The position numbers and the translations under genes were made by a program. From contig NZ_AZRK01000044.1 of the NCBI RefSeq assembly GCF_002895485.1, positions 62,001 to 126,000 on the forward strand: a stretch of 64,000 bases of DNA. The letters are read 5' to 3'. Below the pieces are notes generated by a model that was not told the origin of the DNA, did not search any database, and saw only the letters and a program-made list of their open reading frames with translations. Numbering within the stretch: position 1 is the stretch's first letter; the number at the start of each line of letters is the position of its first letter. Below, in pieces: positions 1 through 64,000 of this stretch. The DNA comes from Petrotoga sp. 9PWA.NaAc.5.4 (GTDB taxonomy: Bacteria; Thermotogota; Thermotogae; Petrotogales; Petrotogaceae).

Positions 1-1
1 A

Positions 2-598
2 AATGTAGTTTCATGGTTTGGAAGAGTTACTTTTAAATTTTTATTTAGCAAAGTTAAAGTTATAGGGAAAGAAAATATTCCCAAAGAAGGGCCATATGTA
101 ATAGTTTCAAATCATCAAAGTATTTTTGATATTCCATTAATCTTAGGATACGTATATCCCAGTGGTTTCATTGCTAAAGAGGAACTTTCTAAAATTCCTA
201 TTTTAGGGAAGTTCATAGAGAGTTTAGGTTCTATTTTAATTGATAGAAAGAATCCAAAAAGCGGAGCTATTGCGTTAAAAAGATTTGCTCAAGCTATCCA
301 GCAAGAAAGTATATTAACCGTTTTTCCGGAAGGTACACGAAGTTTAGATGGAAAAGTCAATGAATTTAAAAAAGGTTCTTTGCTTATACCTTTTAGATAT
401 AATGTAAAAATTTTACCAGTTAGTATAAGTGGAACCATAAATATGAATAAAAAGGGGAGTTTTTTAATAAAGCCTTCAAATGTTGAACTAAAAATACACC
501 AGCCGATAGAACCAAAGAGTTTTGAAAATGAAGAATCATTAAGGAATTATGTTAGAGATATTATCTCTAAGGAGGTGGAAAATAATGAGAAAAATTAG
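2..598 (+). CDS. plsC: 1-acyl-sn-glycerol-3-phosphate acyltransferase, 5' end missing
   Basis: The start lies outside the window; 198 residues are visible. The protein transfers an acyl group to lysophosphatidic acid at the inner membrane to make phosphatidic acid. The two hallmark motifs of the family are present: NHQSIFD (the HX4D catalytic motif) at visible residues 37-43 and FPEGTRS at about 108-114, which binds the glycerol phosphate. The end overlaps the next gene by 14 nt, so the two are probably translationally coupled. Family assignment is firm. The exact acyl donor (acyl-CoA or acyl-ACP) cannot be read from the sequence. Confidence 0.93.
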   Translation, partial: NVVSWFGRVTFKFLFSKVKVIGKENIPKEGPYVIVSNHQSIFDIPLILGYVYPSGFIAKEELSKIPILGKFIESLGSILIDRKNPKSGAIALKRFAQAIQQESILTVFPEGTRSLDGKVNEFKKGSLLIPFRYNVKILPVSISGTINMNKKGSFLIKPSNVELKIHQPIEPKSFENEESLRNYVRDIISKEVENNEKN

Positions 599-1103
599 TA
601 ATATTACCATGGGAATAGATAAACTATCAAATTCTCCCATTGTCTTTTTAAAAGTAGAAAACACAAATTTAGTAGTACCAATTTGGATAGGGCCTTGTGA
701 AGCGGGTGTTTTGGCTTTAATACTAAGAAACGAAGAATTTGAAAGACCACTTACGCATGATCTTATACAAAGTGTTATAGAGAATTTGGGAGCAATTCCA
801 ATAAAAGTTCTGATAGATGAATTTAAAAATGACATTTACTTTGCGAAATTAATTTTAGAAGATAAAGATTCAAATCAAATTTCTATAGATGCAAGACCTT
901 CTGATTGCATTATATTATCTTTAAAAAAGAACATTCCTATTTTTATAGACGAAAAAATTGCGGTAGAACATTCTATTGATTCATCTTTTTTTGAAGAAAA
1001 CGAGGAAAATAGTATAAAAAAAGATATTGATAATTTCAATATAGATGAGTTGAGAAGAAAGTTTGAAAAAAAAGACGATGAAACCGACGAAGATAATAAC
1101 TAA
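585..1103 (+). CDS. DUF151 (bifunctional nuclease) family protein
   Basis: 172 residues. The sequence matches the DUF151 family, whose Thermotoga member has a known structure and whose plant members have RNase and DNase activity. Diagnostic segments are the VPIWIGPCEA stretch near residues 27-36 and DARPSDCIILSL near 97-108. The C-terminal 40 residues are very acidic and probably disordered. ATG 585 is preferred over an in-frame ATG 36 nt upstream because it follows a strong AGGAGGTGG site at 570-578. It sits in one operon with plsC and ispA. The biological substrate is unknown. Confidence 0.85.
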   Translation: MRKISNITMGIDKLSNSPIVFLKVENTNLVVPIWIGPCEAGVLALILRNEEFERPLTHDLIQSVIENLGAIPIKVLIDEFKNDIYFAKLILEDKDSNQISIDARPSDCIILSLKKNIPIFIDEKIAVEHSIDSSFFEENEENSIKKDIDNFNIDELRRKFEKKDDETDEDNN

Positions 1104-1125
1104 CACACACCAAAGAGGTGCCTTT

Positions 1126-1995
1126 ATGGATTTGTTAGAGTTAGGAGAGTTTAAGCGCGTTTTTGATAAATATTTAGAAAATTTTTTTGATCAAGCTACA
1201 TTAGAATCCAATATCAAAGAAGTTTTAGGATACGCTGTAATAAACGGTGGAAAAAGATTACGACCATGGTTAATTTATGTGTTGGGCCAACTATTAGGTA
1301 ATAATGATCATGAAACCCTTATAAATTTAGGAATGGCGGTAGAAATACTTCATACAGCTTCTCTAATTCATGATGATTTACCAGCTTTAGATAATGCTAC
1401 TTTAAGAAGAGGTTCACTAACAAGTCATTTAAAATTTGGTGAATTTAAAGCCGTTGTTAGTGGAGATTATGGGTTTGTATTACCGTTGAAAATTATAAAT
1501 AATTTAAAATATATAGATGTAAATAATAAAACTTTATTATCAGAATATTTTATAGAAGATACCTTAAAATTATTTGAAGGAGAAATGCTTGATTTAGTTT
1601 TTGAAAAAGAAGAGTTGCACGTTAATGAAAAAGATATTATAGATATGTATTCAAAAAAAACCGGAGCTTTATTTGGGCTGTGTTTTTCTATACCTTTTAT
1701 TCTTAAAAAAAATACCTTTAATATTGAAGAGATACATAACACAGGAATATATTTTGGTATAGCTTTTCAAATATATGATGATTTAAAAGATTTATCAAAA
1801 AATTCTGAAGAATTAGGAAAAGACGTTCAAAAAGATAATTACAAAAAAACCTTGCTTAATATATATTCTCTTCAAGAAACTAAAAAAATGGCCGATAATT
1901 ATTATGAAAGTACTCTAAACTATTTTAGAAAGATTAATTTAAATAAGATGGTAGAGCTTTTATTAAACATCAGAAATCTTATAGAAAGTAGGTAA
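1126..1995 (+). CDS. ispA: short-chain polyprenyl diphosphate synthase (farnesyl/geranylgeranyl type)
   Basis: 289 residues, the usual length for IspA. It condenses isopentenyl diphosphate with allylic diphosphates in the cytoplasm to make C15/C20 isoprenoids for quinone-like lipids and undecaprenyl carriers. Both aspartate-rich Mg-binding motifs are visible: DDLPALD from residue 83 (bacterial DDX4D form) and DDLKD from residue 218. GGKRLRP near residue 42 is the IPP-binding segment. ATG 1126 is chosen because AGAGGTG lies just upstream; an earlier in-frame start would overlap the preceding gene. Chain length of the product is inferred, not shown. Confidence 0.9.
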   Translation: MDLLELGEFKRVFDKYLENFFDQATLESNIKEVLGYAVINGGKRLRPWLIYVLGQLLGNNDHETLINLGMAVEILHTASLIHDDLPALDNATLRRGSLTSHLKFGEFKAVVSGDYGFVLPLKIINNLKYIDVNNKTLLSEYFIEDTLKLFEGEMLDLVFEKEELHVNEKDIIDMYSKKTGALFGLCFSIPFILKKNTFNIEEIHNTGIYFGIAFQIYDDLKDLSKNSEELGKDVQKDNYKKTLLNIYSLQETKKMADNYYESTLNYFRKINLNKMVELLLNIRNLIESR

Positions 1996-2000
1996 TTGAG

Positions 2001-4421
2001 CTGAAAATTAATTTCAAACCTAAAAATATTTTAAATTATCTTAAGTTTGCAAAAAAAAGATATAAAATCTTATTATTAGTTACTTTGATAGCAATAATAG
2101 GAATAATTACATTTTTTATTGTAAGGAATATTTTATTTTCTCCTTCAAGCTCAACCTCGCTCCAAATGGTTGAAATTTATATACCTGAAGGCGCTTATAC
2201 TTCACAAAAAGTTTTTTCCGTTAGTCCTATAGCTGAAAATTCTGTTGAGTATCAAAATTTGAAGTCTTTTAGGAATTTTTATGGAGAAATTTACCAAATA
2301 AATTTTTCTGATGCTTCAAAAGAGTCTTCTATACTGCCCGTAACAATTAGGTACAAAATTCCTAAACAAATATACACTGGGGATAACTTTGTTAATTTCT
2401 CATTAGTATACACTATTGAAAACGAATATCCTATTATATCTGATTTTTCTGGTTCAAAAATAGTTAGCATAAATGATCAATATTACATAGAAGCCGAAAC
2501 GTTTCAATTGACTAAAATTAAAAATATTGGTTTAGTAGTATATCCTCCAAATGAAGCGGTATATGGATTAAGAATTATGAAAGACGCACCTCCTTCCATA
2601 GAACCGGATATTATATTGGTGCCAGGAAGTGATTTGAACTTTCTTGGAAGGTTACCAAATCTTTCTCGTGATGTTTATCCTCAATCTTTTTGGAGCTCTT
2701 TATTTCCAAATCGTACTATATGGAATTATTTATATCCTTTAACATCCACCAAAAGCAAAAATTACACAGATTCTTATAACAGTTTTGTATCCAGAACAGG
2801 TATAAACAGTTATATAGAATTTGAGGCGCGAAGATTTGCTCAAGAGTTAAAAAGATTTCCAAATAAATCTTTTGATATTATTGCTCATGGTATTGGTGGC
2901 TTAATTGTAAGATATGCTATAGAATCAGATCTTGACATAAAAAATGTGAAAAATGTTGTTTTTATTTCTACACCTCATAAAGGAACAAATTTGGCAAATC
3001 CTTTGTTGTTAAACATTTTATATGGAAAAGACCCTACTATTTTAACTGATTATTTAAATGTAGAGTTAAATATCATACCCAAAATTACTGCAAATGTGAG
3101 TTTTTATTTAGAACAGATTAATTCTTATTACAAAGAAATTATACCCGGTTCAACGTTTCTAACTAAGTTAAATTCTTTAGAAAAAAGAAAAGACATAAAT
3201 TATCTAACGATTGCGGGAACAAATTCTAATATAGATGCAAATATCTCAAAAAGTATTATTTCCAAAATTTATCCAGAATTTATAAATGGACAAGGTGATG
3301 GGATAGTTCATGTTGATAGTGCGATTTTAGATAGTGCGGATGAAAAATATTATTTTTTTAAAGGATTTTATGATTTATATACAGACCAAGCTGTATTAAA
3401 CAAAATCGATGAATTTTTAAAAAAGTCTATAAATTATATTTCTATAGAGCCTTTTCAAGATGACAATTTTTTAGAATACATTAATGAAACGACCTACCGA
3501 CAAAACAATCAAGAAAGTGGAATAAGTGAAGTAAAAGAATTAAAAATGGGGAATATAATTAAACCTACCGAGTACTACGCAGAAAAAGAAATATTGACAA
3601 GTCCTATAAAAATAGGAGAAATTAGGGAAAACAGGTTAAAAATCATATCTGTAAATGGAAGTGTTTTTTTTGAAAGTCCTGAAGGAATTTACGATAACAG
3701 GCTAAACAAAATTTTTAATAAACCAGTATTAGGTGGAATCATTTTCCAAGAGAGATATTATTTGTGTTCAACTGATGGCGTTTATACGATAAATAGCAAA
3801 GGAGAAATTGATAAGATACGCGATAATGTTTATGTGGGAGATGAAGTTTATTATATTCCCAACTTGGGATTTTTAAGTATAAAATATATACAAGGTTATT
3901 CTCAAATTTATTTAAATGATGTACTTATTCAAGAAGATAGTACTTTCATAAGTTTAAAAATTTTAGAAGATGGTCAGATTTATTTGCTTTTCAACGATAA
4001 AATTATGGAATTAAAAGAGAATAAATTGCAAAAATTGATTGATTCTGATGTTATAAAAAAAGTATCTGGAGAAAACATAATGGATTTCGTTGATTTTACC
4101 AAATATGGGGAAATATTTTTTATACTCACCCATGATTATAAAATGATTGCATGGGATAGAAGTAAAAATGAAATTCAGGTTATTAGTGACGAAAACTTTG
4201 GAAGATTAAAACTGCAATTATTTGAAGATAACTTATACATTTTTGGTAAAAATCATATTACTTATTTACAATTAAAAGATATGATAATGCCAAGAGTTTA
4301 CCAAAGAATAGAAAAAGATGTTTTTGATATTTTAGTAACTCAAAACAAAGAAATATGGATAGTTTCTCAGTATATTAATCAAGAAGCTTTTGAAGTATTT
4401 AGATATTCTTTTTATGAATAA
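2001..4421 (+). CDS. membrane-anchored alpha/beta-hydrolase (lipase-fold) protein lacking the nucleophile serine
   Basis: Read from CTG 2001 the product has 806 residues, starting with a Lys-rich stretch and then a hydrophobic anchor (about residues 24-42). This looks like a natural N-terminus, with AGGTAA at 1990-1995 as a possible ribosome site; TTG 2085 is the alternative but loses the positive flank. Residues about 190-460 resemble bacterial lipases: a PGSD strand, a nucleophile elbow, FISTPHKGTN and a late GQGDGIVHVDSA segment. The elbow reads AHGIGG (codon 2889-2891 is GGT, Gly) where lipases have GHSxGG, so the catalytic Ser is absent. Residues from about 520 look like repeated beta strands, perhaps a propeller. 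It is probably an extracytoplasmic binding or scaffold protein rather than a lipase. Confidence 0.7.
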   Translation: MKINFKPKNILNYLKFAKKRYKILLLVTLIAIIGIITFFIVRNILFSPSSSTSLQMVEIYIPEGAYTSQKVFSVSPIAENSVEYQNLKSFRNFYGEIYQINFSDASKESSILPVTIRYKIPKQIYTGDNFVNFSLVYTIENEYPIISDFSGSKIVSINDQYYIEAETFQLTKIKNIGLVVYPPNEAVYGLRIMKDAPPSIEPDIILVPGSDLNFLGRLPNLSRDVYPQSFWSSLFPNRTIWNYLYPLTSTKSKNYTDSYNSFVSRTGINSYIEFEARRFAQELKRFPNKSFDIIAHGIGGLIVRYAIESDLDIKNVKNVVFISTPHKGTNLANPLLLNILYGKDPTILTDYLNVELNIIPKITANVSFYLEQINSYYKEIIPGSTFLTKLNSLEKRKDINYLTIAGTNSNIDANISKSIISKIYPEFINGQGDGIVHVDSAILDSADEKYYFFKGFYDLYTDQAVLNKIDEFLKKSINYISIEPFQDDNFLEYINETTYRQNNQESGISEVKELKMGNIIKPTEYYAEKEILTSPIKIGEIRENRLKIISVNGSVFFESPEGIYDNRLNKIFNKPVLGGIIFQERYYLCSTDGVYTINSKGEIDKIRDNVYVGDEVYYIPNLGFLSIKYIQGYSQIYLNDVLIQEDSTFISLKILEDGQIYLLFNDKIMELKENKLQKLIDSDVIKKVSGENIMDFVDFTKYGEIFFILTHDYKMIAWDRSKNEIQVISDENFGRLKLQLFEDNLYIFGKNHITYLQLKDMIMPRVYQRIEKDVFDILVTQNKEIWIVSQYINQEAFEVFRYSFYE

Positions 4422-4465
4422 AATATTTAATATTAATTATAAGTTTATTCATGAGGCGGTTGTTT

Positions 4466-5611
4466 ATGAAAAAAATCTTTATTTTTTTTCTATTCACATT
4501 TTTGATAGTTATTATTAATGCCGATAATTATACTCTGGGCTATGAGTACTATTTGAATGGTTTAAAGTATTATAGAAGTGGTGACTATGAATTAGCTCAA
4601 ACTTTCTTAGAAAAGGCTTTGGAAGTTTCTCCAAGCTTAGAGAATGAAATCCCGGAAATCAAAATGTATTTGGGGCTTTCTGCTTTTCAAAATAGAGACT
4701 ACGCAACCGCAGAAATTTATCTTCGACTATTTGAAGGAAATGCTGTGGTTGACCAAACTCTTTCTGTTTTGGAAGAATTGAAAAAGAATAATGAAGGGGA
4801 AAATTATCGCTTAAGCAATACTATATCAACAATAACGGAAAGTTCTTCAAAAACAACTGAAGAAAAACTAAGTGAGTTTTTTCATCCTCCATTTTTTATT
4901 ATAATGTTGATTATTTTTTCTGTATCTTTTGTTTCAGCTCTTTTAACTTTTATTTGGATTCAAAAGTATGGTTTTTCATCAAAAAAGAAAACTCAGTATA
5001 ATCAAATTTCTTTTCAAAGTATATCTGATATAAAAAATGAAAAAGATGAAGAAATTAACTATAAAACTATAGATGAATTCGATGAAACATCTATCAAATC
5101 TATATGGAGGCAAGCAAAGGCCTTAAAAAATCTTTTGAACATTTCACAAGAGTACACTGAAACTGAAGGAAATTTAGATGTAGCTACTCCAAAAACTAAA
5201 GAATTAGATGAGATAGAACTTCTTCAAAAAACATTAAATGAAGAAATAAACGAGATATTAAAATCAGCTGATTTAAACCAAATTGAAGAAATTTTAGACG
5301 AACTTCAAGATAGTGATGGTAAAATAAATGAAAATATTTCAAATGTTTCTATCCATGAAAATTTAAATGAATATCAAAATGAATATGTCTACCTAAAAGA
5401 TGTTATTAAACCTAATGATAACACTAAATTAAAGTATTCATCAATTTTAGAAAAAGAAGAAAAAAAAATAAATTTAAACTTAGATAAATCTCAAAATGTT
5501 AAAGATTTAGTTGTAGAACTAAGCAAAAAAAATGTTAAACCTCAAAAATCTGATATAGAAAGATTTTTTAATAGCTTATTTTATGAGACAAATGAAGAAA
5601 ACATTAAATAG
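4466..5611 (+). CDS. TPR-containing membrane protein, function unknown
   Basis: 381 residues. A signal peptide (about residues 1-19) is followed by two TPR-like helical repeats (about 20-100, with GLKYYRSGDYELAQTFLEKA). A single membrane helix lies near residues 140-165. The long cytoplasmic tail is acidic and coiled-coil-prone. Topology would put the TPRs outside and the tail inside. ATG 4466 is preferred over ATG 4451 because of the GAGG at 4453-4456. It follows the lipase-fold gene by 44 nt and probably shares its transcript, so a joint envelope role is inferred. No named family is recognised. Confidence 0.65.
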   Translation: MKKIFIFFLFTFLIVIINADNYTLGYEYYLNGLKYYRSGDYELAQTFLEKALEVSPSLENEIPEIKMYLGLSAFQNRDYATAEIYLRLFEGNAVVDQTLSVLEELKKNNEGENYRLSNTISTITESSSKTTEEKLSEFFHPPFFIIMLIIFSVSFVSALLTFIWIQKYGFSSKKKTQYNQISFQSISDIKNEKDEEINYKTIDEFDETSIKSIWRQAKALKNLLNISQEYTETEGNLDVATPKTKELDEIELLQKTLNEEINEILKSADLNQIEEILDELQDSDGKINENISNVSIHENLNEYQNEYVYLKDVIKPNDNTKLKYSSILEKEEKKINLNLDKSQNVKDLVVELSKKNVKPQKSDIERFFNSLFYETNEENIK

Positions 5612-5670
5612 TACAAGGTTCTTTTAAAGGTAAAGTTTAGTTGTTTTTTAAAATTCATATTTTTAAATTA

Positions 5671-5699
5671 TTGATTTTTATGTGTTTTATTGATATAAT
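5671..5699 (+). promoter_or_regulatory. sigma-A-type promoter of tRNA-Gly
   Basis: TTGATT (5671-5676) is followed after 17 nt by a perfect TATAAT (5694-5699). A start near 5706 would leave a leader of about 20 nt before the tRNA. This is the best promoter match in the window. Confidence 0.8.
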
Positions 5700-5725
5700 A
5701 TGATATATAAAAATACATATTAAGT

Positions 5726-5801
5726 GCGGATGTAGCTCAATTGGCAGAGCACCAGCTTCCCAAGCTGGGGGTTGCGGGTTCGAATCCCGTCATCCGCTCC
5801 A
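5726..5801 (+). tRNA. tRNA-Gly (anticodon CCC)
   Basis: A 76-nt cloverleaf. The acceptor arm GCGGATG pairs with CATCCGC. The D arm is GCTC/GAGC. The anticodon stem CCAGC/GCTGG encloses loop TTCCCAA, giving anticodon CCC. The T arm carries GGTTCGAAT, and CCA is encoded at 5799-5801. A glycine tRNA with CCC reads GGG codons. A repeat copy begins only about 8 nt after its 3' end. Confidence 0.96.
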
Positions 5802-5809
5802 ATGTATAG

Positions 5810-6014
5810 TAAAGATTTTAAAAATAATAATTTTTTAAGAAGCAAGTTTTGAATTTTAAACGGGTTTAGGGTGGAGTCCTCTTCCTTCTTCTTCAGTAAA
5901 AATACTGAAGAAGTTAAAGAAATAGTTAATTGGTCAAAACCATAATAGCGAAGGTATTCTAAAAAATACTAAGATCAAAATATTTATAAAATCTGAGTGC
6001 CATAATTTCTAAAT
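5810..6014 (+). repeat. dispersed 5'-UTR repeat, full-length copy
   Basis: Full-length but diverged copy between tRNA-Gly and rsmD. The variable hairpin is a perfect 11-bp stem (5888-5898 with 5903-5913, loop AAAA) whose sequence differs from other copies. The G-rich hairpin AGGGT-GGA-GTCCT still pairs by G-U wobbles. The core ends in ATTTCTAAAT. The usual tail follows (AGTATAATAAAAGGAG at 6017-6032), but no start codon follows at the usual distance, and the AGGAG has become part of a terminator stem. Confidence 0.85.
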
Positions 6015-6021
6015 TGAGTAT

Positions 6022-6053
6022 AATAAAAGGAGCCAAAGCTCCTTTTATTATTT
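6022..6053 (+). terminator. Rho-independent terminator ahead of rsmD
   Basis: Perfect 12-bp stem (6022-6033 with 6038-6049, loop CAAA) followed by TTTT. It should end transcripts from the tRNA and the repeat before rsmD. The stem incorporates the AGGAG that elsewhere serves as a Shine-Dalgarno after the repeat tail. Confidence 0.75.
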
Positions 6054-6116
6054 TATAGAAAATAATATTTTGAGTTTATAAGATTCGTATATTTTAAAAT
6101 ATAGAAGGTGGGTAAA

Positions 6117-6674
6117 ATGATTTTAAAAATCGAAACAGGAAAATTTAAAAATAAGATAATTCACACTGTAAGTGATTACAGAACTAGATATACAACAGCC
6201 TCTTTAAGGCAAGCTATTATGAGTATGTTCGATTTTTCAAATGTTGATATTTTAGAACTTTTCGCAGGAAGCGGTATATTTAGCTTTGAAGCTTTAAGTA
6301 ACGGAGCAAAAAGTGCGACACTTGTAGATATTTCATCTAAAGCTATCAACACTATCTTGGAAAATGCAAAGGAATTAAACATTTTAGAGAGTATAAAAGT
6401 TATTAAGTCAGATTTTAGAAGAGTTATAAATAAATTAAAAGATTATTCTTATGATTGTATATATGCGGATCCACCGTTCAATTTAGGATACGTGGATGAT
6501 CTAATAAAAATAATTGACAATAGTTGTGATATATTGAAAAACGATGGAATTATGTTCATTGAAAAACATAAAAAAGAAAAGAATAATTTTTCTTTAAAAA
6601 ATATGTTTTTAGAGGAAGTAAGAGAATATGGAGATGTGGAATTAATTATTTTGAAAAAAAAGGTCCTTTTTTAA
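6117..6674 (+). CDS. rsmD: RsmD-family 16S rRNA (guanine-N2) methyltransferase
   Basis: 185 residues. The protein uses S-adenosylmethionine to methylate a guanine (G966 in E. coli numbering) in 16S rRNA. Motif I ELFAGSG near residues 44-50 binds the cofactor, and DPPF near residues 119-122 is the N-methylase catalytic motif. The N-terminus keeps the family pattern (an arginine-rich loop before the first helix). ATG 6117 follows GAAGGTGGG; the upstream GTG 6108 falls inside that site. It appears to be a single-gene unit between terminators. Confidence 0.88.
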   Translation: MILKIETGKFKNKIIHTVSDYRTRYTTASLRQAIMSMFDFSNVDILELFAGSGIFSFEALSNGAKSATLVDISSKAINTILENAKELNILESIKVIKSDFRRVINKLKDYSYDCIYADPPFNLGYVDDLIKIIDNSCDILKNDGIMFIEKHKKEKNNFSLKNMFLEEVREYGDVELIILKKKVLF

Positions 6675-6685
6675 AAAAGGACCTT
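6654..6685. terminator. bidirectional terminator of rsmD and of the minus-strand small RNA
   Basis: A 13-bp perfect inverted repeat (6660-6672 with 6673-6685) overlaps the rsmD stop codon. A run of seven A at 6654-6661 gives the U tract for leftward transcripts. The plus-strand U tract (TTAATTT) is weaker. It is therefore best read as the end of the leftward small RNA, with rsmD also stopping here. Confidence 0.75.
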
Positions 6686-6754
6686 AATTTGGAAATGAAT
6701 TCTTCCGGGGACAGAACACTCCAGGAGGGAGGGTAACCTACAAAAGTGTCCTGT
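6654..6754 (-). ncRNA. candidate trans-acting small RNA with a C/U-rich, anti-Shine-Dalgarno-like loop
   Basis: Reading leftwards, a promoter (6761-6788) should start an RNA near 6754. Its first ten bases pair with 6711-6720 in a 10-bp stem with one G-U pair. The 24-nt loop carries CCCTCCCTCC (6725-6734 region), complementary to GGAGG-type ribosome sites. A small GGAA/TTCC stem and a strong terminator with a T7 tract follow, giving about 100 nt. No open frame is evident. Promoter, structure and terminator fit a free-standing sRNA like the C-rich-loop sRNAs of Firmicutes. No known RNA family is recognised; SRP RNA, 6S and tmRNA motifs are absent. Confidence 0.6.
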
Positions 6755-6760
6755 AGAAGT

Positions 6761-6788
6761 ATTATACACCATGAAATTTTTTTCTCAA
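6761..6788 (-). promoter_or_regulatory. promoter of the candidate small RNA
   Basis: On the minus strand TTGAGA (6788-6783) and a perfect TATAAT (6766-6761) are 16 nt apart. The predicted start at about 6754 coincides with the first base of the small RNA's 5' stem. Confidence 0.6.
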
Positions 6789-6850
6789 AACTTGTTTATT
6801 AGCAAATAATTTCATTTATGCTCGAAGAAACCACTTTAAGGGCATTTAAC

Positions 6851-8050
6851 TTAAAAAATCTCAAAAACATAAAAAATTTCGTTATTTTTTATTAAATATG
6901 TATCATTTGGAATGTTTGAAAATAATGGAACGTAATCTATAGTGTGCCCGAATGTTCCCCAACTCAATCCAATTAAATTATTTAAGGAATCATAATAGTT
7001 TTTTATGATTTCTGATTGATACGTTATGTTTTTTGTTGAATTTTTTGAGGCATAAAATTCCTCTTGTAAATCTTCTAATAGTCCCAAAATTTTTTTAAAT
7101 TCCGAATAGCTTTGACTTGAATTAAAAACGTTGATCATTTTTTCATAAGAAAATCTATTTTCTTTTATTTTATTTAAAGATAAGAATCCATCCCCCAAAC
7201 TCAATCCCCCTGTTGCATGATCAGAAGTTACTATTATTAAAGTGTCGTAAGGATTACTTGCATAAAACTCTAACGCCACCTTAACTGCATCATCTAAATC
7301 AATTATTTCTTTTATCATCGAGTAAGTATCATGTGCATGGGCCGCATGATCTATTCTTCCTCCTTCAATCAAAAGGAAAAATGGATCTTCTCCAAATTTT
7401 TTTAATGCGTATTTTAAGCTCTCTTCTAAAGTTATTCTTTGTTCATTGTCTGTTAAAAATGGAAAATTTCCGTAGTACAAAGCTAAAATTTCCTTTTGAG
7501 GTATAACAGTTTGAGGAAGCATTTCACTGTAACTATATCCATGTTTTTCAACTTCTTTTTTGTCCAAATAAGCTCTGCCACCTGAGATCAAAAGGTCAAA
7601 ATTACTTTTTAACAAATCTTGAACTATCTTTTGATAATCTCTCCTATTTTCAACAAAAGCATAGGCACCTGCAGGAGTTGCATCAACTAAGCTATTTGTA
7701 GAAATAACGCCTACTTGATACCCATCATTTTTGAGAAGATAAGTTAAAGGAGTTAAGGTTTTAGAGCCCTTAGTGTTAATCATATCGTTATAAGTTTTTT
7801 CTCCAGAGAGTATAGCGGTAATTGCGGCAGCTGAATCAGTAACACCGTTTAAGGAAGACGTTTCTACCAAAGCAAAATAAGGCAGTTGCATCATATTTAA
7901 TGTTTCACCATATTTGTTTTCTTTATACATATTAGTTAATTGTAAATGTGGTATGCCCATTCCATCAGCTATAAATAAAAAGATGTACTTATACGAAAAA
8001 GAAAATAAAAATATCAGCAGAAACCCTATTGTTAAAATTAGTCTTTTCAT
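6851..8050 (-). CDS. phoA: alkaline phosphatase, secreted
   Basis: 399 residues. It hydrolyses phosphomonoesters outside the cytoplasm. A signal peptide (about residues 1-19) is followed by the metal-binding DGMG (D29) and the nucleophile in VTDSAA (S73). The zinc ligand regions GGRIDHAAHAHD, TSDHATGG and GHT are near residues 230, 275 and 375. This complete metal site supports an active PhoA-superfamily enzyme. AGGAGG lies ahead of ATG 8050. A short copy of the dispersed repeat ends 25 nt before the start. No Pho-type operator is recognised. Confidence 0.92.
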   Translation of the reverse strand: MKRLILTIGFLLIFLFSFSYKYIFLFIADGMGIPHLQLTNMYKENKYGETLNMMQLPYFALVETSSLNGVTDSAAAITAILSGEKTYNDMINTKGSKTLTPLTYLLKNDGYQVGVISTNSLVDATPAGAYAFVENRRDYQKIVQDLLKSNFDLLISGGRAYLDKKEVEKHGYSYSEMLPQTVIPQKEILALYYGNFPFLTDNEQRITLEESLKYALKKFGEDPFFLLIEGGRIDHAAHAHDTYSMIKEIIDLDDAVKVALEFYASNPYDTLIIVTSDHATGGLSLGDGFLSLNKIKENRFSYEKMINVFNSSQSYSEFKKILGLLEDLQEEFYASKNSTKNITYQSEIIKNYYDSLNNLIGLSWGTFGHTIDYVPLFSNIPNDTYLIKNNEIFYVFEIF

Positions 8051-8075
8051 TAATTTTCCTCCTTTTATTTTTTTA

Positions 8076-8143
8076 CCTTAGAAGCTCCAAAATCGTTCTG
8101 AACCTGTTATAAATTCAAAAGCTTATTTTTAAAAGATTCTCGC
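8076..8143 (-). repeat. dispersed 5'-UTR repeat, short form
   Basis: A copy of about 68 bp that lacks the central hairpins. Read leftwards it shares AAGCTTTTGAATTTA and then GGTTCAG...GATTTTGGA with the short copies at 26071 and 42089, so the internal junction is common to all three. The 3' end stops 25 nt before phoA. The 5' end touches the stop codon of the upstream gene. Confidence 0.7.
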
Positions 8144-8977
8144 TTAATAATTAAGAAATGTCTCTAAGATTTTTTCAAATTCAGAATCATCTAATCTATT
8201 AAAATTTAATAATATATATTTTTCTAATTCAAATATCTTTTTTTCATCATAATTAAAATTTTCGAGGAATTTTAAAACACTCTTTCCATATGGTTCATTG
8301 TAAAATCCTATACTTTTTAGTTCTATTTCGTTAAGGTATCTAAACTTTGAAACAGATCTCAAAAATAGCATACTGTTAACTTCACTCAACAATTCAGCCC
8401 AGTTGTCATCGTATTGATTTTTTACTTTGTACCCAAAAAAATAATGCGACAATTCATGAACAATGTCTTTATAAGAAGTTATTACATAAACTTTTGGTAA
8501 AACCTGAAAAGATCTGGCATAGTTTCCATAAATAATATATAAAGGTTCCTCTATTTCATAGATATTTTTTAAAAAGATATCTGCATTTACTATCCAATCC
8601 TTAAGCCACTCTTTATTAAAATAGTAATTTTCGAATTGGTACAAATCATTTTTTCCATTTAAAAATACCATAGCCGAACTTTTATTATTTTGCTTTTGAA
8701 TTAAATTTTCGCCTTTTTGAATGCTTAAAAGACTATTTCTTATATTTAAAATGCCTAATTCTTCAAAGTTGATAATATCATAGAAAAAAAATTTTTTATT
8801 AAAAAACGTTTCTTTTATCTCATCAAAAAAAATAATATCTGTAAATCCTGTAGAAAAAATTTTAATAATTCCATCTTCTTCGATTATTAAAGTGATTGGA
8901 AATACTAAAAAAATGAAAAATAATAAAAACATTGAAAAGATTAAAATTAACTTTTTTCTATGTTTAACTGATAACAT
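8144..8977 (-). CDS. membrane-anchored protein with HExxH metallopeptidase motif
   Basis: 277 residues with an N-terminal membrane helix (about 10-30). HELSH at residues 174-178 is followed by glutamates in NWAELLSE (about 194-199), as in gluzincin-type zinc peptidases where the third ligand is a Glu 17-25 residues on. The rest is not recognisable. It is likely an extracytoplasmic, membrane-tethered zinc protein, but catalytic activity is only inferred. A second, shorter HExxH protein lies at 37818-38237. AAGGAG precedes ATG 8977. Confidence 0.6.
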   Translation of the reverse strand: MLSVKHRKKLILIFSMFLLFFIFLVFPITLIIEEDGIIKIFSTGFTDIIFFDEIKETFFNKKFFFYDIINFEELGILNIRNSLLSIQKGENLIQKQNNKSSAMVFLNGKNDLYQFENYYFNKEWLKDWIVNADIFLKNIYEIEEPLYIIYGNYARSFQVLPKVYVITSYKDIVHELSHYFFGYKVKNQYDDNWAELLSEVNSMLFLRSVSKFRYLNEIELKSIGFYNEPYGKSVLKFLENFNYDEKKIFELEKYILLNFNRLDDSEFEKILETFLNY

Positions 8978-9002
8978 TATCGATATAACTCCTTAAGGGC
9001 CT

Positions 9003-9893
9003 TTATTTAATAACTTTTGTAGATTTCTTGTATCTTAAAATAAGAAAAGTTATAGCTCCAATGATTATGAAAAATATGCTGATTAGAACAGCTACTCTCA
9101 TATTACCTACATATAAACTATCTGTTCTAAGCATTTCTATAGGAATGCGACCAATAGAATACAGTATTAAATATAAAGCCGTAACTTCACCATATGTTTT
9201 TCTTTTGTTTCTGATGAAATAAAAAAGTACTAAAAATATCAAAAGATTCCAGGCAGATTCATATAAAAACGTTGGATGAAAATATTCATAACTTTCAAAT
9301 CCAACCATTCTATGTTCAGGGGCTATATACATTTTCCATGGAAGTTCTGTCGGAGTTCCATATGCTTCGTGATTAAAAAAATTTCCCCATCTTCCTATAG
9401 ATTGAGCCAACGGTAATACAAAAGTAAATAAGTCTAAACCCTGCAGAAAAGTAAACGTACAATTTTTCTTTAGATGGGTATAAACAAAAACTGTTAAAAA
9501 AGCAGCTAAAATGGCTCCATGTATAGCTAATCCACCATGCCATATTTTTAATATTTCTGAAGGATTTTTGCTAAAATACTGTAAGTTGAAAAGGACATAA
9601 TATAATCTTGCACCTATAATCCCAAAGATGATTCCTAAAGAAAGGGCATTGAAAAAATCATCCTCGCTCACTTTTTCTCTTTCAGCTTCTTTTTGACCGA
9701 TAAATGTAGCTAATAATATAGAAATAGCTATTAATAACCCGTACCATCTTATTTCTAAAACTCCTATTTTAATAATAATTGGGTTAAAATACCATTCTCC
9801 AGAGAAACTTTTCGGTAATATGGTTATACTCACTAAAATAAAAGAAAAAACTGAAACCAAAAATGTATTGAAAAACACTTTATCTTTTTTCAT
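9003..9893 (-). CDS. lgt: prolipoprotein diacylglyceryl transferase
   Basis: 296 residues with about seven membrane helices. Lgt transfers diacylglyceryl from phosphatidylglycerol to the lipobox cysteine of prolipoproteins. The signature GRWGNFFNHEAYG is seen near residues 165-177, with HGGLAIHG (conserved His/Gly loop) near 125-132. ATG 9893 is chosen because GAGGGG lies 6 nt upstream; an in-frame TTG at the recG stop would add 16 non-homologous residues. It follows recG closely and is probably co-transcribed with it. Confidence 0.93.
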   Translation of the reverse strand: MKKDKVFFNTFLVSVFSFILVSITILPKSFSGEWYFNPIIIKIGVLEIRWYGLLIAISILLATFIGQKEAEREKVSEDDFFNALSLGIIFGIIGARLYYVLFNLQYFSKNPSEILKIWHGGLAIHGAILAAFLTVFVYTHLKKNCTFTFLQGLDLFTFVLPLAQSIGRWGNFFNHEAYGTPTELPWKMYIAPEHRMVGFESYEYFHPTFLYESAWNLLIFLVLFYFIRNKRKTYGEVTALYLILYSIGRIPIEMLRTDSLYVGNMRVAVLISIFFIIIGAITFLILRYKKSTKVIK

Positions 9894-9937
9894 CTTATCC
9901 CCTCTCATGTTTTTATTTATTAAAAAAATGAGTTTTT

Positions 9938-12283
9938 TCAAAGAACATTTATGAGTTCTAAAGAATTCCTATATTTAAATTTTAACTCTTTTTTTAACTT
10001 CTCAGAGTGTTCGAGAGCGAGCGGATTTTCTAAAAAGTTTTCTGCTTTCTTTCTCGAATTTTCTATTATCAAAATATCTTCTGAAAGATCTAAAAATTTA
10101 AATTCAGGTATCCCATGCTGTTCTAAGCCAAAGAATTTTCCAGGACCTCTCCATTTTAAATCTATCTCTGCAACTTTAAATCCGTCTTTTGTTTTAGCAA
10201 AGGCAGATAATTTTTGCTTTGTTTCATAATTCATTTTTTCGTCTATGACTAAAAAACAATAAGACTGTTTTTTACTTCTTCCAACTCTCCCTCTCAACTG
10301 ATGGAGTTGAGATAAACCAAATCTATCCGGATGTTCTATAACAATAACTGTTGCATCAGGCACATCTATTCCGACTTCAACAACAGATGTCGCAACTAAA
10401 ATATTGTACTCTTTGTTGAAAAATTTATCCATCACGTCGTTTTTTTCTGAGGCAGAAAATCTTCCGTGTAAAAGGCCCACATTATACTCTTTAAAAGTTT
10501 CTTTCAATTTTTCGTACATATCGGTGGCATTTTTCAAATCTAATGTTTCCGATTCTTCTATCAAAGGGTATATGAAAAAAGCTTGGTTGCCCTGTTTTAA
10601 TTCTTGTTGAACGAATTCGTACAAACTATTTTGATTAGCTTGTGATACCAAGATTGTCTTTATAGGTTTTCTGCCCTTAGGCATTTCATCAATCAAACTT
10701 ACGTCTAAATCTCCATAAAATGTCATAGCTAATGTTCTTGGAATAGGGGTTGCAGTCATTACCAAAATATCAGGGTGAGTGCCTTTTTTTATTAGCTCTA
10801 ATCTTTGATTTACTCCGAATCTATGTTGCTCATCTATTACGATAAAACCTAATTTTTTAAATTCCACATCTTGCTGAATAATTGCATGAGTGCCTATGAC
10901 AACATCTATTTGTCCTAATTTTAATCTTTCTTTTATAGAAATCTTTTCATTTTCCTTAGTTTCGCCTATAAGTAACTCCACTTTTAATCCTAAAGAGGTT
11001 AAATCTTTCGAAATTCTTTGAAATTGTTGTTTCGCCAAAACTGATGTAGGAACCATAACCGCTACTTGATAACCTGCTTCGCAAACGTCGACAATAGCTA
11101 ATTCTGAAACTACAGTTTTTCCTGAACCAACATCTCCTTGAAGAAGCCTATTCATAGGATATGGAGACATCAAGTCTCTCTTTATTTCTTCATAGCATCT
11201 TTTTTGAGCATCGGTTAATTTAAAGTTTAATGATTCTATAAATTTTTGCGAAAGTTTTCCTTCAATATCTTTTTGTTCGACTCTTTTGGTTTCTTTAACT
11301 TTCAACTTTACGTATAAGATTGCTATTTCGAATAATATGGCTTCTTCATATTTTAAAGAACACAAAGCTCTATCTTTATGGTAAAGGCTCAAGGGAAAAT
11401 GCAGACCTTTTAAACGTTTTTTCAAGCTTAACATATTAAACTCTTTTAAGAACTCATCCGGTATAAAGTCTTCTAAGAAAAAAGTTTGTTTTATAACTTC
11501 TTTTGCGATATTTCTCATTGTAGTTTGGAATAAGCCGGTTGTCAATGGATATATAGGAAGAATCTCTTTTTTAAAGTCCTCTTCTTTTTCTAAAATCTGA
11601 AAATCTGGAGATTTCATTTGTTTTAATCCATAAGAGAACTCTATTTTCCCATAAAAAGCAGCTTTTACACCTTTCTTCAAATATGATTTAACATATCCTT
11701 GATTGAAAAAAGTAACTATAATAACACCTGTATCGTCTGCCACAGAAAAATTCAAAATGATTAATCCTTCGTTAATTTTTAGCTCTTCATAATTAATTAC
11801 TTTACCTATAATAACCCCTTTTTCATTTTCTTTAGCAGAAAAAATTTTTGTTACTTTTCTTCTATCTTCGTAATCACGGGGAGGAAAGTAGAAAAAATCA
11901 TATAAACTGGAAATATTTAGTCTTTTTAACAGCTCAGCCCTTTTTGTACCTACATGTTTTATATATTTTATGTCTGTGAATAATGCAAGTTCTTTTTCGG
12001 GTCTTTCAGTAATTTCATCTATTAGATACTTTTCTTTTAATTCTCTTATAGATTCTTTTAAACCTTTTAATCTTTGTTCTCTTCTATCTTCCGGAAGTAG
12101 TTTTAAAGGTTTTACATACGCCAGTATTTTCTTAATATCTTCTAAAGCTCCAATTTCTGTGATTTCTGAAATATTATTTTTTACAAGGTTATAAAAACTT
12201 GGGAAGATATCTTCCCAAGTTTTTATGTTTTTTTCTTTCAATTGAATAATATATTCAAAAGTATTTAGGATGTCTTCAATCAT
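9938..12283 (-). CDS. recG: ATP-dependent DNA helicase RecG
   Basis: 781 residues. RecG remodels stalled replication forks and Holliday junctions. An OB-fold wedge domain (about residues 150-250) precedes the SF2 helicase core. The core has GDVGSGKT (Walker A), DEQH (motif II, the usual RecG form), TATPIPRT (motif III) and a C-terminal GRVGRSKKQSYC segment (motif VI). The N-terminal extension of about 100 residues before the helix-hairpin-helix-like KRLNISSLYDFF is typical of Thermotoga RecG. AAGGTAGGT precedes ATG 12283. A short unknown membrane gene lies 20 nt upstream. Confidence 0.96.
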   Translation of the reverse strand: MIEDILNTFEYIIQLKEKNIKTWEDIFPSFYNLVKNNISEITEIGALEDIKKILAYVKPLKLLPEDRREQRLKGLKESIRELKEKYLIDEITERPEKELALFTDIKYIKHVGTKRAELLKRLNISSLYDFFYFPPRDYEDRRKVTKIFSAKENEKGVIIGKVINYEELKINEGLIILNFSVADDTGVIIVTFFNQGYVKSYLKKGVKAAFYGKIEFSYGLKQMKSPDFQILEKEEDFKKEILPIYPLTTGLFQTTMRNIAKEVIKQTFFLEDFIPDEFLKEFNMLSLKKRLKGLHFPLSLYHKDRALCSLKYEEAILFEIAILYVKLKVKETKRVEQKDIEGKLSQKFIESLNFKLTDAQKRCYEEIKRDLMSPYPMNRLLQGDVGSGKTVVSELAIVDVCEAGYQVAVMVPTSVLAKQQFQRISKDLTSLGLKVELLIGETKENEKISIKERLKLGQIDVVIGTHAIIQQDVEFKKLGFIVIDEQHRFGVNQRLELIKKGTHPDILVMTATPIPRTLAMTFYGDLDVSLIDEMPKGRKPIKTILVSQANQNSLYEFVQQELKQGNQAFFIYPLIEESETLDLKNATDMYEKLKETFKEYNVGLLHGRFSASEKNDVMDKFFNKEYNILVATSVVEVGIDVPDATVIVIEHPDRFGLSQLHQLRGRVGRSKKQSYCFLVIDEKMNYETKQKLSAFAKTKDGFKVAEIDLKWRGPGKFFGLEQHGIPEFKFLDLSEDILIIENSRKKAENFLENPLALEHSEKLKKELKFKYRNSLELINVL

Positions 12284-12303
12284 TTTTGTTACCTACCTTA
12301 AAA

Positions 12304-12567
12304 TCAAAACTCGCTATTTTTTGCTGTCTTTTCAATTATAATTTTATCATTTTTTTTATACATTTTATAGCCATTAAGTTCAATGTCTTTAATTTCTCCA
12401 CTTTCTATCAATGGTTTTATTTGTATGAGTGAAGCATTTTCTATATAAAAACTTTTTAAGCTTCCTTCAAGAGTTTTTCCATAAGACATTACTTTTAAAT
12501 AAACAGAATATACAATTAAAAACCAACTTAAAGATAAAAACAATAAAAATATCATCACTTTGTTCAC
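12304..12567 (-). CDS. small membrane-anchored protein, function unknown
   Basis: 87 residues, one N-terminal membrane helix (about 5-25), then a small soluble domain rich in Lys, Glu and Ile. It starts at GTG 12567, which overlaps the stop codon of the upstream O-antigen-ligase-like gene by one base. Translational coupling is likely. No family is recognised. The position suggests a partner of that ligase-like protein or simply operon membership. Confidence 0.6.
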   Translation of the reverse strand: MNKVMIFLLFLSLSWFLIVYSVYLKVMSYGKTLEGSLKSFYIENASLIQIKPLIESGEIKDIELNGYKMYKKNDKIIIEKTAKNSEF

Positions 12568-15194
12568 TATTTATTGACCTTTCTCATAAAAAATTCATAA
12601 GCTTCTAAAAAGCTATCTATCCTTTCTTTATAAGATTTATAAATATTAGTATTATCTTCTTTTATTTTTTTATTGTACTCATAAACATCTTTATAATTTT
12701 CAACTACTATTCTGGCTAACTCTTGCTTTGGATTTAAATCTGTTATTAAAGTATAAAATTCGGTTAATAAATTTAAAGAACCATCTGGAATACCTCTGTT
12801 CTTTTTAGCCATATAGTAAGTTGCCATACCTTCTTTTTTTGAAATCTGGTCAATTTGCTTTATTATTTCACTTTCGGGATACACTGATCTCAATCTAACT
12901 GTAAGAAGCATATACTCATAATAAACATCTTCCCATTCAGGGAATCTATTCCATCCTCCAGGCAATATGTATATGGCTTGATTCTCCCAATGATGAAAAC
13001 TTTCATAAGCTTGGTTTTGTAGCGTTTGTATTTTTAATATTTCTTCTTCATTTGGCATGTAATTTTTAAGCTGTTGATAAAGGACTATGATGTTATAATA
13101 TATTCTTCCTATTAATCTGTAAGCGTTTTTTTCGTTAAAAGATAAATAAGTATATTCTAATTGGTTTATACCGTCATACAACGATTGAATAGTAAGAAGA
13201 AGTTCTTTTGCGTTATTATTTAAAGTCTCTTCGTAAAGAGGTTCTACTGTGTCTCTCAAAGCTTTATCTGGGAACGGCATTAAATCTAAAGCTCCTTCGA
13301 ACTCTCGAATCATGAATTTATATTCGGGAAGTTCCATATTAAATACCTTTGGCAGATCCTCATATGTTAAATAATTTTTTCGAATATCAGACGTAAATAA
13401 CTGAGACATATAAAAAGAAGCTTTACCAAAATTTGGGTTTCTATTTAAAGATTTTAAAAAATACTCAAAAGCTTTTTCATAGTTTTCAAAGGATTGTTGT
13501 TCATATTCATTTTTCAATTTTTCATATTTATCAATCTCTGATTGAATTTGTTCTATATTTCTTGTAATTCTTTGAAATTCAAGAGTCGAAACATTACCAG
13601 TAGTAAGCTGCTTTTGCAAATTACTTTTTTGATTCTCAAGTTGAACAAGGATATTAGGAATTTGATTTTTAGAAGCATCCTGCAATGCCACCATAGAATT
13701 GTATTTTTCGTTTCCTAATACAAAATAGGCTTCAGATAACGTTTCATTTATCTTGAAATAAGTTGTAATAATCGCTACTATCATTAGTGGAAGAAAAATC
13801 ATGTATCCTTTTTTAAAATTAATAGTTCTTACTTTTTCAGAAAACTGTTTTGAAACAGCACAAGACAAAATAAAAACGCTTAGAATAAGATTTGGATGCA
13901 TGTGAAACGCAAATTCTGTAAATGCGTGAATAACCATTACTACAGCACTCCATCCAAATAATGTAAACAATAAAACTTTATTATCTTCGTCTTTTTCCTT
14001 TTTTAGGGTTTTAAAATATATAATTATTAAACTAATCAACATCAATATTATCGAGGTAAACCCTATAATTCCTGTTTCCCCCAACACTTGGAGATAATCG
14101 TTATGGGCACGTTTAAAATTGTTCCACGCGTACAAAAACCTTTCTGGATTTTCTTGTTGAACTTCCGCTAAATAGCGGACTGAATAAACAGGATAAGTAG
14201 ATATACCGCTTCCAAAGAAAAAATGATTCTTGTGATTTTCATCGCTGAATTGTTTTATAGCGGAACTCCATGATAAAATCCTTTCATCCCAAGAAGAAAC
14301 AGAAGTTAAGCTAGCCAAACGATCGGAGGCAATTACTTCTCCACCTTTGTTAAATGGTGTTTCAAAACTAAACATTAAAAACAGAAACGCAAAAACACTT
14401 ATCACTAATATGAGCCAAAGTCTAAACTCGTGGCTTTTTATATAAGTTTTTAAACTATCTTTTTTTATAGAAAGAAGAAAAGAAATAATAGCAAAACCCA
14501 TACCCACAAAAGTAGCAAGGTATATAGAACGAGTTTGAGCTAATAAAATTACCCAAAACATTATGAAAACATTAATTAAACCATACAATCTTATATATAC
14601 ATTTGTGTTTTTTCTCAAAGTAAAATATACAGAAATAGGTAGTAACTGAGCCAAATAGTCTGACACAAAATTCGGATTACCTATAGTAGTTCTTAGAGTG
14701 ATTCTTTGAGAAGGATCACCATATTTACCGAAAAAGATATCATAACCAAAAAATTTATTTAAAAGCCCATCAAAAGCAATTATCGTACCAGTTATCATGA
14801 AAACAAAAAGCCCATATTCTATAAACTTGAAATCTTCACCAAAACGTGTTGTAACCAAATATGAAAAGAAAACAATCAAAACAATATAAAAAGCTATATT
14901 TGATGCCGCCGGTAAATAATGTTTATTTTCCATGTAGACAGATATCAAAGAAAGAAAAGCAGACACGCTAAAAAAAGATAAAAACATATGTGCATAAGTG
15001 TACTCAAATTTTGCAGATTTAGAAAAATATTTTATAAAATAATAGAACACGATAATTAACATAAATATCGTAAATACAAGATGCTTTTGTGTAGAATATT
15101 CATAAACGAATTTTGGAGCCATTAAAAAAGGTATTAATGCAAATAGAATGAGCATTATAAGGATATCATTAGGTAATTTAGCTTTCTCTTGCAA
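12567..15194 (-). CDS. O-antigen ligase/polymerase-like membrane protein with long periplasmic C-terminus
   Basis: 875 residues. About 12 membrane helices fill residues 10-480. A large loop contains AHNDYLQVLGETGIIG, the hallmark of the Wzy_C/WaaL family that joins or polymerises surface sugars. The last 400 residues are soluble and helical, with a coiled-coil stretch near 515-555 and TPR-like segments. This makes it much longer than plain WaaL and resembles Wzy-TPR hybrids. TTG 15194 is the likely start, since GGGGGCG lies 7 nt upstream and the only nearby ATG is out of frame. The acceptor (glycolipid, protein or polymer) is unknown. Confidence 0.75.
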   Translation of the reverse strand: MQEKAKLPNDILIMLILFALIPFLMAPKFVYEYSTQKHLVFTIFMLIIVFYYFIKYFSKSAKFEYTYAHMFLSFFSVSAFLSLISVYMENKHYLPAASNIAFYIVLIVFFSYLVTTRFGEDFKFIEYGLFVFMITGTIIAFDGLLNKFFGYDIFFGKYGDPSQRITLRTTIGNPNFVSDYLAQLLPISVYFTLRKNTNVYIRLYGLINVFIMFWVILLAQTRSIYLATFVGMGFAIISFLLSIKKDSLKTYIKSHEFRLWLILVISVFAFLFLMFSFETPFNKGGEVIASDRLASLTSVSSWDERILSWSSAIKQFSDENHKNHFFFGSGISTYPVYSVRYLAEVQQENPERFLYAWNNFKRAHNDYLQVLGETGIIGFTSIILMLISLIIIYFKTLKKEKDEDNKVLLFTLFGWSAVVMVIHAFTEFAFHMHPNLILSVFILSCAVSKQFSEKVRTINFKKGYMIFLPLMIVAIITTYFKINETLSEAYFVLGNEKYNSMVALQDASKNQIPNILVQLENQKSNLQKQLTTGNVSTLEFQRITRNIEQIQSEIDKYEKLKNEYEQQSFENYEKAFEYFLKSLNRNPNFGKASFYMSQLFTSDIRKNYLTYEDLPKVFNMELPEYKFMIREFEGALDLMPFPDKALRDTVEPLYEETLNNNAKELLLTIQSLYDGINQLEYTYLSFNEKNAYRLIGRIYYNIIVLYQQLKNYMPNEEEILKIQTLQNQAYESFHHWENQAIYILPGGWNRFPEWEDVYYEYMLLTVRLRSVYPESEIIKQIDQISKKEGMATYYMAKKNRGIPDGSLNLLTEFYTLITDLNPKQELARIVVENYKDVYEYNKKIKEDNTNIYKSYKERIDSFLEAYEFFMRKVNK

Positions 15195-15225
15195 AAAGAT
15201 ACGCCCCCATTGAAGATTTTAAAAT

Positions 15226-15231
15226 ATTATA
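15226..15231 (-). promoter_or_regulatory. possible -10 box upstream of the O-antigen-ligase-like gene
   Basis: On the minus strand a perfect TATAAT lies about 30 nt before TTG 15194, in the gap after pyrD. No convincing -35 was found, so this is weak. It would allow expression separate from the pyr operon. Confidence 0.3.
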
Positions 15232-15258
15232 TCATAGATTAATGATATTCATCTATAG

Positions 15259-16110
15259 CTATGTTGAACTTTCATCTAATCCTTCAATGATGTGCATAGG
15301 AAGTTGTGGATCCAGCATAACTCCATAACCTATTCCTACTAAGGTTGCTCCTACAGCTAAATATTCAAGGACGTCAGTTTTGCTGACAACACCTCCCATT
15401 CCTATTATTGGAATTTTTGGAAACAATTTTTTTACTCTATAAACACTGGCAAGCCCTAAAGGTTTGATTACTGGACCACTAATACCCCCATATCCACGTT
15501 TTAAATCCATATTTCTATCTTTAAGGCTAATCTTTGTTCCTTTGGGAGCATTTATCAAAGTTAAACCATCTGCCCCATTTTCAACACATATTTTGGCAAG
15601 TTCTTCGAGGTTTCCTTCTATTCCTAATTTTACAAATAGAGGCTTATGAGTAGCGTTACGAGTCTCTTTTATAATCTTTTTAGTTTCTTCTACGTCATTT
15701 AATATCACACTTCCTCCTTTATCCACATTAGGACAAGAAAGATTCAATTCGTTAATCTTTATTTTAGTATTTTCCAACGCTTTTATCATATAACAAAATT
15801 CATTAGAATTATATCCTCCAATGCTTGCAATTATGTTGGTATCGAACTGTTCTAAAAAAGGTAGATCATTTTTCAAAAATTCTTCAAAGCCTGGGTTTTC
15901 CAATCCTATAGAATTTATCACCCCATTTTCTATATTTATTATACGTGGAGGTGGATTACCAATTTTAGGCTTATAAGTAATCGTCTTTGTTGTAAAACCA
16001 CCTAATCTTGAAAGATTTATATAATTACTAAGTTCTTTTCCATTCCCGCCTGGACCTGATGCTATCACTATTGGATTTTTAAATTTTATACCACATATGT
16101 TTATATCCAT
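15259..16110 (-). CDS. pyrD: dihydroorotate dehydrogenase, class 1B catalytic subunit
   Basis: 283 residues, a TIM-barrel flavoprotein. It oxidises dihydroorotate to orotate in pyrimidine synthesis. The FMN and substrate motifs ASGPGGNG (about 18-25) and NLSCPN (about 122-127) are visible. The Cys in NLSCPN is the catalytic base expected of the class 1 enzymes. The adjacent pyrK shows it is class 1B (NAD-linked heterotetramer). It starts at ATG 16110 behind GAGGTG and overlaps pyrK by 10 nt. Confidence 0.94.
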   Translation of the reverse strand: MDINICGIKFKNPIVIASGPGGNGKELSNYINLSRLGGFTTKTITYKPKIGNPPPRIINIENGVINSIGLENPGFEEFLKNDLPFLEQFDTNIIASIGGYNSNEFCYMIKALENTKIKINELNLSCPNVDKGGSVILNDVEETKKIIKETRNATHKPLFVKLGIEGNLEELAKICVENGADGLTLINAPKGTKISLKDRNMDLKRGYGGISGPVIKPLGLASVYRVKKLFPKIPIIGMGGVVSKTDVLEYLAVGATLVGIGYGVMLDPQLPMHIIEGLDESST

Positions 16111-16823
16111 TCTAAGTTCACCTCATCGGCCTTAAATATAGGTCCATCTTTACAAATCATCTTTATTCCTTGATTGGTTTGGACTGGGCAACCCTTGCAT
16201 AATCCAGCTCCACATCCCATATTCTCTTCTAAAGAAACGTAAGATTTTGTTTTAAGCATAGGGAAAAATTCAAAAAAATTTTTTATAAGGTTTTTACTAC
16301 CACAGACTAAAAAATCACATTCTCGTATTTGAGATATGTTTTCAGATAAATATTCTAAAGGAGTTTTTCCAACCTTTTCGTCTACGTAAAGAGTTAAATC
16401 AGAAAAGAGTGTTTCTACATATTTTTCTTTAAAAGCAAAAACATAATCCTTAACCAGTTGTGGATATTTTTTATAAAAATATATCAATGGTGCAGAACCG
16501 CAACCACCACCTAATAAAAAATATTTATCATTTTTTTCGATTTTATTCAAAAAAGGTATTCCGTATGGTCCTCTAAGTAATACTTCATCCCCAGATTTAA
16601 GTTTAGAAAGATTTAAAGAAAATTGTCCTACAATTTTTATAAATAAAGTAATAAAATTTCCTTCTTCATTCATTATAGAAAAAGGTTTGGGCAAGTTGAC
16701 ATCATCTTTTACCTTGATCATTATAAATTGTCCAGGCTGCGAATGTAAAGGTTCGTCTAATTTTAATTCCAAAATAAAATAATCTTTAATTAACCTTTTT
16801 TCAGTTATCTTAGCCAATATCAT
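16101..16823 (-). CDS. pyrK: dihydroorotate dehydrogenase electron-transfer subunit
   Basis: 240 residues. It carries FAD and a [2Fe-2S] cluster and passes electrons from PyrD to NAD. An FAD-binding segment (LHSQPGQFIMIK, then KPFSI) sits at about residues 24-50, with a GGGCGSAPL nucleotide loop near 105. Four C-terminal cysteines (GCGAGLCKGC ... MICKDGP) ligate the cluster. It overlaps pyrC by 14 nt and pyrD by 10 nt, so the three genes form a tightly coupled operon. Confidence 0.93.
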   Translation of the reverse strand: MILAKITEKRLIKDYFILELKLDEPLHSQPGQFIMIKVKDDVNLPKPFSIMNEEGNFITLFIKIVGQFSLNLSKLKSGDEVLLRGPYGIPFLNKIEKNDKYFLLGGGCGSAPLIYFYKKYPQLVKDYVFAFKEKYVETLFSDLTLYVDEKVGKTPLEYLSENISQIRECDFLVCGSKNLIKNFFEFFPMLKTKSYVSLEENMGCGAGLCKGCPVQTNQGIKMICKDGPIFKADEVNLEWI

Positions 16824-18084
16824 ATTTTATTTCTCCCTCCACAAAGGTTTTTTCGACAACCCCTGGTAATCTTTCCCCTAAAAAAGGAGTATTTTTGCCT
16901 TTGGATAAAAGAGAAAGTTCATCAACTACCCAGAATTTTTCAGTATCTAATATTACTAAATCCGCAAAATATCCTTCTTTAATGTCCCCAACATTTTCAA
17001 TGCCAAATATCTTTGCAGGATAATAAGTAACCTTTTTTATCAAATCAATAAAGTTAATATCATATTTTTGAGATAATAATATTAAAGAAGATAATAAGGT
17101 TTCGACTCCTGAGATCCCATAAGGGGCACTTTGAAATTCTACTTGCTTTTCCTTTTTGGAATAAGGTGCGTGGTCAGTCACTATAATGTCTATAACTCCT
17201 TCTTGTAATCCTTTTAAAAGTTCTAATTGATCTTTCTGGGTAGGTAAAGGGGGATTAACCTTTTTATTGGTAGAATAATCTGAAAGATCTTTATCAGTGA
17301 AAAGTAAGTGATTGTGTGTTACTTCTGAAGTAACCATTACTCCTTCTTTTTTTGTTTTTCTTATTAAATCAACAGAAGCCTTTGTAGAAAGATGGGCAAT
17401 ATGAACATGAGTTTTACAATATTTTGCCAGTTCTATATCTCTTGCGACCATTACAGATTCTGCGATATCAGGAATACCTTCTATACCATAATGTTTTGAA
17501 TAATAACCTTCTCTAACATGCCCATTTCTTGATAATTCTTTTACTTCGCAGTGATTTATTATAGGTAAACCAATCTTTTTTGAAAGTTGTAAAGCTTTTA
17601 ACATTATGCAAGAATCTTCGACAGGATTTCCATCATCGCTAAAGGCTATTACTCCTTTCTCACCCATTGCTAACATATCTGTTAATTCTTTTCCTTCACG
17701 ATTTTTTGTTACACTTCCAATTGGAAGAAGTTTTGCTAAATTCAACTTTTCCGATTTTAATTTCAAATATTCTACAAGGAATGGATTGTCTATAGCTGGT
17801 TCCGTATTAGGCATAACTCCCACAAGAGTTATTCCACCATGTAAAGCTGCTTTTAAACCACTTTCAAGATCTTCTCTATGTTCAAATCCTGGTTCTCGAA
17901 GATGTACGTGCATATCAATTATTCCTGGAATCAAAGTTTTACCACCTGTATCGATTATTTTGTCAAATTTTTCTTCTATTTCATCTTCTGCTATTTTAGA
18001 AATAATCTTATCTTCAATTACAATATTTTTGATTCCATTGGTTGAATGAGAGACAACGTTTGCATTTTTTATAAGAGTTTTCAT
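16810..18084 (-). CDS. pyrC: dihydroorotase
   Basis: 424 residues, class I dihydroorotase of the amidohydrolase superfamily. It cyclises carbamoyl aspartate to dihydroorotate. Zinc-site motifs are visible: MHVHLREPG near residues 58-66, NHCEVKE near 180, HIAHLST near 235, and VTDHAPYS near 302. A strong AAGGAGG precedes ATG 18084. A full copy of the dispersed repeat occupies the leader. The first three genes of the pathway (carA, carB, pyrB) and pyrE/pyrF are not in this window, and no PyrR-type attenuator was recognised. Confidence 0.94.
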   Translation of the reverse strand: MKTLIKNANVVSHSTNGIKNIVIEDKIISKIAEDEIEEKFDKIIDTGGKTLIPGIIDMHVHLREPGFEHREDLESGLKAALHGGITLVGVMPNTEPAIDNPFLVEYLKLKSEKLNLAKLLPIGSVTKNREGKELTDMLAMGEKGVIAFSDDGNPVEDSCIMLKALQLSKKIGLPIINHCEVKELSRNGHVREGYYSKHYGIEGIPDIAESVMVARDIELAKYCKTHVHIAHLSTKASVDLIRKTKKEGVMVTSEVTHNHLLFTDKDLSDYSTNKKVNPPLPTQKDQLELLKGLQEGVIDIIVTDHAPYSKKEKQVEFQSAPYGISGVETLLSSLILLSQKYDINFIDLIKKVTYYPAKIFGIENVGDIKEGYFADLVILDTEKFWVVDELSLLSKGKNTPFLGERLPGVVEKTFVEGEIKYDIG

Positions 18085-18115
18085 AAATTACCTCCTTTTA
18101 GTACGATAATACTAT

Positions 18116-18317
18116 CTTTAGAAATTATAAACTTCACATTTTATGGATATTTTAGCGTTTGACTTTTTATAAAATACCTCCAAATTCTAATTTTAAATCG
18201 TTCTCTATTTTTCTTGACTTCTTCGGTACTCATATCGAAAGAATGCAGAGAGTTCTGCGCACTTACTGTTATAAATTCAAAAGCGTATTTTTTAAAATTA
18301 TTATTTCTAAGTCTCTA
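18116..18317 (-). repeat. dispersed 5'-UTR repeat, full-length copy upstream of pyrC
   Basis: Inverted ends are CTTTAGAAAT (18116) and ATTTCTAAG (18304-18312). The G-rich hairpin has changed sequence to GCAGA-ACTC-TCTGC but still pairs, and the variable palindrome is imperfect. The 3' end lies 31 nt before pyrC. This gap carries the usual AGTATTA tail and AAGGAGG. Confidence 0.85.
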
Positions 18318-18360
18318 AATATTTTATCGCAAAAAATTATTTTTTAATCTTACATAAAAT

Positions 18361-18391
18361 AAAAACACTTGCAATTTTAGCAAGTGTTTTT
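18361..18391 (-). terminator. terminator of the rpiR-type regulator gene
   Basis: AAAAACACTTGC and GCAAGTGTTTTT form a perfect 12-bp stem with loop AATTTTA, starting 6 nt after the stop codon. On the minus strand it is followed by further T-rich sequence. It closes the transport/mggA/gpgS cluster. Confidence 0.85.
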
Positions 18392-18397
18392 ATTGTA

Positions 18398-19207
18398 TTA
18401 TGAGAATCTTTTAGTTTTCATTGCCTGTACCACGTTACTTTCTTTTGTCCCTATTTGTATTTTTGAAACAACTGCATTATATAACAATTCAACCATAAAC
18501 ATCTCTCCGATTCTAATTGCGGTGAATTCACTATCGTTTGGTTCGCCCGCAGACGTATACAAAACCAAATTAACAATTTTAGACAAAGGAGAATTCACAC
18601 CAGAAGTGATACCTATTGTGAAAGCACCGGCTTCCTTGGCTACTTGAGCAGATTTGTACGTATCTCTAATTACACCTGAATGACTTATGGCAACAACAAC
18701 ATCTTCTTTTTCCAAGTTTGAAGCTACAATAACTTGCATATGTGGATCAGAATAGGCTACAGAGGAAAATCCTAAAGCTGCGAATTTTAAAGATGCATCC
18801 AAGGCAATTGGAAAAGATCTTCCTACTGCATAAAACAATAGCTTTTTACTTCTAATAATAATATCAGAAACTTTATCAATTTTTGTTCTATCCAACTCTG
18901 TCTGTATATCACTAAGAGATTTAATAACTTTGTTGAAAACAGTATCAAAAATATCTTTTACTTCTTTTGTTTCAGGAATAGGCATACTTAACTCTCTTGC
19001 TAAATCTATTTTAAACCTTTGATAACCTGAATAACCTGCTTTTTTTAAAAGCCTGTATACAGTAGTTTCGCTTGTTCCTGCCCAATTTGAAAGTTCTGTT
19101 ATACTATAATGAATAACGTCTCCCGGACGTTCTATAATGTATTGTGCGGCTTTTTTTTCAGTATCGGTTAAAGAGTTAAATAAACCTTTTATCTTAGAAA
19201 TAACCAT
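18398..19207 (-). CDS. RpiR/MurR-family transcriptional regulator
   Basis: 269 residues. An N-terminal helix-turn-helix (TSETTVYRLLKKAGYSGYQRFK, about 47-68, cited here only as a landmark region) is followed by a SIS sugar-phosphate-binding domain (about 110-240, with VVAISHSGVIRDT). Such regulators sense sugar phosphates. It is the last gene after an ABC importer, mggA and gpgS, so control of that cluster by a sugar or glycerate phosphate is inferred. AAGAGGTG precedes ATG 19207. Confidence 0.88.
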   Translation of the reverse strand: MVISKIKGLFNSLTDTEKKAAQYIIERPGDVIHYSITELSNWAGTSETTVYRLLKKAGYSGYQRFKIDLARELSMPIPETKEVKDIFDTVFNKVIKSLSDIQTELDRTKIDKVSDIIIRSKKLLFYAVGRSFPIALDASLKFAALGFSSVAYSDPHMQVIVASNLEKEDVVVAISHSGVIRDTYKSAQVAKEAGAFTIGITSGVNSPLSKIVNLVLYTSAGEPNDSEFTAIRIGEMFMVELLYNAVVSKIQIGTKESNVVQAMKTKRFS

Positions 19208-19235
19208 CTAAAAACACCTCTTAATACTTAATAAA

Positions 19236-20417
19236 TTACAATTTTTCAGTGAGTGTTTCTTTTTTATCTAAAAATACTTTAACCTGGTTTCTTATAAAAT
19301 CTTCAGCATCTTTTTCGTTCATGTCTATAGTAATTTCTGCAAAGTCCGCTACTCTTCCAAAATATAATGGGACAAGAGATTTTATCAACGTTTTATCTTT
19401 TGAAGACGAATACTTGATCAGTGCATTATACAAAATGTCAACCCATTCTTCAAGCGACACCTTTCTTTCTTTTAAGATGTTATCTAAATGTTTACCTGCG
19501 AGGTTTTTCGTGATTTCATCGTTCAAACCATCGATCAATTGATTTTTTAAGTTATCAACATTTATATTTACTACTTCAGGGGTTACTTCGGGTATTTCTC
19601 CATAAATAGGAGCTTGAGTAATAGAATTTATTCTTTTCCACTTACCAGCATTTTCCAAAGTAAGATCAAATAACGTTCCGACAACTTGAGTAAACATAGG
19701 GGCAAGGTCTGAACCTGGATCCTTTGGATCATGAATCTTAGCTCCAAGAGCGGCTTGATATAAGGGTTTCTTAGAAAGCACCAAGTATTTGGTTGTTAGC
19801 CAAATGTCTATTCCGAATCTCGCTACGTCGGTTTTAGCTATTTTTTCTGCCTCAATTAAAAAAGAATCAAAAAGTTCCTTGCCAATACCAAAGTCTCCTC
19901 CGATAGGTTGTCTTACTTCTTGTCCGTATAAGGCTGTAGTTAAAGGATAACAAACTTGATTAGTTATAGTTCCATCGTACTTATGTCTTCTATAATAAGG
20001 AGTAACATAATCCGAGAGTTTTTTAATTATAGGACCTGTTAATCTTTCTATCCACCAAGGTCTCACGCTTTTTAAATCTGAGTCTAAAAACACTAAAGCT
20101 TCTGCGTTCAAATGTCTTGCAATTTCTATGATTGAAAGCATTGCACTTCCTTTACCAGCAAGTCCTATATAATCAAAAGCAACCTTAGGGATATTTCTGG
20201 TGTCGGTTTTCATAAAAGCTTCTTTTGTTCCATCTTTAGAACCACCATCAGAATTTATTATTATTCCATCTGAATTATAATATTCTCTTATACCTTCTGC
20301 AGCAGTTTTTGCGACAAAAGATATTGTACTTGAATTATTGTAACTTGGAATACCAACAACTATCTTAGCTTTTTTAGGTAATTCATTTAAAATATCTTCT
20401 TTAAAGAACATTGGCAC
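19236..20417 (-). CDS. gpgS: glucosyl-3-phosphoglycerate synthase (GT81 type)
   Basis: 393 residues. It joins a nucleotide-activated glucose to 3-phosphoglycerate, the first step to mannosylglucosylglycerate. The GT-A fold is visible: [13 protein letters not shown] near residue 21, [11 protein letters not shown] near 55, and the metal-binding DSD in FLDSDLKSV near 108, then PIGGDFGIG near 170. GTG 20417 is chosen: AAGGAGG lies 9 nt upstream, whereas an earlier in-frame GTG precedes that site. Adjacent genes gpgS and mggA in Petrotoga mobilis were shown to make this solute (Fernandes et al. 2010), which supports the call. Confidence 0.85.
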
Positions 20418-20452
20418 GTTTTTATTCCTCCTTTTCTCAAATTTATTACTCA

Positions 20453-20644
20453 CTTTAAAAATTCTAAGATTTATATTTTATCAATATTTTAGCGTTTAAC
20501 TTTTTACAAAATACCTCCTCAGTTCTAACCCTCACTAACTCTGAATTTTTTAACTTTTTTGGTACTTGTAGCCAAGGAATGGGGAGAGGGCTCCTTTTAA
20601 ATTCAAAATTCTATTTTTAGAAACGCTTCATTTCTAAAGGCCTT
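20453..20644 (-). repeat. dispersed 5'-UTR repeat between mggA and gpgS
   Basis: Full-length apart from loss of the 5' half of the G-rich hairpin. The variable palindrome here is TTGGTAC-TT-GTAGCCAA with a one-base bulge, a hybrid between the GCTAC and GGTAC classes. The 3' end is 35 nt before GTG 20417. It also contains the motif GAGGAGGTATTTT. Confidence 0.85.
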
Positions 20645-20651
20645 ATAAAAT

Positions 20652-21974
20652 TTAAGAATTTTGTTGGTAAAGTAACTCTTTTAATTTTTTTTCTAAGGTT
20701 TGATAAGAAAAATATTTTTTCCCTAATTCAAAGTTTTTTTGAGTTATTTCATACACTTTTTTTGAATCAAATAATATATCTAAGATTTGATCTTTTGCTT
20801 TTTTAACTTCTTCTTGATTTACTCTATACATGCCTTTTTCATATTCTGCCTTACCTCCAAGTGTGACTACTTCAAATCCTAAAGGTGCGATGTCTTTTTT
20901 GAAAACAGGGTACTCAAAGATTAAAATCGGCGTTTTAGAAAATATAGCTTCCAAAAATTGATTTCCAAAGCCTTCAAGAATACTTGGATATGTTATAAAA
21001 TCAGAAATTGCATAAAAGTCCCATAAAGAAAATATCTCTTCTTCTTCATGTCTAATGTCATCGCATATAGAGGAAGCAAATTTTAGTTCCACACCTTTTT
21101 GGTTTGCGTATTCATTTAGTACATTAACATAATCAGATTCCTCAGACAAACCTGGCAATATCAAAAATATCTTTGTTTCTTCAGTTATCTTTTTGCCTTT
21201 GTAAGTTACCATACCTATATAATCTTTTAAAGCATTTTTTATTTCAGCTACAGTATCAATAGCAAGTTCTATAGCTTTTCTTCTTACGATTCTGGTAGCT
21301 TGTAAAAATATTAAATCATTAGGAGAAATTTCCAGTTTTTCATAAATTTTTATATTATAACTATCAATTTTCCATAGTGGTTGATCAAAATCAAAAACGT
21401 TTGGAATGATACAACTGTCTAAACCTTTAACTTTTTTTAGTTCTTCTTGTGCCAAAGAATTAATTACTACATGAGTAATATCTACGGGTGGGAAAAAATT
21501 TTCTAATATACTTTTAATATAATCGTTCGTTGGATTTTTATAAAAATCTCTTTCCCAATAAAAATCATGATGATGACCTATCATCTTTATAGAATTGTCC
21601 TTGCAAAATCTATAAAGTGCCACAGCGGCAGCAGGATTATGAGCCAATGAAAACATATTGTTAACAATAATTAAATCTAAAGGCATTAATTCATATAACT
21701 GATTATAAACATCTTCAATGTAATCATCTAACTCTGCTCTATACTTGTTTTCATCCCAATCGCCTAAATTAACAAAAGACTTTTCTTTTAAAATATTATT
21801 CCTTTTATCAGTATAAGCGATGAATGGTATTTTGAACCCTGCTGAAGTTCCCATGTCTCCAGCTATCAAATATACTTTATGTTTCATATCTTTCAAAACT
21901 TTTTTCCATTTTGCCATTTCCAAAGAAACTCCATCTGTTTCCCCTATTCTAAAGTGCATAAGTCCAATGTTCAC
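20652..21974 (-). CDS. mggA: GT4 glycosyltransferase, probable mannosylglucosyl-3-phosphoglycerate synthase
   Basis: 440 residues with a GT-B fold. The N-terminal half has GETDGVSLEM near residue 11 and IGHHHDFYWERDFY near 128. The C-terminal half has the nucleotide-sugar site YPSILEGFGNQFLEA with the GT4 glutamate near 338. It lies next to gpgS. In Petrotoga mobilis the gene linked to gpgS encodes MggA, which adds mannose from GDP-mannose to glucosyl-3-phosphoglycerate. The related MggS acts on unphosphorylated glucosylglycerate and cannot be excluded from sequence alone. GTG 21974 follows AGAGGTG by 8 nt. Confidence 0.75.
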   Translation of the reverse strand: MNIGLMHFRIGETDGVSLEMAKWKKVLKDMKHKVYLIAGDMGTSAGFKIPFIAYTDKRNNILKEKSFVNLGDWDENKYRAELDDYIEDVYNQLYELMPLDLIIVNNMFSLAHNPAAAVALYRFCKDNSIKMIGHHHDFYWERDFYKNPTNDYIKSILENFFPPVDITHVVINSLAQEELKKVKGLDSCIIPNVFDFDQPLWKIDSYNIKIYEKLEISPNDLIFLQATRIVRRKAIELAIDTVAEIKNALKDYIGMVTYKGKKITEETKIFLILPGLSEESDYVNVLNEYANQKGVELKFASSICDDIRHEEEEIFSLWDFYAISDFITYPSILEGFGNQFLEAIFSKTPILIFEYPVFKKDIAPLGFEVVTLGGKAEYEKGMYRVNQEEVKKAKDQILDILFDSKKVYEITQKNFELGKKYFSYQTLEKKLKELLYQQNS

Positions 21975-22029
21975 TGTAATAACACCTCTTTGGGTTCAAA
22001 AAATAACTTTTTATTTTAATAATTATTAA

Positions 22030-22056
22030 ATAATTCATTTAAAATTCTAAAGTCCC
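22030..22056 (-). repeat. possible solo end of the dispersed repeat
   Basis: The string ATTCTAAAGTCCC between the MalG-type permease and mggA matches the 5' end of full copies (read leftwards GGGACTTTAGAAT). No other part is present. It is probably a remnant left by deletion. Confidence 0.4.
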
Positions 22057-22104
22057 AAAAACCTTTTTTCTTAAAATGTCTATAATCAAATTCAAAGTGT
22101 TTTC

Positions 22105-23079
22105 TCATTCTTTAACTCCACCCGCAGTCAATCCAGCGGTAAGATATTTCTCAACACCCATAAATAATATTATAACAGGTACGGCAGTTAAAACGGAAGC
22201 AGCCATCATCTTTGCCCAAACGGCATGCTCAGAGAAGAATATTTCTCTCAATCCAACAGGTAAAGTATAAGCACTTGGATAAGGTCTGATAAAGATTGAT
22301 GCAAATAAATATTCATTCCATCCTATCATAAACGCATATATAAAGACTGTAACTATAGCTGGCATAGAAAGAGGTATTATTATTCTCATTATTGTTCCAA
22401 TTCTGGTACTTCCATCAATTAAGGCTGCCTCTTCAATAGACTCAGGAATGGTTCTAAAATAATTTCCAAGCATGTATAAAGAAACTGGAAGTGTTTGAAT
22501 AATATAAATTATATACAAAGAGAACAAAGATGTTCCTGCAGAATTAGTCAATCCTAACCTAACAAACATTGCATACAAAGGTACTGAAAGAATGACTCCA
22601 CCCACAAGGTAAACTAAAAGCACTCCTCTTTGAACAAGATCACGTCCGGGATACCATATTCTACTAAAGGAGTATGCTCCAAATATTCCTATTATTACAC
22701 TTGTTAAAGCACTCAATCCTGCAACCAACAAACTATTTCCAAACCATCTCAAGAAAGGAAAAGATTCTTTTTTTCTTTCAGCCATAATATTATTTAATAC
22801 TTGTTGTCTTTGCTCTTCAGGTAACCCTTCTAAAAGTTTCATCAGTTGTTGCTCTTCCTGACTCATCTGTTGTCGTATGGATTCTTGTAATCCCAATAGT
22901 TGTGCATACTGCGTTAAAGTGGGATTTCTGGGTATCAAATGTGAATCAAAAGCATCAGAATCGTATCTAAAAGAAACAGAAACCATATAAGCAAAAGGAT
23001 AAGCAACAAAAATTACCACAATCACGATAAAAAACCAAAAGAAAAACGTTTTTATAAAAGATTTTTTTCTTACTACCAT
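22105..23079 (-). CDS. ABC sugar/solute transporter permease, MalG type
   Basis: 324 residues, six predicted membrane helices. The EAA loop that docks with the ATPase is visible (EEAALIDGSTRIGTIMRIIIP near 215-235). Between helices 1 and 2 there is an extra segment of about 50 residues (near 60-110) that is rich in Gln and Glu and likely helical, outside the membrane. It overlaps the MalF-type gene by 7 nt. No ATPase gene is adjacent, so a shared MsmK/MalK-type ATPase elsewhere is inferred. Substrate is unknown; context suggests an osmolyte-related sugar. Confidence 0.88.
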   Translation of the reverse strand: MVVRKKSFIKTFFFWFFIVIVVIFVAYPFAYMVSVSFRYDSDAFDSHLIPRNPTLTQYAQLLGLQESIRQQMSQEEQQLMKLLEGLPEEQRQQVLNNIMAERKKESFPFLRWFGNSLLVAGLSALTSVIIGIFGAYSFSRIWYPGRDLVQRGVLLVYLVGGVILSVPLYAMFVRLGLTNSAGTSLFSLYIIYIIQTLPVSLYMLGNYFRTIPESIEEAALIDGSTRIGTIMRIIIPLSMPAIVTVFIYAFMIGWNEYLFASIFIRPYPSAYTLPVGLREIFFSEHAVWAKMMAASVLTAVPVIILFMGVEKYLTAGLTAGGVKE

Positions 23080-23960
23080 TTTAACACTCTCCTTACGTAA
23101 ATGGTTATTAAAACCATCATCACAATGAAAAGGACTGTAGATATGGCGGCAGCAACTCCAAGTTCAGGTATGCCTACAAAAGCTCTTTCATACAAATATA
23201 TAGGTAAGGTTTTTGCCTCTTTTGATAAAAGATAAACTTCTTCAAACTTATAAAAATTCCAAATACCTCTTAAAAGAACTAAAGAGCCTAATACGTAGTA
23301 AAGTTCAGGTAAAGTAATATGCCTAAATTTTTTCCAGCCGTTTGCTCCATCGATATCTGCTGCTTCGTAATAATCTTCAGGTATCGATTGTAGTCTTGAT
23401 AAAATCATAAGATAAATGAAAGGAAAGTTTTTCCAAATACTGTATATAGAAACAACTATCAAAGCATTGTTGGGATCGTTGATCAAATCTTTACCGGCAT
23501 CCATTATTCCTAAATTACTTAACAATAAAGTAAGTGGCCCGTTTACAGGCATCAAAACATATTGCCAAGCAAAAACTGTTGAAATAACCGGAGCAACATA
23601 AGGAAATAAAATAAGTGCCCTTACGATACTTCTACCAGGGAATTTCTTATTCATCAAAAGTGCGACTCCTAAACCAACCAAAATACTTCCTGCTACTGTT
23701 ATTAAAACAAATAATAGTGTTGTACCAAATGAATTCCAAAAAGTAGCATCACTTAATATCCTGGTATAATTAGCAAATCCAACAAATTTATTTGGTTGGT
23801 TTGGAGATATTGAAACCTCAAAAAAACTGAGATATATATTGTATATAACAGGATATAAGATGAACAACCCTATTAATATTACTGCTGGAGATATAAGCTT
23901 CCAACCAAAATAGGCTTCTTTCTTTTTTAAAGGAGATAAATCTTTAAATTTATTTTCCAT
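23073..23960 (-). CDS. ABC sugar/solute transporter permease, MalF type
   Basis: 295 residues with six predicted membrane helices. The EAA motif YEAADIDGANGWKKFRHITLP lies near residues 197-217. It pairs with the downstream MalG-type permease and the upstream binding protein. GGAGGG precedes ATG 23960. Two repeat copies and a terminator separate it from the binding-protein gene, so permease expression probably depends on read-through or on a start within that leader. Confidence 0.88.
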   Translation of the reverse strand: MENKFKDLSPLKKKEAYFGWKLISPAVILIGLFILYPVIYNIYLSFFEVSISPNQPNKFVGFANYTRILSDATFWNSFGTTLLFVLITVAGSILVGLGVALLMNKKFPGRSIVRALILFPYVAPVISTVFAWQYVLMPVNGPLTLLLSNLGIMDAGKDLINDPNNALIVVSIYSIWKNFPFIYLMILSRLQSIPEDYYEAADIDGANGWKKFRHITLPELYYVLGSLVLLRGIWNFYKFEEVYLLSKEAKTLPIYLYERAFVGIPELGVAAAISTVLFIVMMVLITIYVRRVLKW

Positions 23961-23991
23961 TTTTACCCTCCTTAAAACTAAATTTCAACGT

Positions 23992-24195
23992 ATTTAGAAA
24001 TTCTGAAACTCAGATTATATAGATGTTTTGACACTTGGTTTTTCCAAAAATACCTCCTCAACGCTAATTCTTATTTACTATGAATTTTTTAAACTTTTTC
24101 GCTACGTGTAGCGAAAGATAGAGAGGGGCTCCGCCCTGAACCCACTTTAAATTCAAAAGCTTATTTTTCAAAAATCTTTAATTCTAAAGTCCCTA
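23992..24195 (-). repeat. dispersed 5'-UTR repeat, proximal of two copies upstream of the MalF-type gene
   Basis: Full-length. The palindrome TTTCGCTAC-GT-GTAGCGAAA is perfect, and the G-rich hairpin is GGGC-GGA-GCCC. The 3' end lies 31 nt before ATG 23960. Confidence 0.9.
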
Positions 24196-24213
24196 AAATT
24201 CTTTCTATACCCA

Positions 24214-24397
24214 CTTTAGAAATTCCAAAATCCTTATTATATATATGTTTTAGAATCGATTTTTTTACAAAATACCTCCTCAGTTCTAATCTTCACTAAT
24301 TCTGAATTTTTTTAACTTTTTCGCTACGTGTAGCGAAAGAGAGGGGAGGGCTCCGCCCTGGACCCATTTTTCGAAAATTATCATTTCTAAAATCCTT
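24214..24397 (-). repeat. dispersed 5'-UTR repeat, distal of two copies
   Basis: Same palindrome and G-rich hairpin as the adjacent copy. It lacks about 20 bp around the usual AAGCTTTTGAATTT segment near its 5' end. Its 3' tail joins the 5' TAGGGAC end of the next copy after about 18 nt. Confidence 0.9.
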
Positions 24398-24460
24398 AAG
24401 TAAAGTTTGCTGTTTTTCGAAAATAGAATTCGTTTCTTTTACCAATATTTCTCATTATTA

Positions 24461-24487
24461 AAAAAGGGGAATTTTTAATTCCCCTTT
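24461..24487 (-). terminator. terminator after the solute-binding-protein gene
   Basis: AAAGGGGAATT and AATTCCCCTTT pair over 11 bp with loop TTT, 20 nt after the stop codon. On the minus strand it runs into TTTTT. It probably keeps binding-protein mRNA more abundant than permease mRNA. Confidence 0.85.
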
Positions 24488-24507
24488 ATATAGTTGTCGC
24501 TAAAAGA

Positions 24508-25794
24508 TTATCTACCTAAAACTCTTTCTGCCTCTTTTTGAGCCCATTGTGCAGTTTGTTCAGGTGTCCAATCATTAGCAAACATTTGATTTATTGCTCT
24601 TCCTATTACAAAATTACCTGACAAAATAGCCATTTCGTCGATAATTTGACCTTCCACGAATTCAAATCTTTCAACGGTTTCCAAAGCGGAAATAATGGTA
24701 GTGATTTGTTCTTTTCCGTATCTTTCTAATACAGGATTATCCATAAATTCATCCATTTCAGCTATTGAACTTCTTGTTGGATTCATCCCTCCTGGTGCCA
24801 TATGCAAGAAATAAATATAATTACTTCCACTCATAAGGAATTTTACCCATTGTTCAGCTGCATCTTTATTTTTTGAAGTGTCTAATATGCCTATTCCAAT
24901 AACTTCACCAAATGAAGATGGCCTTATATTCATCATCATGTTTGCAAATCCTGTGTTTTCAACAAGTTTAGGATCAAAATTTTGTACAGTTCTCTTTTGT
25001 ACTTCTTCTACTGCAATATCATCCATTATGTAAGTTGAATAAAAAACCATAGCTGCTTCATTATTAAGATAAGCATTCAGAGCTTCTGGAACGCCGGTAA
25101 AACCTGGACGTGAATATTTACCCAATTCTTTATAAAATGCGAATGCTTGTATCATTTCTGGGGTATTAAAAAGGATATTTCCTTCTGTGTCTATAGGTCT
25201 TGCACCATTAGAAAGTGCAACCTGTGTAAAGACTTGTTCTGTATAAGCATCCGCTCTTTTGGGAAGAACCAAACCATAAAATCTATTTTGTGGGTCATGC
25301 AAGGTTTTTGCAGCGGTCAAAATGTTGTACCATGAAATTGGTGCTCCTAAATTTTTCTCTTCAAATAAATTAGTTTTGTACCAAATTCCTTGAACCCATG
25401 CACTTAAAGGGACCCCATAATAACCACCATCTGGGGCTTGCATTAATCTTGAAACTCCGGTGTATACATCCCCAAAATCTTCGATTATTTTAGCGTTCAA
25501 TTTAGTGTCCATAAAACCTTGGCTTCCTAACAATAAAATTGGAGAAATTCCTCCTTCTATAACATCTGGCAAAGTACCAGCTTGAACTGCCCTTGGAATC
25601 TGTTCCAAAATCTCGTTTTCTTCAATTGGAACTAAATTCACTTTTATTCCTGTTTGAGCTTGAAAAATTTGTGCCAACGCTCTTATTCTTTGTTGTCTAT
25701 CTGTTTCTACTTGCGTGTGCCAGTAAGTAATCGATTGAGTGAAAATCAAAGCACTCATTAAAACTACTAAAAACACAGCTAACAGTTTCCTCAC
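24508..25794 (-). CDS. extracellular solute-binding protein (family 1) of the ABC importer
   Basis: 428 residues. A signal peptide (about 1-20, MRKLLAVFLVVL) lacks a lipobox cysteine, so it is a free or uncleaved periplasmic protein. The mature protein has the family-1 pattern: ITYWHTQVETDRQQRI, then TGIKVNLVPI and GTLPDVIEGG in the first lobe, and GIGILDTSKNKDAAEQWVKFL near 300. GTG 25794 is preferred over GTG 25803 since GGAGG lies 8 nt upstream of it. First gene of the importer cluster. The substrate is not known. Confidence 0.88.
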   Translation of the reverse strand: MRKLLAVFLVVLMSALIFTQSITYWHTQVETDRQQRIRALAQIFQAQTGIKVNLVPIEENEILEQIPRAVQAGTLPDVIEGGISPILLLGSQGFMDTKLNAKIIEDFGDVYTGVSRLMQAPDGGYYGVPLSAWVQGIWYKTNLFEEKNLGAPISWYNILTAAKTLHDPQNRFYGLVLPKRADAYTEQVFTQVALSNGARPIDTEGNILFNTPEMIQAFAFYKELGKYSRPGFTGVPEALNAYLNNEAAMVFYSTYIMDDIAVEEVQKRTVQNFDPKLVENTGFANMMMNIRPSSFGEVIGIGILDTSKNKDAAEQWVKFLMSGSNYIYFLHMAPGGMNPTRSSIAEMDEFMDNPVLERYGKEQITTIISALETVERFEFVEGQIIDEMAILSGNFVIGRAINQMFANDWTPEQTAQWAQKEAERVLGR

Positions 25795-25873
25795 AGAAAA
25801 CACCTCCTTAAAATTTGGGCTTTTTTGAAAAAAAATTTTAAAACTTATTTAAAAAATGAAAATTTCCTTCTTT

Positions 25874-25901
25874 ATTATAAAATAAAAAAAATTATTTTCA
25901 A
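25874..25901 (-). promoter_or_regulatory. promoter of the ABC importer cluster
   Basis: On the minus strand TTGAAA (25901-25896) and TATAAT (25879-25874) are 16 nt apart, giving a leader of about 75 nt. The rest of the 392-bp divergent gap holds a TATAAT facing right (26015-26020) and a short repeat copy. Confidence 0.6.
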
Positions 25902-26070
25902 AATTTCTTTATTCTTGTTTATATCGAATTAGAAAATATTAGAAACAATTATTTTTGATTAAACAGTTTTTTCTCATTTTTTCTTGAAATTTAGTATATA
26001 AAAACCAAATTTGATATAATTATTTGATAACTGACGAGATTTGAGATTTTATAAAGTGAGCAATAATTAT

Positions 26071-26153
26071 TAAGGATTTTAGAAATGAGACGTTTCTAAA
26101 AATAGAATTTTGAATTTAAAAGGAGTTCAGGGTAGATTTTGGAATTTCTAAAG
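26071..26153 (+). repeat. dispersed 5'-UTR repeat, short form
   Basis: 83 bp with both inverted ends (TTTTAGAAATGA and ATTTCTAAAG) but neither central hairpin. The internal join TTTAAAAGGAGTTCAGGG is shared with the copy at 42089. The 3' end lies 33 nt before ATG 26187. Confidence 0.8.
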
Positions 26154-26186
26154 TAAGTATAATAATTATTTACAGGAGGTATCAAT

Positions 26187-26744
26187 ATGAATAAAATAAT
26201 TAAAAAAATTAAAATAAATGGTGTATTGATTGATATAATTGAAGGAGACATAACACAAGAAGAGGTTGATGCAATCGTTAATGCTGCAAATTCAGAACTT
26301 ATGCATGGTGGTGGTGTTGCAGGTGTAATAGCAAAAAAAGGTGGGCCACAGGTTCAAAAGGAGTCAAATGATTACGTAAGAAAATTTGGAAGTGTGGAAA
26401 CTGGAAACGTAGCTGTTACTTCGGGGGGTAATTTAAAATGTAAATATATAATTCATGCTGTTGGTCCAATATGGAAAGGTGGAAACAAAAATGAAGAAAA
26501 GTTACTGTACAGTGCAGTTTATAATTCTTTAAAAAAAGCCGAAGAGCTGAAATTAAATTCAATAGCGTTGCCTGCTATAAGTGCGGGCATATATGGTTAT
26601 CCCATCGAAAAAGCTGTTCTTATTTACAAAAAAGCAGTTTTTGATTTTGTTAATAATAATCCTAAGTTTCTTAAAGATATTCGTTTTGTTATCTATGACA
26701 AAAGTTTCCTAACTTACTTTGTTAATGAGTTCGGTCAATTATGA
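26187..26744 (+). CDS. macro-domain protein (ADP-ribose-type ligand binding or hydrolase)
   Basis: 185 residues, essentially one macro domain. GDITQEEVDAIVNAAN (about 20-35) and GGGVAGVIAKKGG (about 42-54) form the ADP-ribose pocket, as in YmdB/MacroD-type proteins that hydrolyse O-acetyl-ADP-ribose or mono-ADP-ribosyl groups. A further GIYGYP loop near residue 132 completes the phosphate site. AGGAGG precedes ATG 26187. The stop overlaps the next start (ATGA), so it is coupled to a PaaK-like enzyme. The physiological substrate is unknown. Confidence 0.88.
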   Translation: MNKIIKKIKINGVLIDIIEGDITQEEVDAIVNAANSELMHGGGVAGVIAKKGGPQVQKESNDYVRKFGSVETGNVAVTSGGNLKCKYIIHAVGPIWKGGNKNEEKLLYSAVYNSLKKAEELKLNSIALPAISAGIYGYPIEKAVLIYKKAVFDFVNNNPKFLKDIRFVIYDKSFLTYFVNEFGQL

Positions 26745-28075
26745 GTTTTTTAAGGACAGTTTATTTATACAATTCATTACAAAACAATATAAAAAAATCT
26801 CGAGAAGAAATACTAAAACTTCGAGAAAAAAAGTTAAAAAAAATTTTGAGATTTGTTTTAAATAATGTACCTTTTTATAAAGAGTACTATGATTCTTTTG
26901 GTATAACGATTAAAAATATAGAATCCACAGACATTTCCGAGCTGCCTAAAATCAATAAAAATATTCTTATGGAAAACTTTAATAAATTTTTTAAAGATTC
27001 AAAAATAAATAAACAAGTAGTTGAAAATTTTTTAAGCAACAATCCAGATCCACGCGCTCTTTTGTTTAATAAATACTACGTAGTTCATAGTTCTGGAACA
27101 AGCGGTACGATAGGATATTATTTATATGGGAAAAAAGAATGGGACTTTATAAAAGCGATTTCTACACGTATGTTTCCTCATTTTGATTTAACAAGGAAGA
27201 AATATGCATTTATAGGAGCAGTTGACGGACATTACGCAGCAATAAGTTTGTTTTTATCTCCTATTAATCAGTTAGAACAATATTTTTATAAAGATTATTT
27301 AATTATGGATATAAATAAACCTATAAATGAATACATTGATATTTTGAATAAATTTAAGCCTGATAATTTGACAGGATATCCGAATGGTATAAAAAGTATA
27401 GCCCTATATCAAAAACAAAAGATTTTAAATGTAAATCCTGAAACGATAGTTACCGGTGGAGAGCCCTTGTTTAAAGAAACAAAGTTGATTTTAAAGGAAG
27501 CTTGGCCTGAGGCGAAGATAGTTAATAGCTATGCTACTTCGGAGTCTTTAGCAATGGGAGTCTCAAGAGAAGATCTCGATTATATGTATTTGTACGATGA
27601 TGCAGTTTATGTTGAAATAGAAAAAGAAGGATTATTATTGACGAATTTATACAACTACACACAACCACTTATAAGATACGAAATAAGCGACATCTTAAAA
27701 CCTGTTGAAAAAGAAAATACAATGTGGCCTTTTACTCCTATTGAAGATGTTGTGGGAAGAAATGAACTGATTCCGTATTTTATAAATGAAAAAAAGGAAA
27801 AAGATTTCATACATCCTATCGTTATAGCGGAATTCTTTGTTAAAGGAGTTAACAGGTTTCAATTTGTGCAAACAGGGTTGGATACTTTTACGTTTAGGAT
27901 AGTTGTTTCTAAGGATAAAGATCTAAATTCTGTCTTAAAAGATACTAAAATGAGACTTCAAAATATTTTAGAAAAAAAGCAGATGAGAAATGTAAAATTT
28001 ACAATAGAAGTTGTGGAAGATATAAGACCTGATGAAAAAACAGGAAAATTCAATTTGGTGAAAATAGAGTTTTAA
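26741..28075 (+). CDS. PaaK/CapK-like adenylate-forming enzyme
   Basis: 444 residues. The ANL-type nucleotide loop HSSGTSGTIGYY lies near residues 117-128, a SYATSE motif near 265, and RYEISD near 308. A late TGKF near the C-terminus carries the likely catalytic Lys. Relatives of phenylacetate-CoA ligase and CapK activate a carboxylate as an acyl-adenylate. The carboxylate is not identifiable here. It is translationally coupled to the macro-domain gene, an unusual partner. Confidence 0.75.
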   Translation: MSFLRTVYLYNSLQNNIKKSREEILKLREKKLKKILRFVLNNVPFYKEYYDSFGITIKNIESTDISELPKINKNILMENFNKFFKDSKINKQVVENFLSNNPDPRALLFNKYYVVHSSGTSGTIGYYLYGKKEWDFIKAISTRMFPHFDLTRKKYAFIGAVDGHYAAISLFLSPINQLEQYFYKDYLIMDINKPINEYIDILNKFKPDNLTGYPNGIKSIALYQKQKILNVNPETIVTGGEPLFKETKLILKEAWPEAKIVNSYATSESLAMGVSREDLDYMYLYDDAVYVEIEKEGLLLTNLYNYTQPLIRYEISDILKPVEKENTMWPFTPIEDVVGRNELIPYFINEKKEKDFIHPIVIAEFFVKGVNRFQFVQTGLDTFTFRIVVSKDKDLNSVLKDTKMRLQNILEKKQMRNVKFTIEVVEDIRPDEKTGKFNLVKIEF

Positions 28076-28123
28076 TATTCATAAATTACACAAAATTTAA
28101 AGATTCAAAAAGAAGGTGTTTTT

Positions 28124-30811
28124 ATGGGAAATCTTTATTTGATAGATGGTTCGGCAATAGCATATAGAGCCTTTTTTGCTTTGGGAGATTGGATGAGTAC
28201 TTCTGACGGCCTTCCTACAAATGCTATATACGGTGTTGCAAGGATGCTTCTCAAGTTATTGAAAGATTACGTAAAAAAGGGAGAAGATTCAATAATATTT
28301 GTTATGGATAAAAAAACGTCAACGTATAGAAACGAATTACTTAAAAGTTATAAAGCTCAACGTCCTGAAACTCCCGAAAAATATATTCAACAAATACCTT
28401 ACATTATGGAGCTTGTAGAAAAATTAGGAATAAAGTTTATTTCAATGGATAATTACGAAGCCGATGATGTAATAGCTTCAATAGTAGTTAAAAAAAAGGA
28501 AAATTATGACAATATTTACATTATAACTTCTGATAAAGATATGATGCAATTAGTGAAAGAAAATATTTATATTTTAAGACCTGAGCAAGGAGTAACGGAG
28601 ATAGTTAAATATGATGAAAAAGAAGTAGAGAAAAAGATGGGAGTCCCTCCTAAAAAAATTGCTGATTTATTAGCGTTAATGGGAGATTCATCGGATAATA
28701 TTCCTGGAGTAAAAGGTATTGGTATAAAAACTGCTCAAAAATTACTTCAAGATTACGAATGTATAGAAGAACTGTACGAAAATATAGATAAAATCAAAGG
28801 ATCCACTCAAAAGAAGCTCATTGAAAATAAAGATAATGCTGTTATGAGCAAAAAACTTGTAAAACTAATGTTAGACGCTCCTATTGAAAAAATGTATAAA
28901 GACGAAGAGATTGTATATAGAGGTTACAAAGAAGATTTAAGAGAACTTTTGAGGAGACTGGAATTTAATTCTATACTAAAAGAATTAGATATCACACAAG
29001 AAAATTCTAAAAAAAGTACTAATCTCTCCACAAAAGAAAAAAGAAAAGATTATTCTTCAAAAGGAAAATATGAATTGTTCACTTCAAAAAATTATAAAGA
29101 ATTATTGAAAATTATTGAAGAAAACGAGATTATTTCTTTTGACATAGAAACTACCTCTTTAGATCCATATAAAGCAGATATCGTTGGTATAGCGTTATCT
29201 GTTGAAACATTTGAAGGATATTTTCTTGATTTATACAAAGACGAAAAAAGATGGGACATAGTAAATGAACTCATAGATATATTGAATAACAAAAAAATTG
29301 TTGGACAAAATTTAAAATACGATATTTCTGTTTTAAAAGTAAATGGTGTAGAGTTAAAAAAAGTATATTTTGATACTATGATAGCAGCATATTTATTAGA
29401 TCCAGACAGTAGAAGGTTCAATATGGATGATCTTGCAAAAGAATATTTAGATTACAAATCAACTAAATACAAAGAATTATTCGGAAAAGATATAAAACTT
29501 TTAACTTTAGGAGATATCGAGAAGCAAAAAGTAGTCGATTACGCTGGTGAAGACGCTGATATTGCATACAGATTGTTTGAAGTTTTGAAACCAAAATTAG
29601 AAGAATTCGAACTATTGGAATTATTTCAAAAAATTGAAATACCAACGATTAACGTACTTTCAGAAATGGAAATAAACGGGGTGTATTTTGATTTAAAAGA
29701 GTTGAAAGAACTTGAAATAGAATATAACAAAAAATTGGATTCTTTAATGGCCGAAATGAAAAAAATGGTGGGGTATGATTTCAATCCTAATTCTCCAAAG
29801 CAGGTTGGAGAATTACTTTTCGAACATTTAGGTTTGAAAGGTAAAAGAAAAACAAAAAGTGGTGTTTATTCAACAGACGCAGATGCTTTAGAGTCTTTAA
29901 AAAATGAGCATCCTATAGTTGAAAAGCTTTTAGAATATAGAAAATATCAAAAACTTATTTCAACATACATAGTTGCTATTCCAAAATTAGTTAATCCAAA
30001 AACAGGAAGAGTCCATACTTCATTCAATCAAACTGGTACCGCTACTGGGAGATTGAGTAGCAGTGAACCCAACCTACAAAATTTGCCTATAAGAGAAGAA
30101 GAAGGAGAAAGAATAAGAAGAACGCTTAAAGTACAAAAAGAAGACTTTGTGTTATTAAGCGCAGATTATTCGCAGATAGAATTAAGGGTTTTGGCTCATA
30201 TAACAAAGGATGAAACATTGATAAATGCTTTCATAAATGATGAAGATATTCATTCTTTAACGGCTGCAAAAATATTTGGTGTTGATGTTAAGAAGGTCGA
30301 TTCCAATATGAGAAGAGTTGGAAAAGTGGTTAATTTTTCTCTTATATACGGGTCTTCCGCTTATGGGCTTGCTGAAAATCTTGGTATACCTGTCGAAGAT
30401 GCCAAAACATTTATAAAAAAGTATTTTGAAACTTATAAAAAGGTACAAGAAAGTCAAGAAGAGAGTTTAAAAGTTGCAAAAAGCAAAGGTTATGTTGAAA
30501 CTATATTTGGAAGAAAAAGATTTTTAAATAAAATAAAAACTAATCAATCAGAATTAAAAAGAATAGTTATAAACACCCCTATTCAAGGAAGTGCGGCTGA
30601 TATAATGAAATTAGCCATGATAAAGTTGTATGAAACTCTTGATGAACAGGCAAAATTGATTCTTCAAGTTCATGATGAAGTTCTCATAGAACTACCAGAA
30701 AAATTAGTTGAAAATACAAAAAAGGTTGTTAAAGATTGTATGGAAAATGTCGTAAAATTAGAAGTTCCCTTGAAAGTTGATATAAACGTTGGGAAAAATT
30801 GGCAAAAATAG
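28124..30811 (+). CDS. polA: DNA polymerase I with 5' nuclease and intact proofreading domain
   Basis: 895 residues. The 5' nuclease occupies about 1-290 (DGSAIAYRAFF, then YEADDVIAS and GDSSDNIPGVKGIG). The 3'-5' exonuclease occupies about 320-490 and keeps its metal ligands: DIETT (near 340), NLKYD (near 403) and the GEDADIAY region (near 474). Polymerase motifs A (SADYSQIELR near 682), B (RRVGKVVNFSLIYG near 728) and C (QVHDEVLIE near 848) are present. It is thus a proofreading enzyme, unlike Taq. A gap of 48 nt separates it from the PaaK-like gene. Confidence 0.97.
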   Translation: MGNLYLIDGSAIAYRAFFALGDWMSTSDGLPTNAIYGVARMLLKLLKDYVKKGEDSIIFVMDKKTSTYRNELLKSYKAQRPETPEKYIQQIPYIMELVEKLGIKFISMDNYEADDVIASIVVKKKENYDNIYIITSDKDMMQLVKENIYILRPEQGVTEIVKYDEKEVEKKMGVPPKKIADLLALMGDSSDNIPGVKGIGIKTAQKLLQDYECIEELYENIDKIKGSTQKKLIENKDNAVMSKKLVKLMLDAPIEKMYKDEEIVYRGYKEDLRELLRRLEFNSILKELDITQENSKKSTNLSTKEKRKDYSSKGKYELFTSKNYKELLKIIEENEIISFDIETTSLDPYKADIVGIALSVETFEGYFLDLYKDEKRWDIVNELIDILNNKKIVGQNLKYDISVLKVNGVELKKVYFDTMIAAYLLDPDSRRFNMDDLAKEYLDYKSTKYKELFGKDIKLLTLGDIEKQKVVDYAGEDADIAYRLFEVLKPKLEEFELLELFQKIEIPTINVLSEMEINGVYFDLKELKELEIEYNKKLDSLMAEMKKMVGYDFNPNSPKQVGELLFEHLGLKGKRKTKSGVYSTDADALESLKNEHPIVEKLLEYRKYQKLISTYIVAIPKLVNPKTGRVHTSFNQTGTATGRLSSSEPNLQNLPIREEEGERIRRTLKVQKEDFVLLSADYSQIELRVLAHITKDETLINAFINDEDIHSLTAAKIFGVDVKKVDSNMRRVGKVVNFSLIYGSSAYGLAENLGIPVEDAKTFIKKYFETYKKVQESQEESLKVAKSKGYVETIFGRKRFLNKIKTNQSELKRIVINTPIQGSAADIMKLAMIKLYETLDEQAKLILQVHDEVLIELPEKLVENTKKVVKDCMENVVKLEVPLKVDINVGKNWQK

Positions 30812-30931
30812 AGTTAATTTATATGTTTGTATAACTACGCAAGATAAAATATTCATTTTTCAAGAAAATTTGATATAATTAGAGTAATAATAAATTGTTT
30901 ATCTTTAATTTAGTGCAAGTGGAGGCAACAA

Positions 30932-32260
30932 ATGAAAAAGTTTCATATAGTTAGGTTAGGTTGTCCAAAAAACGATGCAGATATGGATAATTTGCAAGGT
31001 TTATTAGAGAGTAAAGGATATTTATATGAAAAGAAACCTGAAGATTCTGATTTAATATTTATTGATACTTGTGGTTTCATAGAAGAGGCAAAAAGAGAAA
31101 GTATAGAAACAATATTTGAATATATATCTCTAAAAGAAAATCATAAAAATTTGCGAGTAATTGCACTTGGTTGTCTTACAGAAAGGTATTACAATGAAAT
31201 AAAAGAAGAAATACCGGAATTGGACGGAATCTTTGGAGTTATATCTCCAAAAACTGTTGTTGATAATGTTGAAAGAGGTTTGCTATTTTTTAAATCTAAC
31301 GAGCCGGAAACAATCTACAAATGTGAAAGTAGATCCTTTCCAGACTCTTATTATGCATATGTGAAAATTGGTGATGGATGTAGTAGAAATTGTACCTTTT
31401 GTTCTATTCCTTCTTTTAAAGGAAAACCAAAAAGCAGAGAAATTGAAGACATAAAAAATGAAGTAAATTTTCTTGTAAAAAATGGTGTTAAAGAAGTTAT
31501 ATTAGTATCTCAAGATAATTCTTTATACGGTGTAGATATTTACAAAAATCAAGCGTTGCCAAAACTCTTAGATACGTTGAATAAAATTGATGGAGATTTT
31601 TGGATTAGAGTAATGTATTTACATCCTGATTTTATAACCCAGGAAATAATAGATTCTATTCATCACAATGAAAAAGTTTTAAACTACTTTGATATACCAA
31701 TTCAACATATTTCTAATAATATTCTTAATTCCATGGGAAGGTTAAAAAAGAAAACTGAAATAATCAAAATTATAGAAAGAATTAGAAAAGAACCTTCTGC
31801 TATTCGTACAACATTAATGTTAGGCTTTCCCGGCGAAACTTCCAAAGACTTTGAAGAACTGATGGAATTTGTAAAAGAAGTTAAATTTGAACGGTTGGGG
31901 AGTTTTAGATATTCAAAGGAAGACGGTACAAAAGCGTTTAAAATGATTGATCAAGTACCTGAAAAAATTAAAATTAATAGGCAAAAAGAATTGATGGAAC
32001 TTCAAAGTAAAATATCAAAAGAAATACTTGAATCCTATGTAGGAAAGATTATGAAAGTTCTTCTTGAAGAGAAAGAAAACGGTGTTTATTTGGCAAGAAG
32101 TTATTTAGATGCTCCCGAAATTGATGGGAATGTATTTTTAAAAGAAGATGAAGATTTAAAAGTTGGAGAATTTGCAAATGTGCTAATATCAAGAGCTTAC
32201 GAATATGATCTGGAAGGGGAGCTAAAAGATGAATGTCCCAAACTTATTGAGTCTAAGTAG
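30932..32260 (+). CDS. rimO: ribosomal protein S12 methylthiotransferase
   Basis: 442 residues. This radical-SAM enzyme adds a methylthio group to an Asp of ribosomal protein S12. The N-terminal cluster domain starts with RLGCPKN, diagnostic of RimO rather than MiaB, and has DTCGF and ALGCL for the other two cysteines. The radical-SAM motif CSRNCTFCSIP lies near residues 147-157. A TRAM domain fills the C-terminus. A TATAAT at 30874-30879 upstream may be its -10. It overlaps pgsA by 32 nt. Confidence 0.95.
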   Translation: MKKFHIVRLGCPKNDADMDNLQGLLESKGYLYEKKPEDSDLIFIDTCGFIEEAKRESIETIFEYISLKENHKNLRVIALGCLTERYYNEIKEEIPELDGIFGVISPKTVVDNVERGLLFFKSNEPETIYKCESRSFPDSYYAYVKIGDGCSRNCTFCSIPSFKGKPKSREIEDIKNEVNFLVKNGVKEVILVSQDNSLYGVDIYKNQALPKLLDTLNKIDGDFWIRVMYLHPDFITQEIIDSIHHNEKVLNYFDIPIQHISNNILNSMGRLKKKTEIIKIIERIRKEPSAIRTTLMLGFPGETSKDFEELMEFVKEVKFERLGSFRYSKEDGTKAFKMIDQVPEKIKINRQKELMELQSKISKEILESYVGKIMKVLLEEKENGVYLARSYLDAPEIDGNVFLKEDEDLKVGEFANVLISRAYEYDLEGELKDECPKLIESK

Positions 32261-32753
32261 AATAATTTTAGTAATTCCTATATTCATTTTAACTGTTTTA
32301 GGAGAAAATTTTTATTTCGCTGCCTTGATTGTTTTTATAGTGGCGTCTCTCACTGATTTGTTTGATGGACTAATAGCTAGGAGAACGAAGCAAGTTACCG
32401 ACTTAGGGAAATTTTTAGATCAGATTTCAGATAAAATCCTTATAAACTCTATTTTCGTTGCTATGTTATCCGTTAACTTATTACCTGGCTGGTTTGTTGC
32501 TTTAATTATATCAAGAGATATTTATGTAAGTGGACTTAGGATGTATTTAGCAAGTAGAAATTTAGTTATACCCGCGGATATACTTGGAAAAATTAAGACT
32601 GTCTTAGAAATTATTTTGATTATCCTGATTTATTTACAAGTTACAGCTTTTTTTATTAATATTTTTGTATATTTTACCTTAATTATAAGCCTCCTATCTG
32701 CTGTGAATTATACGTTAAAAAACACTTCGTACTTTAAAGGTGAAACGAAGTAA
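32229..32753 (+). CDS. pgsA: CDP-alcohol phosphatidyltransferase, probable phosphatidylglycerophosphate synthase
   Basis: 174 residues with about four to five membrane helices. The complete family motif DGX2ARX8GX3DX3D runs from residue 45 (FDGLIARR) to the Asp of DKI near residue 69. PgsA makes phosphatidylglycerophosphate from CDP-diacylglycerol and glycerol-3-phosphate. The rimO-pgsA-thpR-recA order supports this choice over other members of the family. AGGGGAG precedes ATG 32229 inside rimO. Confidence 0.9.
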   Translation: MNVPNLLSLSRIILVIPIFILTVLGENFYFAALIVFIVASLTDLFDGLIARRTKQVTDLGKFLDQISDKILINSIFVAMLSVNLLPGWFVALIISRDIYVSGLRMYLASRNLVIPADILGKIKTVLEIILIILIYLQVTAFFINIFVYFTLIISLLSAVNYTLKNTSYFKGETK

Positions 32754-32766
32754 GGGAGGAATTCAA

Positions 32767-33378
32767 ATGATTCAATTAAAAGAAGACAAAGAACCTATAA
32801 ATGATAGTAAAGTCAGGTCTTTTATAGCGATAGAAACAAATAAAGAGTTAGAAAAAGGTATATCTGATTTAATAGAAAAACTTAAAAGAATGGGGTTTAA
32901 AGCAAACTGGACTCAAGCTAAAAATGTTCATCTTACTTTATTTTTCTTGGGAGATCAAAAAATATCAAAAATAGCTCATTTGGCATACAAAATAGGCGAA
33001 AGATTAACGGGTTTTCCAACTTTTATTTTTAAAATACAAAGGATAGGATTTTTTGAGAACAATAACGTTCCAAGGGTGTTGTGGCTTGGAATAAAGGATG
33101 ATCCAACCTTAGTTGGATTATATGAGGAAGTAAAAAAAGTCATAAAAATAAATGAAATAGATACAAAAGAAGGAGATTTTGTACCTCATATTACAGTTGG
33201 AAGAATTAAAGGATATCCTAATCATTGGCAAGAACTATTGAATTCTTTGGATTTTGAGGAAATAAAGGTTTTTGTAAATTCAATAGGTATTTATTCTTCT
33301 ACACTGACAAAAAAAAGACCTATATATAATAAGTTATACACGGTTGATTTTGAAGGAGGCGTAATCATTAATGGCTAA
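32767..33378 (+). CDS. thpR: RNA 2',3'-cyclic phosphodiesterase (2'-5' RNA ligase family)
   Basis: 203 residues. Two HxTx catalytic motifs are present: HLTLFFLG near residue 58 and HITVGRIK near 142, the spacing typical of LigT/ThpR two-histidine phosphoesterases. The enzyme opens 2',3'-cyclic phosphates in RNA; its cellular role is uncertain. ATG 32767 follows GGGAGGA by 7 nt. The end overlaps recA by 8 nt. Confidence 0.88.
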
Positions 33379-34489
33379 AAATGATTCAAAAGATGTAAAC
33401 AAAGAAGATTTGCTTGAAAAACTTGTGAAAGAACTAGAAAAAAATCATGGTACTGGTTCAGTTATGATAATGGGAAAAGGTTTAGACAACAAAAATATTT
33501 CTGTTGTTCCTACAGGTTGTTTATCCTTAGATATAGCGTTAGGAGTGGGAGGATATCCTCGTGGAAGAATAATTGAAATATATGGAAATGAATCCTCTGG
33601 TAAAACAACTCTCGCTTTACAATCTTTGGCAGAGGTTCAAAGGATGAATGGTATAGCAGCATTTATAGATGCAGAACATGCTTTGGATATTGACTATGCG
33701 CGAAAATTAGGAGTAGATGTCGACAAACTAATTGTATCTCAGCCAGACTACGGAGAACAGGCTTTAGAAATTGTAGATTCTTTAGTGAGGTCAAACATAG
33801 TAGATATAATAGTAGTGGATTCGGTAGCTGCACTTGTTCCAAAGGCAGAAATTGAAGGCGCAATGGGAGATTCTCATATGGGATTACAAGCGAGATTGAT
33901 GTCTCAAGCATTAAGAAAACTTGCGGGCAGTGTTAGCAAATCTAAATCTATAGTGATTTTTATAAATCAGATAAGAATGAAAATAGGAGTAGTATATGGC
34001 AATCCAGAAACAACCACAGGAGGAATAGCTTTAAAATTTTATTCGACTATACGAATAGAAGTTAGAAAAGGCAGCGTAATAAGAGAAGGAAAAGATCAAA
34101 TTGGGACTGAGACAACTCTAAAAGTTGTTAAGAACAAGGTAGCTCCACCCTTTAAAGAAGCTTCGGTTGACATGGTGTTTGGGAAAGGAATCGCAAAAGA
34201 AAATGATATATTTAATTTGGCTCTAGAAGAGGGATTGATCCAGAGAAAGGGTGCTTGGTTTTCTTATATCAACGATAAGGGAGAAGAAATAAGTTTGGGA
34301 CAAGGTAAAAATGTTTCCGTAAATTATTTAGTTGAAAATCCTGATATATTAGACTATTTAGAATATAAAATAAGAAAAAATCATGGATTAATTATCCCGG
34401 AACTTTTAGCAGAAAAATTTGAATCGAAGTCTTCTAAAAATGAAAAAAATAAAGTAAAATCGCAAGAGGAAAAAGTTGAAGAAAATTGA
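33371..34489 (+). CDS. recA: recombinase RecA
   Basis: 372 residues. RecA forms filaments on single-stranded DNA, catalyses strand exchange and triggers SOS cleavage. Walker A (GNESSGKTT) lies near residues 76-84 and the Walker B strand ([15 protein letters not shown]) near 146-160. [15 protein letters not shown] and the [12 protein letters not shown] region of loop L2 are also visible. The C-terminus is charged and low in complexity. GAAGGAGG precedes ATG 33371. No LexA box was searched exhaustively. recX overlaps its end. Confidence 0.98.
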
Positions 34490-34937
34490 CCCTTATGATA
34501 AAAAAGCTGCCGAAAAAGCTGCTTTAAATTTATTGAAATATAGAGTTAGATCTGAGAAAGAGCTTGAAGAACGATTGAAACAAAAAGGTTTTGATGAAAA
34601 GGTTGTTTTTGAGATTGTAGAAAAATGTAAAAAAAGTGGTCTGGTTGACGACAAAATTTTTGCGTGTTTATTTTCATACGACAAATTAACCCTTGATAAA
34701 AAAGGTCCGTTATATATACAAAACGAATTAAAACGCTGGGGAGTTGAAGAAGATTTAATCGTTGAAGCTTTGGAAAAAGTTAAGACGGAAGTAGATATTT
34801 ATATGATTGCTTTAGAAGTAGCAAAAAATTATTATAAAAAATCTTCTGATTTGTTAAAAACTAAATCATATTTATATAGGCGAGGTTTTGAGCCAGACAT
34901 TATAAACTGTGTTATTGAAGACTTGAGAGGTGATTAA
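34476..34937 (+). CDS. recX: RecA regulator RecX
   Basis: 153 residues, all helical, with the RecX pattern: [24 protein letters not shown] near 16-39 and [11 protein letters not shown] near 54. RecX limits RecA filament growth. It starts at TTG 34476 inside the end of recA (14-nt overlap), with AGAGGA 5 nt upstream. Position after recA strengthens the call. Confidence 0.9.
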
Positions 34938-34939
34938 TA

Positions 34940-36493
34940 ATGGGAATATGGATAACTATAATTGTAGCATTTGTAGTATTTGTTTTATCATTAATATTGG
35001 GGATATATGTAGGCAATAAGAGACTTATTGCTTCTTTAAAAAACAGAAAAGAACAGTTAGAGTTAGAAATTCAGAACAAACAAAAAGAAATAAAAGAACT
35101 TTTAGATAAAGCAGAAGAGGAAGCCAAAGCTTTAAAACAAAAAGAATTGATTGAGGCAAGAGAAGAGATTCACAAATTAAGAGAACAATTTGATTTAGAA
35201 GCGAAACAACAAAGGGAAGAACTAAAAGCTTTAGAAGAAAGACTTATACGTAAAGAAGAAAGTTTAGAAAAGAAAGAAGAAACCATTGAAAAATTAAAAG
35301 AAAAGTTAGAATCCCAAATTGAAAATGCAGAAAAATTAGAAAAAGATTTAGAAACTAAATTGAACGTAATAGCCAAAATGAGTGAAGAAGAAGCAAAAGA
35401 ATTGGTAATAAAGGAAGCAAAAGAAAAATATGAATTAGAAATAGCACAAAAGTTTAAAGAAATCAAGGATCAATATGAAGATGAAGCCAAAAAATATGCA
35501 AGATGGGTAATAACAACGGCCATTCAAAGGTATGCATCAGACATTACATCAGAATTAACAACATCAACGGTTGCTCTTCCAACAGATGATATGAAAGGAA
35601 GAATTATAGGGCGAGAAGGTAGAAATATTAGAACTTTTGAAAAATTAACAGGAGCAGATTTAATAATAGATGATACACCAGAAATTGTAGTTATTTCATC
35701 TTTTAATCCTTTAAGACGAGAAATTGCCAAGAGAACTCTTGAAATGTTAGTAGCAGATGGAAGGATACATCCTGCAAGAATAGAAGAACTATATGAAAAA
35801 TCAAAGAAAGAGATAGAAGAATATATAAAAGAAATGGGAAAAGAAGCCGTTGTAAGAGTTGGAATTAAACAGCCTCACAATGAAATAATTAAGCTATTGG
35901 GAAGGTTAAAGTTTAGAACAAGTTATGGGCAAGATGTTTTGGAGCATTCTATAGAAGTAGCACAATTTGCTGGTATGATGGCAAGTGAATTAGGGTTAAA
36001 TGTCGAATTAGCAAAACGCGCAGCGCTTTTTCATGACCTTGGAAAAGCTGTGGACCATGAAGTTGAAGGGTCTCATGCTTTGGTTGGTGGGCAAATAGCC
36101 AGAAGATATGGTGAAAAGTTGGAAGTCGTTAATGCAATTCAATATCATCATAATGAAGTTGATCCAATGACTCCAGAAGCTGTTTTAGTTGCTGCAAGTG
36201 ATGCTTTATCAGCATCAAGACCTGGCGCAAGAAAAGAGACATTAGAAAATTATATAAGAAGGATAGAACAATTAGAAGAAATTGCGAAATCTTTTAGATA
36301 TGTTGATAAAGCTTATGCTATCCAGGCTGGTCGAGAGTTGAGGATAATAGTGCAACCCGATAAAGTAGAGGATGCTGTAGCCGAAAAATTAGCACACGAT
36401 ATTTCAATTCAAATAGAAGAAAAGGTACAATATCCAGGAGTTATAAAGGTCACGGTAATTAGAGAAAAACGAAGTGTAGCTTATGCAAGTTGA
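34940..36493 (+). CDS. rny: ribonuclease Y
   Basis: 517 residues. An N-terminal membrane helix (about 4-24) tethers the protein, followed by a long charged coiled coil (about 30-190). A KH RNA-binding domain (GREGRNIRTFEKLTGADLI near 222) and an HD phosphohydrolase domain (HDLGKAVDHE near 362) follow. RNase Y is the main initiator of mRNA decay in bacteria without RNase E. Two nucleotides separate it from recX. Unlike the other HD proteins it has no response-regulator domain. Confidence 0.96.
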   Translation: MGIWITIIVAFVVFVLSLILGIYVGNKRLIASLKNRKEQLELEIQNKQKEIKELLDKAEEEAKALKQKELIEAREEIHKLREQFDLEAKQQREELKALEERLIRKEESLEKKEETIEKLKEKLESQIENAEKLEKDLETKLNVIAKMSEEEAKELVIKEAKEKYELEIAQKFKEIKDQYEDEAKKYARWVITTAIQRYASDITSELTTSTVALPTDDMKGRIIGREGRNIRTFEKLTGADLIIDDTPEIVVISSFNPLRREIAKRTLEMLVADGRIHPARIEELYEKSKKEIEEYIKEMGKEAVVRVGIKQPHNEIIKLLGRLKFRTSYGQDVLEHSIEVAQFAGMMASELGLNVELAKRAALFHDLGKAVDHEVEGSHALVGGQIARRYGEKLEVVNAIQYHHNEVDPMTPEAVLVAASDALSASRPGARKETLENYIRRIEQLEEIAKSFRYVDKAYAIQAGRELRIIVQPDKVEDAVAEKLAHDISIQIEEKVQYPGVIKVTVIREKRSVAYAS

Positions 36494-36509
36494 TCAATTT
36501 TTAGTGTAA

Positions 36510-36545
36510 TTAAAGGGATGCTTCTAAAAGCATCCCTTTAATTTT
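36510..36545. terminator. bidirectional terminator between rny and the ferritin-like gene
   Basis: A perfect 14-bp stem (36510-36523 with 36528-36541) encloses CTAA. T-rich sequence follows on the plus strand, and A-rich sequence on the other side serves the converging minus-strand gene. Confidence 0.85.
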
Positions 36546-36553
36546 GCTTTTAA

Positions 36554-37060
36554 TTAATAGAGTGGTTCAACATCCATATGTTCCCAGTAGTCTTTAGCAA
36601 CTTTTTGATAAAGGGTATAAATTCGATCTCTGTGATCTTCTTCCCATTCGGCAAGATGGTTCAAAATCTTTTTCATTTCATCATCATCAACACTTTGAGC
36701 AGCTTTTTTATAATAGTTTACAAAATCTTCTTCTATCAAATAAGCCATTCTCAAAACAGGAATATCAGATTTCACACTTTCAAAATCTCCTCCATACACT
36801 ATTTCTGTCTGAGCCCTTTTTGAGAAAGCTTGTCCTATATCTTCTTCTTGTGAAAAGTATACATAATCATGATCTTTAACATTTCTTATTAAACCACTAA
36901 TGTAATTTACGTGACCTTTCTCCATATTGCTTAACTCTTCAAAGATATCTTTTACTTGTTTTATTTTTACTGTTTTAGATTTTGATTCATAAAATTGCAT
37001 TCCTTCGATTTCTTTAGATAAAGCGTATTCTAATATACCTAAAACCTTTTTGGTATTCAA
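36554..37060 (-). CDS. ferritin-like diiron protein (rubrerythrin-type domain)
   Basis: 168 residues forming a four-helix bundle. Metal-ligand segments are SKEIEGMQFY, SNMEKGHV, LIEEDFVNYY and LAEWEEDHRDR, giving the E...ExxH pattern twice. It lacks the C-terminal rubredoxin domain of classic rubrerythrin, so it is a short erythrin/ferritin-like protein, probably for peroxide or iron handling. TTG 37060 is the likely start: GGAGGTGAT lies 8 nt upstream, while ATG 37066 falls within two bases of the same site. Confidence 0.85.
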   Translation of the reverse strand: MNTKKVLGILEYALSKEIEGMQFYESKSKTVKIKQVKDIFEELSNMEKGHVNYISGLIRNVKDHDYVYFSQEEDIGQAFSKRAQTEIVYGGDFESVKSDIPVLRMAYLIEEDFVNYYKKAAQSVDDDEMKKILNHLAEWEEDHRDRIYTLYQKVAKDYWEHMDVEPLY

Positions 37061-37096
37061 AAACATCACCTCCACATTTTATAGAGCATTTGTTGC

Positions 37097-37126
37097 ATTA
37101 TATCAAGAAGATTTTTCCTTCTACAA
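37097..37126 (-). promoter_or_regulatory. promoter of the ferritin-like gene
   Basis: On the minus strand TTGTAG (37126-37121) and a perfect TATAAT (37102-37097) are 18 nt apart. The leader would be about 30 nt. Confidence 0.55.
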
Positions 37127-37243
37127 ACCAAAACGATCAACGTGCTTCAAAATAATAATCATACTACTATCTCTGTTATAACCAAAAACGTTTTTTTGCA
37201 AACTTTCTTCAAGATACATTAAGAATTAATTGGTAGATAGTTT

Positions 37244-37828
37244 TTATGAGAAAGTAACATAAATATATGGGAGTAATAAAAACTCTAAAACAAGCGATAT
37301 AAAAATACCCACAAACGGTATCAATCCTAAAAGAAAGATTACTAACAAAACAATTAAGATTTGGAAGAAGTGATCACCATTAAACACAAAAGAAAAGCTT
37401 CTTTTCATAGAATCAGTAACCGACAAGTTATCGACAACTAATGAACAAGGAGAAAAGATAAGAAAAAGAGAAATAATTATACCTGGAATTACAAACGCTA
37501 AAAATCCTAAGGATATCAAAAAGCCAACAACTATTGAAAGTACTAAAATTTCTAAAAAAAGAGACGAAATCTTTGAATAACTCTCTTTGAGGCTGACTTC
37601 TTTTCCATTTTTGTAATCATCAAACATTACAGTTGTCCAAGTGAAAAAAATCATAGAAAATATACCTATTATCAATGTTGTAACAAAGGATGCAATTGGT
37701 CCTAAGTAACCAAGAATTTCAAAAATAATAGAAACAATTATTCCAATAAACATTGGAATAAGAATCACAGGATTTTTACCAACAATTTTAAAAGGTTCTG
37801 TAAAAACATCAGAAAGATTAATTTTCAT
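37244..37828 (-). CDS. polytopic membrane protein, function unknown
   Basis: 194 residues with about five or six membrane helices. The pattern (N-terminal FTEPFKIVGKNPVILIP, internal DSMKRSFSFVFNG) recalls the membrane domain found in GlpQ-like and DUF7544-type proteins. No function can be named. GGGGG precedes ATG 37828. It overlaps the HExxH gene by 11 nt and is probably co-translated with it. Confidence 0.65.
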   Translation of the reverse strand: MKINLSDVFTEPFKIVGKNPVILIPMFIGIIVSIIFEILGYLGPIASFVTTLIIGIFSMIFFTWTTVMFDDYKNGKEVSLKESYSKISSLFLEILVLSIVVGFLISLGFLAFVIPGIIISLFLIFSPCSLVVDNLSVTDSMKRSFSFVFNGDHFFQILIVLLVIFLLGLIPFVGIFISLVLEFLLLPYIYVTFS

Positions 37829-38237
37829 TTTTTTTCCCCCTTAAAAATTCTGAGATTATTTCTTCTTGTCTTTTCTTAGAATAATCAAAATTCTTATTAA
37901 GAAAAAAATGCATAATTTCATGTAATATAGTATCGTTGAAAATTCCTTTTTCAATTAAAACATAAAATGGCAACGTAACTATTACAAATTGATCACCACT
38001 ATTCAAAAATGCCCCTGAATAATAAGAATAGGGTAAGTTTGTTAATTTTGTAAACTCTTTTAAAGTATTTGCTTCCAAAATTATAATATTCTCATCAATT
38101 TCTATATTATAATATTCTAAAAAATTATCCAATCTATCATCGAAAATATAAAAATTTTTTGGGAAAATATGTATATTATACGAATATAAAGCTACAGAAA
38201 ACACTAAAAGTAATATAGTCACCAATAATTTATTCAT
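37818..38237 (-). CDS. small secreted or membrane-anchored protein with HExxH motif
   Basis: 139 residues. A signal or anchor segment (about 3-18) is followed by a compact domain with HEIMH near residue 111 and a Glu-rich EEIISEF about 20 residues later. This matches a minimal zinc-peptidase core. It shares this layout with the larger protein at 8144-8977, though overall similarity is low by eye. Peptidase activity is inferred only from the motif. Confidence 0.6.
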   Translation of the reverse strand: MNKLLVTILLLVFSVALYSYNIHIFPKNFYIFDDRLDNFLEYYNIEIDENIIILEANTLKEFTKLTNLPYSYYSGAFLNSGDQFVIVTLPFYVLIEKGIFNDTILHEIMHFFLNKNFDYSKKRQEEIISEFLRGKKNEN

Positions 38238-38260
38238 ATTTCGTCTACCCCAATAATTCG

Positions 38261-38791
38261 CTAATCCTTAGGAATAGAATAAACTCTTGAATCATATACA
38301 TATATATCTTTTTCGAATTTTGAGTAATTCCATTTTGGAAAAGTCCAATGGTTAGAGATGACTCTTGCTCCAGGTTTAATTTCTTTTCTGAGCTTGTCTT
38401 CTAATTTATTCATAGCAAAATCTACTTGAAAAACTGTTATAATATCATATTTTGATAAGTCGGCATTCCAAAAGTTTTTCCAATGTATATAAGCCTTACC
38501 TTTCAAGCCAGCTTTTCGAACGTTGATTCTTGAAATTATTACCAAAAGCGGGTTTATTTCGTAGCCATGTGCCTCAGCTCCTGCTTTAGCAAAAGCAATT
38601 ACCACTCTTCCGTCGCCGCTACCTAAATCAGCTGAAATTTCTCCTTTTTTTACTTGAGCTAATTCGACCATTTTTTCTACAGAAGCTTTTCTACTTGGAT
38701 CAAATATAGCACCATTAAGAGAAAAAGGAATAATCCAAAAAAAGACTAAATAAAAAAGTATTAATAATACTATAATAATTAAAAACCACAT
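38261..38791 (-). CDS. membrane-anchored class I SAM-dependent methyltransferase
   Basis: 176 residues. One N-terminal helix (about 2-22) precedes a methyltransferase core with DLGSGDGRVVIAFA near residues 55-68 (motif I) and YEINPLLV near 78. The layout resembles the FAM173/ATPSc-KMT-like group, which methylates protein lysines. The substrate here is unknown. ATG 38791 follows AAGGAG by 6 nt; an upstream in-frame GTG lacks a ribosome site. It heads a three-gene unit. Confidence 0.75.
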   Translation of the reverse strand: MWFLIIIVLLILFYLVFFWIIPFSLNGAIFDPSRKASVEKMVELAQVKKGEISADLGSGDGRVVIAFAKAGAEAHGYEINPLLVIISRINVRKAGLKGKAYIHWKNFWNADLSKYDIITVFQVDFAMNKLEDKLRKEIKPGARVISNHWTFPKWNYSKFEKDIYVYDSRVYSIPKD

Positions 38792-38944
38792 CTTTTTCTC
38801 CTTCTGCTCTCCTTTATAAATCACTTAGAATTCAATATAAGCTTAAATGTTCATTTCTCACGAATTTCATTTCTAACGTATCTAATTCTTTTTGCTTTTG
38901 ATAATGGGAAACTCTAATTTTAAAAAGTTAATAGTATAATGTTT

Positions 38945-39436
38945 TTATCTTTTATAACCTATAATGCTTCTAAGTAGATCTTTTCTTTTTTCTATGTCTT
39001 CTTCTTTTTCAACATCTAAAGGAGAATAACCATCGACTACGCCAAGGATACCTCTACCTTGATCAGTTTCTGCAACAATTACTTGAAGAGGATTAGCAGT
39101 TGCGGCAAAGATTTTTAAAACTTCTTGCACATTTTGTAATTGGTTTTTAATATTTATAGGAAATCCTTTATTTATTAATAACACAAAACAATGCCCTGCA
39201 CCAATTTTTTTTGCGTTTTCTATAGCTACTTTTATCAAAGTTTCGTCATTGCCATCATATCTAATAAGGCGAGGACCGGATGCTTCATTGAAAGCTAAAC
39301 CAAATTTAATAGAAGAATTCGTGGTAACTATTGTTTCATATATATCTTCGACAGTTTTAATAAAATGTGATTGTCCAACTATTATATTACAGTCTTGTGG
39401 TATATCCAATTGAACAACGTCAAACTTCAATTCCAC
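38945..39436 (-). CDS. adenosine-specific kinase family protein
   Basis: 163 residues. It matches the small 'adenosine specific kinase' family (Pfam Adenosine_kin) with [14 protein letters not shown] near residues 21-34 and [15 protein letters not shown] near 45-59. A structure of a family member suggested adenosine binding and kinase activity, but its role is poorly studied. GTG 39436 lies 8 nt after AGGAGGG. Confidence 0.85.
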
Positions 39437-39477
39437 CAGATTTCCCTCCTGTCTTTTTCCAATTAGGTTCCAAATAA

Positions 39478-39948
39478 TTAATCCCTTTTATATAGTCCAA
39501 CAATCTCTGCTTGATCAATTATATGACCCTCTATTGCTTTTAGTAAATCTTCTTTTTTAGCGCTTTCTGGTAAATTTATTTCTGTATCCACAATATAAAT
39601 TTTAAAATGATAATGATGAACCCCGTGGCCTACAGGAGGGCAAGGTCCCATATATCCAGTTTGATCTGCGCTATTTTTTCCTTGCATCATCTTTATAGGA
39701 GAAGAAACTTGATGTTTTTTAGGAATGTTCTCAGGAATTTCATTTGCTAATTCAATATTCCAAGCAACCCAATGAACAAACGTTCCTCTGGGAGCATCTG
39801 GATCGTCCATTATTAAAGCTAAGCTTTTTGCACTGTCTGGTATATTTTCAATCAGCAAACTTGGATTTATATTTCTACCTTCACAGGAAAATTTGGTTGG
39901 TATGTAATCATTGTTCTTAAAAGAAGGTGAAGAAACTTTTAAACTCAT
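39478..39948 (-). CDS. PEBP (YbhB/YbcL, Raf-kinase-inhibitor-like) family protein
   Basis: 156 residues. The family ligand-site motifs are present: [18 protein letters not shown] near 47-64 and [18 protein letters not shown] near 100-117. Bacterial members bind anionic or phospholipid-like ligands; function is unclear. GGAGGG precedes ATG 39948, and a full repeat copy ends 34 nt before it. Confidence 0.9.
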
Positions 39949-39982
39949 AACTTTATCCCTCCTTTTTTTATTTTAATATCCA

Positions 39983-40186
39983 CTTTATAAATCCCAAAAT
40001 CCTCATTATATGTATATTTTAGCGTTGATTTTTTACAAAACACCTACATGCATCTAGTCCTTAATAATTCCCAATTTATTTACCTTTTTTGGTACTTGTA
40101 GCCAAGCAAGGGGGAAAGGGCTGTACCCTGGACCCATTTTAAATCAAATGCTTATTTTCTAAAAATTATCATTTCTAAAGTCCCTA
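39983..40186 (-). repeat. dispersed 5'-UTR repeat upstream of the PEBP gene
   Basis: Full-length. The palindrome is TTGGTAC-TT-GTAGCCAAG with one bulge, and the G-rich hairpin is AGGGT-ACA-GCCCT with a G-U pair. The 3' end lies 34 nt before ATG 39948. The remaining part of this 450-bp gap holds a repeat remnant and AT-rich sequence. Confidence 0.88.
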
Positions 40187-40201
40187 TTATTTTAATACTC
40201 A

Positions 40202-40262
40202 CTTTAGAAATTATAAAATCTTCATCAACCTACTTTAAGTTAAAGACATTGTTATTCTAAAA
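40202..40262 (-). repeat. remnant of the dispersed repeat
   Basis: A 3' end (CTTTAGAAATTATAAAATC on the plus strand) lies directly next to the full copy, joined by the linker AGTATTAAAATAAT read leftwards. A weak partner end (TTCTAAAATCTT) is about 50 bp away. Nothing of the central part remains. Confidence 0.5.
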
Positions 40263-40398
40263 TCTTCATTCATAAATTTTATAATACTTTTAAAAGTTTA
40301 AAGAAATAACTGTTTGATTCTGCTTATTAATTATTTCCTTATTTATCATTATACCATAATTTACATACTCAAAAAAATGTTTAAAAATAAGAAAAATT

Positions 40399-40815
40399 TT
40401 ATTCTCCTATTATTTTTACCAAAACTCTTTTATTTCGCATACCATCAAATTCCCCATAAAAAATCTGCTCCCATGGTCCAAAATCTAATTTACCATCAGT
40501 AATGGCTACAACAACTTCTCTTCCCATGATAGTTCTTTTCAAGTGGGCGTCAGCATTATTTTCATATGTGTTGTGTTTATATTGATCATAAGGTTTTTCT
40601 GGAGCTAACTTTTCTAAAAATCTTTCAAAATCCTGATGCAAGCCACTTTCATCGTCGTTAATAAAAACACTTGCTGTAATATGCATAGCATTACATAGCA
40701 GTAATCCTTCTTTTATACTGCTTTCTTTCACGCATTCCTCTATCATAGGTGTAATATTTATAAACTCTCTTTGTTTTTTTGTGTTAAACCATAGTTCTTT
40801 TCTATATGATTTCAA
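40399..40815 (-). CDS. YjbQ family (UPF0047) protein
   Basis: 138 residues. Conserved segments are [22 protein letters not shown] (landmark near residues 38-59), HLKRTIMG near 91 and [13 protein letters not shown] near 111, which carry the conserved His/Asp/Glu cluster of the family. Members can substitute for thiamine phosphate synthase, but the natural role is unsettled. TTG 40815 is the start, with AAGGAGG 8 nt upstream. Confidence 0.9.
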
Positions 40816-40850
40816 AGTTTTAACCTCCTTAAAACTCTTAGTTTTACTTA

Positions 40851-41056
40851 CTTTAGAAATTATGAAACTCTGGTTCTATAAATGTTTTGAATCTTAGTTT
40901 TTTCAAAAATACCTTCTCCTTCTAACCCTTACTAATTCTTAATTTCTTTAACTTTTTCGCTACGTGTAGCTAAGGAGAGAGGAGAGGGCTTCGCCCTGGA
41001 CCCATTTTTAAATTCAAAAGCTTATTTTTAGAAAATTTTCATTTCTAAAGTCCCTA
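40851..41056 (-). repeat. dispersed 5'-UTR repeat, proximal of a tandem pair
   Basis: Full-length. The palindrome is TTCGCTAC-GT-GTAGCTAA, and the G-rich hairpin is AGGGC-GAA-GCCCT. The 3' end is 35 nt before TTG 40815. The flank AACTCTTAGTTTTACT beside it is repeated beside the second copy 222 bp away. Confidence 0.9.
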
Positions 41057-41073
41057 ACTCTTAGTTTTACTCA

Positions 41074-41276
41074 TTTTAAAAACTATGAAACTCCGATTTT
41101 ATAAATGTTTTGAACCTTAGTTTTTCAAAAATACCTTCTCAACTCTAATCCTCACAAGATATGAGTTTCTTTAGCTTTTCGGTACTTGTAGCCAGAAAAG
41201 GGGGAGAGAGCTCTGCCCTAAATCCATTTAAATTCAAAACATTATTTTTTAAGATTCTTCATTTCTAAACTCCATA
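41074..41276 (-). repeat. dispersed 5'-UTR repeat, distal of a tandem pair
   Basis: Full-length. The palindrome is CTTTTCGGTAC-TT-GTAGCCAGAAAAG, and the G-rich hairpin is AGGGC-AGA-GCTCT with a G-U pair. Shared flanks show that it arose with its neighbour by tandem duplication. Confidence 0.88.
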
Positions 41277-41303
41277 TAAAACCTTTAAAATCTTTCCTGT
41301 AAA

Positions 41304-41894
41304 TTATTTTCCATTTCGATTAAACCTTCCAAATTTTTTTAACTCCATCGTATCGGGTGGGAAAATTCCTTTATTAACCCCTCGAACTTCTTCTATAGAA
41401 TAAAATGCATTTGGATTGAATTTTTTAACAATGTTAATAATTTTTTCTAAGTCTTTTCTTCTAACTACGCTGTAAATAACTTTTACGGGTCCTTGAGAAC
41501 CTTCTGCGTTGATACTTGTGACACCAAAATTTTCTTTTCTTAAGTATTCTACTAACTCTTCTGCGTCTTTATTAGTAATAACTCTTAATAAATTTACTCC
41601 CAAAGCAATCTTTTCTTCTATTGTAGCTCCTAAATAATTTCCACAAGCAAAGCCTAAAGCATAAGCAATAGCATAAAAAATATTATCTAAATTAGACATA
41701 ACTTGAGATATAGCTATGAGCCATACACTGACTTCAAAAAATCCGATAACCGAAGCTAAAAGCTTTATACCTTTAGAAACAAATATGATTCTTAATGTCA
41801 TAAGTGAAACATCGCATAGTCTCATAAGAAATATAATAATAGGAAAAATCACTAAAGAAAAAAACGTTGAATCCATAAATGAAAGAGAATCCAT
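41304..41894 (-). CDS. DUF2179/UPF0316 membrane protein
   Basis: 196 residues. Three or four membrane helices fill residues 10-105, with MRLCDVSLMTLRIIFVSKGIK near 24 typical of the family. A C-terminal DUF2179 domain (about 105-175, GVTSINAEGSQGPVKVIYSVVRRKD) follows. Function is unknown. ATG 41894 has GGAG 8 nt upstream. It is the only gene of this block without a repeat copy in front. Confidence 0.88.
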   Translation of the reverse strand: MDSLSFMDSTFFSLVIFPIIIFLMRLCDVSLMTLRIIFVSKGIKLLASVIGFFEVSVWLIAISQVMSNLDNIFYAIAYALGFACGNYLGATIEEKIALGVNLLRVITNKDAEELVEYLRKENFGVTSINAEGSQGPVKVIYSVVRRKDLEKIINIVKKFNPNAFYSIEEVRGVNKGIFPPDTMELKKFGRFNRNGK

Positions 41895-42088
41895 ACTTTT
41901 CACTCCTTTTTATTGTTGTCTTTTGTCTTTCATAGATATATTATCATAATATTCTTGTCTCTTTACTGATAATTTAAGTAATTTTTAAATATTAAAAGAT
42001 TAAATGATATAATATAACGAAAAGAGATTGGTATTTATTAAACCTTATAGATGTAGATTTTTTTGGAATAAATTTTGAATTTGTATTT

Positions 42089-42171
42089 TAGGCACTTTAG
42101 AAATGAGAATTTTCTAAAAATAAGCATTTGAATTTAAAAGGAGTTAAGAGTAGATTTTGGGATTTCTAAAG
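42089..42171 (+). repeat. dispersed 5'-UTR repeat, short form
   Basis: 83 bp with both inverted ends and the short-form junction TTTAAAAGGAGTTAAGAG, closely matching the copy at 26071. The 3' end lies 31 nt before ATG 42203. In this 308-bp divergent gap a TATAAT at 42008-42013 faces right; its -35 is poor. Confidence 0.8.
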
Positions 42172-42202
42172 GAAGTGTTTTTATTTGAAAAGGAGGCTTA
42201 AT

Positions 42203-43681
42203 ATGAAAAAGATTATTTTTCTTACCTATTTATGTTTAATAACAATAATAGCTTTGGGAGCTTCTATAGAATTAGATGAATATTATAAGAGCATAGATTT
42301 AATTGAAAGTAAAAGCACCCAAATTCCATTTTATATAACTAATAACGAAAGCTATGACCAAATAATCAACATAAAGAGTACTTCTTTAAACGATATCTTT
42401 TTTATAGATTATCCTCAAGAGATACGTCTAAAACCTTATGAAACTAAAATGGTAGTATTTGATATAAGTTCTTTAAAACAAACCAGCGGTACATATTTTT
42501 TATTTTTTCATTTAGAAATCACTAAACCATTTAACGAAATTTTTAATAAAATTAAGGTGAGTATTCCATTTCTAATTGAAATTAATTTATTAGAAAAAAA
42601 TTTTCATCCTGTTATAAGGTTTAATAGTTACGATTTTGAAATTTTATTTGGTGAAGAAAAAGGAATGATCTTCCCGTCAGAAATTTTAAACAATAGCAAT
42701 ATGAAATTAGATTTTTGGGGTAATTTTAGAGTTTTCACAAAGGATAATATTTTAGTATCAGAAAAAATGTTGACTAAAGAAAATGCTATAAGTATTTTGC
42801 CTAATGAAAATAGAAAATTAAATATTTTCTTAGAAAAATATTTAATTCCAGATAAATATCAATTTCGAGTTGAAATTTATTATGGGTATAAAAGTTTTTT
42901 CCAGGAACGATATATTTTTGAAAAAGAATTTTATGTTACTGAAAATTTATACGATTCTTGGAGATCTTTTAATCTTTTGTCCGACATAAAATATATATAT
43001 TTGAAAATTCCCAAAGTGATGAGTTCAAGAGAATATATAACTTTGCCTCAAGAGACTTCTTTTTATATTTTAAACAACGATTTTGTAACTTTGGTTGTAG
43101 ATACCGACTTAATTTATAGCAATATTCCTTTAGATAGAATTATTAATAAGAAATATTTAAAATTATCTCCAGAGAAATTTGAATTAAAAGCTTATGATAA
43201 GAAAAAAGTAAATCTAATCGTCGATTATAGGAGGGCGAATCTTTCAAATTTAGAAGGTGAATACTTCGGAATTATATCAGCGAAAGTAGAAAATTCGATG
43301 ATGGATTCAATAAGAATACCTATAATTTTAGATTTTGGGCATAATGACTATAAGATAAGCCAAATATTCTCTTCAAGCAATAAGTCAAAAATCGATGATT
43401 TTACGAATTTAGTAGAGTTAAACGCAAAAATTAAAAATGATGGTAATTCAAGTGTGTTTTATTTAATAACAGTTAAGAAATGGGTTGATAAAATAGGTAG
43501 GCAAGTAGGCGATAATATATATTTCAATTCAAACGTCCCTTTGCTACCTGGTGAATCGATAACTATTAATGAAGAATTTGAAGTGGAGATAGGAATAGAT
43601 AAACTTATTATTGATGTTGAATACTATAAAGGGCCTAATAGAGAAATTTTAAGCAAAGAAACCTATATTTTGGAACTATAA
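42203..43681 (+). CDS. secreted protein of four Ig-like beta-sandwich domains, function unknown
   Basis: 492 residues. A signal peptide (about 1-20) is followed by four segments with the same logic: an ITNNES-like or NDGN-like turn, then a KPYETK- or LPGES-type turn, then closing strands. The first two resemble the DUF916/DUF3324 Ig-like pair of WxL proteins (NNSNMKLDFWGNFRVFTKDN near 165). The last contains KIKNDGNSSVFYLITVKKW near 415. There is no membrane anchor at the C-terminus. It lies 26 nt before an STN/beta-barrel gene, so a joint envelope complex is inferred. AAGGAGG precedes ATG 42203. Confidence 0.65.
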   Translation: MKKIIFLTYLCLITIIALGASIELDEYYKSIDLIESKSTQIPFYITNNESYDQIINIKSTSLNDIFFIDYPQEIRLKPYETKMVVFDISSLKQTSGTYFLFFHLEITKPFNEIFNKIKVSIPFLIEINLLEKNFHPVIRFNSYDFEILFGEEKGMIFPSEILNNSNMKLDFWGNFRVFTKDNILVSEKMLTKENAISILPNENRKLNIFLEKYLIPDKYQFRVEIYYGYKSFFQERYIFEKEFYVTENLYDSWRSFNLLSDIKYIYLKIPKVMSSREYITLPQETSFYILNNDFVTLVVDTDLIYSNIPLDRIINKKYLKLSPEKFELKAYDKKKVNLIVDYRRANLSNLEGEYFGIISAKVENSMMDSIRIPIILDFGHNDYKISQIFSSSNKSKIDDFTNLVELNAKIKNDGNSSVFYLITVKKWVDKIGRQVGDNIYFNSNVPLLPGESITINEEFEVEIGIDKLIIDVEYYKGPNREILSKETYILEL

Positions 43682-43707
43682 TTATCCAAATTCCAAGGAG
43701 ATATTAG

Positions 43708-45138
43708 ATGAAAAAGTTTTTTGTTTTTTTCTTTGTTTTATTAGCTTTGACGTTATCTTTTGCAAACATAAACGTTAGATTTTATGATACTAAATTGGAA
43801 GATGCATTGAAGATATTGGAAAATATAAGTGGATCGACTATATTAACTACTGCGAATTTGTATGGAAATACCAATAAAATTATTAATACAACAGATATAG
43901 AATTAGCTTTGGATATCTTACTATACGGAACAAATTTTGAGTATAGGAAAATAAATCAAAACTTATACGTTGTAGGAGATTTTAACCGAAGTATTGAAAC
44001 AATGCAGAAAAGTTCAACAAGGATTAAAATAGAAAATATTGATAAATATAAAATTTCAAATGTGCTAATGTTAATTTCTGATAGAATAAATATAATGCCT
44101 AATTCTGACGAAATTTTAGTGCACGGACAAGATGAATTACAATTTTCTATCGTAACGTTAATTCAATATTTAAAAAACAATGTTGGAAAAGAAAATCAAA
44201 TTATTGTTGTTTCTCAGCACGAAATATCTTCTAATTTTTATGAATATTTGAAAATCATAGAAAAGAATCAAGAAGTTTTAGAACTTAAAAGTAAAGATTC
44301 AATAGGGTTTTTAGAAAGTAATTTTGATATTCTTACAACCTTAAATAAAATAGAATTTTTCGAAATTTCCGAAGATACTGTTTATCTGAAGGATTTTAAT
44401 GTTGAAATAAAAGAAGTTCAAAAAGATAAACTAAAAATAACCGTAAATACTCTAAAAAATCAGAATAGTAAAGATTTAGAATTAATTTCGGTGGAAAATA
44501 ACTATTTGTTATTTGAAAATCAGGATAAATATTATATTATAGCGTTATCTTATCTAAATTTAGACACATTAAAAGTTATTAATAATAATCAAAATAATAC
44601 TTTTTCTTTTTCCGTCGGACTCGATTATTCCTTAAAAGATTTATTATTTGGAATTCATTGTGCTACAGCATTCAATAAAAATTATTTGAGTTTTTCTTAT
44701 AACTTTTTTGAGTTTTACCAGATACTCTATTATTTTCAGTTGATTGAAAATTTTAAGATAGGAATCAGTTTTAAAACTATGAATGAAAATGTTGTTAGCT
44801 CTATTATATTAAGTGATACACAGGATTTTGAAACTTTCTTGTTGAACGGTGAATTATATATAAATTCATTAAATGGTGAACTTTCCAGTAGTTTCTTCAA
44901 TATGCAATCAATGAGCTATGACTTATTTATTATAAAAAATTATTTTTTAAACGATAACAATACTCAAAAAGTAACTATTGCACCAGGTACATCTTTAGAA
45001 GTAAATAAAGAAAAAGAAGCTAATTTATATTTTAATTTAAATATAGCATATGAAATTGATTTGACAAGAGCAATCTTAACGTTTAAATACCAGTATTATA
45101 GAAAAAACAATAATTTTAGCGTTTTTCTTAGTTTTTAA
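43708..45138 (+). CDS. STN/secretin-N-type protein with probable outer-membrane beta-barrel C-terminus
   Basis: 476 residues. A signal peptide (about 1-19) is followed by an STN/N0 domain (about 20-90, FYDTKLEDALKILENISG then TDIELALDILLYGTNFEY) and an N1-like domain (about 105-165, IKIENIDKYKISNVLMLI). This is the start of a GspD/PilQ secretin. The secretin pore domain does not follow. Instead residues about 300-476 alternate polar and aromatic residues in beta strands and end in Phe, like an outer-membrane barrel. It may be a toga-spanning protein. The combination is not one I can name. Confidence 0.65.
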   Translation: MKKFFVFFFVLLALTLSFANINVRFYDTKLEDALKILENISGSTILTTANLYGNTNKIINTTDIELALDILLYGTNFEYRKINQNLYVVGDFNRSIETMQKSSTRIKIENIDKYKISNVLMLISDRINIMPNSDEILVHGQDELQFSIVTLIQYLKNNVGKENQIIVVSQHEISSNFYEYLKIIEKNQEVLELKSKDSIGFLESNFDILTTLNKIEFFEISEDTVYLKDFNVEIKEVQKDKLKITVNTLKNQNSKDLELISVENNYLLFENQDKYYIIALSYLNLDTLKVINNNQNNTFSFSVGLDYSLKDLLFGIHCATAFNKNYLSFSYNFFEFYQILYYFQLIENFKIGISFKTMNENVVSSIILSDTQDFETFLLNGELYINSLNGELSSSFFNMQSMSYDLFIIKNYFLNDNNTQKVTIAPGTSLEVNKEKEANLYFNLNIAYEIDLTRAILTFKYQYYRKNNNFSVFLSF

Positions 45139-45146
45139 TAAAAATC

Positions 45147-45196
45147 TAGAAACTTTAGAAAAGAGGATTTTTTAAAATAAGCATTAATTTCTAAAG
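45147..45196 (+). repeat. dispersed 5'-UTR repeat, minimal copy
   Basis: About 50 bp: 5' end TAGAAACTTTAGAAAAGAGG, then AAAATAAGCATT and the 3' end ATTTCTAAAG. It is the shortest copy that still has both ends. The 3' end lies 27 nt before the response-regulator start. Confidence 0.65.
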
Positions 45197-45223
45197 ATAA
45201 TATTTCAGAATTAAGGGGGACTT

Positions 45224-45898
45224 ATGTTTAAGATTTTAGTTGTTGAAGATGAAAAATCAATATCAAGACTTTTAGAATTAGAATTATCGCATGCTGGATA
45301 TAAAGTAAAAATTGCTAAAGATGGACAAGAGGCTTTAGAATTCTATGAAAATTTTAAGCCTGATGTTATACTATTAGATATAATGTTGCCAAAAATGGAT
45401 GGATTAGAAGTGGCCCAAGTTATTAGAGAATACGACAAAGATGTGGGTATAATTATTCTGACTGCTAAAGGGGAATTAGAAACTAAGATTGATGGTTTGA
45501 AAAATGCAGATGACTATGTCGTAAAACCTTTTGAAATAGAAGAGGTTTTAGCAAGGATAGAGTCTTTGTTAAGAAGATTAGGGAAAACAAAAGAAGTCAT
45601 AAAAGTCGGAGAAATAGAGATTTATCCTCAAAGTATGGAGGTTTTTATAAAAGACGAAAAGATTCATCTTAGTTTAACTGAGTTTAATATTTTAAAGTTC
45701 TTAGCAATTAATAAAAACATTGTTATGTCAAAAGAAAAAATCATGGAAGAAGTTTGGGGATACGCCGACGAAGAAAATAATAATTTAGTTGAAGTTTATA
45801 TAAACTACCTTAGAAAAAAACTTAAAGGTGCTTCTCAAAATATTGAAACTGTAAGAGGTGTTGGATACGTTATCAGAGAAAGGAAAAGTGAAACATAG
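45224..45898 (+). CDS. OmpR-family response regulator
   Basis: 224 residues. The receiver domain has acidic pair ED (about 8-9), phosphorylated Asp in DVILLDIMLPKMDG (near 51), Thr in LTAKG (near 79) and Lys in VVKPF (near 101). A winged-helix DNA-binding domain (about 125-220) ends in VRGVGYVI. It overlaps the histidine kinase gene by 11 nt. The targets are unknown; the two envelope genes just upstream are plausible. Confidence 0.95.
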   Translation: MFKILVVEDEKSISRLLELELSHAGYKVKIAKDGQEALEFYENFKPDVILLDIMLPKMDGLEVAQVIREYDKDVGIIILTAKGELETKIDGLKNADDYVVKPFEIEEVLARIESLLRRLGKTKEVIKVGEIEIYPQSMEVFIKDEKIHLSLTEFNILKFLAINKNIVMSKEKIMEEVWGYADEENNNLVEVYINYLRKKLKGASQNIETVRGVGYVIRERKSET

Positions 45899-47204
45899 TG
45901 CTATTTTTAGACAAACCATAGTTTTTACAGCTGTAAGTATGGCTATCGTGTTAGCAATAGTTGTGGTAATCAGAGTAATTTTTATAGAATTTACGATCAG
46001 AAGTTATAATGAATTATATGTTTCTGAGTTGAATATCGGGACTATGAATAGAGAAAGAAGCGGACCCCCTCAAGATTCATTATCGTTACTTTATCAGTTG
46101 ATGCAAGATTCAAGTGTATTAAGAAGAAGCCTTCTTTCAAATAAAATAGTTATACTTGATGGAGTATTGATATCTGATCCTTATGGCTTGATCAAAGAAG
46201 GTTTTAAAATTCCTCGCTTGCCTTATCTCTATGAATACGATGGTCTATATTACATTTTTATAGGTGTGCCTATATTTGAATCTTCTTTTTTAATTGTCGG
46301 AAATCCTTCTCTTGAACTTACGGCACTTTTAAAGAGTTTTGAAAAGATTGTTATGGCAATATTATCTATCGGTGCCATCATTTCTCTCATAATTTCATAT
46401 TTTTTAGCTAAAAACACTCTAAAACCAGTTGTCAAAATTTCGGAACAAATATCTAAAATAGACGCAGATAATATAAACGAACGAATTCCTGAACAAGCTT
46501 CAGAAGAGTTCGATGTATTAGCAAAAAAGTTAAATTCTATGTTAGATAGAATAGAATATGCCTTTGAAATACAAAATCAATTTGTTTCGGATGTTTCACA
46601 TGAACTCAGAACTCCTTTAACATCAATTAATGGCTATATAAAAATGTTAAAAAGATGGGGTAAAAGTGATCCTCAAGTTATGAATGAAGCGTTAGACAGT
46701 ATAGAATCATCAAGTGAATATCTCAGAGATTTGGTTGAAAAACTTCTGTTGCTTACCAAGAGTGAATACAAAATTGAGAAAGAAGTTTTTGATATTTCTG
46801 AAGTGTTAGCTGATATTTTTGATTTCTTTAAGTTAGACCTTAAAGACTTTTCTGTAAAAGTGAATGGTGAAAGCTTTAAAGTTGAAACTTCGAAAGAGTA
46901 TTTATTCATAATATTAAAGGTTTTATTTGAAAATGCAATAAAATATTCGTCTGATAAAAAAGAGATAGAAATAACCTTAGATCCTTCACAGAAGAAAATC
47001 AGTATCAAAGACTATGGAATAGGTATAGAAAAAGAGAAATTAAAAAATATATTTGAAAGATTTTATAAAGCTGATCCTTCAAGATCTCAGAAAGGACATG
47101 GGTTAGGATTATCAATTGCTAAGAAATTGGCAGATACTCTTCATATAAAAATAAGTGTTGAGTCAGAAATGGGTAAGGGAAGTATATTCACGTTATCTTT
47201 TTGA
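45888..47204 (+). CDS. membrane sensor histidine kinase
   Basis: 438 residues. Two membrane helices (about 10-32 and 148-170) frame an extracytoplasmic sensor of about 115 residues without a recognised fold. A HAMP domain follows (about 170-225). The H box is DVSHELRTPL (near 236), the N box LFENAIKYS (near 348), and the G boxes DYGIGI and GHGLGL (near 376 and 405). GTG 45888 is the chosen start, within the end of the response-regulator gene and 4 nt after AAAGG. Confidence 0.94.
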   Translation: MKHSAIFRQTIVFTAVSMAIVLAIVVVIRVIFIEFTIRSYNELYVSELNIGTMNRERSGPPQDSLSLLYQLMQDSSVLRRSLLSNKIVILDGVLISDPYGLIKEGFKIPRLPYLYEYDGLYYIFIGVPIFESSFLIVGNPSLELTALLKSFEKIVMAILSIGAIISLIISYFLAKNTLKPVVKISEQISKIDADNINERIPEQASEEFDVLAKKLNSMLDRIEYAFEIQNQFVSDVSHELRTPLTSINGYIKMLKRWGKSDPQVMNEALDSIESSSEYLRDLVEKLLLLTKSEYKIEKEVFDISEVLADIFDFFKLDLKDFSVKVNGESFKVETSKEYLFIILKVLFENAIKYSSDKKEIEITLDPSQKKISIKDYGIGIEKEKLKNIFERFYKADPSRSQKGHGLGLSIAKKLADTLHIKISVESEMGKGSIFTLSF

Positions 47205-47251
47205 AGGAGAAAATTTAAAGTTAAATAGAGTAGATGCGTATGTACGCATAA

Positions 47252-47359
47252 GTAATAATTTTTGAAAATATGGAACGGGTCTTTAGAGCACAGTTCCTCC
47301 TTTTTTTTGCTCGAAGTATTGACCAAGTTAAAAAAAAATGATAGTTAGTAAGTATTAGA
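47252..47359 (+). repeat. degenerate copy of the dispersed repeat
   Basis: Only faint landmarks remain: AACGGGTC, an AGAGCACAGTTCCTCC stretch at the place of the G-rich hairpin, then CCAAGTTAAA. A separate palindrome ATGCGTATGTACGCAT lies just upstream (47234-47249). Confidence 0.4.
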
Positions 47360-47535
47360 TAGAAACTTTAAAAATGAGGATTTTTGAAAATAAGCATTTG
47401 ACTTTAAACGGGTCCAGGGCACAGCCCTCTCCCCATTGCTTGGCTACATGTAGCGAAAAAGTTAAAGAAATTCATATTTTGTGAAGATTAGGGTGAAAGA
47501 GGTGCTTTATAAAAAATTTAACGTTAAAACATATA
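47360..47535 (+). repeat. dispersed 5'-UTR repeat, first of two tandem copies
   Basis: Nearly full-length but without its own 3' CTAAAG end. It runs directly into the 5' TAGGGAC of the next copy. The palindrome TTGGCTAC-AT-GTAGCGAA has one mismatch, and the G-rich hairpin is AGGGC-ACA-GCCCT. Confidence 0.85.
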
Positions 47536-47739
47536 TAGGGACTTTAAAAATGAGAAATTTCTAAAAATAAGTATTTAACTTTAAAATGGGTCCAGGGCGG
47601 AGCCCTCCCCCCTTTCCTTGGTAAAAGTACCGAAAAACTAAAGAAATTAAGGATTAGGGAGTATTAGAGCTGATGGGGTATTTTGTAAAAAAATCGAATC
47701 TAAAAAATACATATAATAAGGATTTTGTAATTTCTAAAG
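47536..47739 (+). repeat. dispersed 5'-UTR repeat, second of two tandem copies
   Basis: Full-length with both ends. The palindrome is of the GGTA/TACC class (TTGGTA-AAAG-TACCGAA), and the G-rich hairpin is AGGGC-GGA-GCCCT. The tail AGTATTAAATAATTAG leads straight into AGGAGG, 32 nt before ATG 47772. Confidence 0.9.
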
Positions 47740-47771
47740 CGAGTATTAAATAATTAGTAGGAGGATTGCGA

Positions 47772-48905
47772 ATGATATATTTTGATAACAACGCTACAAC
47801 AAAGGTTGATGAGGAAGTTGCAGAAGTCATATTAAAATACATGACAAAATATTATGCGAATCCTAATTCTATACATAAATTTGGAGTAGAAGTTGAAAAT
47901 GATTTAGAAGAAGCTCGAGAAAATATTGCGAAGTTGCTAAAAGTTTCTGTGAACGAAATATATTTTACATCGTGTGCCACAGAGTCGATAAATTGGGTCT
48001 TAAGAGGTGTTGCCAAAGCGAATTCAAATCGTGGTAAACATATAATCACTTCATCTATAGAACATTCAGCAGTTATAAGTACATTAAAAGATCTTGAAAG
48101 ATTAGGATACGAGGTGACCTACTTAAAGGTTGATAAAAAAGGTATTGTGGAGCTTGAAGAACTTTCTAAAAGTATTAGAAAAGATACCATACTCGTTAGT
48201 TTAATGGCAGCAAATAACGAAATAGGTACTATTGAACCAATTAAAGAAGCTTACAAAATAGTGAAAGAAAAAAATAAAGAAGCGTATTTTCATATAGATG
48301 CGGTACAAGCCCTCGGAAAAATTCCTTTTGATTTAGAAATATATAAATGTGAATTTGCTTCTTTTTCTGCTCATAAGTTTCATGGTCCTAAAGGTGTTGG
48401 CATATTATACAAAAAAACAGGCTCTCGAATATTTCCTTTGATTACCGGCGGTAATCAGGAAAATGCTATGAGAGGAGGAACGCAAAACGTTGCTGGGATA
48501 ATAGGAACCTCTATTGCTCTAAAAAAATCTTGTGAGCATATTCCTTTTATGAATTCCGAGATAAAAGAAATTCGAAATATGCTCGCTAATGAATTGAAAA
48601 GTATGGGGGCGGAAATCGTAACACCGTTAGAGGATTCGGTACCAAATACATTGGCTGTTTTTTTCCCTAAAATTCGAGGAGATATTATAGTTAACGCTCT
48701 TTCTGAAGAAGAAATCTTTGTTTCAACGACTTCTGCGTGTTCGAGCAAGGTTAATTCTACAAGTAAAGTTATGAGAGAAATGGGGTACGATGAAGATTCA
48801 TCAAAAGGAATGATTAGAATAAGCCTTTCTTACTTAAATAATCATGAAGAAGTTCAAATATTTGTAAATAAGTTAAAAAATGTTTTGAAATTTTTGAATT
48901 ATTAA
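47772..48905 (+). CDS. cysteine desulfurase (NifS/IscS-like)
   Basis: 377 residues, PLP-dependent. It removes sulfur from cysteine for Fe-S clusters or thiolation. FDNNATT opens the protein; SIEHSA (near 94) and the PLP lysine in SFSAHKFHGPKG (near 200) are present. A persulfide Cys lies in TSACSSK (near 323), on a loop of the short, class I type. ATG 47772 has TAGGAGG 8 nt upstream. No IscU or ThiI partner is adjacent, so its specific role is open. Confidence 0.9.
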   Translation: MIYFDNNATTKVDEEVAEVILKYMTKYYANPNSIHKFGVEVENDLEEARENIAKLLKVSVNEIYFTSCATESINWVLRGVAKANSNRGKHIITSSIEHSAVISTLKDLERLGYEVTYLKVDKKGIVELEELSKSIRKDTILVSLMAANNEIGTIEPIKEAYKIVKEKNKEAYFHIDAVQALGKIPFDLEIYKCEFASFSAHKFHGPKGVGILYKKTGSRIFPLITGGNQENAMRGGTQNVAGIIGTSIALKKSCEHIPFMNSEIKEIRNMLANELKSMGAEIVTPLEDSVPNTLAVFFPKIRGDIIVNALSEEEIFVSTTSACSSKVNSTSKVMREMGYDEDSSKGMIRISLSYLNNHEEVQIFVNKLKNVLKFLNY

Positions 48906-48921
48906 ATTTTTAATGTATAAT
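48894..48921 (+). promoter_or_regulatory. promoter of the yicC-remA-gmk-rpoZ operon
   Basis: TTGAAT (48894-48899, in the end of the desulfurase gene) and TATAAT (48916-48921) are 16 nt apart, about 22 nt before yicC. Confidence 0.6.
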
Positions 48922-48943
48922 ATATAAAAAGGGGGGTATAAAA

Positions 48944-49822
48944 ATGAGAAGTATGACTGGTTATGGGAGATTATCAAAAAATATTGGTGATTATGGTTAT
49001 AATTTAGAAATTAAATCTTTAAACTCTAGAACTTTAAACATCAATACTTTTCTTTCACCTATTTTTTCTCCTATGGAGATAAATATCCAAAATTTTCTAA
49101 AAAAGTATTTTAAAAGAGGAAGCTTAAAAGTATTTGTAGATATAAAATTTTTAAAAACAGATGATGTTGTGGATGTTGATGTCGGGTTGGCAAAATCTTA
49201 TTATAATGCTTTAAGTGGTCTGGTTAGTCAACTTCATTTAACAGATGATGTAAGCTTAGATATACTTTTGAAATTTAAAGATATTGTCAAAATTTCAATA
49301 AATGAAAGTGTGATTGAAGAAGCATGGAAAGGATTGGAAGAAATGCTAAAAGAAGTATGCGAAGTAGTTATTTCTTATCAAAAAGAGGAAGGAGAACATT
49401 TAAAAAAAGTTATATCTGAATATTTAGAAGATACTCAAGAAATTGTAGATAATATTTCAGAAAATTCTTCAAAAATGAAAGAAACTTACAGGGAAAAAGT
49501 AAGGAATAATCTTACAACTTTATTGGATAATTTTGATGATTTAGATGAAAAAAGGATAGAAATGGAAATAACGCTTTTAGCTGAAAGATCAGATATATCA
49601 GAGGAAATAGAAAGATTGAACAGTCATATAAATAGGTTTAAAAGATTTATTGAAAGTGAAGAAGATAGTATAGGACAAGATTTAGATTTTATTTGTCAAG
49701 AAATGCATAGAGAGTTTAATACAATAGCTGCAAAGTCGAAACTTTTACAGATAACAAATTTTTCTCTTGAAGGAAGATCTTTGGTAAACAAAATTCGCGA
49801 ACAAGTCCAAAATATTCATTAA
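48944..49822 (+). CDS. yicC: YicC family protein
   Basis: 292 residues. The N-terminus MRSMTGYGR is diagnostic. The C-terminal half is helical, with DLDFICQEMHREFNTIAAKS near 245. Members act as stress-linked endoribonucleases and promote small-RNA decay in E. coli. The order yicC-remA-gmk-rpoZ is conserved across many bacteria and supports the call. GGGGGG precedes ATG 48944. Confidence 0.93.
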   Translation: MRSMTGYGRLSKNIGDYGYNLEIKSLNSRTLNINTFLSPIFSPMEINIQNFLKKYFKRGSLKVFVDIKFLKTDDVVDVDVGLAKSYYNALSGLVSQLHLTDDVSLDILLKFKDIVKISINESVIEEAWKGLEEMLKEVCEVVISYQKEEGEHLKKVISEYLEDTQEIVDNISENSSKMKETYREKVRNNLTTLLDNFDDLDEKRIEMEITLLAERSDISEEIERLNSHINRFKRFIESEEDSIGQDLDFICQEMHREFNTIAAKSKLLQITNFSLEGRSLVNKIREQVQNIH

Positions 49823-49875
49823 TAAAAAATGGATTTTTTTTAATTTTCCTCATTTCGTAATGGGAGGTGCTCTTT

Positions 49876-50169
49876 ATGTATGGATTAATTAACATCGGTT
49901 TTGGAAATGTTGTAGTAGGTGATAGAGTTATCGCTATAGTGAACCCGAGTTCTCAGCCATTAAAGCGGTTAAAAGAGATTGCAGATCAACAAGGGAAACT
50001 GTTGGAAGTCAACCACGGTAGAAAAACAAGGGCCTTTATAATTACTGACTCAGGACACGTTATATCAAGTGCGATTCAACCCGAAACTATAACGAATAGG
50101 TTTTTGCAAAATTTTTACGATATAGAAAAGGCTTTAGATAAAATAAGAAAGGAAACTTCCGAAAAATGA
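49876..50169 (+). CDS. remA: RemA/DUF370 DNA-binding regulator
   Basis: 97 residues. [14 protein letters not shown] and the ETITNRF segment near residue 76 match the RemA family. In Bacillus RemA binds DNA as a ring and activates matrix and osmoprotectant genes. ATG 49876 has GGGAGGTG 7 nt upstream; the GTG inside that site was rejected. It is coupled to gmk through ATGA. Confidence 0.88.
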
Positions 50170-50786
50170 CGGGGCTATTATATGTTGTTAGCGGCCCATC
50201 TGGAGCAGGAAAATCAACGCTAATAAAAAACGCATTGAATAGTTTAAATGGTTTTTCTTTTTCTGTTTCATATACTACACGAGCAAAAAGGGAAGGAGAA
50301 ATAGACGGTAAAGACTATTTTTTCGTAAGTTTAGAAACTTTTATGAAGATGAGGGAAAACAATGAATTTTTGGAATGGGCAAAAGTGCACGGAAATTATT
50401 ACGCTACTTCGAAAAGCTTTGTGGAAAGAAGTTTACAAGAATGTAAAGGAGTAGTTTTAGATGTTGATGTACAAGGAGCTCTTAATATAAAAAGTAGATA
50501 TCCTAAAGCTACCTACATTTTTATTTTACCTCCATCACCCAAGGATCTTGAAGAAAGGTTAAAAAAGAGAGGTACTGAAACGGAAGATTCTATTGAAACA
50601 AGGTTAAAAGATGCTGAGTCAGAAATATCTCAAATAGATATTTTTGATTATATTTTAGTAAATTATGAAATTTTAGAAGCTACTAAACAATTGATGTCGG
50701 TTTTGGTAACCCAACAATTAAAAAAAGAAAATTTTAAAGAAAGAGACTTCAACTTCTCTTTTTTCAAAAAAGGAGTGATGTTTTAA
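50166..50786 (+). CDS. gmk: guanylate kinase
   Basis: 206 residues. It phosphorylates GMP to GDP. Walker [11 protein letters not shown] lies at residues 9-18. [20 protein letters not shown] near 37-56 binds GMP, and [10 protein letters not shown] near 101 follows. The ATG overlaps the remA stop, and the stop overlaps rpoZ by one base, giving a tightly coupled operon. Confidence 0.96.
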
Positions 50787-51016
50787 TGAGTTTAGATATT
50801 AATTTTGATAAAATCTTAAAAAAAGTGAGATTCAAGTATGCTGTTCCCATCATAGCTGCAAAAAGAGCAGAAGCGTTGAGGAATTTAGATGAATTGAACG
50901 GTATAGAGGAAAGAAAAGATTATGTCTCAATAGCTTTAAAAGAATTAGAAAGTGGGAAAATAACCGTTAAAAATCTTTCAAAACTTGAAAATGATGCAAA
51001 AATATTAGAAGACTAA
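50786..51016 (+). CDS. rpoZ: RNA polymerase omega subunit
   Basis: 76 residues. VPIIAAKRAEALR near residues 21-33 and ALKELESGKI near 50 match omega. It helps assemble beta-prime. Position directly after gmk is the usual one. A full repeat copy starts at its stop codon. Confidence 0.88.
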   Translation: MSLDINFDKILKKVRFKYAVPIIAAKRAEALRNLDELNGIEERKDYVSIALKELESGKITVKNLSKLENDAKILED

Positions 51017-51214
51017 AAAAACGGAGATTTTTTTGAAAATAAGCTTTTGAATTTAAAATGGGTCCAGGGCGGAGCCCTCTCACCATCTCCTTAGCTACGC
51101 GTAGCGAAAAGTTAAAGAAATAGTCAGTTGGTCAAAATTAGAGTAGTGAAGGTATTTTTTGAAAAAACTAAACGTTAAAACATTTACAAAATCTGAGTTT
51201 TGTAATTTCTAAAG
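51014..51214 (+). repeat. dispersed 5'-UTR repeat between rpoZ and serS
   Basis: Full-length except for a worn 5' end. The palindrome is TTAGCTAC-GC-GTAGCGAA, and the G-rich hairpin is AGGGC-GGA-GCCCT. The 3' half shares GGTCAAAATTAGAG-type sequence with the copies at 5810 and 57472. The 3' end is 33 nt before serS. Confidence 0.88.
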
Positions 51215-51247
51215 TGGGCAAAAGAAATGTATTGGGGAGGAAACTAA

Positions 51248-52522
<1,275 letters not shown>

Positions 52523-52536
52523 TAAGGACCAAAAAT

Positions 52537-53241
52537 ATGCCTAATGTTTTTTATGGTATAAAAGAAAATAATAACATTATTTTAGATGAAAGGGAAACTG
52601 CTCATTTAAAGGTTTTAAGAAAAATAGAAGGCGATTTAATAAAAGCTATAACTGGAGACGAATTTTTATATTATGCTAAAATTCAAAAATTAAATAAAAA
52701 AAAGACGATTTCACAAATTGTTAAACAAGAGTATTTAAATGAAAATTATAATCCTTACATTTCAATATATTTTGGTATGAGTAAATGGGACAGAACTCAT
52801 TTATTATTAGAAAAATTAGTAGAACTAAGAGTGAATGAGTTCAATGTATTTAAAGCTGAAAAATCTGAAACAAACTATAAAAGTTTAGAAAAATTTCAAA
52901 GAACTATCATAGAGGCTTGTAAGCAAACTGTTTATGCTAAAATTCCAAGTATAAAGATAGTAAATATAGAAGATATACCTAAAGAAAACACGATCATTCT
53001 TGATTTAATCGATAATAAAACATCTTTAAAAACATTTCTTCAAAGTCTAAAAACAAAAGCAATTAAAAACATAAACGTAGTTTTAGGACCAGATACAGGA
53101 TTTTCCGAAAACGAAAAGGATTTTTTTATAACAAATAACTTCGAAATTATTAACTTAGGTAAAAGTATCCTTAGATTTGAGACTTCGGCTATATATGTTG
53201 TGACTGCTTTAAATTATGAATTTGATAGATTAAATATATAA
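52537..53241 (+). CDS. rsmE: 16S rRNA m3U1498 methyltransferase
   Basis: 234 residues. A PUA-like N-terminal domain (HLKVLRKIEGD near 24) precedes a SPOUT-fold knot domain with VLGPDTGFSENE (near 187) and LGKSILRFETSAI (near 209), which bind S-adenosylmethionine. The enzyme modifies U1498 of 16S rRNA. It follows serS by 14 nt. Confidence 0.9.
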   Translation: MPNVFYGIKENNNIILDERETAHLKVLRKIEGDLIKAITGDEFLYYAKIQKLNKKKTISQIVKQEYLNENYNPYISIYFGMSKWDRTHLLLEKLVELRVNEFNVFKAEKSETNYKSLEKFQRTIIEACKQTVYAKIPSIKIVNIEDIPKENTIILDLIDNKTSLKTFLQSLKTKAIKNINVVLGPDTGFSENEKDFFITNNFEIINLGKSILRFETSAIYVVTALNYEFDRLNI

Positions 53242-53260
53242 TTGGGGGGCGAGATTCTTT

Positions 53261-54097
53261 ATGGAAGAATGGCTTTCAACTGCTTTAAATTTTATTATAA
53301 GGATCGCAATAAGTGTAGCAATTATTTTTGTTGCGAGATATATAGGGAAAGTAGTCTATAGAATAATAATAAGCACAGCAGAAAAAAGAGGCCATATAAC
53401 ACTCCAGTACAAAAATTCTTTAATGACAATGATAAATATTGCTATGTACACATTAGCGGGATTTGTGATTATATCTGTCATATTTACAAATTTAAGCGCT
53501 TTTTTAGCCGGTTTAGGGATAGGAGGTATTATAGTAGCTTTTGCTGTACAGGAACCCTTAGGTAATTTAATATGTGGTTTTTTAATTATGATGAATCACT
53601 TAGTTGTTGATGGAGAAGCTGTAGAAATAAATGGTATTTCCGGATCGGTGGAAGAAATAAATATAAACCATGTAGTGATTAGAACATGGGACGGTAGAAA
53701 AATTAACTTGCCAAGTAAAGAAGTTTGGTCAAGTAAAATAATACATTATTGGCCAAGCGATATAAGGAGAAATGAAATAAAAGTTGGAGTTTCTTATTCA
53801 TCTGATTTGGAAAAAGTAGTAAAAGTTTTAAACGAAGCCGTTCAATCTGCTCAATTAGTGCACATAGACGATGATCATCAGCCCTTGATAGTTTTTGACA
53901 GTTATGGAGATTCATCGATTAATTTTATCGTAAGATTTTGGGCAAAAAGAGAAAACTTTATTAATTCATCCTTGGATGTTGCAAAAACCATAAAATTAAA
54001 ATTTAAAGAAAACGATATAGAAATACCTTTCACTCAAATAGACTTACATGTTCGAGATGTTAATCCAGACATAGTTCAAAATAGCAACAAAATTTAA
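53261..54097 (+). CDS. mscS: small-conductance mechanosensitive channel, MscS family
   Basis: 278 residues with three membrane helices (about 5-25, 48-70, 78-105). The pore helix AFLAGLGIGGIIVAFAVQEPLGNLICG lies near 83-109. A beta domain (GEAVEINGISGSVEEI near 119) and a C-terminal alpha/beta domain follow. It releases solutes on hypo-osmotic shock, which fits with osmolyte synthesis elsewhere in the window. GGGGGG precedes ATG 53261. A terminator follows. Confidence 0.92.
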   Translation: MEEWLSTALNFIIRIAISVAIIFVARYIGKVVYRIIISTAEKRGHITLQYKNSLMTMINIAMYTLAGFVIISVIFTNLSAFLAGLGIGGIIVAFAVQEPLGNLICGFLIMMNHLVVDGEAVEINGISGSVEEININHVVIRTWDGRKINLPSKEVWSSKIIHYWPSDIRRNEIKVGVSYSSDLEKVVKVLNEAVQSAQLVHIDDDHQPLIVFDSYGDSSINFIVRFWAKRENFINSSLDVAKTIKLKFKENDIEIPFTQIDLHVRDVNPDIVQNSNKI

Positions 54098-54108
54098 AGT
54101 TATAAATC

Positions 54109-54136
54109 AAAAAGGCGGATTTATCCGCCTTTTTAT
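54109..54136 (+). terminator. terminator after mscS
   Basis: AAAAAGGCGGAT and ATCCGCCTTTTT pair over 12 bp with loop TT, 11 nt after the stop. It separates the housekeeping operon from the flagellar operon. Confidence 0.9.
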
Positions 54137-54212
54137 TTAATAAATTTAATAATAGTATTTTTAGGAATTTCATATTTTGTTAAAGAAGAATTGTATTAGG
54201 AGGATAAATTTA

Positions 54213-54896
54213 ATGGCTGACGAAAAAAATAAGAAGGAAAAAACAAAAAGAAAACATCGTAAACTGTGGAGATTTTTAATAATCGCTTTTATTGTAGCAA
54301 TATTTTTGCTCGGATTTGGTTATATTTATTTCGAATATTCACGGCTTTCTTATTTTAATCTGAATTTACAAAATAGTTGGAGAAGTTATCTCGCATATTT
54401 AATCGATTTCGTACCAGGTTTGAGAAATCTATCAAAGTACGAATACTTGGAAATTGGTGACCCTCTTTATCTTCAAAAAGAACTTTTAGATATGCGATTT
54501 CAGTCTTTAAGAGACGAAAGAGAACAATTAGCAACACAAAAACAAGAGCTTGAAACATTACTTTCAAGAATATCTCAAGAAAGTGAGAAACTGATGATGC
54601 AAAGAGAGGAACTTGATAAACTAAGCAAAGAATACGAACAAAAAATTGCAGAATTCAACGATTATAACAATCGAATAGCAACATTAGGCACGTGGTTGTC
54701 AAGGTCAACTCCTCAACAAATTGCTAACGCACTTGTAAGAGAAGAAGTTAGTGTAGAGTTACTTGTAGATACATTGATGACGTTAGAATCTAAAGCTGCT
54801 GCGGAAATTCTTCAGGCTATTGCTTTAGTTAATCCACAAAAAGCAGCAGAAATAATTGCGAAGATGGGGGAAAAAGGAAGAAATGTCTTTAAATAA
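54213..54896 (+). CDS. MotE-like (YlxF) flagellar protein
   Basis: 227 residues. A basic N-terminus and one membrane helix (about 20-42) are followed by a coiled coil (about 100-155). A C-terminal helical domain of MgtE_N type ends the protein (LESKAAAEILQAIALVNPQKAAEIIAKMG near 193-221, a landmark). This layout and its place just before fliK match MotE, a stator-associated chaperone. ATG 54213 follows AGGAGG by 7 nt. It overlaps fliK by 14 nt. Confidence 0.8.
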   Translation: MADEKNKKEKTKRKHRKLWRFLIIAFIVAIFLLGFGYIYFEYSRLSYFNLNLQNSWRSYLAYLIDFVPGLRNLSKYEYLEIGDPLYLQKELLDMRFQSLRDEREQLATQKQELETLLSRISQESEKLMMQREELDKLSKEYEQKIAEFNDYNNRIATLGTWLSRSTPQQIANALVREEVSVELLVDTLMTLESKAAAEILQAIALVNPQKAAEIIAKMGEKGRNVFK

Positions 54897-56742
54897 TTTA
54901 TTAATATCAAGTGATCAGATAAAAACTCCTTTATTACAAAAAAGTAATATAACTAACATAGATTCTGCACCAACTGGGAACGATATTTCAAAACCCACTT
55001 TTAACTCTTTTGAAAAAAGTTTATTGTCTGCTTATAATTCTAAAAAGAATATTAAAGATAGTATTACATTATACGATAAAAATGAGAAACTAATTATAGA
55101 GGAAATAGAATTATTTGATATTACAAGTATTTTTAAAGGATTTAAAAACTTGAAAGTTGACTTAAAAGAAAGCAAAGAAGGTATTTATATTTTGAATACC
55201 AACGAAGATAAAGAAATAAAGTTTTCCATTAGTTTTGAGAAGTTTTTAAACTTGATAAATAAAAGCCTCAACGATAAAAATATTGAGACTAATGAAAGTT
55301 TGTTGCTAAAGAAAGCAGAATTAATATTAAAAGAAAATAAAGATAATCTATCACACCAAGAAAAAGATATTTTATCAAAAGCTCTAACAATATTGATCGA
55401 TGAAAGCTTTAAAACTCTCATAGATAACTTTAATGAAGGAAAACAGGTACCTGAGGATTTCATAGATTTTTTCGAAAATATCGGTGTAGATATTAAAATA
55501 ATTGATTTAAAGACTAAAGATCAATCAAAAATAAAGTTATTGGTTTTGGAAAAAGAAAACAAAAGGGTTATTATCCCACAAAATACAAGATCGGATATCT
55601 CTGACAAAGGAATCCTTGTTAAATTAGAGCAGCAAGATATAAACCAAAAAAACTTAGAAGATATGTTTAAAAAGCAAGACCAACCAAATTATTTACCAAA
55701 GGAAACTGCAATTTTTGAAAAAGGACTTTTACAGGAAAAAGATTTTAATGTTTTGAGTAATTTAAATTCTAAAAAAGAAGTTGCTTTTAATAGCCAAACT
55801 GAAAAAGTAAGCAATCAAAAAATAGTTGATAATTACCTGCTATTTTCAAAAGAATCTTTTAAAAATTTTATCAATTCATCTGAAACAGAGAATAATTTTT
55901 TAATGTATTTTCTAAACGATCAGGGAAAAGAGAAGTATACAAAGAATAATTACAATGAAGAAAAAAATCCAAAAAGCATCATTAATCAAGTAAGTTTATT
56001 ATCTCAGGACATGTCTAATAAAAGCAAAGTTGATAGCATAAACCAAACCAATGAAGAGAGTTCTCAGAATACCAACAACTTGTTAGAAGAAAAAAGAAGT
56101 TTTTATTTAAATAGTTATGACATTAGAAAAAATGCTTATATAGAAAAAGAAAGATTCGAAAAATTTACTTACAATTTAGAACAAAAATTAGAGAAAGTCA
56201 ACGATGCAAAAAATATAAACTTTAACAATTCAATTAATTTTGAAAAAAATAGTGCATCTATTCAAGATGTGAATTTTAATAGAAATATGAACTTAAAAAA
56301 TACTGTACAAACTAATTTACCTACTATAAATTTGAACGAATTAAATTCGCAAATAAAGGATATTGTTGTAACAAAAAACACTCAAACTTTTATTAACGAA
56401 AGTTTTTCAGTCAAAGTTTCCCCTCCTAATTTAGGAAAAGTAGATTTTCAAATAATAAAAAGCGGAGAATCCATTACGATTAACATTGTAACTGAGAATG
56501 AGAATTCGAAATCTATTATTTCAAAAACAATACAATCTTTGGTTGGAAATTTGAGAGACGAAGGGTATCAACCTGTAAATATAAAAATAAACGTAGAACA
56601 GGAACAAAATTATTTGAATACTCCAAATCAACATAAACAAGAACAACAAAATCAAGAAAAAAAAGAACACGATGAAAATCAAGAAGAAGATAATTTGAAA
56701 TATGAATTTGTAGAATATTTAAGAGGTGATTTAAATGCTTAA
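54883..56742 (+). CDS. fliK: flagellar hook-length control protein
   Basis: 619 residues. Most of the chain is Asn-, Lys- and Ser-rich and poorly conserved, as usual in FliK, where it acts as a molecular ruler. The conserved C-terminal domain (about 500-570) has FSVKVSPPNLGKVDFQI, followed by IISKTIQSLVGNLRDEGY. FliK switches export from hook to filament proteins. ATG 54883 has AAGGAAG upstream. It overlaps both neighbours. Confidence 0.85.
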   Translation: MSLNNLLISSDQIKTPLLQKSNITNIDSAPTGNDISKPTFNSFEKSLLSAYNSKKNIKDSITLYDKNEKLIIEEIELFDITSIFKGFKNLKVDLKESKEGIYILNTNEDKEIKFSISFEKFLNLINKSLNDKNIETNESLLLKKAELILKENKDNLSHQEKDILSKALTILIDESFKTLIDNFNEGKQVPEDFIDFFENIGVDIKIIDLKTKDQSKIKLLVLEKENKRVIIPQNTRSDISDKGILVKLEQQDINQKNLEDMFKKQDQPNYLPKETAIFEKGLLQEKDFNVLSNLNSKKEVAFNSQTEKVSNQKIVDNYLLFSKESFKNFINSSETENNFLMYFLNDQGKEKYTKNNYNEEKNPKSIINQVSLLSQDMSNKSKVDSINQTNEESSQNTNNLLEEKRSFYLNSYDIRKNAYIEKERFEKFTYNLEQKLEKVNDAKNINFNNSINFEKNSASIQDVNFNRNMNLKNTVQTNLPTINLNELNSQIKDIVVTKNTQTFINESFSVKVSPPNLGKVDFQIIKSGESITINIVTENENSKSIISKTIQSLVGNLRDEGYQPVNIKINVEQEQNYLNTPNQHKQEQQNQEKKEHDENQEEDNLKYEFVEYLRGDLNA

Positions 56743-57397
56743 TTCAGTTTCAATGGATTATATATATAAAAGTACTTATGAAGCAACTAAGAATAGAGAA
56801 ATAAAAAAAGAATTAGATAAAGAGGCTTTTTTAGAGTTGTTGGTCACACAGTTGAAGAATCAAGATCCTACAGAACCACTTAATAACAAAGATTTAATTG
56901 CCCAACTTTCACAGTTATCATCAACAGAACAAATAATGAATATGAGTAATGCGGTACAAGAAATGGTTAACTCTCAATTATCCCTTGGAAAACTTCAAGG
57001 TGCAAGTTTACTTGGAAAGACAGTGGCTGTAAACGATAACACACTTGTTATTGAAAATGGTGTCTCAGATTCTATCACTTATGGTTTAAATACTTCTTCA
57101 CAGGTAATGATAGAAATATACGATGTAAGGGGCAAGCTAGTGTATTCTCAAGATTTAGGTATAAAAAATGCGGGATTGAATTCGTTTGTATGGAACGCCA
57201 AGAACAACGATGGAACTTCGTTGCCTGATGGAGAGTACATATATGGTGTTTATATAGTAGAGAATGGGCAAAAAATTTTAACTTCGGGAATTAAAACGGG
57301 AATAGTCGAAGCGATTAAGTTTTTAAACAACGAACTGTATCTCTTGGTAAATGGAGAAATTTATCCATTTTCAGCTATCAATGAAATTAGTGTATGA
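56735..57397 (+). CDS. flgD: flagellar hook capping protein
   Basis: 220 residues. The N-terminal export and assembly region reads DKEAFLELLVTQLKNQDPTEPLNNKD (landmark near 28-53). A FlgD-type Ig-like domain follows (NTSSQVMIEIYDVRGKLV near 112, GEYIYGVY near 167). It caps the growing hook. AGAGGTG precedes ATG 56735 inside fliK. Confidence 0.95.
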   Translation: MLNSVSMDYIYKSTYEATKNREIKKELDKEAFLELLVTQLKNQDPTEPLNNKDLIAQLSQLSSTEQIMNMSNAVQEMVNSQLSLGKLQGASLLGKTVAVNDNTLVIENGVSDSITYGLNTSSQVMIEIYDVRGKLVYSQDLGIKNAGLNSFVWNAKNNDGTSLPDGEYIYGVYIVENGQKILTSGIKTGIVEAIKFLNNELYLLVNGEIYPFSAINEISV

Positions 57398-57471
57398 TTG
57401 TATAAATAAAAATTTTTTAGTGTACTAATAAACAAGCGTTTCAAAATTTCTGAATAAGTAATTAGAAAATA

Positions 57472-57600
57472 TAGGTACTTTAGAAATGATAATCTTCAGA
57501 AAGTAAGGTTTTGAATTTAAAATTGGTCTATGACGGAGACCTCCCCTATTTTGGTACAAGTACCGAAGAGCTAAAGAAATAAACAATTGGTCGAAATTAG
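57472..57600 (+). repeat. dispersed 5'-UTR repeat, 3'-truncated, first of three before flgE
   Basis: 5' half only. The palindrome is TTGGTAC-AA-GTACCGAA, and the G-rich hairpin is replaced by GGTCT-ATGACGG-AGACC, which still pairs. The 5' segment matches the third copy of this cluster almost base for base. A stray 3' end (CAAAATTTCTGAATAAG) lies just upstream at 57442. Confidence 0.85.
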
Positions 57601-57718
57601 ATAAAAACTTTAAAATGGAGAATTTTTTAAAAATAATATTTTGATTTTAAAAGCGGGTCCAGGGCGGAGCCCTTCTTGCCTTTTTCGGTACAAGTACCGA
57701 AAAGTTAAAAAATTAAGA
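57601..57718 (+). repeat. dispersed 5'-UTR repeat, 3'-truncated, second of three before flgE
   Basis: 5' half only. The palindrome TTTTCGGTAC-AA-GTACCGAAAA (57682-57703) is perfect over 10 bp, and the G-rich hairpin is AGGGC-GGA-GCCCT. Confidence 0.85.
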
Positions 57719-57924
57719 TAGGTACCTTAGAAAAGATAATCTTCGGAAAGTAAGGTTTTGGATTTAAAATGGGTCTATGACGGAGACCTCCCCTTCTTTT
57801 TTTGCTACACGTAGCGAAAAGGTTAAAGAAATTAGGAATTAATGAGGATTAGAAGTCGGGAGATATTTTTGAATGAATTTAAGACTAAAATATTTACAAA
57901 ACCTAAGTTTCAAAATTTCTAAAG
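57719..57924 (+). repeat. dispersed 5'-UTR repeat, full-length, third of three before flgE
   Basis: The palindrome is TTTGCTAC-AC-GTAGCGAA, and the G-rich hairpin is GGTCT-ATGACGG-AGACC, as in the first copy. The 3' end is 33 nt before ATG 57958. Confidence 0.9.
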
Positions 57925-57957
57925 TGAATCTAGAAAATAAGATAGGAGGAATATAAA

Positions 57958-60069
57958 ATGCTGAGGTCAATGTATTCCGGTATAACAGGATTAAGAAACT
58001 TTCAAGATCAACTCGATGTTGTAGCCAACAACATTGCCAATGTAAATACAATAGGCTTCAAAGGTTCAAGGGTTACTTTCCAAACTACTTTGTTTCAAAC
58101 TCTCAACGCTGGAAATGCTCCTCAAAACATGTTGGGAGGAACGAATCCTATGCAAATTGGTTTAGGTTCAAGAATAGCTTCTATCGATCAAATCATGACT
58201 CAAGGGTCTCCTATGTCTACTGGTAAAGCTACAGATATGATGATACAAGGAGAAGGATTCTTTATCCTTTCGGATGGCGTTGGTCAATATTATACAAGAG
58301 CTGGCAATTTCACACGAGATTACAATGGTTTTTTTGTGGATCCTGCATCAGGAATGAAATTACAAGGTTGGACAGCGCGATTAACTCAAGACGGACAAAG
58401 AGTTGTAGATACGAACGATCCTATAGGAGATATACAAATATCAGCAGGACAAGTATTACCTGCAAAACAAACATCTTTTGTAAGACTTGCACACAATCTA
58501 AACGCAGCTGCAGGTCTTCAGGATACAACAATAGTAGTAAAAAGTGCTTTAGGTGAGAATGTACCTGTAAGATTTAGTTTCAAAAGAGACTTAACTAATT
58601 TAAATCAAAATGCCTACATATGGGAAGCTAAGATTTTAGGATCTGATTTTAACTTTTCTGTTTTTGATTCAACTTTGGGGTCTCTTACTTCTTCAAATAC
58701 AATGAATGGAAGAGTTGTGTTAGATGATAATGGAAATGTAATCAGTTGGGTAAATTATGATGCAACAGATCAGGCTTTATCTGATACAAAAATATCGATT
58801 TTTGATGTGAATGGAAATGTGGTAGGTGCCAATGGCGAGACTGTTACTGTTACAACTAATGCAGGTAATGTCACACTTACAGGGAGTATAAGAGTGACAA
58901 ATAACATAACCGGTGAGCAAGTGGCGTATGATCCAGAAAATATTGAAATTGTTTTTGATGGTAATGGTCAAGTTACATTTAGCTTAACTGGTTCAGATGG
59001 GACTCCACTAAGTTTTGATGAGACTTTTGATAATACTGTAGGGGGCTTTAACAATCTGTTATCTTCAGGTATCACAGATGGTGATTACACCTTAACCGGT
59101 CTAAGATTAATTGGTGGTGATTCAGGCGATACAATCAATACTGGTACTTACAATGACTTAAAATCTATTAGAGAAGTCATTCAACCACCATCTGGAGGTT
59201 CGCTAAGGCTTACTGATTTGAATAATCCAACAAACTTTGCTCAAGCAGAATATATTAATCCTAAAGTTTCGACCTCTACGATTGTGTACGATTCTTTAGG
59301 AAATGCGTATAATATTTATTTGAAATTTACAAAGATCGATGCTAATACATGGCATTGGAAAGCTGAGTTAGCAGATGGTACTCCTGTTTATAAAACCACA
59401 GTAGAAGGTCAAATGCTTAATGATCCAGCTGAAGGTGTTATCGCATTTGATGCAAACGGAAATATTGCCGCTACTCAGTGGAGAATAGATTCCACAACTG
59501 GAAATATAGACCAAACGGTTGGAGATGGGAACGACGGATCTGCAGGTTTTTGGTTTGATCCGGCACAAGCTGGAGCGGCTTTAAACCCGGCTGTAAATCC
59601 CGCTTCAGCTGCAGCAGCAGGACCTGTTTTGGTATCTATAAATTTTCAAGAAGTATCTCAATTTGCAGCTCCAAATTCAATAGCAGTTACTGAACAAAAT
59701 GGAAATGCCCAAGGGACACTTGAATCTTTTGCAATAAATACTAATGGCCAAATTATAGGAACTTTTACCAACGGTTTAACTTCAATATTAGGACAAGTTG
59801 CTTTGGCAACTTTCAACAATCCCGAAGGTTTATTAGCTGTTGGAAATTCTATGTATGCTATGAGTTCAAATAGTGGACTACCCCAAATAGGAGTTTCAGG
59901 AGTAGGTGGAAGAGGCACTATAAATCCTGGTGCTCTTGAAATGTCTAATGTTGATCTCGCCGAAGAATTTACAAATATGATAATAGCTCAAAGAGGGTTT
60001 CAAGCTAATTCAAGGAGTATAACAACAGCCGATCAAATTTTGAACGAGCTTGTTAATATAAAGAGATAA
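57958..60069 (+). CDS. flgE: flagellar hook protein
   Basis: 703 residues, long for FlgE (about 400 in E. coli); the extra length lies in central Gly/Asn/Thr-rich domains. The N-terminal rod-type motif MLRSMYSGITGLRNFQDQLDVVANNIANVNT (landmark 1-31) and the C-terminal SNVDLAEEFTNMIIAQRGFQANSRSITTADQ region are diagnostic. It builds the hook. TAGGAGGA precedes ATG 57958. The gap to flgD holds three repeat copies, the longest break within this operon. Confidence 0.95.
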   Translation: MLRSMYSGITGLRNFQDQLDVVANNIANVNTIGFKGSRVTFQTTLFQTLNAGNAPQNMLGGTNPMQIGLGSRIASIDQIMTQGSPMSTGKATDMMIQGEGFFILSDGVGQYYTRAGNFTRDYNGFFVDPASGMKLQGWTARLTQDGQRVVDTNDPIGDIQISAGQVLPAKQTSFVRLAHNLNAAAGLQDTTIVVKSALGENVPVRFSFKRDLTNLNQNAYIWEAKILGSDFNFSVFDSTLGSLTSSNTMNGRVVLDDNGNVISWVNYDATDQALSDTKISIFDVNGNVVGANGETVTVTTNAGNVTLTGSIRVTNNITGEQVAYDPENIEIVFDGNGQVTFSLTGSDGTPLSFDETFDNTVGGFNNLLSSGITDGDYTLTGLRLIGGDSGDTINTGTYNDLKSIREVIQPPSGGSLRLTDLNNPTNFAQAEYINPKVSTSTIVYDSLGNAYNIYLKFTKIDANTWHWKAELADGTPVYKTTVEGQMLNDPAEGVIAFDANGNIAATQWRIDSTTGNIDQTVGDGNDGSAGFWFDPAQAGAALNPAVNPASAAAAGPVLVSINFQEVSQFAAPNSIAVTEQNGNAQGTLESFAINTNGQIIGTFTNGLTSILGQVALATFNNPEGLLAVGNSMYAMSSNSGLPQIGVSGVGGRGTINPGALEMSNVDLAEEFTNMIIAQRGFQANSRSITTADQILNELVNIKR

Positions 60070-60194
60070 AATAACATTTTTACTATAAGTATCGAGGTGT
60101 GTGAAGGGAGTTTGTTGCTTGTAAGAATAGGATTAAAAACATAATTCTTAGAAGTTTTAAAATGAGTGATAAAACTAATAAATGAGGGGTTTTT

Positions 60195-60380
60195 ATGATA
60201 AAGTTAACCAAATTAAATGGCGATGAATTTTATATTAATTTTTATCAGATAGAAAAGGTTGAGTGTCATCCCGATACTACAATAACAATGATGAATGGCC
60301 ATGTATATGTGGTTAAAGAAAAAATTGAAGATGTTATTCAAAAGATGGTAGAATATAATAGGATGATATTCAAAACATAG
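60195..60380 (+). CDS. flbD: FlbD family flagellar protein
   Basis: 61 residues. MIKLTKLNGDEFYIN and VECHPDTTITMMNGH match the short FlbD family of fla operons (also called SwrD in Bacillus, which boosts motor power). It sits between flgE and motA as usual. GAGGGG precedes ATG 60195. The 125-bp gap before it shows nothing recognisable. Confidence 0.9.
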   Translation: MIKLTKLNGDEFYINFYQIEKVECHPDTTITMMNGHVYVVKEKIEDVIQKMVEYNRMIFKT

Positions 60381-60449
60381 AAATAATAATAAAATTATGG
60401 GCTAAACCCATTTTTTTGAAGCAATAAAGTAGATAGAGGTGGGATAGCT

Positions 60450-61229
60450 GTGGATATTTCTACATTAGTAGGGTTAGCGTTAGCTATTGTTGCAATAGTT
60501 TTTGGAGTGGGTAGTGAGTTTATAACTATAATAGATATTCCATCGTTTTTTATTACTGTTTTAGGTTCCATAGGAGCTACTTTTATCGCGCATCCAAGTT
60601 CTAAATCTTTTAAGATTTTTAATATTATAATGGAAGCGATTAGAAATCCTAAAATTGATAATATTGAAACTCTTAGAACGTTATATTCATTTTCTGAAAA
60701 GGCAAGAAGAGAAGGAATGATTTCTTTGGAAGAAGATTTGCCTTCAATACAAAGTGATTTTTTAAGAGATGGTTTAAGAGCGGCTGTAGATGGAACGGAT
60801 CCAGAAGAAATTAAAAAGATCCTTGAGATAAAGATGGATATGTACGATGAAGAACAAGAAGATAAAATATCTGTTCTGGATACATGGGGAGCGTATGCTC
60901 CGGCATTTGGTATGATTGGAACATTGATAGGATTGGTTTTGTTGTTAGACACATTAACAGATCCTTCTACAATTGGTCCAAAGATGTCGATAGCATTGAT
61001 AACAACGTTGTATGGATCTTTGATAGCAAATATTATAGCTTTACCGCCTGCTGAAAAATTGAGAAAAAGAGCCGGTAAAAATATAAACCAGATGAGAATG
61101 ATATTAGAAGGAATTTTATCGATTGTTCAGGGAGAAAATCCACATTTAATGGAGGAGAAATTGAAAGCCTTTTTAAGTGAAGAAGAAAGGAAACAATATG
61201 AATCAAGTAAAGGAGAAAATGCTTTTTAA
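60450..61229 (+). CDS. motA: flagellar motor stator protein MotA
   Basis: 259 residues with four membrane helices. Conserved features are DIPSFFITVLGSIGA near 31-45, YAPAFGMIGTLIGLVLLL near 149-166 (with the pore proline region) and MSIALITTLYGSLIANII near 180-197. With MotB it forms the ion channel that drives rotation. GTG 60450 follows AGAGGTGGG. Confidence 0.95.
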   Translation: MDISTLVGLALAIVAIVFGVGSEFITIIDIPSFFITVLGSIGATFIAHPSSKSFKIFNIIMEAIRNPKIDNIETLRTLYSFSEKARREGMISLEEDLPSIQSDFLRDGLRAAVDGTDPEEIKKILEIKMDMYDEEQEDKISVLDTWGAYAPAFGMIGTLIGLVLLLDTLTDPSTIGPKMSIALITTLYGSLIANIIALPPAEKLRKRAGKNINQMRMILEGILSIVQGENPHLMEEKLKAFLSEEERKQYESSKGENAF

Positions 61230-61233
61230 TGAA

Positions 61234-61246
61234 GGGGGTGAACCCC
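61234..61246 (+). promoter_or_regulatory. hairpin that covers the motB ribosome-binding site
   Basis: GGGG-TGAA-CCCC forms a 4-bp GC stem with a tetraloop directly before ATG 61248, and its left arm is the Shine-Dalgarno (GAAGGGGG). Ribosomes finishing motA (stop at 61227-61229) would melt it, so it may force MotB translation to follow MotA. Confidence 0.45.
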
Positions 61247-61247
61247 A

Positions 61248-62120
61248 ATGCCTAAAAAGAAGAAAACTGAGCATCTTCCAGCAAAATGGTTGACTACTTT
61301 TAGCGACATGACCACGTTACTTTTAACGATGTTTATAGCATTATTTTCTATGGCTACGATTTCACCTGGTAAATTTCAACAAGCAGTCTTAAGTTTGCAA
61401 AGTGCTTTTCAAGGGCAACCCATAGGAATTTTGGTGGGTGGAAAGAGCATTTCAGAAGAACCTTTGATCACTTCAAATCCTGGAATTAGACAGGAATTGT
61501 TAAAAATTGTTGAAGATGAAAGGTATAAAGGAAAAATAACTATTGAGGAAACCGATAAAGGGACGATAATATCTATGAAAGATATTGCCTTTTTCAGGTC
61601 AGGGAGTGCAGAATTAACGGCAGAAGCTAAAGAATTGTTGTATAAAATTGGAACCATTATTATTGAACATACTTCAAATGCGATAGAAATTTATGGATTT
61701 ACAGATGATGTCCCAGTTCTTCCCACAAGTGTTTACCCTTCTAATTGGCATTTAAGTGCTGCAAGGGCGGCAAGTGTAGTGAATTTTTTTACGGTAGAAT
61801 TAAAAAATAGAAGAATGATAGAAAGAATGGGTGAGATTAATCAAGGACTTTTCAATATTGATTTTTTCTACAATCCACAGAGATTTTATCCTATAGGATT
61901 AGGAGAAACTGGAATAAGGAAAGAGATAGACAGCTTAAGAGCAGAAATTGACTCTAAAAAGTCTTTAATTTCTCGTCAATTTCAAAATGGAGAAATATCG
62001 GCTGCTGAGTTTCAACAAATTCAACAAGAACTTGAAAATGAATTTCAAAGGAAGCTTCAAGAATTAAGAAATCAATATCGTAGAATAGATATTCTTATTT
62101 TAAGGCAAAGGGTCCGTTAA
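61248..62120 (+). CDS. motB: flagellar motor stator protein MotB
   Basis: 290 residues. One membrane helix (about 15-38) carries the ion-binding Asp in FSDMTTLLLTMFIALFS (D near residue 20). A plug segment and an OmpA-type peptidoglycan-binding domain (IEIYGFTDDVP near 144, HLSAARAASV near 165) follow. The C-terminal 60 residues form a charged helix, absent from E. coli MotB. Confidence 0.93.
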   Translation: MPKKKKTEHLPAKWLTTFSDMTTLLLTMFIALFSMATISPGKFQQAVLSLQSAFQGQPIGILVGGKSISEEPLITSNPGIRQELLKIVEDERYKGKITIEETDKGTIISMKDIAFFRSGSAELTAEAKELLYKIGTIIIEHTSNAIEIYGFTDDVPVLPTSVYPSNWHLSAARAASVVNFFTVELKNRRMIERMGEINQGLFNIDFFYNPQRFYPIGLGETGIRKEIDSLRAEIDSKKSLISRQFQNGEISAAEFQQIQQELENEFQRKLQELRNQYRRIDILILRQRVR

Positions 62121-62141
62121 AAGTGATGTTTTTAAAACCTA

Positions 62142-62216
62142 TAGATACTTTAGAAATGATGATTTTTAAAAATAGACTTTTTAATTTATAAAATGTGAAG
62201 TTTAGAATTTCTGAAG
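62142..62216 (+). repeat. dispersed 5'-UTR repeat, short form before fliL
   Basis: 75 bp: TAGATACTTTAGAAATGATG at the 5' end and ATTTCTGAAG at the 3' end, without the central hairpins. The tail AGTATTAAAACC follows. The 3' end is 33 nt before TTG 62250, which supports that start. Confidence 0.7.
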
Positions 62217-62249
62217 GCAGTATTAAAACCTATGGTGGGGGGAAATACT

Positions 62250-62777
62250 TTGAATAATGAAGAAAATGAAATTTTAGAAGAAAAGAATAAAAAAAAGAGT
62301 TCTAATTTTATTACTACTTTGATATTGGTAATAGTAGTAGCTTTAGGTGTTTCAGCAATAACTTCTTTTTTTATAGTTCGTCTATTAACTTCAAACCTTG
62401 GTCAAACAGGAAGAGCTTCCTCTCAAGTCAAATCAGATATGCCAATAAGGGTAACTTTAATTATGGAAGGTTCACGTTATCCAATGATGTTAAAAGGGGG
62501 ATACGATATAGCTATTATAGATTCTTTGCATCTTACTGTGGCAAGTAGTGATGCTCGAGATAAAATTAGCATCTATCGTATGGAAATATTGGAAGCTATT
62601 AGAATGATTTTTATGAATAAAACTCGGGCAGAAATATCTACTCCTCAAGGTTTAGAATTAACTAAAAGACAGATTAGGGATACAGTAAATGAAATTATTG
62701 GATATACTGGGGAACGTAGTAATTTAGGAGTAACAAATGTTGTTTTAATCGTGCTAACTATTACTGCTGCTCAATAG
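62250..62777 (+). CDS. fliL: flagellar basal-body protein FliL
   Basis: 175 residues. An acidic/basic N-terminus and one membrane helix (about 22-45) lead to a periplasmic FliL domain ending in RDTVNEIIGYTGERSNLGVTNVVLIVLTITAAQ-like sequence. It supports stator function. TTG 62250 is chosen: GGTGGGGGG lies 7-8 nt upstream, while the ATG at 62232 precedes that site and has none of its own. Confidence 0.85.
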   Translation: MNNEENEILEEKNKKKSSNFITTLILVIVVALGVSAITSFFIVRLLTSNLGQTGRASSQVKSDMPIRVTLIMEGSRYPMMLKGGYDIAIIDSLHLTVASSDARDKISIYRMEILEAIRMIFMNKTRAEISTPQGLELTKRQIRDTVNEIIGYTGERSNLGVTNVVLIVLTITAAQ

Positions 62778-62794
62778 TAAAAGAAGGTGAACGT

Positions 62795-63874
62795 ATGTCA
62801 AACGAAGAAATGCTTTCTCAAGAAGAGATAGATAATATATTAAAGTCGATGGCTTTAGGAGAGTCCGCTGAAGATATATTTAAAGAATACGAGACAGAAG
62901 AAAGAAGAATAAGAGAGTACGATTTTAGAAGGCCAATGAAATTTTCAAGAGAGCAGCTTCGAACACTGCAATTAGTTCATGAAAATTTTGCAAGAGAGCT
63001 TTCAACATATTTGTCAGGAAGATGTAGAACTTTTGTTGACGTGAAATACGCAAGTGTAGATCAAATAACTTTCTCGGAATTTCAGAAATCTCTCAGTTCT
63101 CCAACATTTATGGCCGTTTTTTCTGCAGACGTTTTTTCTGGAAGCTCTATTTTTCAAATGGGATTAGATATTGGATATGTAATCATAGATAGGTTATTGG
63201 GCGGGACCGGAAGTGTATTAGAAGAGTTAAGAACTCCAACTGAGTTAGAAATGAATATTTTGAGAAAAGAAACTGCGGTAATATTAAGGACTCTTTCAAG
63301 GTCATGGATGAACATAGAGGAATTTGAAGCAACATTAGAAAATTTAGAAACTAATCCACAATTTGTTCAAGTCGCTTCGTCAAATGAGATGACAATTCTT
63401 ATTACTTTATCAGTTACAATAAAAGATGTTCAAGGATTTGTAAATTTATGTTTTCCTTCTTCAACTTTGGAACCATTGACAGATAAATTGTCAACTCGTA
63501 TGTGGACAAAAGTTTATAAACGTCAAGAAATAACAAGAGAAAATTTAAAGCAAATTTTGTTATTGTCAAAATTAAAATTGACGGCCATTCTTGGAAGGAC
63601 CACATTAACTTTAAACGATATTTTGAATATGGAAGTCGGAGATGTGATACGTACCGATTCTTTTTTTAACGAACCGATTGATATAGAAATCCAAGGAGAA
63701 AAGGTTTTTAAAGCTCAAATAGGTAAAATTAAAGGATTCTATAGTGTAAAAATATTAAAAAAGGATAAAGAATTATTAGAAAAAATTTTGGTTGAAGAAA
63801 GTATTAAAGATCAACTAAAAAAACAAGAAGATACGGAAAATGTAAAATCAAAGGAGTTGAAAGAAAATGCCTGA
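62795..63874 (+). CDS. fliM: flagellar motor switch protein FliM
   Basis: 359 residues. The N-terminal LSQEEIDNILKSM (about 7-19) is the CheY-P-binding peptide. YDFRRPMKFSREQLRTLQLVHENFARELS (landmark near 43) and the SPOA domain (about 265-335) follow. It links CheY signals to motor direction. AGAAGGTG precedes ATG 62795. It overlaps the next gene by 8 nt. Confidence 0.96.
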   Translation: MSNEEMLSQEEIDNILKSMALGESAEDIFKEYETEERRIREYDFRRPMKFSREQLRTLQLVHENFARELSTYLSGRCRTFVDVKYASVDQITFSEFQKSLSSPTFMAVFSADVFSGSSIFQMGLDIGYVIIDRLLGGTGSVLEELRTPTELEMNILRKETAVILRTLSRSWMNIEEFEATLENLETNPQFVQVASSNEMTILITLSVTIKDVQGFVNLCFPSSTLEPLTDKLSTRMWTKVYKRQEITRENLKQILLLSKLKLTAILGRTTLTLNDILNMEVGDVIRTDSFFNEPIDIEIQGEKVFKAQIGKIKGFYSVKILKKDKELLEKILVEESIKDQLKKQEDTENVKSKELKENA

Positions 63875-64000
63875 GCAAAATTCGGATAATTTCTTGAATC
63901 AAAGTGAATTGGATGCATTGTTAAAAGGAATGTCTACAAATACTAAAAATACTAATATTAATGAAAATATTGAAAATGTGGACGAGGATTTGGACTCTCT
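63867..64000 (+). CDS. fliY: flagellar motor switch protein FliY/FliN, 3' end missing
   Basis: 44 residues are visible before the window ends. FLNQSELDALLKGM is a FliM-like CheY-binding peptide, which points to FliY (FliN with an added N-terminal region) rather than plain FliN. AAAGGAG precedes ATG 63867, inside the end of fliM. Confidence 0.8.
   Translation, partial: MPEQNSDNFLNQSELDALLKGMSTNTKNTNINENIENVDEDLDS

Follow-up and report, generated by a model that had tools for sequence, protein, structure and literature searches.

MITEAba12 and ISAba12 represent a described case of a MITE with a co-resident IS parent (PMC6382973). The repeat reported here, from a 64-kb stretch of Petrotoga DNA (the window, meaning that whole stretch), resembles MITEAba12 in being short and AT-rich, with imperfect terminal inverted repeats of about 16 bp, 9-bp target site duplications (TSDs) and similarity to an IS only at the ends. 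MITEAba12, however, shows no orientation preference (PMC6382973), whereas the Petrotoga repeat has a near-absolute orientation, is anchored to Shine-Dalgarno sites and reaches far more copies. The BOX elements of Streptococcus pneumoniae (PMC3049150) are similarly modular, with a variable number of modules, intergenic, hairpin-forming and MITE-like; they are over-represented between convergent genes (PMC3049150, Table 1), whereas the Petrotoga repeat is nearly absent there and is located at ribosome-binding sites. ERIC, Correia/NEMIS and similar transcribed MITEs, compared by description, are likewise short operon repeats with conserved hairpins (background of PMC3049150 and PMC3733652), and no Shine-Dalgarno-anchored position is reported for them in the papers found. 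An IS or MITE that targets Shine-Dalgarno sites was not found in the open-access literature, so that "not found" is not to be read as "not known".

The first-pass annotation of this DNA concentrated on a hairpin of the repeat; the main fact about the hairpin copies, which it missed, is their nature as mobile elements that precede Shine-Dalgarno sites. Full copies are about 212 bp long, from TAnnnACTTTAGAAAT to ATTTCTAAAGnnnnTA, with imperfect terminal inverted repeats (TAnnnACTTTAGAAAT) at both ends, and are non-coding, the repeat alignment having no conserved ORF. They consist of an A and a B module, and the latter contains its own Shine-Dalgarno-like GGAGG at about model position 138 (consensus GGAGGTATTTT), exact in 52 of 134 full copies. 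Copies are found singly, in tandem, in A-A-A-B arrays or as short derivatives that keep both ends. Counted in stretches that make up about 55% of the host genome, the repeat gives 435 matches in 1.226 Mb (5.1% of the DNA), which leads to an estimate of ~790 copies for the whole genome (2.22 Mb); older copies have diverged to 75–85% identity.

Direct repeats scoring at least 9 flank 38% of the copies compared with 4% of shuffled flanks, and the target duplications measure ~9 bp. An exact empty site was also found: genome G009 reads TTAATATTAG / TAAGGACTTTAG..CTAAAGTGAGTA / TAATATTAG / TACGAGGAGG where the host (G000) reads TTAATATTAATACGAGGAGG, in a block that is 96% identical between the two, so that the element is present in G009 only, with the 9-bp TAATATTAG on both sides. 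This block (G000:C45 and G009:C10; loci L164 and L163) extends over more than 2 kb between two genera whose usual identity is 72–80%, and it would represent a recent horizontal transfer. A second presence/absence case (G003 L066:8912-9106 compared with G009) supports insertion as well, with flanks of about 78% identity that blur the exact site; the Petrotoga-like locus L083 was rejected as an empty site because its flanks are multi-copy and not clean. Taken as a whole, the evidence makes it very probable that an IS1182-like DDE IS, assigned as the parent from matching ends, moves the repeat, which would itself be a non-autonomous mobile element (MITE). The repeat does share with REP sequences an extragenic location, palindromes and a high copy number, and Defluviitoga tunisiensis is among the Thermotogota listed with many REP-like palindromes (PMC12306157). 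Nevertheless, a REP/REPIN-type palindrome family is highly improbable, as it would be expected to have a RAYT (IS200/IS605-like) and no TSD, whereas the Petrotoga repeat has a DDE partner and duplicates 9 bp of its target, and its terminal inverted repeats are long.

An iterative profile search gave 20 matches in the window, all belonging to one family. The full-length element at 57719..57930 (plus strand; profile match 57724-57924, E 2e-46), with A and B modules and both terminal inverted repeats, lies directly 5' of the Shine-Dalgarno of a FlgE-like gene at 57958 (3' flank TGAATCTAGAAAATAAGATAGGAGG), and its hairpin 2, read from the sequence at 57804..57815 (plus), has the GCTAC/GTAGC form. 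Two tandem A modules on the same strand, one from the left end to just beyond hairpin 2 at 57472..57601 (profile match 57477-57601, model 1-130) and a second at 57602..57717 (57607-57717, model 1-113), contain hairpin 2 in the GGTAC/GTACC form (57553..57564 and 57687..57698, both plus, also from the sequence). On the minus strand, full-length copies are located at 18110..18318 (profile match 18310-18116), upstream of a dihydroorotase-like gene that ends at 18084; at 20447..20645 (20639-20453); as a tandem pair before an ABC permease gene, the first at 24208..24398 (24391-24214) and the second at 23986..24195 (24190-23993), both of the GCTAC/GTAGC form; at 39977..40186 (39983-40181), with the target repeat TATTAAAATAA on both sides; and at 40845..41056, with the flanking direct repeat AGTAAAACTAAGAGTT, in tandem with the copy at 41069..41276 (41269-41075). 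The copies at 20447..20645 and 39977..40186 share the bulged hybrid hairpin GGCTACAAGTACC. All the hairpin forms that the first-pass annotation had listed for these copies, the two perfect ones and the bulged hybrid, are thus present. The plus strand also harbors two short, internally deleted derivatives, 26073..26165, which retains the left and right ends and no hairpin 2, and 42089..42183 (left-end matches 26078-26136 and 42094-42152, right ends read in the sequence); an array at 47263..47745 before a NifS-like gene, composed of a partial A, an A with a partial B and a full copy (47263-47359, 47365-47537 and 47541-47739); and a full-length copy at 51014..51220 (51020-51214; 3' flank ..TTGGGGAGGAAACTAAATG) before serS (51248). 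Between 20652 and 25803 the window also contains a mannosylglucosylglycerate synthase-like gene next to sugar ABC transporter genes.

The search for a parent required matching ends together with matching target duplications; ends alone gave 1296 chance pairs. It led to a 1624-bp IS in the host genome (L109:420-2043) that shares its ends and TSD with the MITE and is followed by AGGAGG 14 nt on. Its transposase is intact (417 aa), with DUF772 and DDE_Tnp_1 above the Pfam cut-offs, and the closest NCBIfam model is IS1182 at 55.9 bits (3.5e-15), far under the curated cut-off of 270; judged by these matches, the putative parent is IS1182-like and is not called a member of the IS1182 family. That family, including IS1272, has a transposase with the same two domains (PMC5678879), but IS1272 replaces stem-loop targets without TSDs (PMC5678879), whereas the Petrotoga IS shows TSDs and a target in the Shine-Dalgarno region. 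The interior of the MITE is not derived from the IS, the match being confined to the ends. At locus L175 (G000:C2:49163-53413) the IS immediately follows a MITE copy, both at one Shine-Dalgarno, as would result from successive insertions into a single target.

The position of the copies with respect to genes is regular. The next gene is co-oriented with the element in 163 of the 169 intergenic matches that have a called neighbour, and four of the six exceptions are followed by, or chained to, a Shine-Dalgarno and start codon of an uncalled ORF; co-directional genes flank 131 matches, and convergent genes only 2. Among 178 non-tandem 3' ends, 157 have an AGGAGG-like Shine-Dalgarno that begins 18–24 nt from the conserved CTAAAG, with a mode of 20 (about 14 nt from the right end of the element to AGGAGG), and 11 are without a Shine-Dalgarno. 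The mode is identical to that of the host in genera g4 and g3, and the spacing varies by a few nt, which is looser than expected from a pure DNA motif. Both the MITE and the IS are inserted with a duplication of about 9 bp, in one orientation and with the right end about 14 nt before AGGAGG, so that copies accumulate directly before ribosome-binding sites, in most cases with co-directional genes on either side. We infer that the transposition complex itself uses the Shine-Dalgarno region as its oriented target, because selection alone would not fix the distance within about 3 nt.

It could be argued instead that insertion is random and that selection retains only sense copies just upstream of genes, for instance as a useful leader RNA. 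Old diverged copies (75–85% identical) have indeed been retained together with their hairpins, and most copies are found inside operons. This possibility appears unlikely, since selection on a leader does not need a Shine-Dalgarno distance fixed to about 3 nt and since almost no copies are found between convergent genes, where insertions should do no harm. Additionally, two copies target the internal GGAGG of another copy (one of them at L060:2764), and the window copy at 5810..6019 adjoins the AAAGGAG of a terminator-like hairpin with no obvious gene start. The same position and orientation also recur with the ~1.6-kb IS, its transposase antisense, in many genera. Several genera of the family, a Fervidobacterium MAG and another family of the phylum (transposase 37% identical) harbor relatives of this IS, and at ~20 such IS loci the end on the 5' side of the transposase lies 11–19 nt before AGGAGG or a close variant, followed by a gene to which the transposase is antisense at all of them. 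A larger IS, with different ends and in different hosts, obeys the same targeting rule, which suggests that the transposition machinery, rather than later selection, sets the position; from comparative sequence evidence, this is the best argument for targeting by the machinery.

If it is the transposase that picks Shine-Dalgarno sites in one orientation, safe targeting would be built into this mobile element, which would land next to genes and leave them unbroken while preceding hundreds of them at the same time. How a DDE transposase chooses its target would then be open to direct testing, and a programmable "insert before the gene" tool might be possible. It would also raise the question of how translation proceeds normally in a genome where a sizeable fraction of the operon junctions have the same hairpin-bearing leader.

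A pyrimidine-only tract of about 9–19 nt is found between hairpins 1 and 2 (e.g., 57660-57690); its sequence varies but stays C/T. The tract is complementary to AGGAGG and could, according to folding predictions, pair with the Shine-Dalgarno: in 99 analysed copies with a tract of 9–19 nt, the predicted pairing of the Shine-Dalgarno with the tract is 0.20, and replacing the tract raises the predicted openness of the Shine-Dalgarno from 0.36 to 0.48. The element might accordingly be regarded as a cis-regulatory RNA (riboswitch, attenuator or translational switch) whose tract masks the Shine-Dalgarno. We consider this rather unlikely, as the repeat has no match in Rfam at the gathering score (a tRNA was the only known RNA family found in the window), the genes behind the copies are functionally unrelated, the openness of the Shine-Dalgarno is equal in native and dinucleotide-shuffled elements, and hundreds of copies flanked by target duplications indicate, in the first place, a mobile element. 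The idea that the element folds on itself to insulate the Shine-Dalgarno was also discarded, the unpaired fraction being 0.361 in native and 0.359 in shuffled elements. More speculatively, and with a small chance of being right, a branch of Thermotogota DDE ISs might home on translation initiation sites, perhaps through ribosome-bound or looped mRNA instead of a DNA motif alone, with the consequence that hundreds of genes would share a hairpin and anti-Shine-Dalgarno leader acting as translational control.

Covariation was analysed in an alignment of 399 distinct A modules from three genera, with a home-made null (R-scape-like but not R-scape) in which each column's own number of changes is randomly placed on the tree. 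Over the 399 copies the variable pair of hairpin 2 (columns 81/90) is mainly GC (142), CG (76), CC (61), TG (23) or GT (21), with G = 128 against a null mean of 18 (a value reached in 1 of 1000 simulations). The pairs 84/87, 82/89 and 76/95 are weaker (about 0.007–0.016), and the remaining pairs are unremarkable. Hairpin 1 (GGGC GGA GCCC) shows weak covariation, with two pairs at about 0.035; a fixed protein-binding motif is not claimed for it because its loop varies (GGA, GAA or ACA). When arm alleles were compared on a tree that excluded the hairpin columns, the left arms GG, GC and G-GC were associated with right arms C/G in 142/9, 13/66 and 48/10 copies, respectively, giving G = 157, with the null reaching at most 68 (none of 1000 simulations as high), and non-pairing combinations amount to 7.6% of the copies where 37% are expected. 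In the C.C class, 48 of 61 copies have an extra G with which GG-c-TAC can form a bulged pairing with GTACC. We therefore regard base pairing of hairpin 2 as conserved, and the genome-wide covariation test that the first-pass annotation had proposed gave a significant result under our own tree-aware null.

On the other hand, the strongest linkage, at the top of 7875 column pairs, is between the unpaired loop base 86 and the right-arm base 90 (G = 290). Since this exceeds the linkage of the pair 81/90, the arms change partly in blocks, whether through shared descent or gene conversion, and the 27 switches inferred from GG/CC to GC/GC-type give an upper estimate for the number of independent events. 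The co-change of the right arm with an unpaired base speaks for paired changes that arose by template switching in the palindrome, or by gene conversion that spread a small number of founder haplotypes, for which the repeated copies give scope; the derived hairpin forms are, moreover, largely restricted to one genome. Such an origin, with no selection on pairing, is a real possibility, somewhat short of an even chance. Against it, incompatible combinations are depleted (GG with GTAGC in 9 copies against 45 expected, and GC with GTACC lacking the rescuing G in 13 against 56), the three left-arm alleles sort with right arms able to pair with them, and plain copying of GCTACA predicts TGTAGC, whereas CGTAGC is the common form.

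The first-pass annotation had taken the compensatory changes as the mark of selected RNA or cruciform structure; pairing is indeed kept as the sequence changes, but covariation does not prove a selected RNA. Departures to GU (296) and AC (239) show no consistent preference for the sense strand, and in the wobble-bias test, once scaled to unpaired columns, the C>T rate and the A>G rate give opposite answers. We think that hairpin pairing is a constraint on the element, most likely because the element is read through within operon mRNA; a DNA-level role of the hairpin during transposition is almost equally likely, and the data fit either.

The two perfect forms of hairpin 2 had been called interchangeable, which fits the host genome but not the sister genus g4, where nearly all copies are GGTAC/GTACC (31 of about 50); compared with this form, the others look derived. 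The bulged hybrids mostly represent the third left-arm allele, GGCTAC, which still pairs with the right arm by bulging one C. Finally, the full-length copy at 5810..6019 (plus; profile match 5817-6013, 3' flank TGAGTATAATAAAAGGAGCCAAAGCTCCTTTTATT) does carry the reported 11-bp stem as its hairpin 2 (CTTCTTCAGTA/TACTGAAGAAG, 5888-5913), but this is not unrelated to the others, as had been claimed: it aligns to the same palindrome, with further paired changes from G-C to A-T (columns 80/91) and from C.A to C-G (76/95). Along 5726-6020 of the window, a tRNA gene is followed by this copy and then by the terminator-like hairpin AAAAGGAGCCAAAGCTCCTTTTATT, whose AAAGGAG the copy adjoins.
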